Shown: positions 1 through 39,504 of the stretch, in pieces
Layout of the letters: each line of letters begins with the position of its first letter
How positions within the stretch are numbered: the first letter of the stretch is position 1
Virus record (IMG/VR): IMGVR_UViG_3300036835_000512
Location: 1 to 39,504 of that record
Source of the DNA: a virus
Length of the DNA: 39,504 nucleotides
Reading direction: 5' to 3' (one strand)
Program-made: the position numbers and the translations under genes
The notes under the pieces: model-generated
The model's database searches: none
The model's input: only the letters and a program-made list of their open reading frames with translations
What the model was told of the DNA's origin: nothing

Positions 1-233
1 GCGTGTTCCCGAGCGTATCGTGCGCCGGACTCGTCGTCGCGAGGTTCGCCGCGTTGAGCGCGGTGAAGGCGCGGATGACGCCGTAGTAGTTCGCGTAAAA
101 GTAGCCGTCGGCACTCCAATCGCCGGGCGTCCGCGCGCCCTCGGCAATGATCCACCCGCCCTCGTTCGCCTCGACCGTCGGTCCGACGAGCGACGCGTTC
201 ACGTGGATGCGGATCACCCGGAGCTCACACCCG
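1..233. repeat. terminal direct repeat, left copy (circle junction)
   Basis: Bases 1-233 match 39272-39504 except for one position (C at 128, A at 39399). This is the overlap expected from assembling a circular or terminally redundant phage genome. The difference changes a Thr codon from ACG to ACT in the tail-fibre gene, so it is silent. True physical ends are not shown, because the repeat lies inside a gene. Confidence 0.93.
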
Positions 234-1249
234 GCCCCGCTTACGTTGATGCCCTTGTTGACGCTATCGGCATCGACCTCGGTGATGATCGCCGTCGCGT
301 TCGTCGCCAGGTTGAGTGCCGCATAGTAGAAGACCGCGCCGACGACATTCGCGATGTTGCTCGCGTTCAGCAGCTCGCCCCGCGCACAGGCGTTGTTGGC
401 CAGGTTCAGGCCACTCACGCCGCAGTTGAGCACGGTGAGCGTGTTGAACCCGAGAAAGCCGCCGTCGATGACGAGCACGCCCGCGTCGCCCCAATTTTGC
501 ATCACCAAGTTGAGCGAGGTAAGCACCGCGCCACCGTCGATGATCAAGCCGTTGGTACCCGCCGCATTCGCGCCGATAAGGGTGAGGTTCGTGAAGCCAA
601 AGAGCGGCTTGTGAATCACGACCCCGTTGCCCGACGCGAAAGATAGCACCGTGGACGCCGTGCTCGTTCCACTGACCGTAATCCGGTCGCCGTTCGGGTG
701 GTCGAGTACCACGGTCGCCGACGGGTACGTGCCATCGGCAATGCTGATCGTGACGAACCCCGAGTTGGTGATCGAGTAGTACCCGAGCCAGTTCCAGGCG
801 TTTACGAGGGTATCGAACGGATCGCCCGCCGTCGGATTCGCGGGAATCGGGGCGCCGCCGGGCGCCACGGACAACGTGATCGACGAGTTGATCACGTGGA
901 AATCGGGACGCACCGTCGGAAAGGGATAGGTGCCGCGCAAGTCGCCCGGCGGTCCCGCCGGCCCCGACGGCGGTAAGGTCGTCGGGACCGTCGGCGCGAG
1001 TGCGAGACACATTGCCTGAATGCAGCGCCAGAGCATCGTCGGGTCGCCCTTGAGTGGGGCGACGCCCGCGTGCGCGAGCAGCGCGTGGAGATTCAGAATC
1101 AGCTCGTTGAAGTGTTCGGCGATCGGGCGGGTACCGTCGAAGTTCGCCTCGGGGTCACAGTCGGCGAAGAACCCGTTAGGGCGCGGCCCGACGGGACCGA
1201 TCGGTGGGCACGTCAATGCCGCGTCGGAGGTGTCAGGAACCGTAAACAT
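1..1249 (-). CDS. tail fibre/spike protein, probable beta-helix (cut by window edge)
   Basis: The reading frame is open from the ATG at 1249 to the window edge and finishes at 39249 across the circle junction, giving 423 aa. The ATG has a purine-rich site (GGAAGGGGGG) upstream. Residues 1-80 look like an N-terminal attachment region and include HFNELILNLHALLAHAG. A Pro/Gly stretch near residues 90-110 carries TLPPSGPAGPPGDLRGTYPF, a variant of a motif common in phage fibres (GDLxGxYPxPT). The remaining 300 residues alternate Val/Ile/Leu with Asn/Gly, as in right-handed beta-helix spikes; that fold is inferred. Likely host recognition. It is the last tail gene before the envelope/lysis cassette. 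No catalytic motif was recognised. Confidence 0.8.
   Translation of the reverse strand, partial: MFTVPDTSDAALTCPPIGPVGPRPNGFFADCDPEANFDGTRPIAEHFNELILNLHALLAHAGVAPLKGDPTMLWRCIQAMCLALAPTVPTTLPPSGPAGPPGDLRGTYPFPTVRPDFHVINSSITLSVAPGGAPIPANPTAGDPFDTLVNAWNWLGYYSITNSGFVTISIADGTYPSATVVLDHPNGDRITVSGTSTASTVLSFASGNGVVIHKPLFGFTNLTLIGANAAGTNGLIIDGGAVLTSLNLVMQNWGDAGVLVIDGGFLGFNTLTVLNCGVSGLNLANNACARGELLNASNIANVVGAVFYYAALNLATNATAIITEVDADSVNKGINVSGAGCELRVIRIHVNASLVGPTVEANEGGWIIAEGARTPGDWSADGYFYANYYGVIRAFTALNAANLATTSPAHDTLGNT
954..985. repeat. 32-bp direct repeat in fibre genes, copy 1
   Basis: Identical to 2412-2443. In both genes it encodes the PTTLPPSGPAG-type joint just before the GDLxGxYPxPT motif, and a CAAGTCGCC segment next to it is also shared apart from a short indel. 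It marks the junction between the fibre's N-terminal part and its variable C-terminal part. Confidence 0.9.
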
Positions 1250-1267
1250 GCGTCGCCCCCCTTCCCA

Positions 1268-3418
1268 TCATGCCGCCGACCCCTCGGGGGCGGGTGCCCC
1301 GGTCACGCGCGCCTCGAGTGCCGCGACCCGCGCCGCCAGCTCCTTGACCGCATTGATGAGCGCCAAGGTGAAGTTCGACGTGTCGAGTGTCAGGATGTCG
1401 GTGTCCTCGTCGTCGCGCTCGTCGAGCTTGCCGCGCCGCACGCTGACACACTCAGGGAGCGCCTGCTGGACCGCGCTGGCGTCGTAGCCGTAGCACTGCC
1501 GGCCGTCGTCGGTCGTGCCGCCCTTGCCGTTGTAGAAGAACGCGATCGGGTGGAGCGCGAGGATCGCGGCAAGGCCGGTCGAGTAGGGTGTCACGTCGCG
1601 TTTCAGGCGCGGGTCGGATGGATTCGCCCAGGTCGTGCCGCTCGCCTTCGTCGCCGTCGGGCCGGTGATCGTCAGGTTGCCGGCGCTCCCGACCGTAAAG
1701 AGGGTTGCCTGGACGTCGGCCGTGTCGGCGTGCTCGAACGCGATCGAGTCGGCCCCGGAGCGCAGGACGACCCGCCACCCGGGCTTCGTCGCGTCGTCGC
1801 GGACCCACGCGGTGCCGTTGTGTTTAGAGTTGTAGGTGATGCCACCGAAGTCGAAGTTCGGCGCCATCACCCGGAGCCTGGACGTGAAGGTGCCGAGGAG
1901 GAGCGCCGAGACGTCGGGGGCGACGATGGAGCCAGGCAGGGTGAGGAGCCCCGTGTTATCGAGCGTCCATAGCGCCGCCGCACTCCCGCCGGCCGGTTGC
2001 CGCAAGATGCCGGCGTTGTCCGCCAGACTGTTGACCGTGAATTGCCACGAGGGCTTCGTCGCGTCGTCCTGCGCATTGGTGACGGCATCGCGATTGGTCG
2101 CGAGCGCCAGCCATGGGGCCGCAGTCAGGTTGCTACTCTGGACGTGTGCCTTGCCGGTATTCGAGCCGAGGAGCACGGTCGCGACGCCCGCGCCCGCCGC
2201 GCCGCCGGGCACGGCGACGGTCTTCGTCGCGTCGGTCGGGGTCAGCGTCGCGCCCGCCGCCGTCCAGAGCAGCGCTTGCGGCGGGAGCTGCGCGATCGGC
2301 AGCGTGCCCGTCGTGATCTTGGCGGCGTCGATCCCGCTCGCGAGCTTCGCGTTGCTGACGGCGCCGGGCGCAATCGTCGGCGCCGGATAGCTCGAGCCCG
2401 CCAAGTCGCCGCCCGCCGGCCCCGACGGCGGTAAGGTCGTCGGCGGCGTCGTCCACGCGGTCGCGTAATCCGTCGCGCTCGTCTTCGCGAGCACCTGGCC
2501 GGTCGTGCCCCCCGCCGCTACCCCGGGGCCGGCCGGGCCGGTGGCGCCCGTCGCTCCGGTGTCACCCTTCGGTCCCTGCGGTCCTGCGGGACCGGGTGGA
2601 CCCGCCGCCGCCTGCTGGGCGACGCTCACCTGCACGGCGGCTTTCTTCGGCGGCGTCCCGGTTGCGGACGTGAGCGTCCCGACGATGGTCGAATAGCCGG
2701 TCGGTCCCGGCACCGTGTTCGTCACACTGCCGATGGTGACGGCGTACGAGTTCCCGCCGTCATCGCGCATGTAGAGCGTGTCGCCGCTGATCGCTGGAAC
2801 CCCCGACCAATCAAGCCCGTCGCGGTCGGTATGATGCAGATAGACCGTCACGGGGTCGTTCACGGCGACGCTAGTGGGACTTGTCCGAATCTGTCCGCTG
2901 CTCGGCGGCGGCGACGTCGAGGTGTTGTAGTCCCACCAGCCACTGAGCACCGCACCACCCGGTGGCCCCGGATCGCCTTTCGGTCCTGGGGGTCCGGTCG
3001 GCCCCGGCGTGCCGCCGTGGGCGTCGACGTACTGCTTGGTCGCCGCCTGCAACGGCGCTGTCGGATCGGTGCCGAGGGTCACGCCGTCCCCGTCGAACGT
3101 CGCGACGATGGTGCCGGCAATCTCGACCTCGAGCGTACCCGGTACCTCGAGCGTCAAGTCGTCGCCCTCGGATTCGATGCACGGGCACGCGCCCGTCGTC
3201 GGGTCGCCGAAATGCACCGCGCTATCCGCCGCGAGTGACAACGACCGATCGGGCGGTACGGGCGACATGAGCGCCGTGCCCTTGTTGTCGGACCACAACG
3301 CGCTGATGCCGGTGCCAGCCGCCCACACCGCGCCGTCCCACGTGTACGCCACCCCGTTCGGGCCGGTGTACTCTTGCCCGACGGTCAAGGGTGGTGGTGG
3401 AAACACGAGCGTTGCCAT
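1268..3418 (-). CDS. tail fibre with collagen-like repeats and C-terminal S74 chaperone
   Basis: A 716-aa protein. The start is the ATG at 3418, preceded by AGGAG at good spacing; the frame extends upstream but there overlaps the DUF4082 gene. Two collagen-like Gly-X-Y stretches occur (GPTGPPGPKGDPGPPGG and GPPGPAGPQGPKGDTGATG), followed by a GDLAGSSYPAPTI fibre motif. The last 116 residues are a Peptidase_S74 intramolecular chaperone: SDPRLKRDV starts at about residue 601, with the catalytic Ser601/Lys606 pair of the family, and it ends in a helical tail (VKELAARVAALEARV). In this family the chaperone trimerises the fibre and cuts itself off before the Ser. It lies 11 bases downstream of the DUF4082 gene. 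A trimeric receptor-binding fibre is very likely; the receptor is unknown. Confidence 0.9.
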   Translation of the reverse strand: MATLVFPPPPLTVGQEYTGPNGVAYTWDGAVWAAGTGISALWSDNKGTALMSPVPPDRSLSLAADSAVHFGDPTTGACPCIESEGDDLTLEVPGTLEVEIAGTIVATFDGDGVTLGTDPTAPLQAATKQYVDAHGGTPGPTGPPGPKGDPGPPGGAVLSGWWDYNTSTSPPPSSGQIRTSPTSVAVNDPVTVYLHHTDRDGLDWSGVPAISGDTLYMRDDGGNSYAVTIGSVTNTVPGPTGYSTIVGTLTSATGTPPKKAAVQVSVAQQAAAGPPGPAGPQGPKGDTGATGATGPAGPGVAAGGTTGQVLAKTSATDYATAWTTPPTTLPPSGPAGGDLAGSSYPAPTIAPGAVSNAKLASGIDAAKITTGTLPIAQLPPQALLWTAAGATLTPTDATKTVAVPGGAAGAGVATVLLGSNTGKAHVQSSNLTAAPWLALATNRDAVTNAQDDATKPSWQFTVNSLADNAGILRQPAGGSAAALWTLDNTGLLTLPGSIVAPDVSALLLGTFTSRLRVMAPNFDFGGITYNSKHNGTAWVRDDATKPGWRVVLRSGADSIAFEHADTADVQATLFTVGSAGNLTITGPTATKASGTTWANPSDPRLKRDVTPYSTGLAAILALHPIAFFYNGKGGTTDDGRQCYGYDASAVQQALPECVSVRRGKLDERDDEDTDILTLDTSNFTLALINAVKELAARVAALEARVTGAPAPEGSAA
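2412..2443. repeat. 32-bp direct repeat in fibre genes, copy 2
   Basis: Second exact copy of 954-985, inside the S74 fibre gene, in the same reading frame and the same protein context (TTLPPSGPAGGDLAGSSYP). Confidence 0.9.
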
Positions 3419-3429
3419 GACCGCGACTC

Positions 3430-4113
3430 CTACGGTGCTTGTGACGAGAGCGATTGCCGGCGCCAGGGCGGCGCGGGTGGCGGCGGCGACGGCACCCACA
3501 CCTCGGCGAGCGCCTGTGACACCACGACGGCGGTCACCGGAATGTGCCGGACCCAAATTTCCGCCGCGCTTTGCGTGACGCGAGCGTCCGGTACCCCGCT
3601 CATCCACGTTTCCGCCGCCACCTGCGTGACGCGAGCGTCCGTCGCCACGAGGTCGTCAAACAGAATATCCACGTAGAACGTGTGATTACTGTTTGCCGTC
3701 GCCGGATAGCCCGCCGAGGAGAGGGCATAGCGGCTATTGGCATCGACCGTGAGCGGCCCCACCGTGAGGCCCGTAAACCCGCCGATGCCACTATCCGCCC
3801 ACGCCACCGACCGCGACACCGCGACGCGGTACCGGCTGCCGGCGGTGATCGCGACGGCCGGCGTCAGCACGGCAGTCTGCCACCCCGAGGCGGTTTCTCC
3901 CGAGAATGTGACCGAACCAATTACCGCTTGATCCGACTCCCGATAAACGGTGCCGACGTGCACCCCCGTGTCGCTCGGAACTTTCCAAAACTGAATGGCG
4001 GTGACGTTCCCCGAGACGGTCGACGTGAACGCCATGCCGCAGTTCGACGGCACGGCGGAGCCGACGGCGGGGGTCGGGGTGAAGCTATCCGCCCAAAAAG
4101 TGTAAATCGCCAT
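3430..4113 (-). CDS. DUF4082-domain tail protein with C-terminal triplicated motif
   Basis: A 227-aa protein starting at the ATG at 4113 (MAIYTFWADSFTP). Residues 1-150 match the DUF4082 pattern: FWADSFTPTP, GMAFTSTVSGNVTAIQFWK, SDTGVHVGTVYRES, then SGWQTAVLTPAVAITAGSRY. DUF4082 is a small beta-sandwich found in secreted and surface proteins, often beside carbohydrate-related domains. The C-terminus repeats a short motif three times (DARVTQVAAETW, DARVTQSAAEIW, VVVSQALAEVW), then a Pro-rich tail. It sits among fibre genes, so a virion adhesion role is inferred. The start is 3 bases upstream of the stop of the gene before it. Confidence 0.8.
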   Translation of the reverse strand: MAIYTFWADSFTPTPAVGSAVPSNCGMAFTSTVSGNVTAIQFWKVPSDTGVHVGTVYRESDQAVIGSVTFSGETASGWQTAVLTPAVAITAGSRYRVAVSRSVAWADSGIGGFTGLTVGPLTVDANSRYALSSAGYPATANSNHTFYVDILFDDLVATDARVTQVAAETWMSGVPDARVTQSAAEIWVRHIPVTAVVVSQALAEVWVPSPPPPAPPWRRQSLSSQAP

Positions 4114-4115
4114 CG

Positions 4116-5174
4116 TTAGGCGGTGACCTTCTGCCCGACCTGGAGGGCATTGACGGCGGCGGGCGTCCACGCGACCCCGGTCGCGGGATCGACGACGTCG
4201 ACCCGCGAGAGATAGCTATACGTCGACCCGAGGACTGTATCGACGCCGCCGACCTCGGTACCGCCCGACAACACCCGGAGTTGCCCGCTCCGGGCGCCCG
4301 CGTCGGATTTCTTGATGCACACTTTCGACACGACGCCGATAATGGCGGCGGGCGTTACGGGTAAGTCGGCGAGGGTGTACAAATCTTCATGGCCGACGGT
4401 GCTGTCGAACACGTAGTCGGTGTCAGCGTTGCCGAATAGCTCATCGACCGCACTCGCGTTGGTCGGGGAAGCACCGGGAAACACGCCGAACTGTTTTTGC
4501 CCCGTATCGCCCGACGGCATGAGCACGAGCGCCCGGATATCACCCGTCCAATCGTTCGGGACGGCGCCACTCCCGGAACACACGAACAAGTCGTCGATGT
4601 ACCACTCGTTGCCGGCAGTAAACGTCGTGCCGCTTTGGACGAGTACACTGTTTGCATAGTTGTTGGCGGTGCCGCCTCGGGTGTTGAGGCCCGTCGCGGC
4701 GAAACTATCCGACGGACTGCCATTCTTCCGAATGGTAAGGGCGCCCGTCGTGGCGTTGATCACGACTTTGAGTTGAAAATGCGTCCACTGCGCTTGGGGA
4801 ATCGCGGCGGGGTACGTCGCGAGCACCGTGCCCGTTTGGGTGCCCGATTTGAGCGTGATGTTGCCGCCCGACTCGAAGCAGACGGTACACTGTGCCGTGC
4901 CCGCGTCGCGAAACACGAGGGTCAACGCCGGGTTCGTGCCGCCGAGGGCGGCGGGCCAGTAGTAGGCAACCGCAATGACGAAGGTGGTTTCATTGGTGGT
5001 GTTCTTCAAGAGGCTCGGAAGGTTGCTGGTCGTGACCTTCCACGACTGACCTACGCCGAACCGGGTCAGGCTATCGAGCGTCACGCCGGTAATGACCACG
5101 TTGTCCCATACACTCCGTGCGAGGTCGCCGACCGTGCCGTAGTAGTCGAACCCATCGGCGACGAGCCACGCCAT
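4116..5174 (-). CDS. structural tail protein, probable lectin-like jelly roll
   Basis: A 352-aa protein starting at the ATG at 5174 in a TAATG overlap with the preceding gene's stop, so translation is probably coupled. The N-terminus MAWLVADGFDYYGTVGDL is the kind of opening seen in phage tail proteins with a concanavalin-like fold. Central strands such as QWTHFQLKVVINATTGALTI and NEWYIDDLFVCSGSG also resemble LamG-type sandwiches. No catalytic residues were recognised. It belongs to the fibre/baseplate module, and carbohydrate binding is an inference from the predicted fold. The frame is open upstream to 6035, but that part overlaps two well-supported genes. Confidence 0.72.
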   Translation of the reverse strand: MAWLVADGFDYYGTVGDLARSVWDNVVITGVTLDSLTRFGVGQSWKVTTSNLPSLLKNTTNETTFVIAVAYYWPAALGGTNPALTLVFRDAGTAQCTVCFESGGNITLKSGTQTGTVLATYPAAIPQAQWTHFQLKVVINATTGALTIRKNGSPSDSFAATGLNTRGGTANNYANSVLVQSGTTFTAGNEWYIDDLFVCSGSGAVPNDWTGDIRALVLMPSGDTGQKQFGVFPGASPTNASAVDELFGNADTDYVFDSTVGHEDLYTLADLPVTPAAIIGVVSKVCIKKSDAGARSGQLRVLSGGTEVGGVDTVLGSTYSYLSRVDVVDPATGVAWTPAAVNALQVGQKVTA

Positions 5175-5824
5175 TAGAGTGCCCCCCGGAGCGTCCACGT
5201 AAAGTCGGCGAGCGTCGCGTCGGCGGTCGCGGGCGCGACGAGCTCGACCCGGTCGCCCGCCGCGACCGACACCGTCGACGCCCACACGAATCCGGCGACG
5301 GTGGCGCCCGCCGCCCACCGGATTGTGCCCCTCGACGTGCCGTTCACTTGCACGTCGACGTCGGTTTGCGCCGTCGCCGCCGTTTTCGCGACGGCTTGGC
5401 TTCCGGTGAGATTCACCGGCAACGTGAACGCGAGCGCCGCGACGTAGAGGGCGAGCGACGCCGACGCCGGGGGCGTGCCGGCAACCGCCCCGGCGACGAG
5501 ATAATATTGCCCGCCGATCAACTTGCCGACACTGGCGACCGCCGGCACCCATTGTGCCGTGGTGCCATCGTTGTAGAAAATGTAGAGGTTGCCGTCGGTG
5601 GTACGCCACCACAACGTGCCGGGAACCGGCGACACGGGCGCCGTCGCGCCGATCGCGACCGGGAACGTGCTTGCCGGGTTGTTCCAGGCGTCGACGAGCA
5701 TCTGAATCTCGGCGTCGACCTCGGTCGACAGGATCGGCGCCTCGTGGTGCAGGTTCTCGTATTCCTCGGTGTACGTCCGCACCCCGGTGACCTTGAGTGG
5801 GCGGATAAGCGTAGGCGATCCCAT
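5174..5824 (-). CDS. tail-associated hypothetical protein (fibre module)
   Basis: A 216-aa protein starting at the ATG at 5824, three bases after the gp48-like stop. Visible elements are TEEYENLHHEAPILSTEVDA near the N-terminus, a beta-rich middle (PGTLWWRTTDGNLYIFYND, resembling a display segment found in many phage fibre proteins), and an Ala/Val/Thr-rich C-terminus ending TLADFTWTLRGAL. No family was assigned. It lies directly after gp48 and before the fibre genes, where adaptor or fibre-attachment proteins occur in Mu-like phages. The stop overlaps the next start by one base (TAATG). Confidence 0.7.
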   Translation of the reverse strand: MGSPTLIRPLKVTGVRTYTEEYENLHHEAPILSTEVDAEIQMLVDAWNNPASTFPVAIGATAPVSPVPGTLWWRTTDGNLYIFYNDGTTAQWVPAVASVGKLIGGQYYLVAGAVAGTPPASASLALYVAALAFTLPVNLTGSQAVAKTAATAQTDVDVQVNGTSRGTIRWAAGATVAGFVWASTVSVAAGDRVELVAPATADATLADFTWTLRGAL

Positions 5825-5827
5825 GGC

Positions 5828-6460
5828 TCAGGCACTCCAAAAGTCGATGTTCCACAACCCGATATTCCAGAGCGCGGGGCGCTTGCAGATGAACGACACG
5901 GTCGACCCGGCGGGCGCGGCGCGTCGGATCACACATTTGAGCACGGTACAGTCGACCGACGTCGCAATGACCTGCCACCACTGGGGCGGCACGCCGACGC
6001 GGGCGTCGCAGAACGTCGTGCACCCCATGCGCCACGGCCAGTGTTCGACGATCGTAATGTGAAACCCGTAGAGTGCCGCCAAGTAGATGAAATAGTCACG
6101 GGACTGCCCACCCTGCGCGGCGAGCTTCGCGCAGACGAACGCCTGGCGCTGCGCGATCGTCCATGTCCCCTGCGTACACTCGTCGGGGAGCCCGAGCTCC
6201 CGCTCCCAGTCCGGCAGCAGCTCGACGCTCCCGCACGGGTACGCCTCGGCCTCGAGGTCGCAGTCCCGCGTCTGGATCGCGACCATCGCGTCCGCGATCG
6301 CCGTCCAGAACGCCTCCTGCGTGGTGCCCGGCTCCCGCGGCCACACGATGCCGCGGGGCAGGAGGTCGAGCAGCGTGCGGACCCACTCGTCGGTCGTGAG
6401 GAGACAGAGGGCCGCGGCCGCGGTCGGCGTCGGCGTCGCGGGTGGCGCGTCACGCCACAT
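5828..6460 (-). CDS. Mu gp48-like (YmfQ/DUF2313) baseplate protein
   Basis: A 210-aa protein. The segment WVRTLLDLLPRGIVWPREPGT followed by ELLPDWERELGLPDEC is the hallmark of the YmfQ/DUF2313 family (Mu gp48), which forms the baseplate periphery linking wedges to fibres. The C-terminal half is rich in Cys, Trp and His (HWPWRMGCTTFCDARV, KCVIRRAAPAG), as is common in this family. The start overlaps the gp47-like gene by 11 bases, in the same order as in Mu (47 then 48). Confidence 0.88.
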   Translation of the reverse strand: MWRDAPPATPTPTAAAALCLLTTDEWVRTLLDLLPRGIVWPREPGTTQEAFWTAIADAMVAIQTRDCDLEAEAYPCGSVELLPDWERELGLPDECTQGTWTIAQRQAFVCAKLAAQGGQSRDYFIYLAALYGFHITIVEHWPWRMGCTTFCDARVGVPPQWWQVIATSVDCTVLKCVIRRAAPAGSTVSFICKRPALWNIGLWNIDFWSA

Positions 6461-7517
6461 AGGTCACCGTCCCGAGCACCGCGAGGTCGCTCGCCCCGAG
6501 CGCGACGTCGGCGGCCGGCACGAGGATCGTGTGGTGCTGCTCGCCGGCCGCCAGCGACACGGCCTCCCAGAGCCAGGAGACGTACACGGTGCCGCCCGGC
6601 CGGCCGTGGCGGTAGAGCGTGTCGGTCAGCTCCGTCAGGACCGCCGCCCGCACGTCCGGCGTGTCCGGTGTGAGCGCCTTCACCGTCACGTCGATCGGCT
6701 GGGCGATCGGCGCGAGCACGAAGACCTGGGTCGCGACCGGGCGGACCTCGTCGAGATGCGCTTGCACGACGGCGACGTCGGCGGGCGTCGGGATGCCGTT
6801 CGGATGCGCGGCGTCGTCCATCGTGAAGTAGCAGACCACGGTGCCAGCGCCCTGCCCGAGCGGCACGACCCACGCCCGCGTGACGCCGGGGACCTCGAGC
6901 ATCCACTGGACGTAGTCCGACGCCGAACCGCCGTGCGGGGGGGCCTGGATGCGCGCGAGCAGCCGCAGGCGGAGCTCGTCGTCGGTCTCCTCGTCGGCGC
7001 CGCCGCCGATGCCCGGCGCCGCCACGGTGCCCTGTGGCGTGACGCCGGCAATCGCACCGACCGTGCTGACGACGGTGCCGGTCACGGCATCGCCGAGCAC
7101 GCCGAGCGTCTCAGCCTCGACGGCCACGGTGGCCGTGCCGCCCGTGCCGAGCGTGGCGCCCGTGGTGGCGTAGTACCGCACGCGGTCGGTCCGCTGGAAC
7201 TCGGCCCCGCTCGGCACCGTGGCGCCGGGCGTGCCCGTCACCGCGAGCGCGCCGATCGCCGCGACGGCCGGCTTCCGCGTGAGCCCCCAGATCGACGCCC
7301 ACCGCTCGAGGTACGCCGTCTCGGCCGTGTCCACGAACAGCTGCTGCGAGAGCCAGACCTGGTAGCCGTAGTGGAGGTACGAGATGCCGGCGAACACGTC
7401 GGCGATGACGCGGAGGTTCGAGTTCTTGAGCAGCGCGTCGGCGCCGGGCAAGCGGGCGTTAAAGTCCCGGCGGTTCTGATCCCGGAGCTCGTCGAGCGTC
7501 GGCCGCGCGAACGGCAT
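6450..7517 (-). CDS. baseplate J / Mu gp47-like protein
   Basis: A 355-aa protein starting at the ATG at 7517, which overlaps the stop of the gp46-like gene by one base (TGATG). The opening MPFARPTLDELRDQNRRDFNARLPGADALLKNSNLRVIADVFAG is typical of the Baseplate_J family, as are LGTGGTATVAVEAETLG, GVTPQGTVAAPGIGGGADEETDDELRLRLL and PGVTRAWVVP. The protein is a main wedge component of contractile-tail baseplates. The frame stays open upstream to 8036, but this overlaps the gp46 gene and is not used. Confidence 0.95.
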   Translation of the reverse strand: MPFARPTLDELRDQNRRDFNARLPGADALLKNSNLRVIADVFAGISYLHYGYQVWLSQQLFVDTAETAYLERWASIWGLTRKPAVAAIGALAVTGTPGATVPSGAEFQRTDRVRYYATTGATLGTGGTATVAVEAETLGVLGDAVTGTVVSTVGAIAGVTPQGTVAAPGIGGGADEETDDELRLRLLARIQAPPHGGSASDYVQWMLEVPGVTRAWVVPLGQGAGTVVCYFTMDDAAHPNGIPTPADVAVVQAHLDEVRPVATQVFVLAPIAQPIDVTVKALTPDTPDVRAAVLTELTDTLYRHGRPGGTVYVSWLWEAVSLAAGEQHHTILVPAADVALGASDLAVLGTVTYVA

Positions 7518-8059
7518 CAGCCGGGCCCCTCCACGAGCGGCCAGACGGCGTCCGTGGCGACCCCGTCGGCGGCGAGCTCCGTCCAGGCCCAGGCGTACCG
7601 CTCGTCGTACACGGTGCCGTCCTCGCGCGTGATCTGGACGCGGAGCAGCAGCGTCGTCGGCGGCACCGGGCCGACCTCGAGGTAGCTCGCCGCGACGTCG
7701 ACGCGGGCGGCGACGCGGCCCCACTCCGCGTCCTCCTCGAGCATCCAGGCGAGCGCCGCCGCGGCGTACTCCTCGGCGCGCCGGAGCGTCTCCTCGGTCG
7801 ACTTCTCCCGCTCGAGGAGCCAGAGGCGCGAGCCGAGCTCGTTCCCCTCCGGCGCGTTCCAGTTCCCCCACCAGCCGCGGCGGTCGTCCGTGCCGTCGGG
7901 GATCACGTCGTCCGGCCGCGCGCTGGCATCGGTCCAGAGCGACAGCAGGACGGCGCTCTCCAGGTTGTGGTCGGTGGCGAGGCCGGGCGGGTCGAGCAGC
8001 CAATCGCCCCGAAATGGGGCGGTCGCGGGCGACCACGCGGTGCGGACGTCGGCCGGCAT
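7517..8059 (-). CDS. Mu gp46-like baseplate wedge protein
   Basis: A 180-aa protein. DHNLESAVLLSLWTDASARPDD followed by DDRRGWWGNWNAPEGNELGSRLW is the conserved core of the Mu gp46 family (Phage_GP46), which is related to T4 gp25-type wedge proteins. The helical stretch REKSTEETLRRAEEYAAAALAWML follows, then beta strands. It lies between the PAAR-like protein and gp47, close to Mu order. The ATG at 8059 is immediately upstream of the PAAR gene stop at 8060-8062. Confidence 0.93.
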   Translation of the reverse strand: MPADVRTAWSPATAPFRGDWLLDPPGLATDHNLESAVLLSLWTDASARPDDVIPDGTDDRRGWWGNWNAPEGNELGSRLWLLEREKSTEETLRRAEEYAAAALAWMLEEDAEWGRVAARVDVAASYLEVGPVPPTTLLLRVQITREDGTVYDERYAWAWTELAADGVATDAVWPLVEGPG

Positions 8060-8365
8060 CTAGGACCCGCTCCCGTTGCCGACCCGCGTCGTCGACGACC
8101 CGCCAATCCGCGTGTGGGGCGTGCAGGAATCGGGATCATCCGCGCGGATCACGGCCATATGGTCGATCCGCACCCGAGGCGCGCCGACGGTCGTCGCCCA
8201 CACGTGGTAGCAATGCGTATCGACCTCGGGGCACGGCGGGTGTGCGGTGCCTTGCGACCCGACGACCGCGACGAGCTCGCCGTCGACCCGCACGAACGAC
8301 TGCGGAATCAGGTCGATGATCCCGCCGCCGTCGTTCGCGTCGCCCATCCGTTGCACCGCCGGCAT
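8060..8365 (-). CDS. PAAR-like tail spike tip protein
   Basis: A 101-aa protein. The start MPAVQRMGDANDGGGII, the segment SFVRVDGELVAVVGSQGT and a second half-repeat (RVRIDHMAVIRADDPDSC, THTRIGGSSTTRVGNG-like) give the alternating pattern of PAAR proteins, which cap the central spike of contractile systems. His and Cys residues in HPPCPEVDTHCYH could supply the metal site; this is inferred. Mu encodes its tip differently, and here the gene sits between gp45 and gp46. The N-terminal Met is three bases downstream of the gp45-like stop. Confidence 0.75.
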   Translation of the reverse strand: MPAVQRMGDANDGGGIIDLIPQSFVRVDGELVAVVGSQGTAHPPCPEVDTHCYHVWATTVGAPRVRIDHMAVIRADDPDSCTPHTRIGGSSTTRVGNGSGS

Positions 8366-8368
8366 GGC

Positions 8369-8833
8369 TCAACTCGGGTTCACGTCGATCGACGGCGACT
8401 TGACCGTGATCGAGTCCGACGCCGAGATCTCGAGCGTGTCGCCCGTCATCTGGACGTGCGAGGCGTCGAAGACGAGGGTGTCGCACGTGACGGTGATCTG
8501 CTGGTGGCGCCCCAGCACGATCTTCGCGCCCTCGTCGGTGTAGAGGGCGACGTCGCCGTTCTCGAGGCCCGTCAGGCGGTAGCGCCGGTCGTCGACGGCG
8601 AGGACGATGCCGTGATCCCGGCCGCCACCGAGGAAGACCACAAGCGCCTCGGCGCCTGCGAGCGGGACGGACGTAAAGCCGTACTGCTGGAACCGCTCGA
8701 CGTTGTCCTTCGTCTCGTCGGCGAGCAGCTCGACCTGGACCTGCTGGAGCTTTTTCTGATCGTCGACGAGCGCCATGCGGCCGCGCGTGGTGCCCATCGC
8801 GATCCGCCGCGACAGTTCGGTCTCGCGGCTCAT
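8369..8833 (-). CDS. Mu gp45-like baseplate assembly/spike protein
   Basis: A 154-aa protein starting at the ATG at 8833 (MSRETELSRRIAMGTTRGR) in an ATGA overlap with the gp44-like gene. KKLQQVQVELLADETKDNVERFQQYGFTSVP and AEALVVFLGGGRDHGIVLAV define the OB-fold part of the Mu gp45 family. The second half (LYTDEGAKIVLGRHQQITVTC, DSITVKSPSIDVNPS) is the repetitive beta-strand spike. This protein punctures the outer membrane and carries the PAAR tip encoded next to it. Confidence 0.93.
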   Translation of the reverse strand: MSRETELSRRIAMGTTRGRMALVDDQKKLQQVQVELLADETKDNVERFQQYGFTSVPLAGAEALVVFLGGGRDHGIVLAVDDRRYRLTGLENGDVALYTDEGAKIVLGRHQQITVTCDTLVFDASHVQMTGDTLEISASDSITVKSPSIDVNPS

Positions 8834-10119
8834 AGGAAGATCCCCCCCGCGCTCGAGATGACGCTCGCGATCGAGCCGCCGCTCCAGAGGTCCGCGCCGC
8901 CACCGGGCGCCGTGCCGCTGGCGGACTGCGCCCCCGGCACCGGCTCGCCGTCCGCCGCGTAGGCGTCCGGCAGCGTCAGCTCGAGCCGCGTCGTCGAGCC
9001 GCTCGCGTCCTTCCGGAACTCGACCGCGCAGACGAGGAGCACGCGGTTGATCCCGAGGTATGGCGCGACGACCGGCACCAGGAGGTTGACGTCCCAGAGG
9101 GGCCCCGCGGGCAGTTGGCGCCAGCCGTCGACGATGACCGACGCGCGGGTGGCGTAGCCGGCGCGCCGCCGCGCCTCCCACGCCGCGCGCTGCTGGCACT
9201 GCGCGTCGTCGGCCTGCGTCTCGGCCGTCAGGAGCCACGGCTTGTAGCGGCCGACGAACGTGTCGACGACGGCCCCGATGCACGCACGCACGGTGTCGCC
9301 GGCCGCGCTCTGGCCGCCGCCACCAGCACCGCCAGCCGCAGCCGACCCATCGACGCGATCGTCCGTATTCGCTCGCTGTCCCTTGACGACGTACTGCGAG
9401 AATCGCTGCGAGGCATCGAGGTCCGCGCTGGCGGCGAGGATGTTGTCGCCCTGGATGAGGGCGGTGACGGCGACCCCGCTGCCGACGCCGGTGAGGGCGA
9501 GGTTGCCGGCGGCGTCGTCCGTAATGAGCAGTCCCTGCACCCGCGCGAGCCGCTCGAGGAGCGCATAGCACGTCTCTCCCTGCTGGACCTGGACGTCGTG
9601 GAGCGCCGGCATCGGCCCGACGAAGTCCGGCGCGGGCCGCGGGCCCTCGACCGGCGTGGTCGCCGCCAGCGGCGGCATCGGCCCGATGAAGCCGGGATAG
9701 GGCCGCGGGCCCTCGACGGCCAGGCCGGCCTTCGTGGTGATCGTGATGCCGAACGGCTGCGCGAGGCGCGCCGCGATCTCGCCGAGCGACAGCTGTTTGA
9801 ACTGCCCGCCCGGCACGAGGGCGGCGCCGTCGACGAAGTCGGCGGTCCGCGAGCGGCCGCGAATCTCGACGCCGTGGGAGTTGGCATCGAACCGCGGCGC
9901 GTACGTGTCGATGTATCCCGTGATGACCAGTTCGCCGTCCAGCAAGATGGCGCACGGCGCACCGGGCCGCAGGACCCACGGCTCGAGCGGGAACCCGGTC
10001 GTCCGCTCGGAGACCGAACAGGAAAACGATGCCGACGCCTGCTCCAGGCCGCGCACGACGGAGATGGCGTGCCAGCCCTCGTACTCGATGCCACCGATGC
10101 GGAGCGTGACCCGTCCCAT
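8830..10119 (-). CDS. Mu gp44-like baseplate hub protein with internal duplication
   Basis: A 429-aa protein. The N-terminus MGRVTLRIGGIEYEGWHAISVVRGLEQASASFSCSVSER and LDGELVITGYIDTYAPRFDANSH match the Mu gp44/gpP hub family (T4 gp27-like). DVQVQQGETCYALLERLARVQGLLI and SQYVVKGQRANTDD are also typical. The family hub domain is interrupted near residues 135-175 by a tandem duplication, VEGPRPYPGFIGPMPPL then VEGPRPAPDFVGPMPAL. A Gly/Ala-rich linker (SAAAGGAGGGGQSAAG) lies near residue 265. Its ATG abuts the stop of the gp43-like gene. Confidence 0.9.
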   Translation of the reverse strand: MGRVTLRIGGIEYEGWHAISVVRGLEQASASFSCSVSERTTGFPLEPWVLRPGAPCAILLDGELVITGYIDTYAPRFDANSHGVEIRGRSRTADFVDGAALVPGGQFKQLSLGEIAARLAQPFGITITTKAGLAVEGPRPYPGFIGPMPPLAATTPVEGPRPAPDFVGPMPALHDVQVQQGETCYALLERLARVQGLLITDDAAGNLALTGVGSGVAVTALIQGDNILAASADLDASQRFSQYVVKGQRANTDDRVDGSAAAGGAGGGGQSAAGDTVRACIGAVVDTFVGRYKPWLLTAETQADDAQCQQRAAWEARRRAGYATRASVIVDGWRQLPAGPLWDVNLLVPVVAPYLGINRVLLVCAVEFRKDASGSTTRLELTLPDAYAADGEPVPGAQSASGTAPGGGADLWSGGSIASVISSAGGIFL

Positions 10120-11370
10120 CTAGCCGCTCGCGACAAGGCCCGTCTCGGGGAGGAAGCCGGGATGCACGGCGCCCGTGCGTGCCACCAGCTCCTGGTCCCG
10201 GCTCGGGTCCTGGTAGAGCCGCTGCGCGAGCGTCAAGCTCGGCCGCGGGAAGTGCGTCACGTAGCCGCGCAGCGGCCGCAGCGTCGTGCCGCGCATGCGG
10301 AGCTCCTCGATCGCCTGCGTGCGGACCTCGTCAACGGCGACGAACACGGCGTCGGTGGCGAGCGGCAAGATGCGGTCGCAGAGGTCGACGACCCGCGTGC
10401 GGACCGCGACCAGGTCCTCGTAGACCTGGAGCGGCACCGTCGAGACCGGGCCCGGCAGCGCGGCCGCGGCGGCCTGCTGGACAAGCGCCGTCAAGCACGT
10501 GGCGTTCTCGGCCTGCTGCTGGCGGCCGGCGGTGGCCGTGGTCGGCGGCGGCGGGAAGGTGACGAGCGTCAGCGCGTCGAGGCCGTCGAGCGCCGCGCTC
10601 GGGAGCACGCTGTTCGCGAACGCCGCCACGGCGTCGAGGACGACCTGCGCGATCGTGTCCGCTGGCACGCTGGCGGGATCGAGCACCGCGAGCGCCAGGA
10701 TGCGGCGGCGCGCCTCGAGCGGCAGCGGCTCGGGCAGCTGGACGGTCGGCCCGCGGAGGCCCTCCAAGATGGCGGCCAGCTGCACGAGGTCCGCGATCGC
10801 CGCGGCGGCGACGTAGTCCTGGAAGCCGGCGACGCGGAACGTGGTGCCGGCGAAGGCCGTGATCGCGGCCTCGGCCAGCACGCTCGCTGCCGCAAGGACG
10901 GCGGCCCCGGCGGCGCGCCGGGCGCTCGGCAGGCCGGCGGTGCCCGGCTCGGCGAACGCCAGCTGGAAGCGGCAGATGCCGCCCTCCGCGTCCCGCTCGG
11001 TGTACCGGCAATCCGTACACACGACCTGGAGCTCGCCGAGGTAGGGATGGACGAGCTTGCCCGTCCCGCGCTGCTCGCACGCCTCGATCAGGCGGTCCCG
11101 GGCGCCCATGTAGCCGGCGCCGAGCACGTAGCCGGTCACCGCCCACGTCCGCTGCGAGCGGCCGAGGTCCTCGGCCCACGGCGTGTCGCGTTGCGGGTAC
11201 TCGTGCATCTCGTAGCGCCGGCCGACCTGCGCGGACGCCTCGTCGACGTAGAACGGCACGCCGCGCCAGCTGGCCGGCCGGAGCCGGTCCCGCCACGACC
11301 GCGGGTCGCCGGCCCGGCGGCGCCGGCGCCGCTGCGGGGGATCGGTCTCGAAATGCCCGACGCGTGCCAT
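10120..11370 (-). CDS. Mu gp43/N-like DNA circularisation family tail protein
   Basis: A 416-aa protein starting at the ATG at 11370, four bases after the tape-measure stop. SWRDRLRPASWRGVPFYVDEASAQVGRR, YPQRDTPWAEDLGRSQRTWAVTGYVLG and RGTGKLVHPYLGELQVVC form the DNA_circ_N domain (Mu N/gp43). Despite the historical name, in Mu-like tails this is a baseplate hub or connector protein. The long middle is Ala-rich and helical. The C-terminus has RQLYQD-like helices (LTLAQRLYQDPSRDQELVARTG). It sits between tape measure and gp44 exactly as in Mu. Confidence 0.92.
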   Translation of the reverse strand: MARVGHFETDPPQRRRRRRAGDPRSWRDRLRPASWRGVPFYVDEASAQVGRRYEMHEYPQRDTPWAEDLGRSQRTWAVTGYVLGAGYMGARDRLIEACEQRGTGKLVHPYLGELQVVCTDCRYTERDAEGGICRFQLAFAEPGTAGLPSARRAAGAAVLAAASVLAEAAITAFAGTTFRVAGFQDYVAAAAIADLVQLAAILEGLRGPTVQLPEPLPLEARRRILALAVLDPASVPADTIAQVVLDAVAAFANSVLPSAALDGLDALTLVTFPPPPTTATAGRQQQAENATCLTALVQQAAAAALPGPVSTVPLQVYEDLVAVRTRVVDLCDRILPLATDAVFVAVDEVRTQAIEELRMRGTTLRPLRGYVTHFPRPSLTLAQRLYQDPSRDQELVARTGAVHPGFLPETGLVASG

Positions 11371-11374
11371 CGGG

Positions 11375-12850
11375 CTACGGCGCGGCGGGCGCGTAGGGCC
11401 CGCGGTACTCCGGCACGCTCCACGGCATCGATTGCCCGACGTCGGCCGTGACGCCCTGACCCGTGGTCGTCGCGCTGACGCGCTGGCCGGGCGGCGCATT
11501 GCGGTTGTCGATGATCACGTTCACGGTGCCGGTCGCGGGCCCGACGATCGGGCCGCCGCGGGCCCCGGCGAGGTCCTCGGGCGTGAGCGGCCCGCCGCCC
11601 GGCGACGTCACCGCGCCGCCGGCCTGGGACTCCTTCCGGCCAGCGAACCACTCCGGCATCTCGATCGGCTTGTGGAGCCACTCCCAGCCGGCCTTGATCG
11701 CCTGGATATCGTCGTTGGTGCTCTTGACGACGGCGTCGAGCTTCTCGAAGACCGTGATCAGGCCCTCGACACCCGTCTTGAAGCCCGCGCCGATTCCTTC
11801 GCGGTTCGCTTGGACGAACTTGGTCAGCTCCTCGAGCGCGGGCGTGACCGCCGGCAGGAGCGCCGCGCCGATCGTCTCCCGGGTTGCTTGCCACGAGGCC
11901 CGGAACTGCGTGAGCGCTTTGTCGTACGCCTGCGCCGCCTTGATCTGCGCGTCGCTGATCTCGCCGATCGCCTTCGACGCGTCCTCGGCGTTCTTGAGCG
12001 CCTCCGGCCCCTGCATGAGCAGCGGCAGCGTGGTCTTCCACGTCTGGGCGAAGAGGTCATAGGCGACCTTCGCGCGCTCGGCCGGGTCAGCGATGCCCTG
12101 GAGGCCCGCGGCGATTTCCGGCAGCACCTCGGCCACGGTGCGGATCCGGCCGGTATCCGTGTCCCGCAGCGAGATGTTCAGCTTGGCGAATGCCTCGCCG
12201 GCGCGGTCGTACCCTTTGGCGCCCTCCACCACGCCGCCGATGACGCGGTTCAGGTTCGCCAAGCTCGACGCCACGCGATCGACCGGCGCGCCGCCCTCCC
12301 GGGCCCACTCCTGCAACCGCTGCAGCTGCTGGACCGTGATGCCGATGTTCGCCGCTTGCGGGACGAGCTTGTTGACCGCGGCGACGAGGTCGTTCATGCC
12401 GCCGACCGCGAGGTCGATGGCGGTGCCGATCCCGGCGCCGGCGACGAAGAGGCTCCCGAAGTTCGTGAAGACCGACGCGATGCCGCTGCCGACGCGGGAC
12501 GCGATCGAGTAGACTGCCTCGAACGCGCCGCCGAGCCGCTCCTTGATGCCGGTGCCGATCTCGCCGAGCTTGTCGCGCAGCCGCTCGTAGACGCCGACGA
12601 CCTTGGTCGCCTGGATGGCGGCCGGCCCGGCGATCTCCGGCATCACGTCCTCGCCGCGCACCGGGAGGTTGAAGATGTTGCCCGGCACGTTCTTCAGCAT
12701 CTCGGCCATCGACGTCGGGACCGTGTCGTTGATCTGCTTCTGCGCGGTGGCGATCCCGTCGAGCGCCTTCGTGATCTGCTCGATCTGCGGCGTCGCCTTG
12801 TCGACGACGGAGACGACCGCCGTCACGCTCGTGGTTACGTCGCCCGGCAT
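11375..12850 (-). CDS. tail tape measure protein
   Basis: A 491-aa protein. The N-terminus VVSVVDKATPQIEQITKALDGIATAQKQIND resembles many tape measures. It has long amphipathic helices, a hydrophobic Gly/Ala segment around residues 125-155 (GSLFVAGAGIGTAIDLAVGG) and repeated helical blocks (AERAKVAYDLFAQTWKTTL, KFVQANREGIGAGFKTGVEG). The length would measure a tail of roughly 70 nm, using the usual 1.5 A per residue; this is an estimate. It follows the assembly chaperone gene, as in nearly all long-tailed phages, with the ATG three bases past the frameshifted product's stop. Confidence 0.92.
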   Translation of the reverse strand: MPGDVTTSVTAVVSVVDKATPQIEQITKALDGIATAQKQINDTVPTSMAEMLKNVPGNIFNLPVRGEDVMPEIAGPAAIQATKVVGVYERLRDKLGEIGTGIKERLGGAFEAVYSIASRVGSGIASVFTNFGSLFVAGAGIGTAIDLAVGGMNDLVAAVNKLVPQAANIGITVQQLQRLQEWAREGGAPVDRVASSLANLNRVIGGVVEGAKGYDRAGEAFAKLNISLRDTDTGRIRTVAEVLPEIAAGLQGIADPAERAKVAYDLFAQTWKTTLPLLMQGPEALKNAEDASKAIGEISDAQIKAAQAYDKALTQFRASWQATRETIGAALLPAVTPALEELTKFVQANREGIGAGFKTGVEGLITVFEKLDAVVKSTNDDIQAIKAGWEWLHKPIEMPEWFAGRKESQAGGAVTSPGGGPLTPEDLAGARGGPIVGPATGTVNVIIDNRNAPPGQRVSATTTGQGVTADVGQSMPWSVPEYRGPYAPAAP

Positions 12851-12853
12851 GGG

Positions 12854-13018
12854 TCACTCGTGCGCCGCGCGGAGCGCGCCCGCGATGCGCGCGGCCTGCC
12901 GCTCCCACTCGAGGAGCTCCGGGAGCGGCAGTGCGAGCACCGTGGACGGCGCGCAGTGAAAGAACCACGCGACGTCAAAGGCGCGCCTCACGACGTCAGG
13001 TCCGGCTGTACGAAAAAA
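12854..13018 (-). CDS. C-terminal extension of tail assembly chaperone (-1 frameshift product)
   Basis: This frame is open from the slippery site to the TGA at 12854-12856. It reads RTAGPDVVRRAFDVAWFFHCAPSTVLALPLPELLEWERQAARIAGALRAAHE. Joined to the first 110 residues of the upstream chaperone it gives a protein of 162 aa, the gp41/gp41' or gpG/gpGT arrangement conserved in long-tailed phages. A GTG at 12991 overlaps the upstream TGA and could in principle start it separately, but the tail-phage precedent and the perfect heptamer favour frameshifting. In such phages the longer form binds the tape measure during assembly and is not found in virions. Confidence 0.8.
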   Translation of the reverse strand, partial: FFRTAGPDVVRRAFDVAWFFHCAPSTVLALPLPELLEWERQAARIAGALRAAHE

Positions 13019-13341
13019 GGGGCGATCGCGTTGAGCGCCGCGATGAAGTCGCCGGGGTCGAGCCGGAGCACGCTCGAGCGCGGGATGCCGGCGAGGAGCC
13101 CGACCCAGTACGCCGCGGCCTCCGTGTCGATGCCGCCGGACCGGAACGGCAGGTCGTGGCCCAGCAGCTCCTTCGTGCTGAACGGGCGCAGGGTGAGCGT
13201 GGTGCGCGTCTCGCCGTGCGCCTCGATCGGGAAGCGCAGCGCGACTGTGACCGCCTCACGCGCCGGCGCCGGGGCGGCGGGGGGTTGCGCCGCCTCGGCC
13301 AGCGCGTCCGATTTCTCCACCACGCGCAGCGCCTCCGTCAT
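12988..13341 (-). CDS. tail assembly chaperone (Mu gp41-like), short form
   Basis: A 117-aa protein starting at the ATG at 13341 in an ATGA overlap with the tail tube gene. TVALRFPIEAHGETRTTLTLRPFSTKELLG and SVLRLDPGDFIAALNAIAPFF match the small acidic tail assembly protein family found between tube and tape measure. An Ala/Pro-rich leader occupies residues 10-30. The slippery site falls at codons 109-110, close to the 3' end, as is usual. The short and long forms together would keep the tape measure soluble and recruit tube subunits. Confidence 0.88.
   Translation of the reverse strand: MTEALRVVEKSDALAEAAQPPAAPAPAREAVTVALRFPIEAHGETRTTLTLRPFSTKELLGHDLPFRSGGIDTEAAAYWVGLLAGIPRSSVLRLDPGDFIAALNAIAPFFVQPDLTS
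13012..13018 (-). promoter_or_regulatory. programmed -1 frameshift slippery heptamer
   Basis: In the chaperone reading frame the mRNA reads ...GCC CCT TTT TTC GTA..., which contains T TTT TTC in the exact X XXY YYZ register. Both tRNAs can re-pair after slipping back one base. The -1 frame downstream is open, and the 0 frame ends eight codons later at 12988. Confidence 0.82.
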
Positions 13342-13706
13342 TCGACCATCTCCTCACACGCCATGCCGACCCACGTGACCTCGAACGAGCCCTCGGCCGT
13401 GTTGATCTGGCGTGCCGTCGTCGTGAAGGCGTTCCGCAGCACGTAGGTCTTCCCGTTCAACTCCTCCGCGGTCACGGTCACGTCGGTCATGTTCTCGAAC
13501 TGCGCGATCGAGAGGCCCGCGCGGTCCGTGAGGGTCGCCTTGATCGACGGCGCGTGCGGCGTCTCGGTGTAGCCGTGCATCCCGTCCTGGCCGATGACCT
13601 CCTTCCGCTCGTAGCGGTCCGGCGAGATCATGAGATCGCCGCGGAGCAGGTACTGCTCGCCGTTCACCTTGAGATACGCGATGCCGCCGACGACGTAGGC
13701 CGCCAT
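13338..13706 (-). CDS. phage tail tube protein (Mu gpM-like)
   Basis: A 122-aa protein with a strong AAGGAGG site upstream of its ATG. VGGIAYLKVNGEQYLLRGDLMISPDRYERKEVIGQDGMHGYTETP and PSIKATLTDRAG are signatures of the Mu-like Tail_tube family. VTVTAEELNGKTYVLRNAFTT and EGSFEVTWVGMACEE complete the beta barrel. It polymerises inside the sheath. The gene is 12 bases downstream of the sheath stop. Confidence 0.94.
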   Translation of the reverse strand: MAAYVVGGIAYLKVNGEQYLLRGDLMISPDRYERKEVIGQDGMHGYTETPHAPSIKATLTDRAGLSIAQFENMTDVTVTAEELNGKTYVLRNAFTTTARQINTAEGSFEVTWVGMACEEMVE

Positions 13707-13718
13707 CGTGGTCCCTCC

Positions 13719-15236
13719 TTACGCCGCCACCGAGGTGGTCGCCTGCGGCGAGTACTGGAGCCGGAACTGCACCAGCATCGCGAAGATGCGCAGCTGGTTC
13801 ACGAGGTCCGGCGGGAGCAGCACGTTCACGCGGTTCGGGTCGACCGCGTCCCGCTCCACGATCAGGAACTGCTTGAAGGCGTCCATGTTCTCGACGATGC
13901 CCTGCTCCTCGAGCGCCGAGTACTGCGCGATCAGCTCGGCCTTGATGATCTTCGGCGTGACGATCGCCTGGCCGGCACCGAACCGCGTGCCGTCGTTGGC
14001 GAGCTTGTGGCGCGGGAACTTGGTCAGGATGGCGTTCCGCAGCGTGCGGACGATGTACTGGAGCGTCGCCGGCGTCTGGACGTCGAGCCACGACGGGTCG
14101 CCCTGGCCGTAGGCGTTCCGCTGGTAGGTCGTGATCGACCGCTCGATATGCACGCTGTCGTCGACCGACGCGTTCAGCGTGGCGACGCCGTGGAAGAGGC
14201 AGGACTGGCGGTCGCCGACCGTGAACCGCGACCCGCGGGGCGCGATCACGATGCCGATCAGCGGCAGCGTCTGGAGCGGCCGCGCCGGGTCGGCCCGGAG
14301 GCCCACCGCGGCCTCAGCAGTCAGCGCCGCCGCCACGCGCCAGGCCGGGGACGGCGAGCCGCTCGGGTAGCCCATCAGCGTCGTGTGCGGGTCGTTCCGC
14401 GTGGTGCCGTAGTCGACCAGGTCCTGGAGGTCGCCGGCCTGCGCCGTGAAGGCGTGGCCGTAGAGCTGCACCGACCAGGCCCAGCGGCCGGCGGCGTCGT
14501 TCATGGCGTCCTCGATGGCGTCGAGGGTGGCGGCGTCCGACCAGCCGACGCCGATGTAGTCGTACTCGGCGTCCGCGAGCGCCGCCAGGCTCGCCACGAC
14601 GTCGGGCACGCCGGCCCCGCCCGTGAAGGCCGTGGCCGTGACGGTCAGGCCGGCGGGCGTGTACTCGCCGCCGCGGATGCCGCGCAGGTTCACGCCGAGC
14701 GCGAGGGTGTCGGCGATCTCGCCTTCGGTCTTCGTCGTCAGCGTCACCACGCCCGCCGCGGGCGTCGCGGTGACGGCGGCAAACGGGTCGGCCGTGACGG
14801 CGTCGGCGAGGGCCTGGCCGAGCGTCGTCGCCGTGCTGGTGCTCGAGACCGGGAGCGCGTAGCGGGCGGCGCCGACGTAGATCGCAACCGTGCTGGACGC
14901 CGTCGGCGTGCCGGCAAACGTGACCGTTGCCGTCGCCGCCGCGCCGCCGGCGGGCGCCGCCGCGGCCACGCACCAGAGCTCGCCCGTCGGGTCGTTCAGG
15001 CGGTACGTCGCGACCATGTCGTAGAGCATCGAGCCGCCGCCGAAGAGCGCCGCGGCCTGGTCGGGGCCGGAGACCAGGACCGGCGTCTCGGTGGGGGCCG
15101 GCGCCGCGGCGAGCTTCGCGCCGATCAGGCAGGCCGGCGACGCGGTGGCCAGGTAGCCGGCGGCCGTCGCATCAAACTCGGCCCAGAAGAGCGGGACGCG
15201 CAGGTTCGGTGGGATGCGGTTGAAGTCGACAGGCAT
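13719..15236 (-). CDS. contractile tail sheath protein (Mu gpL-like)
   Basis: A 505-aa protein. The N-terminus FNRIPPNLRVPLFWAEFDATAAG, followed by SGPDQAAALFGGGSMLYDMVATYR and LWCVAAA, is characteristic of Mu gpL-type sheaths. The variable protruding domain lies around residues 100-200. The conserved C-terminal domain includes HIERSITTYQRNAYGQGDPSWLDVQTPATLQYIVRTLRNAILTKFPRHKLANDG. This gene shows directly that the phage has a contractile tail. It begins right at the end of the tail-terminator-like gene. Confidence 0.96.
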   Translation of the reverse strand: MPVDFNRIPPNLRVPLFWAEFDATAAGYLATASPACLIGAKLAAAPAPTETPVLVSGPDQAAALFGGGSMLYDMVATYRLNDPTGELWCVAAAAPAGGAAATATVTFAGTPTASSTVAIYVGAARYALPVSSTSTATTLGQALADAVTADPFAAVTATPAAGVVTLTTKTEGEIADTLALGVNLRGIRGGEYTPAGLTVTATAFTGGAGVPDVVASLAALADAEYDYIGVGWSDAATLDAIEDAMNDAAGRWAWSVQLYGHAFTAQAGDLQDLVDYGTTRNDPHTTLMGYPSGSPSPAWRVAAALTAEAAVGLRADPARPLQTLPLIGIVIAPRGSRFTVGDRQSCLFHGVATLNASVDDSVHIERSITTYQRNAYGQGDPSWLDVQTPATLQYIVRTLRNAILTKFPRHKLANDGTRFGAGQAIVTPKIIKAELIAQYSALEEQGIVENMDAFKQFLIVERDAVDPNRVNVLLPPDLVNQLRIFAMLVQFRLQYSPQATTSVAA

Positions 15237-15237
15237 C

Positions 15238-15954
15238 TCAGCGGCCCTCCTCGGCGGTGCCGTTGACCGCGTCCGGCGGCCAGAGCGGCGGATCGCCCGG
15301 CCCCGGCACCACGAAGTGCACTTCCACGCGGCCGTCCGGCCCCGGATAGCCGCCGGGATAGCCGTCCGGCGGCGTGGTCGGATGCCCGGTCGTGTTCGGG
15401 TCCGCGGCGGGATCGATCACGTCCACGTTGAACCAGAGGCCGAGCAGGTTGTCGGTGATGAGCGGCTCCGCGATGCACGTGTAGTTGAGCGTCGCGGTCA
15501 GCGTGGCGCCCGCCGTGCGCCGGTCCGACTCGTCGACCCGCGCGAGGTCGTAGCGGCGGTCGAAGCGCTCGAGCCCTTCGATCTTCCAGGCGCGGTCTGT
15601 CAGGAACGACTGCGCGAGCGCGACGGAGATCTGCGCGCAGAGCTCGTCGAGCGGCGTGGCGGTGTCGATCCGCTGGCGCGCGTCGGCGTCGAGCGTCTCG
15701 TCGGTCACGACCTCCACCAGGGCCTCGATCGTCAAATCGAGCGATTGCCGCAGCTGGATCGCCGTCATGTTGCCCATGCCCATCGGCGCGCCGCGCTCCG
15801 TCAGCGTGTAGACGCCGATCGCCGGCAAGGGCCGGTCCCGCCGCCACGGCATGATCGGCGTCGGGTAGACGCGGTCCGCGGCGTCGGTGGCACCGAGCAG
15901 CGTTTGCACCGCCAAGTCGCGGAGCACGCGGCTATGGAGGACGACGGTGGCCAT
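15238..15954 (-). CDS. tail terminator/completion-like protein
   Basis: A 238-aa protein. VLHSRVLRDLAVQTLLGATDAADRVYPTPIMPWRRDRPLPAIGVYT, and later ATLTATLNYTC, resemble tail terminator (minor tail U-like) folds that cap the tube and meet the head. The C-terminal 60 residues are Pro/Gly/Asp-rich (TPPDGYPGGYPGPDGRVEV). The position just upstream of the sheath gene is where Mu gp37/38-type proteins lie. The exact family is uncertain. The stop overlaps the region just before the sheath ATG by two bases of spacing. Confidence 0.65.
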   Translation of the reverse strand: MATVVLHSRVLRDLAVQTLLGATDAADRVYPTPIMPWRRDRPLPAIGVYTLTERGAPMGMGNMTAIQLRQSLDLTIEALVEVVTDETLDADARQRIDTATPLDELCAQISVALAQSFLTDRAWKIEGLERFDRRYDLARVDESDRRTAGATLTATLNYTCIAEPLITDNLLGLWFNVDVIDPAADPNTTGHPTTPPDGYPGGYPGPDGRVEVHFVVPGPGDPPLWPPDAVNGTAEEGR

Positions 15955-15958
15955 CGTC

Positions 15959-16405
15959 TCAGGGCGGCGACATGGCCGCCGACCGCCAGCGCGTCAGCAG
16001 CTCGGTGACCGGCACCGGCTCCGGGATCGGCGCGCCGTCGTCGATGGGCGGGAGCGGTGCCGTGGTGCCGCCCGGCCCGATGCGGAAGATCCGGCAGAAG
16101 ACGTGCCCGCCGCCGTCCTGCTCGACGTCCACGACCTCCCAGCGGGCGGCCCGCGCCTCGATCTGCAATCCTTGCGACGGGACCTCGGCGTCGGGGAGCT
16201 CGAGCACGCGGAACGCGATCGTCGTGGCCTGGTTCGAGAGGCCCTGCACGGTGCCGAGCGGGGCGTTGGCCGCGGGCGTCTCCCAGATGCCGCGCACGAG
16301 GTAGCCGGCCGGGTCCTTCCCGACCGGGTAGACGATGACCGGCTCCGCGAACGCCCACTGGCAGCGTTCGAGGAGCCGGTCCTGATGGTTCCAAAATCCG
16401 AGCAT
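15959..16405 (-). CDS. head-tail joining protein, putative
   Basis: A 148-aa protein. MLGFWNHQDRLLERCQWAFAEPVIVYP with TIAFRVLELPDAEVPSQGLQIEARAARWEVVDVEQDGGGHVFCRIFRI resembles head-closure proteins of the FII-like beta-barrel type, in which a short helix precedes a beta barrel. It lies between the DUF2190 capsid-associated protein and the tail terminator, the usual site of head completion proteins. The assignment rests on context and fold-like pattern and not on a clear signature. Confidence 0.55.
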   Translation of the reverse strand: MLGFWNHQDRLLERCQWAFAEPVIVYPVGKDPAGYLVRGIWETPAANAPLGTVQGLSNQATTIAFRVLELPDAEVPSQGLQIEARAARWEVVDVEQDGGGHVFCRIFRIGPGGTTAPLPPIDDGAPIPEPVPVTELLTRWRSAAMSPP

Positions 16406-16411
16406 CGCTCC

Positions 16412-16738
16412 CTAGGCGGCGCTCGGGACGAGCTTGACCATCGCGCGCGTGGCGTCGTCCGGATCGGGCCCGTAGACGTAGCCGACCGTCGTCCCGGCGC
16501 CGGAGATGATCGTCTGCGCCGTGGCGTCGAAGACGGCGGCGGCGCCCACGGCCGGCGAGTAGCCGCCCGCCTTCTTGAGCGAGACGCCGCCTTCGACCAT
16601 CCCCTCGAACGTCGTGCCGCTCTTCGCGGCGTTCGTGCAGATGGCGAAAATCTTGCCGATGAAGACGCCCTCGCCGCTCGCGAGGTCCTTGGGCGCCGTG
16701 AGCGGGATGACGTTTGCCGGCTGGACGAAATTGATCAT
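16412..16738 (-). CDS. DUF2190-family capsid-associated protein
   Basis: A 108-aa protein with a near-perfect AGGAGG ribosome site. MINFVQPANVIPLTAPKDLASGEGVFIGKIFAICTNAAKSGTTFEGMVEGGVSLKKAGG is the DUF2190 pattern of a small beta-rich protein encoded next to major capsid genes, thought to decorate or stabilise capsids. The C-terminus keeps the family ending (GYVYGPDPDDATRAMVKLV). It follows the capsid gene by nine bases. A decoration role is inferred from the family's neighbours. Confidence 0.82.
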   Translation of the reverse strand: MINFVQPANVIPLTAPKDLASGEGVFIGKIFAICTNAAKSGTTFEGMVEGGVSLKKAGGYSPAVGAAAVFDATAQTIISGAGTTVGYVYGPDPDDATRAMVKLVPSAA

Positions 16739-16747
16739 GGGTCCCTC

Positions 16748-18952
16748 CTACGCGCCGGTCGTGCCGCCGCCGCTGCTCTGGCCGACCGGGGCCTCCATGA
16801 GCGCCGGGAGCGTGCCCGGATTCTTCACCAGGCCGCGCCAGTCGATCACGGCCGCGCCGAACTCCATGCGCGCCTTGTATTCCTGGCCGTCGATGTCCCA
16901 GCCTTCGCGCGTCTCGAGCGTGGGGCCGCCGCCCGCGTTGCCCTCGAGGTAGTCGTACTCGATCGTGTCGATCTGGTTCGGATCGGCGGCGAGGTACCAG
17001 GCGTTATCCGTGATCCGCGGGTCCACGATCGGCGTGAAGCTCTGGTATTCGCTCGGCACCAGCGACGTGACGGCGCCGACGATCGTGAGCGGCGACAGGA
17101 ACTGGTACATGTAGACTTCCTGCGCCGGGCCCGTGATCATGAACCGCGGCGTCACGCTCAGATACTGCCCGTCCGGCGATTTCTGGTTCATCATCGCCGC
17201 CCGCGCCGTCGACACGCTCTTCACGTTGATCGTGTCGGCGACCATCAGGTTCCCGTGCTGCGCCGAGAAGAGCGCGAAGCCGTCGGCCATGAGCGGGTTC
17301 GACGTGAGGAGGCCGTACACGGCATCGCCTTCGACCATCGCGGCGCTGTTCCCGAACAGCTGCGGGATGCGGGAGAAGAGGCCGACGTCATCGTTGATCA
17401 TCGCCTCCCGCGTAAACGCGAGAATGCGGCCCCACTTGCCAAGCTGCGCCGGCTGGCCGACCAGCGAGAGCTTGCCGCGCGTGTACTCGGCGTGCTCCGG
17501 CACCGGCAGGAGCTTCGGCCCGAGGCCGAGCGACACGCGATTCGAGATGCGGAAGTCGGGCAGCGTGCCTTGCCGCGTCCACGGCGGATAGGTCTTCGGC
17601 GCTGCGGCGTAGCCGGCGGCCAGCGTGGCGCGGCCCACGGTGGCAAGCAACGTCGGGAGGTCCGACGTGGCGAGGAAGCCGTGCGGCCCTTCCCGCTTGA
17701 ATTGCGGATGCGCCAGCCCGAGCGCCACGGCGGCCAGCTCCATCTTGCCGAGGCCGTGCGTGCGGAGCCCGCGGGCCTCGCAGAGCGCGCGCCCGAGCTC
17801 CATCATGCCGCGGCCGATCCAGGCGCCGGCCTCGGGTATGCGGGCGTAGCGGCCGGGATTCGTCCGGTGGAGGAGCGCCGCGATGATGCCGGCGCCGAGG
17901 CGATCCGTGCCGTCGCCGACGATCTCGATCGTGTGGCGCTGTTCCGGCCGGTTGCTCGGATGCGGAATCTCGATAGCCGTGACGCGCTCGCCGTGCGTGC
18001 TCTCGACGGCCGACCGCGAGACGCGCGGCTGGTTGCGCTCGAGCTCGGCGAACACGGCCCGCTCGGCCTGTGTGGCCGTGGTGCCGGCGGCGATCAACCG
18101 CTCCGCCACGGCGTCGTCGAGGCCGGCGGCGCGGACCTTGCGGTAGAGCGTCTGGATGCGCGTGCGCTCCTCGGCGGCCGCGCTGGCCGCGAGGTCTTCG
18201 CTCTTGTCTGGCGCCGGCGCGGGCGCGGGCGGCGGCGGCACGCCTTCCTCCTCGCCGTCGTCATCGGGCGGCTCGTGCTGCTCGCCCGGCGGCCGCTCCT
18301 CGGCGCGCGTCGATCGCACCGCGGCCTTGCGCCGCGTCGGCTGCTCGACCGTGGTCGTCGTATCTGCCATCGGAATCCTCCTCACGCTGCACGGGTAGAC
18401 GTGGTCGTCTGCGGCGCTGCGGACCTGCGCACCGGCATCAGCGGGCACCGCGCACAGCGAGACCTCCACCGGCTCCCAGCGCGTGGCCTGGTAGACCGGC
18501 AGCTGCCGCGCCTTGCGATCCCCCTTCTCGACCTGCTCGAGTTCGTGCGTGATGTAGCCGACCGACACGTTGCGGATGATGCCGGCCTGGACGTCCTTGA
18601 AGACTTCCTGCGCGCGTAGCCGATCCGAGAACCGCACGAGCGCGCGGCCCTCGCGTTTGCCACCGCCGACGTCGTCGATGCGCGCCCACTCGACCACGCC
18701 GAGGATGCCGTCGAGGCCCCAGCTATCGTGCGCGGCGAGCAGGTTCGCGCCCGTGTTCAGCCGCGCCAGATCGACCGCGCCGTCCGCGAGCGATAGCTCC
18801 TCGAGCCAGTCTTCGTCCCAGCCGGCGCGCCGCACGCGGGCGCCCGTGGTCCACACCAGCTCCACGGTGCGGTCCGGCGGGATGACCGTCTCCGGCCGGA
18901 AGGCGGCGCGCGTCTCGCCCAAGGGCAAGCTGACCGCTAGCGGTGCTGTCAT
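16748..18952 (-). CDS. prohead protease / major capsid protein fusion
   Basis: A 734-aa protein. Residues 1-175 are an HK97-type prohead serine protease: His75 in LLAAHDSWG, Ser130 in IIRNVSVGY and Glu163 in WEPVEVSLCAVPAD fit the catalytic residues. Residues 180-255 are a Pro/Glu/Asp-rich linker, and 260-330 form a helical delta/scaffold-like region (AAAEERTRIQTLYRKVRAAGL). The rest is an HK97-fold capsid protein (TPRFMITGPAQEVYMYQFLSP, then YLEGNAGGGPTLETREGWDIDGQEYKARMEFGAAVIDWRGL). Protease, scaffold and capsid in one chain is known in some lambda/Mu-type mosaics; it implies self-cleavage to mature subunits. No stop, frameshift or internal start was found separating the parts. Confidence 0.92.
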   Translation of the reverse strand: MTAPLAVSLPLGETRAAFRPETVIPPDRTVELVWTTGARVRRAGWDEDWLEELSLADGAVDLARLNTGANLLAAHDSWGLDGILGVVEWARIDDVGGGKREGRALVRFSDRLRAQEVFKDVQAGIIRNVSVGYITHELEQVEKGDRKARQLPVYQATRWEPVEVSLCAVPADAGAQVRSAADDHVYPCSVRRIPMADTTTTVEQPTRRKAAVRSTRAEERPPGEQHEPPDDDGEEEGVPPPPAPAPAPDKSEDLAASAAAEERTRIQTLYRKVRAAGLDDAVAERLIAAGTTATQAERAVFAELERNQPRVSRSAVESTHGERVTAIEIPHPSNRPEQRHTIEIVGDGTDRLGAGIIAALLHRTNPGRYARIPEAGAWIGRGMMELGRALCEARGLRTHGLGKMELAAVALGLAHPQFKREGPHGFLATSDLPTLLATVGRATLAAGYAAAPKTYPPWTRQGTLPDFRISNRVSLGLGPKLLPVPEHAEYTRGKLSLVGQPAQLGKWGRILAFTREAMINDDVGLFSRIPQLFGNSAAMVEGDAVYGLLTSNPLMADGFALFSAQHGNLMVADTINVKSVSTARAAMMNQKSPDGQYLSVTPRFMITGPAQEVYMYQFLSPLTIVGAVTSLVPSEYQSFTPIVDPRITDNAWYLAADPNQIDTIEYDYLEGNAGGGPTLETREGWDIDGQEYKARMEFGAAVIDWRGLVKNPGTLPALMEAPVGQSSGGGTTGA

Positions 18953-19028
18953 CCGGCCCGCCGGCCACGCCGCGACCGCAGCATCTTGAGGCGCCTTTGC
19001 CAGCCCGCCCCCTGGTCTGACAAGATAC

Positions 19029-19226
19029 GTGCCACGAATGAGCGCCCAAAAAGTGCAGCCGGGACGGGGCGGTCGGTTCGAGCACCGCTGTCCGGACTGC
19101 GGGCGCGTCGTCAGCTGGCAGCTGGAATGCTGCGCGCCGTGTGACCTGGCCCGGCGCGCGGCGGCGAACGCCGCCCGGCCGGCAGGCGGCTACGTCCGGC
19201 CGCGGCGCTTCGAGGTCCGCCGCTAG
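19029..19226 (+). CDS. small zinc-ribbon protein on the opposite strand
   Basis: A 65-aa frame from a GTG at 19029; an ATG at 19038 gives 62 aa. RCPDCGRVVSWQLECCAPCDLARR has the CxxC...CxxC layout of a zinc ribbon, with a basic C-terminus. It fills the only sizeable gap in the head operon, between portal and capsid genes, and is read against them. Its TAG shares the bases CTAG with the portal stop. No ribosome site was seen. A weak promoter-like TTGCCA (18997) and CAAGAT (19021) lie just upstream, so a leaderless message is possible. The function is unknown. Confidence 0.5.
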   Translation: MPRMSAQKVQPGRGGRFEHRCPDCGRVVSWQLECCAPCDLARRAAANAARPAGGYVRPRRFEVRR

Positions 19227-20797
19227 GCCGGCGGCGCGTTGCCGTTCGTCGTCTGCGCCGGGGCGACGGTCGGCTGGTCGATCGTCTCGCCGGGCCCGAT
19301 CCACTCGGGCTGCGCGTTGCCGGTGCGGGCCACGCGCCGCGGATCGATGTCGGAGACGAGCCGGAGATCGTCCAGCCGCTTCGTGAACGCCGCCCACTCC
19401 CGGAGCACCGCCTCCGGCTCGTAGCCGAGCTCGCGGATGGCCTCCTGCGGCGAGCTGAGCATCGCCCGGGCCGCCGTGATCGCGGCGGGGACCTCGCGCG
19501 ACGGGTCGACGAGCGGCCGGCGCGGCACCGTCCACGTCATCGTCACGCCCGCCGTCTGGTAGCCGGCGACGCGGGCCGCGTCGAGGAACCAGCCGAACAC
19601 CCGGTCACAGAACTTCGGGATGATCACCTGCCACTGCAGCTCCTCGATATAGGCGTAGAACGCGCCGCGCGACATGCGCCCGGACGAGAAGTTGAACTGC
19701 GAGAAGTCGCCCGAGAGATCCTCGTACGGGACGCCGGTACCCGAGGCGACAGCCTGGAGGCCGAGCCGCATCACCTCGGGATAGCCCTCGACGCCGGGCG
19801 GATTGCCGAAGGTCACCTCGTAGCCGGGTGGCAGCTCCTCGATCAGACCGGGCTCGACGTGATCACAGAGCGGATCCTGCCGCGACCGCGTGCCGCCCTC
19901 GGGCGACGAGTAGAACGCCGCGAAACACGCGGCGATCTTCTGGCGCACCTGGTAGGCGTCCTTGAGCTCGTCCAAGTCCCGCAGCGCGATCATGGCGGGC
20001 GCGAGCAGCGGCGCCCCGCGGCAGAGGCCCGCGCGCTCCTCGTCGTAGACGTGCGCGACCTCGTCAGCCGGCACCCGCACGGGGGTCTGGAGCACGCCCG
20101 CATAGGTCTCGCCCGGATGCTGCGGGAAGAGCCAGTAGGCCGCGACGCGATCGTGCGCGTCGAGTTCGACGCCGGCGACGATGCGGTGGCCCTCAGCGAC
20201 CGCGGGATAGCTCGTCGCCACGGCGTCGAGGTAGTCGGCCTCGATCACCTGAATCCGGAGCCCCATCGGCGCCGCCGCATCCCACACGCGGCGCGCGAGG
20301 ACCTCGCCCGACTCGCAGAACGTGCGCGCGACCAAGCGCTGGAGGCCGCCGAAAGATTGCTTGCCGCGCTGATCGCACGTTGGCGCCGTCGCCCACTCGT
20401 CCCAGGCCCCTTGGAGCGCGTCGGCGGTCCGCTTGTTCTTGGCGACGACGGTGCCCGTCAGCCCGTAGCCGACCAGGCTCGAGGCCAGGTGGCGCACCGC
20501 GCGGCGGCCGTAGGGATTGTTCCGTACGTGGTCCCGGGCGCGATCCCGCAGCGTCTGGAGCGCCGGCACGAGCTCGACGTTCGGCCCGGTGCCAGCGGCG
20601 ACGCGCCAGCCCTCCGTCCGCCGGCTCTTGGCGGCGCCCTCGTAGGCGCGGACGGCGTCGAGCGCCACGCGGGCGCGGGCACGCTGGAGCGCGCGCTGCG
20701 GCGCTGCCCAGGCGATCAGGCGATCGAGGAACGGCGGGCGCGGCGGCGCCGGGAGGTCAGCCACGGGGCCCGGTCGCCCGCTCCCAGTCCACGTCAT
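19223..20797 (-). CDS. portal protein, lambda gpB-like
   Basis: The protein is 524 aa from the ATG at 20797; GTG at 20764 (513 aa) or ATG at 20824 are alternatives, and none has a good ribosome site. FLDRLIAWAAPQRALQRARARVALDAVRAYEGA opens the lambda-type portal domain. It continues with HVRNNPYGRRAVRHLASSLVGYGL, FCESGEVLARR, LRIQVIEADYLD, GVELDAHDRVAAYWLF, RVPADEVAHVYDEERAGLCRGAP and YEDLSGDFSQFNFSSGRM, all Phage_portal_2 (lambda B) landmarks. It forms the dodecameric DNA gate at the capsid vertex. It overlaps the end of the gpW-like gene, as expected for lambda order A-W-B. Confidence 0.93.
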   Translation of the reverse strand: MTWTGSGRPGPVADLPAPPRPPFLDRLIAWAAPQRALQRARARVALDAVRAYEGAAKSRRTEGWRVAAGTGPNVELVPALQTLRDRARDHVRNNPYGRRAVRHLASSLVGYGLTGTVVAKNKRTADALQGAWDEWATAPTCDQRGKQSFGGLQRLVARTFCESGEVLARRVWDAAAPMGLRIQVIEADYLDAVATSYPAVAEGHRIVAGVELDAHDRVAAYWLFPQHPGETYAGVLQTPVRVPADEVAHVYDEERAGLCRGAPLLAPAMIALRDLDELKDAYQVRQKIAACFAAFYSSPEGGTRSRQDPLCDHVEPGLIEELPPGYEVTFGNPPGVEGYPEVMRLGLQAVASGTGVPYEDLSGDFSQFNFSSGRMSRGAFYAYIEELQWQVIIPKFCDRVFGWFLDAARVAGYQTAGVTMTWTVPRRPLVDPSREVPAAITAARAMLSSPQEAIRELGYEPEAVLREWAAFTKRLDDLRLVSDIDPRRVARTGNAQPEWIGPGETIDQPTVAPAQTTNGNAPPA

Positions 20798-21152
20798 CGC
20801 GGGCGAGCGGATCGGGGGGCGCACCGCGCGACCAGAGCACGTCGACGCCGGGCTGCTCCTGGTGCTCGACGCCGCCGAAGCCGTAGCCCGTGTCGAGGCC
20901 CTTCGAGAAGCACGCGCCGCGACGCACCGGCTGCGCGCCCGGGATCCCGAGCTGCCCGAGTAGCCAGTCGTACGCGCGCATCAGGTCGCTCAGCGACATG
21001 AATTCGACGCGGCGGTCCGCGTACCAGACGACCTTGACGCCGCCCGCGATGGCCTGCGCGAGCGCGGCGAGCATCTCGGGCGTCACCGGGAGGACCGGCA
21101 CCGCAGCGCCGGCCACGGCGGGCGGGCGGGGCGGCAGACCGGGGCGCAGCAT
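20757..21152 (-). CDS. gpW-like head completion protein with C-terminal extension
   Basis: A 131-aa protein. Residues 24-75, EMLAALAQAIAGGVKVVWYADRRVEFMSLSDLMRAYDWLLGQLG, keep the layout of lambda gpW (two helices around a hairpin with the RRVEF strand). gpW is only about 68 aa; here a Pro/Ala leader and about 50 extra residues (from GACFSKGLDTGYGFGG to DWERATGPRG) are added. gpW binds the portal after packaging to make the tail-attachment site. In lambda it lies between terminase and portal, as here, but the two genes are separated here by the plus-strand island at 21.7-22.4 kb. Confidence 0.78.
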   Translation of the reverse strand: MLRPGLPPRPPAVAGAAVPVLPVTPEMLAALAQAIAGGVKVVWYADRRVEFMSLSDLMRAYDWLLGQLGIPGAQPVRRGACFSKGLDTGYGFGGVEHQEQPGVDVLWSRGAPPDPLARDDVDWERATGPRG

Positions 21153-21193
21153 GGCCGCCCCGTAGCACGAAACGCCGGCCCCGGAAACACGAA

Positions 21194-21224
21194 CGCCCCG
21201 GCCACCGCGACGGTGACCGGGGCG
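21194..21224 (-). terminator. strong hairpin downstream of the secreted-protein gene
   Basis: The arms CGCCCCGG (21194-21201) and CCGGGGCG (21217-21224) pair perfectly. After one mismatch, CACCG pairs with CGGTG around a three-base loop. On the minus strand it lies 26 bases after the TAG of the secreted-protein gene and is followed by TTCGTGTTTCC, a modest T-rich stretch. This favours a terminator that insulates the gene from the gpW/portal genes. Confidence 0.6.
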
Positions 21225-21249
21225 GGTGCGCCGTGAGGAGGAGGGACGG

Positions 21250-21573
21250 CTAGAGGTCCGTGTCGGCGCCGGACGCGGCCTGGACGACGCAGGCGCCGAT
21301 GATGGGCCGGAGCGGTTGGGGCATGCTCGCGAGGCTGGTGCCCTTGATCTGCCCGAGGAGGTCGATGGCCTCGCCGAGCTTGTACTTGGCCTGCAAGCCG
21401 TCGATGACGCACGAGCAGTAGGCGGTGGCCGTCGAGCGCGGGACGCCGGACATCGCGTCCGCGCAGGCGCGAACGGCCGCCACGACGAACTCCGTCGGGT
21501 AGCGCTGGCCAGCTGCGTGGGCGCTCCCCGCGACCGCGAGGCCGAGGGCGAGCGTGCCGAGAAACTTGAACAT
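21250..21573 (-). CDS. small secreted cysteine-containing protein (moron candidate)
   Basis: A 107-aa protein with AGGAAGGA ahead of its ATG. MFKFLGTLALGLAVAGSAHAAG is a clear Sec signal peptide with an AHA cleavage site, so the mature protein of about 86 aa is periplasmic or exported. Four Cys remain (RACADAM, TAYCSCVIDGL, IIGACVV), enough for two disulfides. The CSCVIDGLQAKY motif resembles small exported proteins of Gram-negative bacteria. It interrupts the packaging genes, has its own hairpin terminator and faces a divergent operator. Superinfection exclusion or envelope modification is an inference from this context. Confidence 0.75.
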   Translation of the reverse strand: MFKFLGTLALGLAVAGSAHAAGQRYPTEFVVAAVRACADAMSGVPRSTATAYCSCVIDGLQAKYKLGEAIDLLGQIKGTSLASMPQPLRPIIGACVVQAASGADTDL

Positions 21574-21647
21574 GGGGGGATTCCTTCCTGATGGTTGCCG
21601 GGCGGCTCACCGTGAGGCGCCGGGGCGGCCGTTTCATACGACCGCAC

Positions 21648-21667
21648 GTATTAGACGCCTCTAATAC
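21648..21667. promoter_or_regulatory. palindromic operator between divergent genes
   Basis: GTATTAGA (21648-21655) and TCTAATAC (21660-21667) form a perfect 8-bp inverted repeat around CGCC. It is an AT-rich island in very GC-rich DNA, in the 154-base space between the minus gene starting at 21573 and the plus operon starting at 21728. It looks like a dimer-binding operator. The regulator is unknown. Confidence 0.6.
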
Positions 21668-21690
21668 ACCGGATGGGGCGCGGCGGGCCC

Positions 21691-21719
21691 TTGCGCGGAT
21701 TCATGCGCTCGTATAGGCT
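21691..21719 (+). promoter_or_regulatory. possible promoter of the plus-strand island
   Basis: TTGCGC (21691) and TAGGCT (21714) are spaced 17 bases apart, and the first ATG (21728) follows at once without a ribosome site. The match to a sigma-70 promoter is weak; it is listed because the downstream operon needs one and may start leaderless. Confidence 0.3.
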
Positions 21720-21727
21720 CTTAGCCG

Positions 21728-21910
21728 ATGGCCCGTCGTCCCCGGCCGCCCCGGCCCCGCAAGAAGAACGCCGCTGCCGTGGCGCTCGCCCGCGCCCGCT
21801 GGGCCGGCGTCCCGGCCGTCGAGCGCCGCAAGGGCGCGCAGAAGGCGATCAAGACGCGCTGGGACCGCTACCGCGCGGCGCAGGCCGCCAAGCGGGAGCG
21901 GACCGAATGA
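21728..21910 (+). CDS. small very basic protein, first gene of plus-strand island
   Basis: A 60-aa protein (MARRPRPPRPRKKNAAAV...) rich in Arg, Lys and Ala. The pattern ALARARWAGVPAVERRKGAQKAIKTRW resembles a widespread small-protein motif of the type RxGGxARAxxLSxxERxxIAxKAAxARW, seen beside phage and plasmid genes. Nucleic-acid binding is plausible from charge alone. The stop overlaps the next gene by ATGA, so the three island genes are translationally coupled. Confidence 0.6.
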   Translation: MARRPRPPRPRKKNAAAVALARARWAGVPAVERRKGAQKAIKTRWDRYRAAQAAKRERTE

Positions 21911-22212
21911 AAACCGACGTTCTTGAGGACCCGCTGCTCAAGCGGTTCGCCGTAACCCGTGAGTCCGCGCTCCGGTTCGCCGCGTGGCTCTCGGCGACGG
22001 ATATCCCTGAGGTCACGTATGAAGCGATGCAAGTGCTCGCCGGAATCGCCGACGCCCTCGAAGCCACTCCCGTCGCCGATCCAGCCACCGACGCAGACGT
22101 GGCCGATCTGCGCCGCCGCTACCTCGACGCGCTGCTCATGATGGTCTTGGTAGGGCCGCTACATCACTGCGTACGGAAGCAACTCGAACGGCTAGCGGAA
22201 AGCACCGAATGA
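21907..22212 (+). CDS. hypothetical helical protein of plus-strand island
   Basis: A 101-aa protein from the ATG at 21907 (MKTDVLEDPLLKRFAVTRESALRFAAWL). It is almost entirely helical and fairly acidic, with DADVADLRRRYLDALLMMVLVGPLHHCVRKQLERL near the C-terminus. No family was recognised. It is coupled by four-base ATGA overlaps to the genes on both sides. The frame is open further upstream to 21673, but that part runs through the basic-protein gene in another frame. Confidence 0.6.
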   Translation: MKTDVLEDPLLKRFAVTRESALRFAAWLSATDIPEVTYEAMQVLAGIADALEATPVADPATDADVADLRRRYLDALLMMVLVGPLHHCVRKQLERLAESTE

Positions 22213-22451
22213 GTCTGATGATCACCGAAGTCTACGACGCCCTCCGCAGCGCCAACGTGCCTGAGGACGCCGCGAAGAAGGCGGCCGCCGCCGTCGCGAC
22301 CTACGAGCCGCAGCTCGCGGATATCCGCAGCGACCTCCGGCTCCTCAAGTGGATGGTCGGGACGAACGCTGCGTTGAGCGTGGTCGTCCTCGGCGCGCTC
22401 GGCGGCATTTACGCGCTCCTGTTCAACATCGCGTCGCGGCTCCCACGCTAG
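22209..22451 (+). CDS. coiled-coil plus membrane-anchor protein (DUF1640-like)
   Basis: An 80-aa protein. Residues 1-48 are helical (ALRSANVPEDAAKKAAAAVATYEPQLADIRSDLRLLKW), followed by a membrane helix (NAALSVVVLGALGGIYALLF) and a short basic tail. This layout resembles DUF1640/CCDC90-like small proteins, common in phages and mobile elements with unknown roles. It ends in the CTAG shared with the terminase stop. Membrane anchoring is predicted from hydrophobicity; an effector role in the island is speculation. Confidence 0.62.
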   Translation: MSLMITEVYDALRSANVPEDAAKKAAAAVATYEPQLADIRSDLRLLKWMVGTNAALSVVVLGALGGIYALLFNIASRLPR

Positions 22452-24439
22452 CGCCGCCCGCGGTCCCAGAACGTGGACCGCCGCCAGCCCGGGTGGGGCG
22501 CGCTCGCGCCCGGCACCGGGACCGTCGGTGTCGGCGGCGGCGGGACGCTTGGCGACGGCGGCGGCGCCTCCGGCGGTGGCGGTGCAATGCCGAACGGCGC
22601 CTCGAGCTGCCGCCAGTCGTCCTCCGTGAACCGATCGATCCCGACGAGATGCGCCGCGGCGCGCGCGAGCACCCGGCAGTCGAGCGCTTCGTTACGGTTG
22701 TAGATCTTATGCCACTCGGCGCGTTCGACGCCCCGGACGACCTTCCGGACGAGCTGCTCCGCGCAGAGCTGGCGGAGCACCTCGTCGCCGACCGCCGGGA
22801 GACTGATCCAGCCCGGCGGACTCGCCGCCCCGGGCCCGCCCGCGACGAGCTCGAGCCAGCCGTAGGTCTCCTGCTTGAGCGCGTGGACGTTCACCATCCA
22901 GACGCGGAGCCCGCGGCGCCGCCGGCGGACCGTCCCGGTCGTCTCGATGGCCTCGGCGCTCCGCGGCAAGCTCACGATCGCCGGCGTCGGCGGCCCGCCC
23001 TTCATCAGGACGACCCGGCCTGTCGGCTGCGGCCGCGCCCACGCGTGCACCTGCGTCGTCGCGAAGCCGGTGTCGACGCCGACCCGGGCCAGCGCCAGGT
23101 GCAGGCCGGCCGCGGTCGGCCAGGTGCGCGCGACGAGTGCCGTGAGCGCCGTCCACGGCTCGTCCCGCATGACGTCGCCCTCGAGCACCTGGACGTCGAT
23201 GAGCCAGCTCCGCTTCCCGCGTCCCCACCCCCAGACGTACGCCTCGACGCGGTCACGCTGCACGTCGACGCCCATCGTCAGGAAGAGCGCGCCGGGCGGC
23301 ACGACGCCGAGCGGATCGGCGGTCTGGCGCTCGCGCAGCCGCCGCCAGTCCGGCGCCTCGCCCCGCTCGGCGTAGGGCTCGCCGAGGATCGTGTTCTCGA
23401 ACGTTTTTCGCTTGTGCGGATCGCGGGCCGCTTCCTCGGCCGCCCGCGCGATGTCCGCCCAGCCGAACCAGCCGAGCGGCGAGTAGAGCGACGAGAGATG
23501 GAATCCGGCGGTCGCCGGATCGGCAGCCGCCGCGGTCGCCCGCCACTCGCCGGCCGCGAGCATCCGCTGCTTGTGCTCCTCCCCGATCGGCTGATCGCAC
23601 GCGGCGCAGCGATAGCGGACGGTGTCGGGCCGCCCCGGCTCCCAGCGGAGCCGCGCGAACTCGAGCACCTGCATCGCCCCGCAGTGCGGGCACGGGACAA
23701 CGTAGCGGCGCTGGTCGCTCGCCTGCCACTCGCGCTCGATGCGGCTCATGCCGGCGATCGTCGGCGTCGAGACGAGGAAGAGCTTCCGGCGCGGAAACGT
23801 CCGGGCGCGCGCCTCGGCCAGCGCGATCGGATCGCCCTCGCCCTCGACGTCGCCCGGGTAGCCGTCCACCTCATCGAACGCCAGGTAGCGCGCGGACATC
23901 GAGCGTAGCCCCGCCGCGCTGTTGGCCCCGGTCAGCACGACCAGGCCGCCGGGAAATTCCTTCAGGAGGACCGTGTTGCCCGCGTCGCGGCTCCGCGGAC
24001 TCGAGACGCGCGCCCGCAGCGCGGCGCTCTCCTGGATCATTGGATCGATCGCCTGGCGCGAGAGGCGTTTCGCGAGCTCGACCGTGGGCTCGACGAAGAG
24101 GAACGGGCCCGGGGCCTGGTGGATCGCGTAGCCGAGCCAGTTGCACATGGCCTCCGTGAACCCAAGCCGCGCCGCCTTCATCACGACCACGCGGCGCAGC
24201 GGCGAGCTCGGCGAGAGGGCTTCCATGACCGCCGTCAGGTACGGCGTGCGGCTCGTCCGCCAGCGCCCGGGCTCCGCCGTCGCCCGGCCGGAGACGACGC
24301 GATGCGCGTCCGCCCATCCGGCAACCGTGAGCCGCGGCTCAGGCCGCTGACTCGCCCGCAGCGCGACCGACCACGGATGCTCCGGCGGCGTCGAGGTCGA
24401 AGCGCTCGCGGCTGAGCTCCTCGAGCTGCTGCGCGACAT
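22448..24439 (-). CDS. terminase large subunit, lambda gpA-like
   Basis: A 663-aa protein from the ATG at 24439, which has GGAGG close upstream and overlaps the small-subunit gene by 101 bases. RPEPRLTVAGWADAHRVVS and AEPGRWRTSRTPYL are gpA signatures. The ATPase has the variant Walker A KAARLGFT (residues 88-95) and Walker B LAFDEVD (186-192). A zinc finger, C250xxC253 and C278xxC281, follows. The nuclease begins at MGVDVQRDRVEAYVWGWG (Asp392). It cuts and pumps DNA into proheads. gpA-type enzymes normally act on cos sites, so cohesive ends are likely; no cos was located. The C-terminal 50 residues are Pro-rich. Confidence 0.94.
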   Translation of the reverse strand: MSRSSSRSSAASASTSTPPEHPWSVALRASQRPEPRLTVAGWADAHRVVSGRATAEPGRWRTSRTPYLTAVMEALSPSSPLRRVVVMKAARLGFTEAMCNWLGYAIHQAPGPFLFVEPTVELAKRLSRQAIDPMIQESAALRARVSSPRSRDAGNTVLLKEFPGGLVVLTGANSAAGLRSMSARYLAFDEVDGYPGDVEGEGDPIALAEARARTFPRRKLFLVSTPTIAGMSRIEREWQASDQRRYVVPCPHCGAMQVLEFARLRWEPGRPDTVRYRCAACDQPIGEEHKQRMLAAGEWRATAAAADPATAGFHLSSLYSPLGWFGWADIARAAEEAARDPHKRKTFENTILGEPYAERGEAPDWRRLRERQTADPLGVVPPGALFLTMGVDVQRDRVEAYVWGWGRGKRSWLIDVQVLEGDVMRDEPWTALTALVARTWPTAAGLHLALARVGVDTGFATTQVHAWARPQPTGRVVLMKGGPPTPAIVSLPRSAEAIETTGTVRRRRRGLRVWMVNVHALKQETYGWLELVAGGPGAASPPGWISLPAVGDEVLRQLCAEQLVRKVVRGVERAEWHKIYNRNEALDCRVLARAAAHLVGIDRFTEDDWRQLEAPFGIAPPPPEAPPPSPSVPPPPTPTVPVPGASAPHPGWRRSTFWDRGRR

Positions 24440-24734
24440 GGGCCTCCAGGAGCACGACCAGGGCGGCGGTGTCCACGCCGAGGCTCGCGGCGAGCTCGGC
24501 CCCGATCCGCGCCGGCCAGGCAAGCCACGCCTCGCGATGGCGCCGCCCGAAGGCGAACACGATCCGCTCGCCGTCGGCGCGATCGACGAGGGACCCTTCG
24601 CGCTCGAGTACCGTCAGCTCCTTCAACCGCGCCTCGGCCACCATCGCTGCCGTCCGCGCGTCGCCGTAGGGATCCGCTGTCCGCTTCTTGGACCGCTTGC
24701 TGCCGAGTCGGACCCACTGGCGAGCGCGCGCCAC
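24339..24734 (-). CDS. terminase small subunit, Nu1-like
   Basis: A 131-aa protein from a GTG at 24734. EARLKELTVLEREGSLVDRADGERIVFAFGRRHREAWLAWPARIGAELAASLGVD matches the middle and C-terminal part of Nu1-type small subunits, ending in a helix that overlaps the large-subunit gene (LLEAHVAQQLEELSRE). The N-terminus is short and basic, without the usual winged-helix DNA-binding domain of lambda Nu1, so recognition of packaging DNA may depend on another protein, such as the HNH protein encoded just upstream. Confidence 0.82.
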   Translation of the reverse strand: MARARQWVRLGSKRSKKRTADPYGDARTAAMVAEARLKELTVLEREGSLVDRADGERIVFAFGRRHREAWLAWPARIGAELAASLGVDTAALVVLLEAHVAQQLEELSRERFDLDAAGASVVGRAAGESAA

Positions 24735-24740
24735 GGGATC

Positions 24741-25289
24741 TCAGGGGTGCAACCGCTTTCGGCGCTCGGCCTCCGCGTGGCAGTTGCGGCAGAGCAGGAT
24801 CATGCCGTGATCCGGATCATGGCGGATCACGCGCAGATAGCGGCCCCAGAAACCGGCAGACAGATGCGTGCGCGGCCCACCATCGCGCAGGCGCCGACGA
24901 TGTTCGGCGCCGTTGTTCCGCGTGTGCTCTACCGTCAGGAGGCGGTCGGTGTCGGGCCGCCGGCCGACCGGGCACGCGCCGCTGTGCGTCGGGCATCCCG
25001 CGCAGGCGCAGGCGCCGCCCAGCGCCGCAAGCACGGCCGCCCGGAGCTCGGCGCGGTAGCCCGCCTGCCGCCGGCGATCCGCGCGCGCCGTGCGCGGCCC
25101 TTGGCGCCGATTGGCGTAGACCTTGCGATGTCGGCGCGCGCAGGTCGCGCACGTGCGGTAATAGCCGCCGAGCGGATGCCGACGAACCCAGCGGAGCTTG
25201 CAACTCTGGCACAGGCCGCCAGTCGGCGGCGATTCCAACGCAAACGACGGCGCCTCGTGCTCCACGGCTAGAATTCTTAGCCTTTCCAC
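24741..25289 (-). CDS. HNH endonuclease next to terminase
   Basis: About 182 aa from a GTG at 25289; GTG at 25265 gives 174 aa, and neither has a clear ribosome site. Two CxxC pairs near residues 27-50 (LCQSCKLRW, CATCARRH) form an N-terminal zinc ribbon. The HNH core is LLTVEHTRNNGAEHRRR followed by GMILLCRNCHAEAERRKR. Terminase-adjacent HNH proteins assist cos cleavage in many phages; such a role here is inferred from position. It begins inside an AT-rich inverted repeat at the end of the preceding gene. Confidence 0.82.
   Translation of the reverse strand: MERLRILAVEHEAPSFALESPPTGGLCQSCKLRWVRRHPLGGYYRTCATCARRHRKVYANRRQGPRTARADRRRQAGYRAELRAAVLAALGGACACAGCPTHSGACPVGRRPDTDRLLTVEHTRNNGAEHRRRLRDGGPRTHLSAGFWGRYLRVIRHDPDHGMILLCRNCHAEAERRKRLHP
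25266..25282. other. AT-rich inverted repeat at HNH gene start
   Basis: GGCTA (25266-25270) and TAGCC (25278-25282) flank GAATTCT. It spans the stop codon of the gene ending at 25277 and the alternative HNH starts, so it could modulate translation or transcription of the packaging genes. Confidence 0.3.
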
Positions 25290-25552
25290 GGTGCTGCCGC
25301 TAGGAATTTCGCGCGGGGCGCCGCCTCGCCGGCCAGGCCCGGCTGGCAAGGACCCGCCACGCGGGGTGTCGCGGTGGGCACCGCCCGTGGCAGCCCGAGC
25401 GTGGCCGCCAGCCACGCTGTGATCCGCCGTGTGCCGCGCTGGCCCGCGCGCCAGACCTCGCTGTCGTCCGTCACGTGCGCTTGTGCGATCATCTGCTCGC
25501 CGTCGAGCTGCTCGCACGTGATGACGAGTGCACGTTCACGACGACGTGCCAC
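25277..25552 (-). CDS. hypothetical protein before HNH gene
   Basis: A 91-aa protein from a GTG at 25552, overlapping the end of the small membrane-protein gene by 17 bases. ARRRERALVITCEQLDGEQMIAQAHVTDDSEVW is a beta-alpha-like start; the C-terminal half is Ala/Pro-rich (GLPRAVPTATPRVAGPC). No family was recognised. Its support comes from the end-to-end chain of coupled genes and from protein-like composition. Confidence 0.5.
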   Translation of the reverse strand: MARRRERALVITCEQLDGEQMIAQAHVTDDSEVWRAGQRGTRRITAWLAATLGLPRAVPTATPRVAGPCQPGLAGEAAPRAKFLAAAPWKG

Positions 25553-25682
25553 CGCCGCCGCGCGTCCGCGTCGTCAGCGCCTCGAGCAGCGCGCCGACTG
25601 GCCGCTCGAGGCGCCAGACGACGAAGGCAATCAGCGCGGGCCACACGAGGACGGCGAGCACGCTGGCGAGGGATGCCATCAT
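25536..25682 (-). CDS. small single-pass membrane protein
   Basis: A 48-aa protein (ATG at 25682, second ATG at 25679). SLASVLAVLVWPALIAFVVWRL is a membrane helix, followed by a basic Gly/Thr tail. It is coupled by ATGA overlap to the membrane-protein gene before it. A holin-like or membrane-regulatory role is possible, but nothing beyond size and topology supports it. Confidence 0.55.
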   Translation of the reverse strand: MMASLASVLAVLVWPALIAFVVWRLERPVGALLEALTTRTRGGGGTSS

Positions 25683-25870
25683 GGGCCGTGCGGGGCATCC
25701 GGCGGCGCGCTCGGCGGCCGCGGCGGGCGCGGTGATGGTGGCGGGTGCTCGATCGGCGGCGACTCCCCGGCGGCGAGGCGCGCTGGCCGATAGGCATGCC
25801 AGAGGTACACGCCGCCGACGAGGACCGCGACCACGACGACCGCGACGATGAGGAGATCGAGGACGCTCAT
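25679..25870 (-). CDS. small membrane protein with proline-rich tail
   Basis: A 63-aa protein. MSVLDLLIVAVVVVAVLVGGVYLW is an N-terminal membrane helix; the rest is a Pro-rich segment (PPIEHPPPSPRPPRPPSAPP). This layout, a membrane anchor followed by an extended Pro-rich stretch, is seen in spanin-type proteins, but no lipoprotein partner is adjacent, so the function stays open. It overlaps the next membrane gene by ATGA. Confidence 0.58.
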   Translation of the reverse strand: MSVLDLLIVAVVVVAVLVGGVYLWHAYRPARLAAGESPPIEHPPPSPRPPRPPSAPPDAPHGP

Positions 25871-25879
25871 GGGTCCGCG

Positions 25880-26146
25880 CTAGCGCCGCCGGCCGCGGCC
25901 GGTGCGGCGGTAGCCGGGCGCCGAGACCGTGCCGCGGGCGCGGCCGACGCTCTTGACGGCGTTGCCCCACCTGCGGCGCACGGCGCGGGCGACGTGGGCG
26001 TAGCTGCCCTTCGTCCCGCGCTGGGCGGCGCGGGCGAGGGCGTTGCGGGCACGGGCCTTGGTATCGATCGGGAAGGAGCGGGTGCGGGGGTAAGCGAAGG
26101 CCGAGCGCGGCAGCGCGTGCCGGCGCTTCGTCGTGAGGGCAGCCAT
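25880..26146 (-). CDS. small basic protein, DUF6582-like motif
   Basis: An 88-aa protein. LPRSAFAYPRTRSFPIDTKARARNALARAAQRGTKGSYAHVARAVRRRWG follows the FAYPxxRxYPIDxxxxARNALAR pattern of a small family common near phage structural genes and in actinobacteria. The C-terminus is highly basic (GYRRTGRGRRR). The role is unknown; family members often lie in head or packaging neighbourhoods. It is followed by a nine-base gap to the membrane-protein gene. Confidence 0.65.
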   Translation of the reverse strand: MAALTTKRRHALPRSAFAYPRTRSFPIDTKARARNALARAAQRGTKGSYAHVARAVRRRWGNAVKSVGRARGTVSAPGYRRTGRGRRR

Positions 26147-26150
26147 TGCG

Positions 26151-26348
26151 TCATGATCCTTTCGGCGCGGGCGGGGCGCCGCGGAGGTCCTTGGCGCGCG
26201 CGCTCGAGAGGCCGATGGCGACATACTGGTCGTACTGGCGCACCACCGGACCCGTGCGGCGCGTGCCGGAGTGCAACCGCCCGCGCTGGTACGCGCGATA
26301 CTCGCGCGCCATGTGCCGATGGAAGGCCGTGTTCCGTCGCTCGGCCAT
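26151..26348 (-). CDS. small DUF6496-like protein
   Basis: A 65-aa protein from the ATG at 26348. AREYRAYQRGRLHSGTRRTGPVVRQYDQYVAIGLSSARAKDLRG matches the motif in which a basic stretch (xxEFKxGxLxSG) is followed by VVxxxxQAIAIGLSEAR, as in DUF6496. These small proteins are frequent in phages and bacteria; the function is unknown. An upstream Met at 26366 is less likely. Confidence 0.65.
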   Translation of the reverse strand: MAERRNTAFHRHMAREYRAYQRGRLHSGTRRTGPVVRQYDQYVAIGLSSARAKDLRGAPPAPKGS

Positions 26349-26391
26349 CGCCCCGCCCCCTAGCACAGTGCCGGCCGCTCGACCACAGGAA

Positions 26392-26952
26392 CTAGGCGCC
26401 GCCGGCCTTGCCGGCGTCGCGGCGGATGCGCCGGTCGATCTGCCGCGACAGGTTCACCAGCAGCCGCTCGTTCAAGTAGTCGGCGATCTTCGGCAGCACG
26501 TCCGACCGCGCCATCATGCCGTGCACCGACGGCCCGTAGAGCTCGCGGATCGGCAGGCGCTCGCGGCCCTTGCGCTCGAAGACGCCGCGGTGGCCGTGCT
26601 TCACCGTGGCGATGAAGGCGCGGCGGTACGTCTCGGTCTTCGCGCCGAGCTGGAGCGTGACACCCGTCGTGCGGGTGTCGCGCACCTTGAACTTGATCAT
26701 CGGGATCGCCTTGCCCTCGCCGATGAGCGCCGCCTCGAGGTGCTCGGGCCGGGCCGGTTCGGTCCGCAGCGCGTCCTTGATGTCCGCCGACGGGATGCCC
26801 ATCAGCGGCCGCAAGAGCTGCGCCGTCTCGACCTCGCCGTTCTTGATGGTGTCGTTCAGGGCGAGCGCGGCGACCTCCTGGAACCCGGGCGCCCGCAGCG
26901 CGTCGCACATGGCGACGATCGGCGCCGTGTCGAACTCGACGCGGATCTCCAC
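26392..26952 (-). CDS. minor tail protein Z-like (GPZ family)
   Basis: A 186-aa protein from a GTG at 26952. EVAALALNDTIKNGEVETAQLLRPLMGIPSADIKDAL is the conserved start of the lambda-type Minor_tail_Z family, continuing with FKVRDTRTTGVTLQLGAKTETYRRAFIATVKHGHRGVFERKG and LPIRELYGPSVHGMMA. In lambda, gpZ helps join head and tail. Here the gene lies far upstream of the tail genes, among small pre-packaging genes, an unusual but known position. The frame is open upstream to 27138 but overlaps the small membrane-protein gene. Confidence 0.83.
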   Translation of the reverse strand: MEIRVEFDTAPIVAMCDALRAPGFQEVAALALNDTIKNGEVETAQLLRPLMGIPSADIKDALRTEPARPEHLEAALIGEGKAIPMIKFKVRDTRTTGVTLQLGAKTETYRRAFIATVKHGHRGVFERKGRERLPIRELYGPSVHGMMARSDVLPKIADYLNERLLVNLSRQIDRRIRRDAGKAGGA

Positions 26953-26954
26953 GG

Positions 26955-27095
26955 CTAGCGCCCCGGCGTCAGGTAGAGCGCCAGTACGAGCAGCGCCAGG
27001 CCGAGCGCGACCAGGTTGATCCGCACCGGCAGCTGGAAGATGGCGATCACGAACGACACGAAGGCGGCAACGAGGAGCGCGCGATCCGTCGGCAT
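26955..27095 (-). CDS. small two-helix membrane protein
   Basis: A 46-aa protein (MPTDRALLVAAFVSFVIAIF...) with two membrane segments joined by LPVRIN and AGGGAGAGG-like purine-rich bases upstream of the ATG at 27095 (GGGAGAGGCTC). The TAG is two bases before the next start. It is too short for a firm assignment; a holin-like role is possible. Confidence 0.6.
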   Translation of the reverse strand: MPTDRALLVAAFVSFVIAIFQLPVRINLVALGLALLVLALYLTPGR

Positions 27096-27222
27096 GAGCC
27101 TCTCCCTCGCGTGGCGGGGGGCCGACGCGACGGCCCATCCGCCGCGCCGGCCGGTGATGGAACGGACCGGGGGTCGGTCTGCCTCGCCCGATAGCATGGT
27201 GGCCCGTCGCAGGCTAGCCGCA

Positions 27223-27471
27223 TCAGCTCGCGCGGCGCCTGCGCCCCTTCGGCCCGGGCAGTGCGAGCTCGAGCTGCGCCGCCTGGACGATGACCGTGAC
27301 GGCCTGGTGGTGCTGGAGCCGGGCCAGCTGCTCGACCTGCTCCTCCCCGACGTCATCGGCCTCGAACGTGAGGCGGGTCGTCACGCCGACGACTTCGCCC
27401 TTGTTGACCTTCGCGCCGGTCGCGATCTTCGCGAGCCGGAGCTCCATCGTGATCGGGTCGCCGATCGCCAT
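27223..27471 (-). CDS. hypothetical beta-rich protein, early operon
   Basis: An 82-aa protein with GGAGAGGAG upstream of its ATG. MELRLAKIATGAKVNKGEVVGVTTRLTFEADDVGEEQVEQLARLQHHQAVTVIVQAAQLEL suggests a small alpha/beta fold with alternating strands. The tail is basic (GPKGRRRRAS). No family was recognised. A 127-base stretch without a gene separates it from the membrane-protein gene. Confidence 0.6.
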   Translation of the reverse strand: MAIGDPITMELRLAKIATGAKVNKGEVVGVTTRLTFEADDVGEEQVEQLARLQHHQAVTVIVQAAQLELALPGPKGRRRRAS

Positions 27472-27488
27472 TGGTGAAGTCTCCTCTC

Positions 27489-28046
27489 CTACGTGTAGGC
27501 AAACGCCAGTTGCTGCTCCTGCTCGGGCGCGAGCGCGGCGAAGTGACTGCGGCGCGCGCTCTCCTGCTCTGCCAGCCACTCGGCGAAGACCTTACTGTGC
27601 TTCGTCTTGTTACAGGTGCCGCAGAGCAGCCGGATGTTCCGCGCGTGCAGCCGCTCCCAGTCCTGGCGATGCTGCGGGGGCTCGCAGTGTTCGATCTGGA
27701 CGTCGCGCTCGTTCCGAAAGGCCATCCCGCACGCGAGGCAGAGCCCTTCCTCGCCCATCATAGCGCGGAGCCACGGCACGAGCGCGCGATAGTTCATCTG
27801 CACCATGAAGAACTCGGTGGTCTCGCCGGCCTTTCGGGCGGCGCGCCGGGCACGCTGCGTGATGATCCAGAGCGCGCGATCCGTGTTCTTCCGCAGGTCC
27901 TGGAGCCGATTCCTGCAAGACTTGCAGACCGGATCGAAGCGGGCCGTACTAGTACGGCCCACGCCCTTCACCTTGAAGTGGGAATGGTGCTTCCACTCCT
28001 GGCACTCTCGACACTGCCGCTCGCAGGGCCGCGGGATCGTGGTCAT
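27489..28046 (-). CDS. HNH nuclease with N-terminal zinc ribbon
   Basis: A 185-aa protein that starts in an ATGA overlap with the replication gene. Cys pairs C12xxC15 and C41xxC44 form a zinc ribbon. The nuclease core is CLACG (103-107), VQIEHCEPPQHRQDW with His120, then HARNIRLLCGTCNKTKHSK with C142, C145, Asn146 and His150. It could act in replication or recombination, or be a homing-type enzyme. A 20-bp perfect palindrome lies inside its gene (27941-27960). Confidence 0.86.
   Translation of the reverse strand: MTTIPRPCERQCRECQEWKHHSHFKVKGVGRTSTARFDPVCKSCRNRLQDLRKNTDRALWIITQRARRAARKAGETTEFFMVQMNYRALVPWLRAMMGEEGLCLACGMAFRNERDVQIEHCEPPQHRQDWERLHARNIRLLCGTCNKTKHSKVFAEWLAEQESARRSHFAALAPEQEQQLAFAYT
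27941..27960. repeat. perfect 20-bp palindrome inside HNH gene
   Basis: The ten bases GGGCCGTACT are followed directly by their reverse complement AGTACGGCCC. It encodes residues 29-35 (around GRTSTA) between the zinc ribbon and the linker. The palindrome stops exactly at the flanking bases (C on one side, A on the other). Confidence 0.9.
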
Positions 28047-28750
28047 GGGATCGCCTTTCGCTCGCGCGCCGCCATCGCCGCCGCGAGCAGATCGCCGAGC
28101 CGCATCGGATCGCCGCCCCGCACCCCCGCCACCGCGGCCGGCGGATGTCGTGCGCTGGGCATCTTCGGGTCCTGCGCGCGCGCGGCCGTTCGCGCCTCAC
28201 GCGCGCGCGCGCGCGCATCCGGATCCGGATCTTTTTCTTCTAGGGGAACGGGAACGGGTACGGGAGCGCGCGAAGTTGCGGCCCTGTTGCGCTGCAACAT
28301 AGGGCGCAACATCTCGCTTTCTTCTGTCTTTCCGGGCTCTTCCACCCGTCGGTTTGCGCGTGTTTTTTGCATGCGTGTTGCGCTATTTTTCCGCGCCGCG
28401 AGCACTTGCGCGCGGCTCGGCTGGTACTGGTCGAAGTCGTGGATCCGGTAGCCGCCGCGCACGGTTTCCCACAGGCCGGCGCGGACCATGATCGCCGGCC
28501 AGCCGGCCTCGCCGATGTCGCGGCCGGCAGCGCCGCACGTCTGGCCGAGCATCCAGCGACGGCGCTGCTCGTCGATGTACAGCACGCCGCGCGAGACGAA
28601 GCCCTCGGCCACGTCCTGCGGGATAAAGCCGTCCGTCAGGTTCCGGTTGGCGTAGCAGAGGGCTTGCAGCTGGAGCCACGCGCCCATCGCACCGACGCGC
28701 GCGATCTTCAGGTGATCCACAAAGCCGTCATCAATCCGCACCCACGGCAT
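28043..28750 (-). CDS. replication initiator-like protein with winged-helix N-terminus
   Basis: A 235-aa protein with AAAGGA upstream. MPWVRIDDGFVDHLKIARVGAMGAWLQLQALCYANRNLTDGFIP is the typical opening of phage replication organiser proteins (O/DnaD-like N-terminal winged helix), followed by WPAIMVRAGLWETVRGGYRIHDFDQYQPSRAQVLAARK. The middle is a low-complexity linker (APVPVPVPLEEKDPD) and the C-terminus is helical and charged. It would bind the origin and recruit host replication proteins. Repeats within the linker-coding DNA look like that origin. It overlaps the HNH gene by ATGA. Confidence 0.78.
   Translation of the reverse strand: MPWVRIDDGFVDHLKIARVGAMGAWLQLQALCYANRNLTDGFIPQDVAEGFVSRGVLYIDEQRRRWMLGQTCGAAGRDIGEAGWPAIMVRAGLWETVRGGYRIHDFDQYQPSRAQVLAARKNSATRMQKTRANRRVEEPGKTEESEMLRPMLQRNRAATSRAPVPVPVPLEEKDPDPDARARAREARTAARAQDPKMPSARHPPAAVAGVRGGDPMRLGDLLAAAMAARERKAIP
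28199..28216. repeat. alternating purine-pyrimidine (CG) tract
   Basis: An uninterrupted 18-base alternating stretch, mostly GC dinucleotides, inside the replication gene, where it encodes RARARA. Such tracts can adopt Z-form under supercoiling. It lies about 70 bases from the candidate origin repeats. Confidence 0.7.
28268..28392. other. candidate replication origin inside replication gene
   Basis: The 9-mer TGTTGCGCT occurs at 28285-28293 and 28376-28384, and its inverse GCGCAACA at 28304-28311. Further GTTGC and TTTGCGC near-copies occur at 28275 and 28352. T-runs (GTTTTTTGC, CTATTTTTCC) make this the most AT-rich part of the gene. Iterons plus an AT-rich region in the initiator's own linker recall lambda ori within gene O. 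Confidence 0.45.
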
Positions 28751-28773
28751 CGCGATGTCCTTTCAGCCCACTG

Positions 28774-29004
28774 CTAGAGGCGCCTGCCGCCGCCGCTGAA
28801 GCGGTCGCGGTCCTTGCAGGTGAGGAAGTGACTGATCCAGACCGCCGGGCCGCGCTCGACACGCGGCGGCCGCCCGGGATCGTTCATCCCGGCCGCCTCG
28901 ACGCGGTAGCTGTAGACCTGCTCGAGGGGGATGTCGGCGCCCGCGGGCGAGACCGCCCAGGTGATCGGGCGCCCGCAGCCCTTACAGGTCGCCGACGCGC
29001 TCAT
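28774..29004 (-). CDS. small zinc-ribbon protein
   Basis: A 76-aa protein starting MSASATCKGCGRPITWAVSPAGADIPLEQVYSYRV. The CxxCGRPI knuckle and a later Cys in HFLTCKDRDRF make up a small zinc ribbon; this pattern with ITWAVSPxGxxIPL is common in small phage early proteins. Overlaps the preceding gene by ATGA. Function unknown. Confidence 0.68.
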   Translation of the reverse strand: MSASATCKGCGRPITWAVSPAGADIPLEQVYSYRVEAAGMNDPGRPPRVERGPAVWISHFLTCKDRDRFSGGGRRL

Positions 29005-29189
29005 GCGATCGCCTCCCGGAGCTTTTCCGTGAGTTCGGTCGGAAGGGCCTTCGTGTCGAGCACGACGCCCCGCGGACAGATCACCTGCCCGATGATCGCC
29101 TGGTTCAGCCGCGTCCGCTCCTCGGCCGTGAAGCGGCCGCGAACGGCCGTCCATCGCGCCAGCAGAACCAGCACCGATCCGTCCGTCAT
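29001..29189 (-). CDS. small hypothetical early protein
   Basis: A 62-aa protein (MTDGSVLVLLARWTAVRGRFTAEERTRLNQAIIGQVICPRG...). It looks helical with a short central strand. ATGA overlaps with the genes on both sides place it firmly in the early operon. No family was recognised. Confidence 0.6.
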   Translation of the reverse strand: MTDGSVLVLLARWTAVRGRFTAEERTRLNQAIIGQVICPRGVVLDTKALPTELTEKLREAIA

Positions 29190-29854
29190 GGCGCTGCCCC
29201 AGTGAGGCCGCGGACGGCCGCGGCGTTCCGTTCGAGCACATACCGCCGGCCGAGCTGGAGAGCCGCGCGCTGCTTGCCGAGCGCGCGCGCGATGCGGGCC
29301 TTCGACCACCCCGCAGTGCGCAACGCCTCGATGCGGCTCCAGGTCTCGGCTGCCGGCACGCGCGCGCCCGCCGCGTGCGCGGTCGTCTGCACGGCGAGGA
29401 TGCGCTCCACGGTCGACGCCTTGCACCGACGACGTCGTGGGCGGTCGGGGCGACACGCATGACCACGCAGGAGCTCGGTCAGGCGCGAGCGACTCACGCC
29501 GGCAACGACGGCGATGCGGCGGAGCCCGATACCGCGCGCAACAAGGGCGCACAGATGGCGCCGCGCCATCGCCGGCGATGCCCAGTGCGGTTCATCGACC
29601 GCGCCCGCCCGCGCGGTGGCGTTCAACTCGTCGCGTCGCTCGATCGCCGCCGTGCGATCCGTGGTGCGGAGCTCGACGGCGCCGGCATCGTTCGTGACGA
29701 GCCAGAGGCGCCCGCCACCGACGCAGCGACACCGCCACGGCCGCCGACGGGTTCGCGTATAGATGGCACTCGCGTACCGCGCGTTCGCGATTCGACACAG
29801 CAGGCAGCGGCAGTGGTCGTGGACGTACTTTGTTCGGGTGCCGTGAGCCCTCAT
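29186..29854 (-). CDS. DNA-binding protein with HGTRxxY zinc motif and two HTH regions
   Basis: A 222-aa protein from the ATG at 29854. The N-terminus AHGTRTKYVHDHCRCLLCRIANARY is a recognisable Cys-containing module (HGTRxxYxxxxCRCxxCRxANAxY) seen in phage and actinobacterial DNA-associated proteins. Two helix-turn-helix-like stretches follow: LVARGIGLRRIAVVAGVSRSRLTELL near residues 105-130 and IEALRTAGWSKARIARALGKQRAALQLG near 180-207. It is probably a transcription regulator or nucleoid-type protein of the early operon. Overlaps both neighbours by ATGA. Confidence 0.7.
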   Translation of the reverse strand: MRAHGTRTKYVHDHCRCLLCRIANARYASAIYTRTRRRPWRCRCVGGGRLWLVTNDAGAVELRTTDRTAAIERRDELNATARAGAVDEPHWASPAMARRHLCALVARGIGLRRIAVVAGVSRSRLTELLRGHACRPDRPRRRRCKASTVERILAVQTTAHAAGARVPAAETWSRIEALRTAGWSKARIARALGKQRAALQLGRRYVLERNAAAVRGLTGAAP

Positions 29855-30072
29855 GCCGGCGGCTCCTTCCGCTCGGTACGCGCACCGGCCTTCACGACCC
29901 CAGTGCCACACAGTGGACACGGCGTGAGCCGCAACACACCCTGGCCGCCGCATGCGTGGCACGGAAAGGTGATGGTGCGGGATGTCGTCCACGTCGGGAC
30001 GTCGCCCGCGAGCCCCGACGGTCGGGACACGAGCCCCGTGCCAGCGCAGACGGGGCATATCTCATACGGCAT
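29851..30072 (-). CDS. DnaJ-type zinc-finger small protein
   Basis: A 73-aa protein with four paired Cys motifs: CPVCAGTG, CHACGGQG and CPLCGTG are DnaJ cysteine-rich (CxxCxGxG) repeats. No J-domain is present, so it is a stand-alone zinc module. Such proteins are frequent in phage early operons with unknown roles. It overlaps the RusA gene by 11 bases and the next gene by ATGA. Confidence 0.72.
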   Translation of the reverse strand: MPYEICPVCAGTGLVSRPSGLAGDVPTWTTSRTITFPCHACGGQGVLRLTPCPLCGTGVVKAGARTERKEPPA

Positions 30073-30577
30073 CGGACTTCTCCACGGCGTCGAGGGCGGC
30101 TTCGCCGGCGTGGCCCGCGAGGGCCGTCACGCGGATGCGCACGCCGATCGGCAGGCCGCCATCGGCATAGAGCTTGTGGAGCTCCTCGTCGACGATCTGC
30201 GCGTCGTCGACCCAGAGGATCCCCGTGCAGGCATCCTCGACGGCGCGCGCGAGCTTCAGGACGTCGGGCTTCGTCGTGGGAACCGTCGGGGCGCTCGGCA
30301 GCAGGCCCCGCTTGCCGTGGTGACCCTTCGGGCGCCGGACGAAGAACCACAGCGCGAGCCGCAGCGCGCCCCGATAGGCAGCGGCACGTCGGCCGAAGGC
30401 ATCCACCTTGGGTGCCGCCTCGGCGGCTGCGAGCCGAATCGCCGCGCGCCACTCGACGCCGCGCCGCCCACTCATGTCGGTGACCCCGACGTGGAGTTTG
30501 CCGTCGCGGCCACGAATCGGGAACGCGCGTTTGGAACCGCCGGGGACCGGCGCGCCGGGCACGAAGAACTCGATCAT
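30062..30577 (-). CDS. rusA: RusA-family Holliday junction resolvase
   Basis: A 171-aa protein from the ATG at 30577 (MIEFFVPGAPVPGGSKRAFPIRGRDGK). The core KPDVLKLARAVEDACTGILWVDDAQIVD aligns with the RusA catalytic region: Asp105 and the Asp124-Asp125 pair are kept, but the second Asp of the usual DxDN is Leu107, a variant that may alter metal binding or may be tolerated in this subfamily. It would resolve branched DNA before packaging. The frame is open upstream to 30754 through a zinc-ribbon gene. Confidence 0.87.
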   Translation of the reverse strand: MIEFFVPGAPVPGGSKRAFPIRGRDGKLHVGVTDMSGRRGVEWRAAIRLAAAEAAPKVDAFGRRAAAYRGALRLALWFFVRRPKGHHGKRGLLPSAPTVPTTKPDVLKLARAVEDACTGILWVDDAQIVDEELHKLYADGGLPIGVRIRVTALAGHAGEAALDAVEKSDAV

Positions 30578-30759
30578 GCCGGCCGCGGCTCGCCCAGCGG
30601 CAACGGTAACGGCTGCTGCTTCTCGTGCGCCGCGCGCAAGACGTCGACGCTCACGCGCAGCTGTTTCGCGCGGGCTCTGTGCTTGTGGCAGGAGCAGCAG
30701 AGGCCGCCCTCGCCGCGTCTCCGGCAACGGCAGTTCGCTCCACAGATCGGACACGCCAT
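30574..30759 (-). CDS. small zinc-ribbon protein upstream of rusA
   Basis: A 61-aa protein: MACPICGANCRCRRRGEGGLCCSCHKHRARAKQLRVSV has CxxC...CCxC Cys clusters plus basic residues and a Pro/Leu tail. Overlaps rusA by ATGA. Likely nucleic-acid or protein binding; function unknown. Confidence 0.62.
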   Translation of the reverse strand: MACPICGANCRCRRRGEGGLCCSCHKHRARAKQLRVSVDVLRAAHEKQQPLPLPLGEPRPA

Positions 30760-30769
30760 GCGGACCCTC

Positions 30770-31198
30770 CTATGCGGCGTCTTCAGCGCCGCCCAGCTGC
30801 GGCTCAGCGAGCACGGCGACCAGCGGGAGCACGAGCCGGAGAAACGTCGCGCGCCGGCCGGGCGTGAGCGTGTGGTACGCCCGGAGCAGCGTCGCGAGGC
30901 CGGGATCGGTCGGTGGCGCCGGGCGGCTCCCCAGCTCGGCGACGCAGGCGACGAGCGCGAGCGCGGTCGGCCCGACGGCGCCCTCGAGCTGCGGCAGGGC
31001 GGCAGCGAGCGTGTGGAGGACCTTCAAGACCGAGACCAGGGGGAGCTTCGCACACTCGCCGCTCTCCATGCGCGACACGAGGCCCTGGCTCGTGCCGGCG
31101 GCGGCCGCGAGCTCCTGCTGGCTGAGACCGAGGAGCTTCCGCGCCATGCGGACCTGGCGGCCGAGCGCGGCGACGAGCGCCGCCCAGTCCGGCGTCAT
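30770..31198 (-). CDS. XRE-family transcription regulator
   Basis: A 142-aa protein. The N-terminal helix-turn-helix is VRMARKLLGLSQQELAAAAGTSQGLVSRMESGECAKLPLVSVLKVLHTL (about residues 15-65), a Cro/CI-type domain. The C-terminal 70 residues are helical (LLRAYHTLTPGRRATFLRLVLPLVAVLAE), likely for dimerisation. It is the second gene of the early operon, about 550 bases from attP. It could be Cro-like or, depending on how the operon is transcribed in a lysogen, an immunity repressor; no SOS-cleavage protease domain is present. Confidence 0.85.
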   Translation of the reverse strand: MTPDWAALVAALGRQVRMARKLLGLSQQELAAAAGTSQGLVSRMESGECAKLPLVSVLKVLHTLAAALPQLEGAVGPTALALVACVAELGSRPAPPTDPGLATLLRAYHTLTPGRRATFLRLVLPLVAVLAEPQLGGAEDAA

Positions 31199-31404
31199 GC
31201 GTGGGGCCTCCAGCGCTTGTCCCGCGGCCGCTTCGGCGTGCGCGGCTCGTCGAGGCCGAGGAGCTCCTGGCCGCAGCGCCGGCAGCGCATGCGGGCCGGC
31301 GAACCGGCGCTGCTGCCTTGGTACTCGACGGCGCTCAGGGGATGCCGGCACGGCCGCCCCGCGCCCGCGCTCCGCGTCTCGCCCTTCGTCCGCCGCCGCC
31401 CCAT
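31195..31404 (-). CDS. small zinc-ribbon protein, first gene of early operon
   Basis: A 69-aa protein from the ATG at 31404 (MGRRRTKGETRSAGAGRPCRHPLSAVEYQ). A Cys-His pair and RCRRCGQELLGLDEP make a single zinc ribbon; the ends are basic. Overlaps the XRE gene by ATGA. An 8-bp-stem hairpin sits just ahead of the start codon. Confidence 0.62.
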   Translation of the reverse strand: MGRRRTKGETRSAGAGRPCRHPLSAVEYQGSSAGSPARMRCRRCGQELLGLDEPRTPKRPRDKRWRPHA

Positions 31405-31408
31405 CGTC

Positions 31409-31427
31409 GGGGCCGGCGGCCGGCCCC
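31409..31427 (-). promoter_or_regulatory. hairpin just upstream of early operon start
   Basis: GGGGCCGG and CCGGCCCC (8 bp, three-base loop) end four bases before the ATG at 31404 on the minus strand. There is no U-run, so translation control or a protein site is more likely than termination. Confidence 0.4.
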
Positions 31428-31600
31428 CGAGATGCGCCACCGGGAGGGAACGGGCCGGGGGCGGCTCGTTAGTCTGGTGACGCCTCTCGCCGCGTGCCGC
31501 CACCACCGTCCGCGGGCGGCGCGCCGGGCGGTGGCGTGGCGGCGAGCCGCTGTGCGCCACCGTCCGCGCCCGCCGTCCGCGCGCGGCGTGGCGGCCGTTC

Positions 31601-31621
31601 CTTCCACCGTTCTTCCACCGT
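31601..31621. repeat. arm-type direct repeat pair, early-operon side of attP
   Basis: CTTCCACCGT twice, separated by one T (11-base period, one helical turn). Identical in all 21 bases to 31845-31865 on the other side of the tRNA core, about 128 bases from the core. Fits an integrase arm-binding site. Confidence 0.6.
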
Positions 31622-31748
31622 CGCCTGCCGCACGGGGCCCGCAGGGGGCCGCACGGGCGGCACGCGCGATCCCCGTGATCGGTGCGCGTTTCCGGGCGCT
31701 TGTCCCGCAATCCGCCGCTCGCTGCCGCCCGCCGCCGCTGCGCCCATT

Positions 31749-31790
31749 CTGCTTAAAAGGCAGCTGCTCTACCGACTGAGCTAACGGCTC
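31749..31790 (-). other. attP: attP core: 5' half of a tRNA-Lys(UUU) gene
   Basis: On the minus strand the 42 bases read as GAGCCGT (acceptor), TA, a D-arm GCTCAGTCGGTAGAGC, A, and an anticodon arm GCTGC-CTTTTAA-GCAG with anticodon TTT. The T-arm and 3' end are missing, so it is not a working tRNA. Its place 21 bases after the integrase stop makes it the likely attP core matching a host tRNA-Lys. Carrying the 5' half, rather than the usual 3' half, is uncommon. Confidence 0.82.
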
Positions 31791-31811
31791 GCAGTGTGTG
31801 TTCTTGCCCAC

Positions 31812-33080
31812 TTACGCCTCAGAGGCAACGCCGGAGGCCGCCGGCTTCCACCGTTCTTCCACCGTTTTCTTCCGCACCGGCACGGCCTGGAGCGTGCCGC
31901 CCGCCGCAATCCGCCGCTGGCGCCGCCCGGCGCCCGCTGGCGCCCGCGGTGGCGTCGGCCCCACCAGCGCCTCCAGCTCGGCCCGCGCGGCGGCGAGCTT
32001 GCGCCGCAGCGCGTCCGGATTGCCGTGGTTGTAGTGCCGGAAGGTCTGCGTCGTCTTGTGGCCGGTCGTCGCCATGGCGTCGGCCTCGTCCATGCCGCCG
32101 GCCTTCATGTTCGTCGCCGCCGCGTGGCGCGTGGAGTGGAACGTGAACCCGGCCACCTTCCGGCCGTAGGCCAGACCGGCGCGCCGGCACGCCGCCCGCA
32201 CCGCCGTCTTCGGATCGCCGAGGCATCCCAGCTCGGCGCCGTCTCGGTCCCGGCCGGGCCGGCACCGTGGGCCGTGGAAGAGGTACGGGCATCCGAGCTT
32301 CCGGACGGCCATCGCGGCGCGCACGGCCGCCAGGACGGGGCCCTCGATCGGCACCACGTGCGGCTCCTCCTGCTTCGCCTCGGCCGGCGGCCACGTGATC
32401 GTCTCCCGGCCCGGCGTGAGGTCCACGTAGTCGCGCCGCGTGCGAAACAGCTGGCCGCGGCGGATGCCGAGCGCGTAGGCCACGACGAAGGCGTGCTGGA
32501 GATGCGCGGCCAGTTCCGCGAGGAGCCGCGCGGCCTCGCCCGGCGGGAGGTACTTGCCGCGCCGGCTCCCTTTCTCCGAGAGCCGCGGCACGACCGGGAT
32601 CGCGGTGAGCCGGCCCTTCGTCACGGCCCACCGGAGCGCCCGCCGGAGGTAGTTGCAGTAGCGGTTGATCGTCGGGTTCGTCATGCCGCTCCGCTTCCAC
32701 GCGGCCTGCATCGCCTCGACGTGATCGTGGTGCTCCGTCACCAGCGCCGCGGGATGGATGCGGCCGAGGTCGCGGCGCACGAGGTTGAGCGCGTGCTGCT
32801 TGTTGCGGTTCCACCGATCGTTCAGCCGGTAGTGGGACTCGAGCGCGTCGCACAGGTCGGCCATCGTGAGCTTGCCCGAGACGACCGTCTCGCCGCGCGC
32901 CGCCTTGAGCATCTTGTCGGCGCGGAGCAGCCGGGCCTTCTTGATGCTGGTCGTGCCGGTTGCCTCGGGCCCGAACGGCCGGCCGCGGATCGATCCCTTG
33001 ATGTAGAGCTTCGGCGATCGCGTGCCGGTGCCGGCGTCGACCGCCTGGTAGATCCCCTCCTCGACGCGGTGCCACGCCAT
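31812..33080 (-). CDS. int: tyrosine recombinase integrase
   Basis: A 422-aa protein from the ATG at 33080 in a TAATG overlap with the small RHH-like gene. Residues 1-65 are an arm-binding-like beta domain, and 70-160 a SAM-like core-binding domain (LTMADLCDALESHYR, NRYCNYLRRALRWAVTKGRL). The catalytic residues are Arg207 in ALGIRRGQL, Lys236 in AKQEEPHVVPI, His315xxArg318 in FTFHSTRHAA, His341 in ATTGHKTT and Tyr350 in FRHYNHG. The C-terminal 60 residues are an extra Pro/Arg-rich tail. It would integrate the phage at a tRNA-Lys gene, judged from the adjoining tRNA half. The frame extends to 33785 but overlaps two other genes there. Confidence 0.95.
   Translation of the reverse strand: MAWHRVEEGIYQAVDAGTGTRSPKLYIKGSIRGRPFGPEATGTTSIKKARLLRADKMLKAARGETVVSGKLTMADLCDALESHYRLNDRWNRNKQHALNLVRRDLGRIHPAALVTEHHDHVEAMQAAWKRSGMTNPTINRYCNYLRRALRWAVTKGRLTAIPVVPRLSEKGSRRGKYLPPGEAARLLAELAAHLQHAFVVAYALGIRRGQLFRTRRDYVDLTPGRETITWPPAEAKQEEPHVVPIEGPVLAAVRAAMAVRKLGCPYLFHGPRCRPGRDRDGAELGCLGDPKTAVRAACRRAGLAYGRKVAGFTFHSTRHAAATNMKAGGMDEADAMATTGHKTTQTFRHYNHGNPDALRRKLAAARAELEALVGPTPPRAPAGAGRRQRRIAAGGTLQAVPVRKKTVEERWKPAASGVASEA
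31845..31865. repeat. arm-type direct repeat pair, integrase side of attP
   Basis: Second exact 21-base copy, inside the last codons of the integrase gene, where it encodes TVEERWK. About 55 bases from the tRNA core. The integrase C-terminus thus doubles as a probable integrase binding site. Confidence 0.6.
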
Positions 33081-33286
33081 TAGCGCACCGCCCCCGGCGC
33101 GGGCGTCGCCAGGTACGCCGCGATCGCCGCCGCCAGCGTGTCGCGGATCGGCCGGCGCTCTTGGGCCGCGCGGACCTTCAATTGCCAGAGGAGCGCGGGC
33201 GGCAGCTGCACACTCCACCGGGCCCACTCGGTCGTGGGCGCCTCGGGGTGCTTGGCGGCCGGGGCCGCCGTGCGGGATTTTGCCAT
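33080..33286 (-). CDS. small RHH-like DNA-binding protein upstream of integrase
   Basis: A 68-aa protein. EWARWSVQLPPALLWQLKVRAAQERRPIRDTLAAAIAAYL has the strand-helix-helix layout of ribbon-helix-helix regulators. The stop overlaps the integrase start (TAATG), so the two are co-expressed. It is preceded by a promoter whose expected start is at or next to its own ATG, with no ribosome site, suggesting a leaderless message. It probably controls integrase or directionality. Confidence 0.72.
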   Translation of the reverse strand: MAKSRTAAPAAKHPEAPTTEWARWSVQLPPALLWQLKVRAAQERRPIRDTLAAAIAAYLATPAPGAVR

Positions 33287-33293
33287 GCGGCGA

Positions 33294-33323
33294 ACTATAC
33301 GTGCTGTCCCGCATAGCTAGCAA
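33294..33323 (-). promoter_or_regulatory. promoter for RHH-integrase operon, possibly leaderless
   Basis: TATAGT (33294-33299) with TTGCTA (33318-33323) at 18-base spacing on the minus strand. Only seven bases separate the -10 box from the ATG at 33286, so transcription would begin at or beside the start codon. The -35 overlaps the stop of the excisionase-like gene. Confidence 0.55.
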
Positions 33324-33697
33324 CCGCCCGCGGCCAGCCACCGGAGGACCACGCCTTTCCGCCAGCGGACTTTGCCACCGCGGCGCGTCTGGCAGCGGCC
33401 GGGAATGGCGTCCCGATGGTGCTCGATCCACGACCGCGAGCGGCCGGTCAGCCGGACAAGGTCGTCGATCGTGACGCGCTCGTCCGAGGCGTCCGCGAAG
33501 ACGTGCTCGGCGCGCCGGGCGTGCTCCGCGAGCCGGCGCGTGCCGTAGAGGATGGCGGCGTTCAACCGGGCCTGCTCGTCGGCGAGCAGCGCCAGCCGAT
33601 CCGCGAGCGCCGCGGGCTCGAGGCCCGCGAGCTCCTGGAGCAGCGTGCCCGGCGGCGTCGTGACCCGCTGCACCGTAGCCACCGACGACGCCCCCAT
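33317..33697 (-). CDS. excisionase-like DNA-binding protein
   Basis: A 126-aa protein. The N-terminal 70 residues are helical (LLQELAGLEPAALADRLALLADEQARLNAAILYGTRRLAEHARRAEHVF). The C-terminal part, VTIDDLVRLTGRSRSWIEHHRDAIPGRCQTRRGGKVRWRKGVVLRWL, is a MerR/AlpA-type winged helix as in excisionases. It is encoded just upstream of the RHH-integrase pair. A role in excision or as a regulator is inferred. Confidence 0.72.
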   Translation of the reverse strand: MGASSVATVQRVTTPPGTLLQELAGLEPAALADRLALLADEQARLNAAILYGTRRLAEHARRAEHVFADASDERVTIDDLVRLTGRSRSWIEHHRDAIPGRCQTRRGGKVRWRKGVVLRWLAAGGC

Positions 33698-33698
33698 C

Positions 33699-33737
33699 GC
33701 GGCGCTCGGGATAGCGCCGCCAGCCGGAGTGTGTCAA
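33699..33737 (-). promoter_or_regulatory. promoter and inverted-repeat operator of excisionase-like gene
   Basis: On the minus strand TTGACA (33732-33737) is followed after 18 bases by TATCCC (33708-33713). GCGGCGCT (33699-33706) and AGCGCCGC (33713-33720) form a perfect 8-bp inverted repeat across the -10 and start region, two bases from the ATG at 33697. This fits repression, probably by a dimeric regulator. Confidence 0.55.
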
Positions 33738-33753
33738 GCTACTACGTCTGGGA

Positions 33754-33774
33754 TGCAGGTTTGCAGCATTGCAG
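33754..33774. repeat. three TGCAG iterons at 8-bp spacing
   Basis: TGCAG starts at 33754, 33762 and 33770, upstream of the excisionase-like gene's promoter, in an AT-richer stretch. Likely regulator or directionality-factor binding sites. Confidence 0.45.
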
Positions 33775-33785
33775 CACAACGACAT

Positions 33786-34067
33786 TTAGCGCGGTGCCGG
33801 GCGCCCGCGTTCGCGGCGGGCGAGGCATTCCTCGAGGAGCCGGAGGCCGAGCTCGTTCAGCGCGAGCCCTTCGCGCTTCGCCCAGCGCGCGAGCCGCTGC
33901 GCGAGCGGCCGGGGCACGTGGATCACGCGGTCATGCGCGGCGGCGTAGAGCACGGCCTGCGCCCACGACGTGCGGCCTTTGCGGCGCTCGTCGTGCGCGC
34001 GCTGCGCCATCAGGTCCCACAGGTCGTCGGGGATGCGAATGCCGTGACCGTCTGTCCGTTTGGGCAT
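33786..34067 (-). CDS. ribbon-helix-helix-like protein, possible tandem RHH
   Basis: A 93-aa protein from the ATG at 34067; an ATG at 34112 would add 15 residues. GIRIPDDLWDLMAQRAHDERRKGRTSWAQAVLYAA and VIHVPRPLAQRLARWAKREGLALNELGLRLLEECLARR each look like a strand followed by two helices, as in Arc/CopG-type domains. It is read divergently from the plus-strand ATPase operon across a short AT-rich control region, the place of a lysogeny or operon repressor. That role is inferred from position. Confidence 0.65.
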   Translation of the reverse strand: MPKRTDGHGIRIPDDLWDLMAQRAHDERRKGRTSWAQAVLYAAAHDRVIHVPRPLAQRLARWAKREGLALNELGLRLLEECLARRERGRPAPR

Positions 34068-34090
34068 GCGCGCCCTGTTTTGCCGATGTG

Positions 34091-34149
34091 TTGCCAAGTG
34101 ACAAACGCTCATTTCATGGTTGACATCATCGCGCCAGTGGCCGTATGAG
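34091..34149 (+). promoter_or_regulatory. divergent control region with consensus -35 for plus operon
   Basis: A perfect TTGACA (34120-34125) and TATGAG (34144-34149) with 18-base spacing point to the plus operon. TTGCCA-AG-TGACAA (34091-34104) is a near-perfect inverted repeat upstream. The region lies between the RHH-like gene and the ATPase operon. Confidence 0.6.
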
Positions 34150-34198
34150 GGCCACCTCGTCGCGCACCGAGCTCGCGCGTCAGTTCCGGGGGCCCGCT

Positions 34199-34546
34199 AT
34201 GGGGAGGAGTCGTCTCGTGGCCGAGGCGGATCGTTTGCGGGCGGCCGTCGCCGCGGGAGCCTGGAAGCGCTCACTCGCTATCTGCCTCAAGTTGACCGCG
34301 GCCTTCACGGAACTCGTGAACGTGGCAGAGCCCCCCGGGCGTGCCGCCCTGACGGCTCGCGCCGGCACGAATCTGATTCCATTGACCGACCTGGCGCACG
34401 AGATGAATCGGGACCGCCGCACGGTCGAGCGCCGACTGACGGTGCGCGGCTGCGACATCCAGCGCTTCGGACGCGTCGCGCTGGTCGAACGTGACGTCGC
34501 GATCGCGGCGGTCAACTCCTTCGAGCGCGTCCGGAAGCTCGGATGA
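34199..34546 (+). CDS. HTH-containing small protein, first gene of ATPase operon
   Basis: A 115-aa protein from the ATG at 34199, about 43 bases after the predicted transcription start; an ATG at 34145 would overlap the -10 box and is rejected. The N-terminal half is helical. The second half, LIPLTDLAHEMNRDRRTVERRLTVRGCDIQRFGRVALVERDVAIAAV, resembles a MerR/excisionase-like winged helix. It is probably a regulator or initiator accessory protein. The stop overlaps the next gene by ATGA. Confidence 0.62.
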   Translation: MGRSRLVAEADRLRAAVAAGAWKRSLAICLKLTAAFTELVNVAEPPGRAALTARAGTNLIPLTDLAHEMNRDRRTVERRLTVRGCDIQRFGRVALVERDVAIAAVNSFERVRKLG

Positions 34547-34671
34547 TCGCGCTGCTCTGGGGCGTCTGCGCCGGCTTCGCTGCCGGCTTCCTGTGGGGAA
34601 AGGCCGCGACGCTGCGCCGGGTCCGGCGGCGGCTCGGCGGCCGGCTCGAACTCCCGCGGCAGACGGCATGA
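34543..34671 (+). CDS. 42-aa membrane peptide
   Basis: MIALLWGVCAGFAAGFLWG is a membrane helix, followed by a basic segment (KAATLRRVRRRLGGRLELP). It starts in an ATGA overlap with the previous gene and ends at the TGA at 34669-34671, just before the ATPase gene. It is short but well placed, with no empty space around it. Confidence 0.5.
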   Translation: MIALLWGVCAGFAAGFLWGKAATLRRVRRRLGGRLELPRQTA

Positions 34672-34684
34672 GCGAGGGGAGCCG

Positions 34685-35785
34685 ATGGGGATGCTGACGG
34701 CGCTCGGCACGGGCCAGGGGTATCTGAAGGCCGGGTTTCTCGGGTTCCAAAAGAGCGGCAAGACGTACACCGCGGCCGAGCTCGCCATCGGGGTCCGCCA
34801 GTTCTTCAAGCTCCCGGGGCCGATCGCCATGTTCGACACGGAAGGCGGCGCCGAATACGTCGCCGTCCGGATCAAGCGCGAGACCGGCCTCGACCTGGTC
34901 GGCGTCCGCGCCCGCGCCTTCGACGACATGGTGGCCTTCGGCCACGAGTGCGTGCAGGCCGGCGTCGCCGTGGCGATCGTCGACTCCGTCACGCATACGT
35001 GGCGCGAGCTCTGCGATGCGTATCTCAAGCAAGTGAACGAGCGGCGCGCCCTCTACGCGAAGGCGAAGGGCTGGAAGTTCACGCCGCAGCGCACGCTCGA
35101 GTTCCAGGACTGGGGCACCGTGAAGGGCCTGTGGAATGATCGCTGGACCGAGTTTTACTTGAATAGCCCGCTCCATCTGATCATCTGCGGCCGCGCCGGC
35201 TACGAGTATGACTTCGAGGAGACCGAGGAGGGCCGCAAGGAGCTCGTCAAGACCGGCGTCAAGATGCGGACCGAGGGCGAGTTCGGCTTCGAGCCCTCGC
35301 TGCTGGTCGAGATGGAGCGCACGCACGTCGGTGAGGGCCGCCGCGCGAAGCTCGGCCGGCTCGCCACGGTGATCGGCGACCGCTTCGGCGTGCTCGACGG
35401 CGCGACCTGCGTCAATCCGACGTTCAAGTTCTTTCTGCCGCACGTGCGGCTGCTGAAGCCCGGCGCGCATGCACCAGTGGATACTGCGGTCAAGACGGAT
35501 GCCGGCGTCGACGAGGAGGGCGGCGATGCGTGGGCCCGCGAGCGCCGCACGCGCCAGATCCTCGCCGAAGAGATCCAGGGCGAGCTCGTCGCCGCCTATC
35601 CCGGCCAGACGAGCCCGGAGAAGCAGGCGAAGGCGCGGCTACTCCACGAGCTGTTCGGCACGCGGTCCTGGACGGCGGTCGAGAGCCTCGACTCGGGCAA
35701 GCTGCGCGACGGGCTGCACCGGCTGCGCGATCGGCTCGCGACGATCGGCGCGCCACCGCCGCCCCAGGAAGGAGAGTCCCGATGA
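34685..35785 (+). CDS. RecA-like phage ATPase (Sak4/AAA_24 type)
   Basis: A 366-aa protein with GAGGGGAG upstream. Walker A is GFQKSGKT at residues 20-27; Walker B is AVAIVDSVTH with Asp100. AMFDTEGGAEYV, FQDWGTVKGLWNDRW and LHLIICGRAGYEYDF fit the single-ATPase-domain phage recombinase family (Sak4-like), which loads or anneals single-stranded DNA. The C-terminal 80 residues are helical (LLHELFGTRSWTAVESLDSGKLRDGLHRLRDRL). A role in recombination-dependent replication is likely but not proven by sequence. Confidence 0.83.
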   Translation: MGMLTALGTGQGYLKAGFLGFQKSGKTYTAAELAIGVRQFFKLPGPIAMFDTEGGAEYVAVRIKRETGLDLVGVRARAFDDMVAFGHECVQAGVAVAIVDSVTHTWRELCDAYLKQVNERRALYAKAKGWKFTPQRTLEFQDWGTVKGLWNDRWTEFYLNSPLHLIICGRAGYEYDFEETEEGRKELVKTGVKMRTEGEFGFEPSLLVEMERTHVGEGRRAKLGRLATVIGDRFGVLDGATCVNPTFKFFLPHVRLLKPGAHAPVDTAVKTDAGVDEEGGDAWARERRTRQILAEEIQGELVAAYPGQTSPEKQAKARLLHELFGTRSWTAVESLDSGKLRDGLHRLRDRLATIGAPPPPQEGESR

Positions 35786-35982
35786 TGCGGCCCCTCGAGT
35801 ACCGGGTCCGGTCCGATCGCTCGAAGCACGTGACCGACCTCCGCGACGAGTGGGCGCCGGCCACGACGGCGCGGATCGCCGAGGAGGTCGTCTCGCTCCT
35901 CGCCGTGCGCGATGCGAGCGCCGTACTCGAGATTCGCACGCGGCGGGATGCGGAGCGCACCTCGCGGCGGCGGGAGCGCTGA
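35782..35982 (+). CDS. small hypothetical protein after ATPase
   Basis: A 66-aa protein (MMRPLEYRVRSDRSKHVTDLRDEWAPATTARIAEEVVSLLAVRDASAVLEI...) with GGAAGGAGAG upstream. The ATPase stop overlaps its start. Mixed alpha/beta, with a basic end. No family was recognised. Confidence 0.6.
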   Translation: MMRPLEYRVRSDRSKHVTDLRDEWAPATTARIAEEVVSLLAVRDASAVLEIRTRRDAERTSRRRER

Positions 35983-35984
35983 CC

Positions 35985-36188
35985 ATGCGGACCGCGCTCT
36001 CCCGCCTGGAGCGCGAGGCCCTCCACGCGCGCGAGGCCAAACGCTGCGCGCGCGAGGGCCATCCCAAGTCGCGGACGTTCTGGCAGATGGGCGACTACGC
36101 GACGCCGGATCGGCTCGTCTGCGGGCTGTGCTTCGCGACGCTCGCTCAACGGCGCCACGCGGGCGGCGCCGAGCCGCCCTCGCGGTAG
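35985..36188 (+). CDS. small zinc-ribbon-like protein, end of plus operon
   Basis: A 67-aa protein (MRTALSRLEREALHAREAKRCAREGHPKSR...). CAREGH and CGLC supply a Cys-His/Cys-Cys set 28 residues apart, a loose zinc ribbon. It follows the previous stop by two bases. Its 3' end overlaps the convergent small membrane-protein gene on the minus strand by 43 bases. Confidence 0.58.
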   Translation: MRTALSRLEREALHAREAKRCAREGHPKSRTFWQMGDYATPDRLVCGLCFATLAQRRHAGGAEPPSR

Positions 36189-36286
36189 CCGCGCACGGCG
36201 ACGAGCAGCTCGACCGCGAGGAGCACCAGCGCCGCGAGGAGGAGAAGCACGAGCACCTGGCCGACGAGCTGCAGCAGGCGCCGCAC
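36146..36286 (-). CDS. small membrane protein after endolysin (holin candidate)
   Basis: A 46-aa protein from a GTG at 36286, five bases after the endolysin TGA. RRLLQLVGQVLVLLLLAALVLLAVELLVAV is one long hydrophobic helix, with a short charged C-terminus (RGYREGGSAPPAWRR). No ribosome site is visible, so translation may depend on re-initiation after the endolysin. Position and topology suggest a holin; this is inference. Confidence 0.52.
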   Translation of the reverse strand: MRRLLQLVGQVLVLLLLAALVLLAVELLVAVRGYREGGSAPPAWRR

Positions 36287-36291
36287 CGCGC

Positions 36292-36852
36292 TCAGGTATG
36301 CGCGATCGCGTTCAAGAACTTCTCGGCGTAGCCGGCGATCGTGGAGGCGCAGTCGGTGCCATTGACGATCCGCCGCGCATTGTACCAATCGGTCATGTCG
36401 GCCGTGAAGTAGTCGGCGAGCTTCTTGCCGGTGAAGTCGCCGTCCGCCATGCCCTCCCAGATGATTCGCTGCGCGATGGCCGGTTCGAGCGCGAGGTCCG
36501 GCGTCGCCACGAGCCGGCCGCCGAGGCCGAGCTTCGCGTCCTGGCTCTTGTAGTTGTCTTCCCAGGTCAGCTGCACGTAGCCGCGCCCGTAGAAGGGATA
36601 GTACGGCTTCGCCTTGAGGTACGCCTCGCCGCCGTACTCGCTCAGGGGCGCCATCGTAAACGCGGTCTCGTGGTAGGTCGTGGCGAGCAGGTAGGCGAGC
36701 TCCCGATCGCCATAGTGGTACCGTTCCGGCTCCGGCGGATTCTGCTGGTCGTAGTAGTCGAGGAACACGTTCAGGCCGTCGACCTGCTGCTGCGTGAAGC
36801 TCTTGAAGAGGTAGCAGCGCAGATTGTCAAAAAAGTAATCGCGATGGATCAT
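36292..36852 (-). CDS. GH19-like endolysin (lysozyme/chitinase fold)
   Basis: A 186-aa protein with AGGAGC upstream. ELAYLLATTYHETAFTMAPLSEYGGEAYLKAKPYYPFYGRGYVQLTWEDNY carries the GH19-type active-site layout, with Glu62 in YHETAF as the probable acid and GRGYVQLTW as the second landmark. The C-terminus includes ADYFTADMTDWYNARRIVNGTD. It has no signal peptide, so it needs a holin to reach the cell wall. It degrades peptidoglycan at lysis. Its base composition is less GC-rich than its neighbours. Confidence 0.88.
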   Translation of the reverse strand: MIHRDYFFDNLRCYLFKSFTQQQVDGLNVFLDYYDQQNPPEPERYHYGDRELAYLLATTYHETAFTMAPLSEYGGEAYLKAKPYYPFYGRGYVQLTWEDNYKSQDAKLGLGGRLVATPDLALEPAIAQRIIWEGMADGDFTGKKLADYFTADMTDWYNARRIVNGTDCASTIAGYAEKFLNAIAHT

Positions 36853-36861
36853 GGTTTGCTC

Positions 36862-37575
36862 CTAGGGACGCGGCGTGCAAAAGACGCTGACGACCATCGT
36901 CAGCGTGCCGGTTTTCGTGAAGTCCTTGATCACGCCGAGCGCCGCCTCCCAGCCGAGCGGCGGCTCCTCGGTCGTCGGGCCAGACTCCAAGGCGTGAAAC
37001 TTCGTCTGATCATCCGGGTTGCTGACGATGCCGCGCACGCCGCCGCCCGTGACCTGCTGGTCCGGATCGCAGGGGATGGTCAGCGTGAGCACTTCGCCCG
37101 TATCGGGTCCGATGCTGCTGCCGACAGCATCGGAGCGCACCACGATCGCCGCGGTGCTCCCGGCGCCGGTCGGCCCAGTCGCTCCGGTCACGCCCGTCGC
37201 GCCCATCGCGCCGGGGTTGCCGGCCGGACCTGGCGGCCCGATCGCGCCGGCTGGGCCCGCACCGCCCGGCGGCCCTCCCGCGCCGGCCGGGCCGGTGGCA
37301 CCCGTGGGACCGACGGGTCCTTGCGGGCCTTGGGCACCGGTCGGCCCGGCGGGCGGCGCGACGGCCTCCGGGCAGACGGCGAGCGGGTCGGCACGCCGGC
37401 ACGCGGCCTCGACGCCGCCCGCGCATTGCCGCGCCGCCCGGCCGGTGAGCGTGCTGCAGAGGCTCGCCACGCGCGCCTCGCAGACCGCGCGGCAGAGCGC
37501 CGCCTTCGAGGCGACGGTGGCGGCCGGCGCCGTGGGACTGGCGAGCGCGGCGGCGATCCAGAACGCCAGCATCAC
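36862..37575 (-). CDS. secreted collagen-like protein with Cys-rich head
   Basis: A 237-aa protein. [22 protein letters not shown] is a plausible Sec signal peptide. Residues 25-70 contain six Cys ([36 protein letters not shown]). Residues 75-145 are collagen-like Gly-X-Y triplets ([19 protein letters not shown] and others), and a C-terminal globular domain follows with two Cys ([16 protein letters not shown]). Collagen-like repeats are common in virion fibres, but a signal peptide implies export during infection or lysogeny. Coupled by ATGA to the barrel-like lipoprotein gene. Function unknown. Confidence 0.78.
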
Positions 37576-38783
37576 AAGGAGAGCCCGAGGCCGACCGTCG
37601 GTACGACGCCCACCGGACGGAGACCGACCGCGGCGTTCAGCGCGTAGACGCCGTTCGCGAAGACCACGATCCCCGGCGGGATGATCGCGCGGAGACCGAA
37701 CGAGAGATTGAACTGGTCGAGCCGGCTCGACCAGCCGACGCCGAGCAGCGGATCGGCGCGGATGCCGCCGCTCGGCGTGACGACCAGGACGTTGGTATCG
37801 TTCGGCGCGAAGGCGGTATCCAGCTGGCTCGTGCCGAGGAACTCGACGATCGCGGCGAGCCGCTGCGGCCAGAGGACGACCGATCCCGAGACGCCGTAGA
37901 GCGCCTGCGACTGGATCGAGTGGGTGACGTTGAAGTTAAGCGCGGCATGCGCGTCGACCTCGGCCGTGCCGTGCCACAGCGGCAGCGACAGATCGATCCC
38001 CGGCGTGATCCAGTACGCGCCGGTCCCGTGGAGCTCCGCCGGGTCGCCGGTCGGAAACTGGATCTCGAGCGTGAGCGCCGCGCGCCACGGCTGCGGGATC
38101 GGTAGCCGGTACTTGCCACGGACCGTCACGTCGCCGATGCCCGTGGCGTCGACCGCCGCGATCGTGCCGCCGAGCGTCGGGCCGTCGACCGGCATGAACG
38201 CGCCGCCGGCCGGCCCCGTCGCCTGGACGACGCGCGCTCCGACCGCGCAGTTGAGCCGCGTCGCGAGCACCGGCAGGACGACGCTGAGATCGACGGTGTC
38301 CGTGATCCCGTGACTTACGGCGACCGCCGCCGCCCAGACGTGCAGATCGAGATGGTAGCGCAGCCGGATGCCGCGCAGCGCCGGACTAGTTGGATCGCCG
38401 GTCGGCGTCCGTTCCGCGAGCACGGGCGGCGCGAAGCGGCCGAGCTCGGTGAACGGCTGGCCGAACAGCGTCGCGTCGGCCAGCGGGCGCTCGGCGATGA
38501 CGTTGACGTTCGTAACGCCGGCGCCGAGCGTCGCGGCGTGATCGAGAAAGATCGGGCCGAGCACCGCCATGCTCGAATCGATCGCTGCCGTCCCGGCGAG
38601 CGCCGCGCTACTCGCCGACGTGAGACTCGGCGCCGTGACGAGCGTCGCGACATGCGCCGCGAAGTTCGTGAAGGCCGGCGCCGGCCGGAGATCGACGCGC
38701 TCTTGCGCGTCGCCGAGCACGCCGCGGAGCGTGCGCGCGTCGAGAACCGGCGCGCAGCTAGCGAGCACGAGCCACGCCGCCAC
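37572..38783 (-). CDS. outer-membrane beta-barrel-like lipoprotein (Phenol_MetA_deg-like)
   Basis: A 403-aa protein from a GTG at 38783; a CTG at 38792 directly after GGAGG would give a complete signal, [19 protein letters not shown] is a lipobox. The body has alternating strands, with landmarks of the MetA-pathway outer-membrane family: [77 protein letters not shown] and a C-terminus ending in strands ([11 protein letters not shown]). An envelope barrel in a phage is unusual; receptor masking or lysogenic conversion is possible. Confidence 0.72.
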
Positions 38784-38803
38784 GGCACGCAGGAGAACCT
38801 CCG

Positions 38804-39229
38804 CTACGAGCCGACCAGCGTCGAGCGCGGCTCAGGCGGCGCGGGCTCGCTCATGGGGTTCTCGGCCGGCGGCGGCGGCGGCGCTTCGGGGACCGGCGCT
38901 ATGGTAGGGGCTACCGCGATGCGCAGGCGGGGCGCCGGCGGCGGCTGGGCGTACGTCGGGATCTTCGGTGCGTGCTGCGCGGCGACTGGATCGAGCGGCG
39001 TGCCCCCCTCGCCCGCAAACCGGCGCGGATCCATGCGCCGCCCGAGTGCGTCGTAGGCGTAGATAAAGTCTCGCGGCGTTTGCACGATGTCGCATGCCGG
39101 GATCGTGACCGGATCGCCGCCGTCGGGCGGCGTGACCGTCACCGCACCATAGAGGCCGGCCAAGTCCTGCCCGTCGTCATGATAGGCAAACACGAAATCC
39201 TGCCCCTGGCGAACCGCGTCTTGCGCCAT
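38804..39229 (-). CDS. hypothetical protein after tail fibre gene
   Basis: A 141-aa protein starting MAQDAVRQGQDFVFAYHDDGQDLAGLYGAVTVTPPDGGDPVTIPACD, a compact start with an aromatic and Asp pattern, then FIYAYDALGRRMDPRRF. The last 60 residues are Pro-rich and disordered (PPPAPRLRIAVAPTIAPVPEAPPPPP). It follows the tail spike by 19 bases and ends just before the barrel-like lipoprotein's ribosome site. Virion-associated or chaperone roles are both possible. Confidence 0.6.
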   Translation of the reverse strand: MAQDAVRQGQDFVFAYHDDGQDLAGLYGAVTVTPPDGGDPVTIPACDIVQTPRDFIYAYDALGRRMDPRRFAGEGGTPLDPVAAQHAPKIPTYAQPPPAPRLRIAVAPTIAPVPEAPPPPPAENPMSEPAPPEPRSTLVGS

Positions 39230-39248
39230 GCGCCCGCCCTTTCCCCCT

Positions 39249-39504
39249 CTAGGTCGTCAACACCATGCTTTGCGTGTTCCCGAGCGTATCGTGCGCCGGA
39301 CTCGTCGTCGCGAGGTTCGCCGCGTTGAGCGCGGTGAAGGCGCGGATGACGCCGTAGTAGTTCGCGTAAAAGTAGCCGTCGGCACTCCAATCGCCGGGAG
39401 TCCGCGCGCCCTCGGCAATGATCCACCCGCCCTCGTTCGCCTCGACCGTCGGTCCGACGAGCGACGCGTTCACGTGGATGCGGATCACCCGGAGCTCACA
39501 CCCG
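39249..39504 (-). CDS. tail fibre/spike protein, C-terminal part (same gene as 1-1249)
   Basis: This is the 3' end of the gene that starts at 1249, seen again because the window overlaps itself. The visible C-terminus runs from GCELRVIRIHVNASLV to LGNTQSMVLTT and stops with TAG at 39249-39251. A GTG at 39488 is an internal Val codon and not a start, since the frame stays open upstream in the left copy. The next gene (hypothetical protein starting at 39229) follows after 19 bases. Confidence 0.85.
   Translation of the reverse strand, partial: GCELRVIRIHVNASLVGPTVEANEGGWIIAEGARTPGDWSADGYFYANYYGVIRAFTALNAANLATTSPAHDTLGNTQSMVLTT
39272..39504. repeat. terminal direct repeat, right copy (circle junction)
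   Basis: Second copy of bases 1-233. Joining the copies makes the tail-fibre gene continuous from its ATG at 1249 through base 1 to the TAG at 39249-39251, which is good evidence that the circularisation is real. Confidence 0.93.

Follow-up and report, generated by a model that had tools for sequence, protein, structure and literature searches.

A phage attP carrying the 5' half of tRNA-Lys(UUU), and the promoter arrangement that integration through it would create

The window analysed here, a viral DNA of 39,504 nt, very probably contains the attP of a temperate phage with a lambda-type integrase that exchanges strands within the tRNA-Lys(UUU) anticodon loop; of the two polarities it is the rarer, with the phage carrying the 5' half of the tRNA. 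Integration would put the tRNA under phage-side DNA and a host promoter before a phage operon, and transcription reading into that operon from the host is most likely incidental. The phage is temperate and complete with a contractile tail, and has terminase, portal, capsid-protease and tail sheath genes. The two ends of the contig overlap (1-233 matching 39272-39504, with one mismatch over 233 bp), which gives a genome of ~39.27 kb in a free circular or permuted form; the site is therefore attP and not attL or attR. Two genes at 34145-35785 lie on the plus strand, opposite to almost all others, and the second of these matches phrog_1366 and, weakly, an AAA domain. A protein encoded at 37572-38783 on the minus strand scores above the Pfam cut-off for Phenol_MetA_deg, which is unexpected on a phage.

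Attachment site and integrase

The minus-strand sequence of 31790-31749, GAGCCGTTAGCTCAGTCGGTAGAGCAGCTGCCTTTTAAGCAG, corresponds to nucleotides 1-42 of tRNA-Lys(UUU), a 5' half that includes the anticodon stem up to its 3' side. All 42 nt agree with the tRNA-Lys in the public genome L003, and 42 of 43 with that in the public genome L002; beyond the anticodon loop, the tRNA homology extends for only 4 nt more. Neither a second copy of the core nor the tRNA 3' half is present anywhere in the window, and ARAGORN detected no full tRNA there. The adjoining gene (31812-33080, minus strand) encodes a tyrosine recombinase of 422 aa with the catalytic R, HxxR, H and Y motifs, matching phrog_1 (3.4e-40) and PF00589. 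Its stop codon lies 21 bp from the tRNA 5' end, and the gene runs in the same direction as the tRNA half.

Putative arm-type pairs were located on both sides of the core, as in the attP of lambda-type bivalent integrases. The pair on the operon side occupies 31601-31621, with TTCCACCGT at 31602 and 31613; the other lies within the 3' end of the integrase gene at 31845-31865 (CTTCCACCGT, 11-bp spacing), with TTCCACCGT at 31846 and 31857. These tandem TTCCACCGT pairs are absent from the rest of the contig and look like integrase arm sites (paired 9-mers). Comparable paired repeats occur at both ends of an integrated element in genome G101 (CTCCACAGC) and in L009 (TGGTGACAT), both described below. 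The exact 42-nt tRNA match, the adjoining integrase and the flanking unique TTCCACCGT pairs together place the core beyond chance, and the region 31790-31749 reads as a lambda-type attP with exchange predicted in the anticodon loop. The loop itself (CTTTTAA, 31753-31759, minus strand) is likely the 7-bp strand-exchange (overlap) region, judging from the point at which identity to the G101 element breaks off and from the anticodon loop being a known integration sublocation within tRNA genes (PMC8371274).

Integrated relatives and the rebuilt tRNA

Relatives of the integrase were sought in ~395 genomes, all draft assemblies, of the phylum group around G001 (Candidatus Binatota). One close relative emerged from that search, in G101, with 47% identity to the window integrase. 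An intact tRNA-Lys(UUU) follows its gene on the same strand after 87 bp, and 10,267 bp upstream there is a displaced 5' tRNA half, likewise in this orientation. The core that this element duplicates, GAGCCGTTAGCTCAGTCGGTAGAGCAGCTGCCTTTTAAG, comprises 39 nt and equals the first 39 nt of the window core, to just past the anticodon loop. Three further 5'-type islands with more distant integrases were mapped, at tRNA-Leu in G053 (29.6 kb), tRNA-Arg in G345 (6.5 kb) and tRNA-Lys in G094 (9.2 kb). A catalytic tyrosine recombinase adjoined by an exact, co-directional 5' tRNA segment, as in the window, characterizes the 5'-tDNA-fragment (SIT) elements, and their integrated form, with integrase, rebuilt tRNA and a displaced 5' fragment at the far end, is present in these four relatives. 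The integrase is the sole phage gene common to the window phage and the relatives that supply the junctions. For two other co-directional integrase-tRNA pairs surveyed (L164 and L200) the displaced fragment was not found, and three other such pairs sit at contig edges.

An earlier note on this DNA, made from the sequence alone, had proposed that attP holds the 5' half of tRNA-Lys and that the tRNA half, the integrase and the early operon point the same way. Both proposals hold, with the exact 42-nt tRNA-Lys(UUU) match beside the integrase and all three on the minus strand. The junctions that it predicted are seen in relatives of the window integrase, in G101 with its 39-nt core and in the three further islands, and its claim that the restored tRNA loses its own upstream DNA is borne out in the mapped relatives.

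In the same phylum group, a search with the major capsid protein for a prophage gave distant matches only (≤36% identity). The genome searches thus yielded relatives of the integrase and neither a lysogen of the window phage nor its true host; among viral contigs and phage records no relatives of the integrase were found, and no viral contig matched the tRNA half exactly. The missing lysogen would suit the idea that the tRNA fragment is a relic or a transduced scrap with no working attachment site, but we regard this as highly improbable: the core sits between the integrase gene and the P arm among paired arm-type repeats, the catalytic residues are intact, the 42 nt have not decayed, and an integrated relative uses the same core.

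Searched with a tRNA-Lys pattern allowing ≤3 mismatches, G101 (44 tRNAs) and G094 (43 tRNAs) each yielded the rebuilt gene as their only tRNA-Lys carrying a UUU anticodon. Unless a further copy escaped the search, we therefore infer that this gene has to be transcribed from within element DNA. Likewise, integration of the window phage would rebuild an intact tRNA-Lys just downstream of the integrase gene with phage DNA upstream, so that the tRNA would have to be transcribed from the phage side. These junctions document a rarely examined polarity, in which the host's apparently only tRNA-Lys(UUU) comes to depend on the DNA of a mobile element.

Several minor features were noticed around these elements. 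Just outside the attR of the G101 island lies a member of the window XRE gene family (42% identical; L056, 2958-3302; G101:C3:300204-300548), convergent with the rebuilt tRNA; it is perhaps the remnant of another element. A pattern TTGCMM-N15-GATAAC-N19, noticed by eye only, flanks the G101 element at either end, and no claim is attached to it. In L060, L094, L163, L164 and L198, a TAA[CG]TNATTGAWWT motif precedes rebuilt tRNAs of different isotypes by 20-25 nt.

Control of the adjoining operon

At the other end, integration would leave the host tRNA promoter and the orphan 5' half facing the early operon across ~345 bp of P-arm DNA. The first gene downstream of attP (31195-31404, minus strand) encodes a small zinc-ribbon-like protein with a CxxC motif, which has no Pfam match and is conserved in L009 and L007. 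It is followed on the same strand by genes for an XRE-type HTH regulator (30770-31198; HTH_3, 1.7e-8), 90% identical in L009 and L014 with no relatives in phage records, for a RusA-like Holliday junction resolvase (30062-30577), 93% identical in L009 and L016, and for a replication initiation protein (28043-28750; phrog_2447). The attP is intergenic, ~345 bp from the zinc-ribbon gene and ~550 bp from the XRE gene.

The earlier note had suggested that this layout could tie XRE expression to the integrated state. Read as a functional switch, the host tRNA-Lys promoter would transcribe the operon in the lysogen, and XRE expression would report or enforce integration. The operon and the orphan tRNA half are indeed co-directional, with no recognisable sigma-70-like promoter in a scan near attP, the operon and the restored tRNA, and no U-tract terminator between core and operon. 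A precedent exists in ICEKp1, where a host tRNA promoter drives an element gene, int, only when the element is integrated (PMC13023037). The comparison with L009 argues against such a switch. L009 and the window share 92% DNA identity over a stretch that begins ~68 bp before the zinc-ribbon start and takes in rusA, and the operon leader (31405-31472, minus strand) is conserved between them though the att/int module beyond it has been replaced. There, L009 has an unrelated integrase and, on the opposite strand, the 3' half of tRNA-Lys(CUU) flanked by paired repeats, with the identity block again on the integrase side; L007 carries the 3' half of tRNA-Lys(UUU) in the same layout. No host tRNA promoter would face the operon in integrated L009. 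The operon can therefore do without integration behind a tRNA promoter, and the elements that control it probably reside in the conserved leader, close to it, or at another place in the phage. In addition, rusA and the replication gene lie downstream on the same strand, so that replication functions would be expressed in a lysogen under constitutive read-in. The proposed tie between XRE expression and the integrated state is thus unsupported, and a switch of this kind seems improbable to us. The window phage and L009 amount to a natural experiment that separates att polarity from operon control. Host read-in would most likely be an incidental by-product of an int/att module swap, tolerated or blocked, with no evolved XRE switch behind it.

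Terminators at the displaced 5' half

Hairpins next to the displaced cores were tested by folding against shuffled sequences, since a plain terminator scan had missed hairpins with long loops. In G053 (-20.5 kcal/mol) and G345 (-27.6 kcal/mol), a long hairpin with a T-rich tail starts 0-3 nt after the displaced core, and none of 20 shuffles was as good. G094 shows a weak hairpin only, and no such hairpin is present in G101 or in the window. At the six far junctions of 3'-type islands, none of the cores is abutted by such a hairpin. The contrast between two of four 5'-type and none of six 3'-type islands is small and suggestive only. Inside each of the four 5'-type islands, the first genes have the direction of the tRNA, so that host read-in would be in the sense direction. 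The stems in L083 (G053:C14) and L141 (G345:C35) are perfect and long and lie just inside the displaced 5' halves, as if stopping the orphaned host tRNA promoter.

These terminators further weaken the tie between XRE expression and integration. The earlier note had asked whether a promoter or terminator between the core and 31404 isolates the operon: the window itself, with neither a sigma-70-like promoter nor a U-tract terminator recognised, favours its model, and the strong hairpins abutting the core in the two islands speak against it. They also raise the alternative that the junction is insulated, with GC-rich hairpins or Rho-dependent termination in 31472-31745 blocking host read-in, so that integration would have no effect on the operon. 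The islands in which terminators abut the core are of lower GC, and the window region between core and operon, at 76% GC, folds strongly, yet not more strongly than its shuffles (z -0.96); with the U-tract terminator lacking in both the window and G101 and the contrast among islands so small, we consider this insulation a real possibility, albeit the less likely case. Should a terminator just inside the core prove to be general among 5'-type islands, this would be a simple, testable rule for handling an orphaned tRNA promoter.

It may be proposed further that 5'-type elements represent a distinct solution, in which one end brings a substitute promoter for an essential tRNA present in single copy and the other end a terminator facing the orphaned host promoter, and that in the window phage, which is of high GC and has no recognisable terminator, transcription from the host promoter reaches the XRE operon and so links it to integration. 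We think it unlikely that this extended proposal is correct, and favour incidental read-in.

Comparison with known systems

The 5'-tDNA islands of the Islander collection resemble the window in their tyrosine integrase, displaced 5' fragment and tRNA rebuilt at the integrase end (PMC4383910); they are integrated, whereas the window attP was read from a free phage genome, and the available portion of that report does not take up their promoters. The SIT shape likewise has the integrase before the tRNA in the same orientation; in the text accessible to us, that work covers shapes and integrase autoregulation (PMC2951348), whereas our analysis covers the far end and its terminators.

In pTN3-like archaeal integrases, attP is also a 5' tRNA half, and the rebuilt tRNA, deprived of its promoter, is described as being expressed from that of the integrase (PMC5495485, PMC8371274). 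Integration of those elements disrupts the integrase gene, whereas the window integrase would stay whole, with the core 21 bp outside its stop codon; the window integrase is thus not of the pTN3-like type, its attP lying outside the gene.

ICEKp1 is like the switch model in that an element gene comes to lie downstream of a host tRNA promoter upon integration. It differs in being 3'-type, in that the gene is int, in that the tRNA keeps its own promoter, and in having been shown experimentally, the window layout being read from sequence. Its integration displaces the tRNA terminator, the host tRNA promoter transcribes int, and stem-loops attenuate this transcription (PMC13023037). The view that the usual 3'-half layout avoids host promoters, also put forward in the earlier note, is therefore incorrect. 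The peculiarity of the present case lies in which phage end comes to face the host promoter and in the loss of that promoter by the tRNA itself.

In tRNA-dependent lysogeny, a phage integrates at an essential tRNA-Lys(UUU) and the host thereby becomes dependent on phage DNA (PMC10865867), as proposed for the window phage. That system has a ~10 bp core, does not rebuild the tRNA and relies on a phage-encoded one, whereas the 42-nt core of the window would rebuild it and the window holds no tRNA gene; this mode was rejected for the window phage on these grounds. Integration-dependent immunity of the mycobacteriophage BPs type, with attP inside a repressor gene that integration restructures, was rejected because the window attP is intergenic.

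Occurrence of the two polarities

The 5'-half attP layout is already known, but rare. Our first survey, which took tRNAs ≤700 bp downstream of an integrase, returned 52 convergent and 3 co-directional pairs; the second returned 29 and 6, a rate biased by seeding with a 5'-type integrase. The published figures agree: a 5' tDNA fragment is present in 159 of 3919 Islander islands (PMC4383910), and SIT and OD shapes together make up <8% of 1273 tRNA-integrase pairs (PMC2951348). A tree of 54 integrases requires three label changes for the 5' type, at least two of them forced by well-supported branches; polarity therefore flips again and again. Wherever junctions were mapped, the identity block is situated between exchange point and integrase gene, and only the orientation of the tRNA varies. 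The window phage would share this arrangement with ordinary tRNA-targeting elements, and would carry a 5' half because attB is used in reverse orientation. In G128:C18 (L243 with L059), two displaced tRNA-Leu 3' fragments, apparently from tandem insertions at one tRNA, lie 6.0 and 3.5 kb upstream of the integrase gene.
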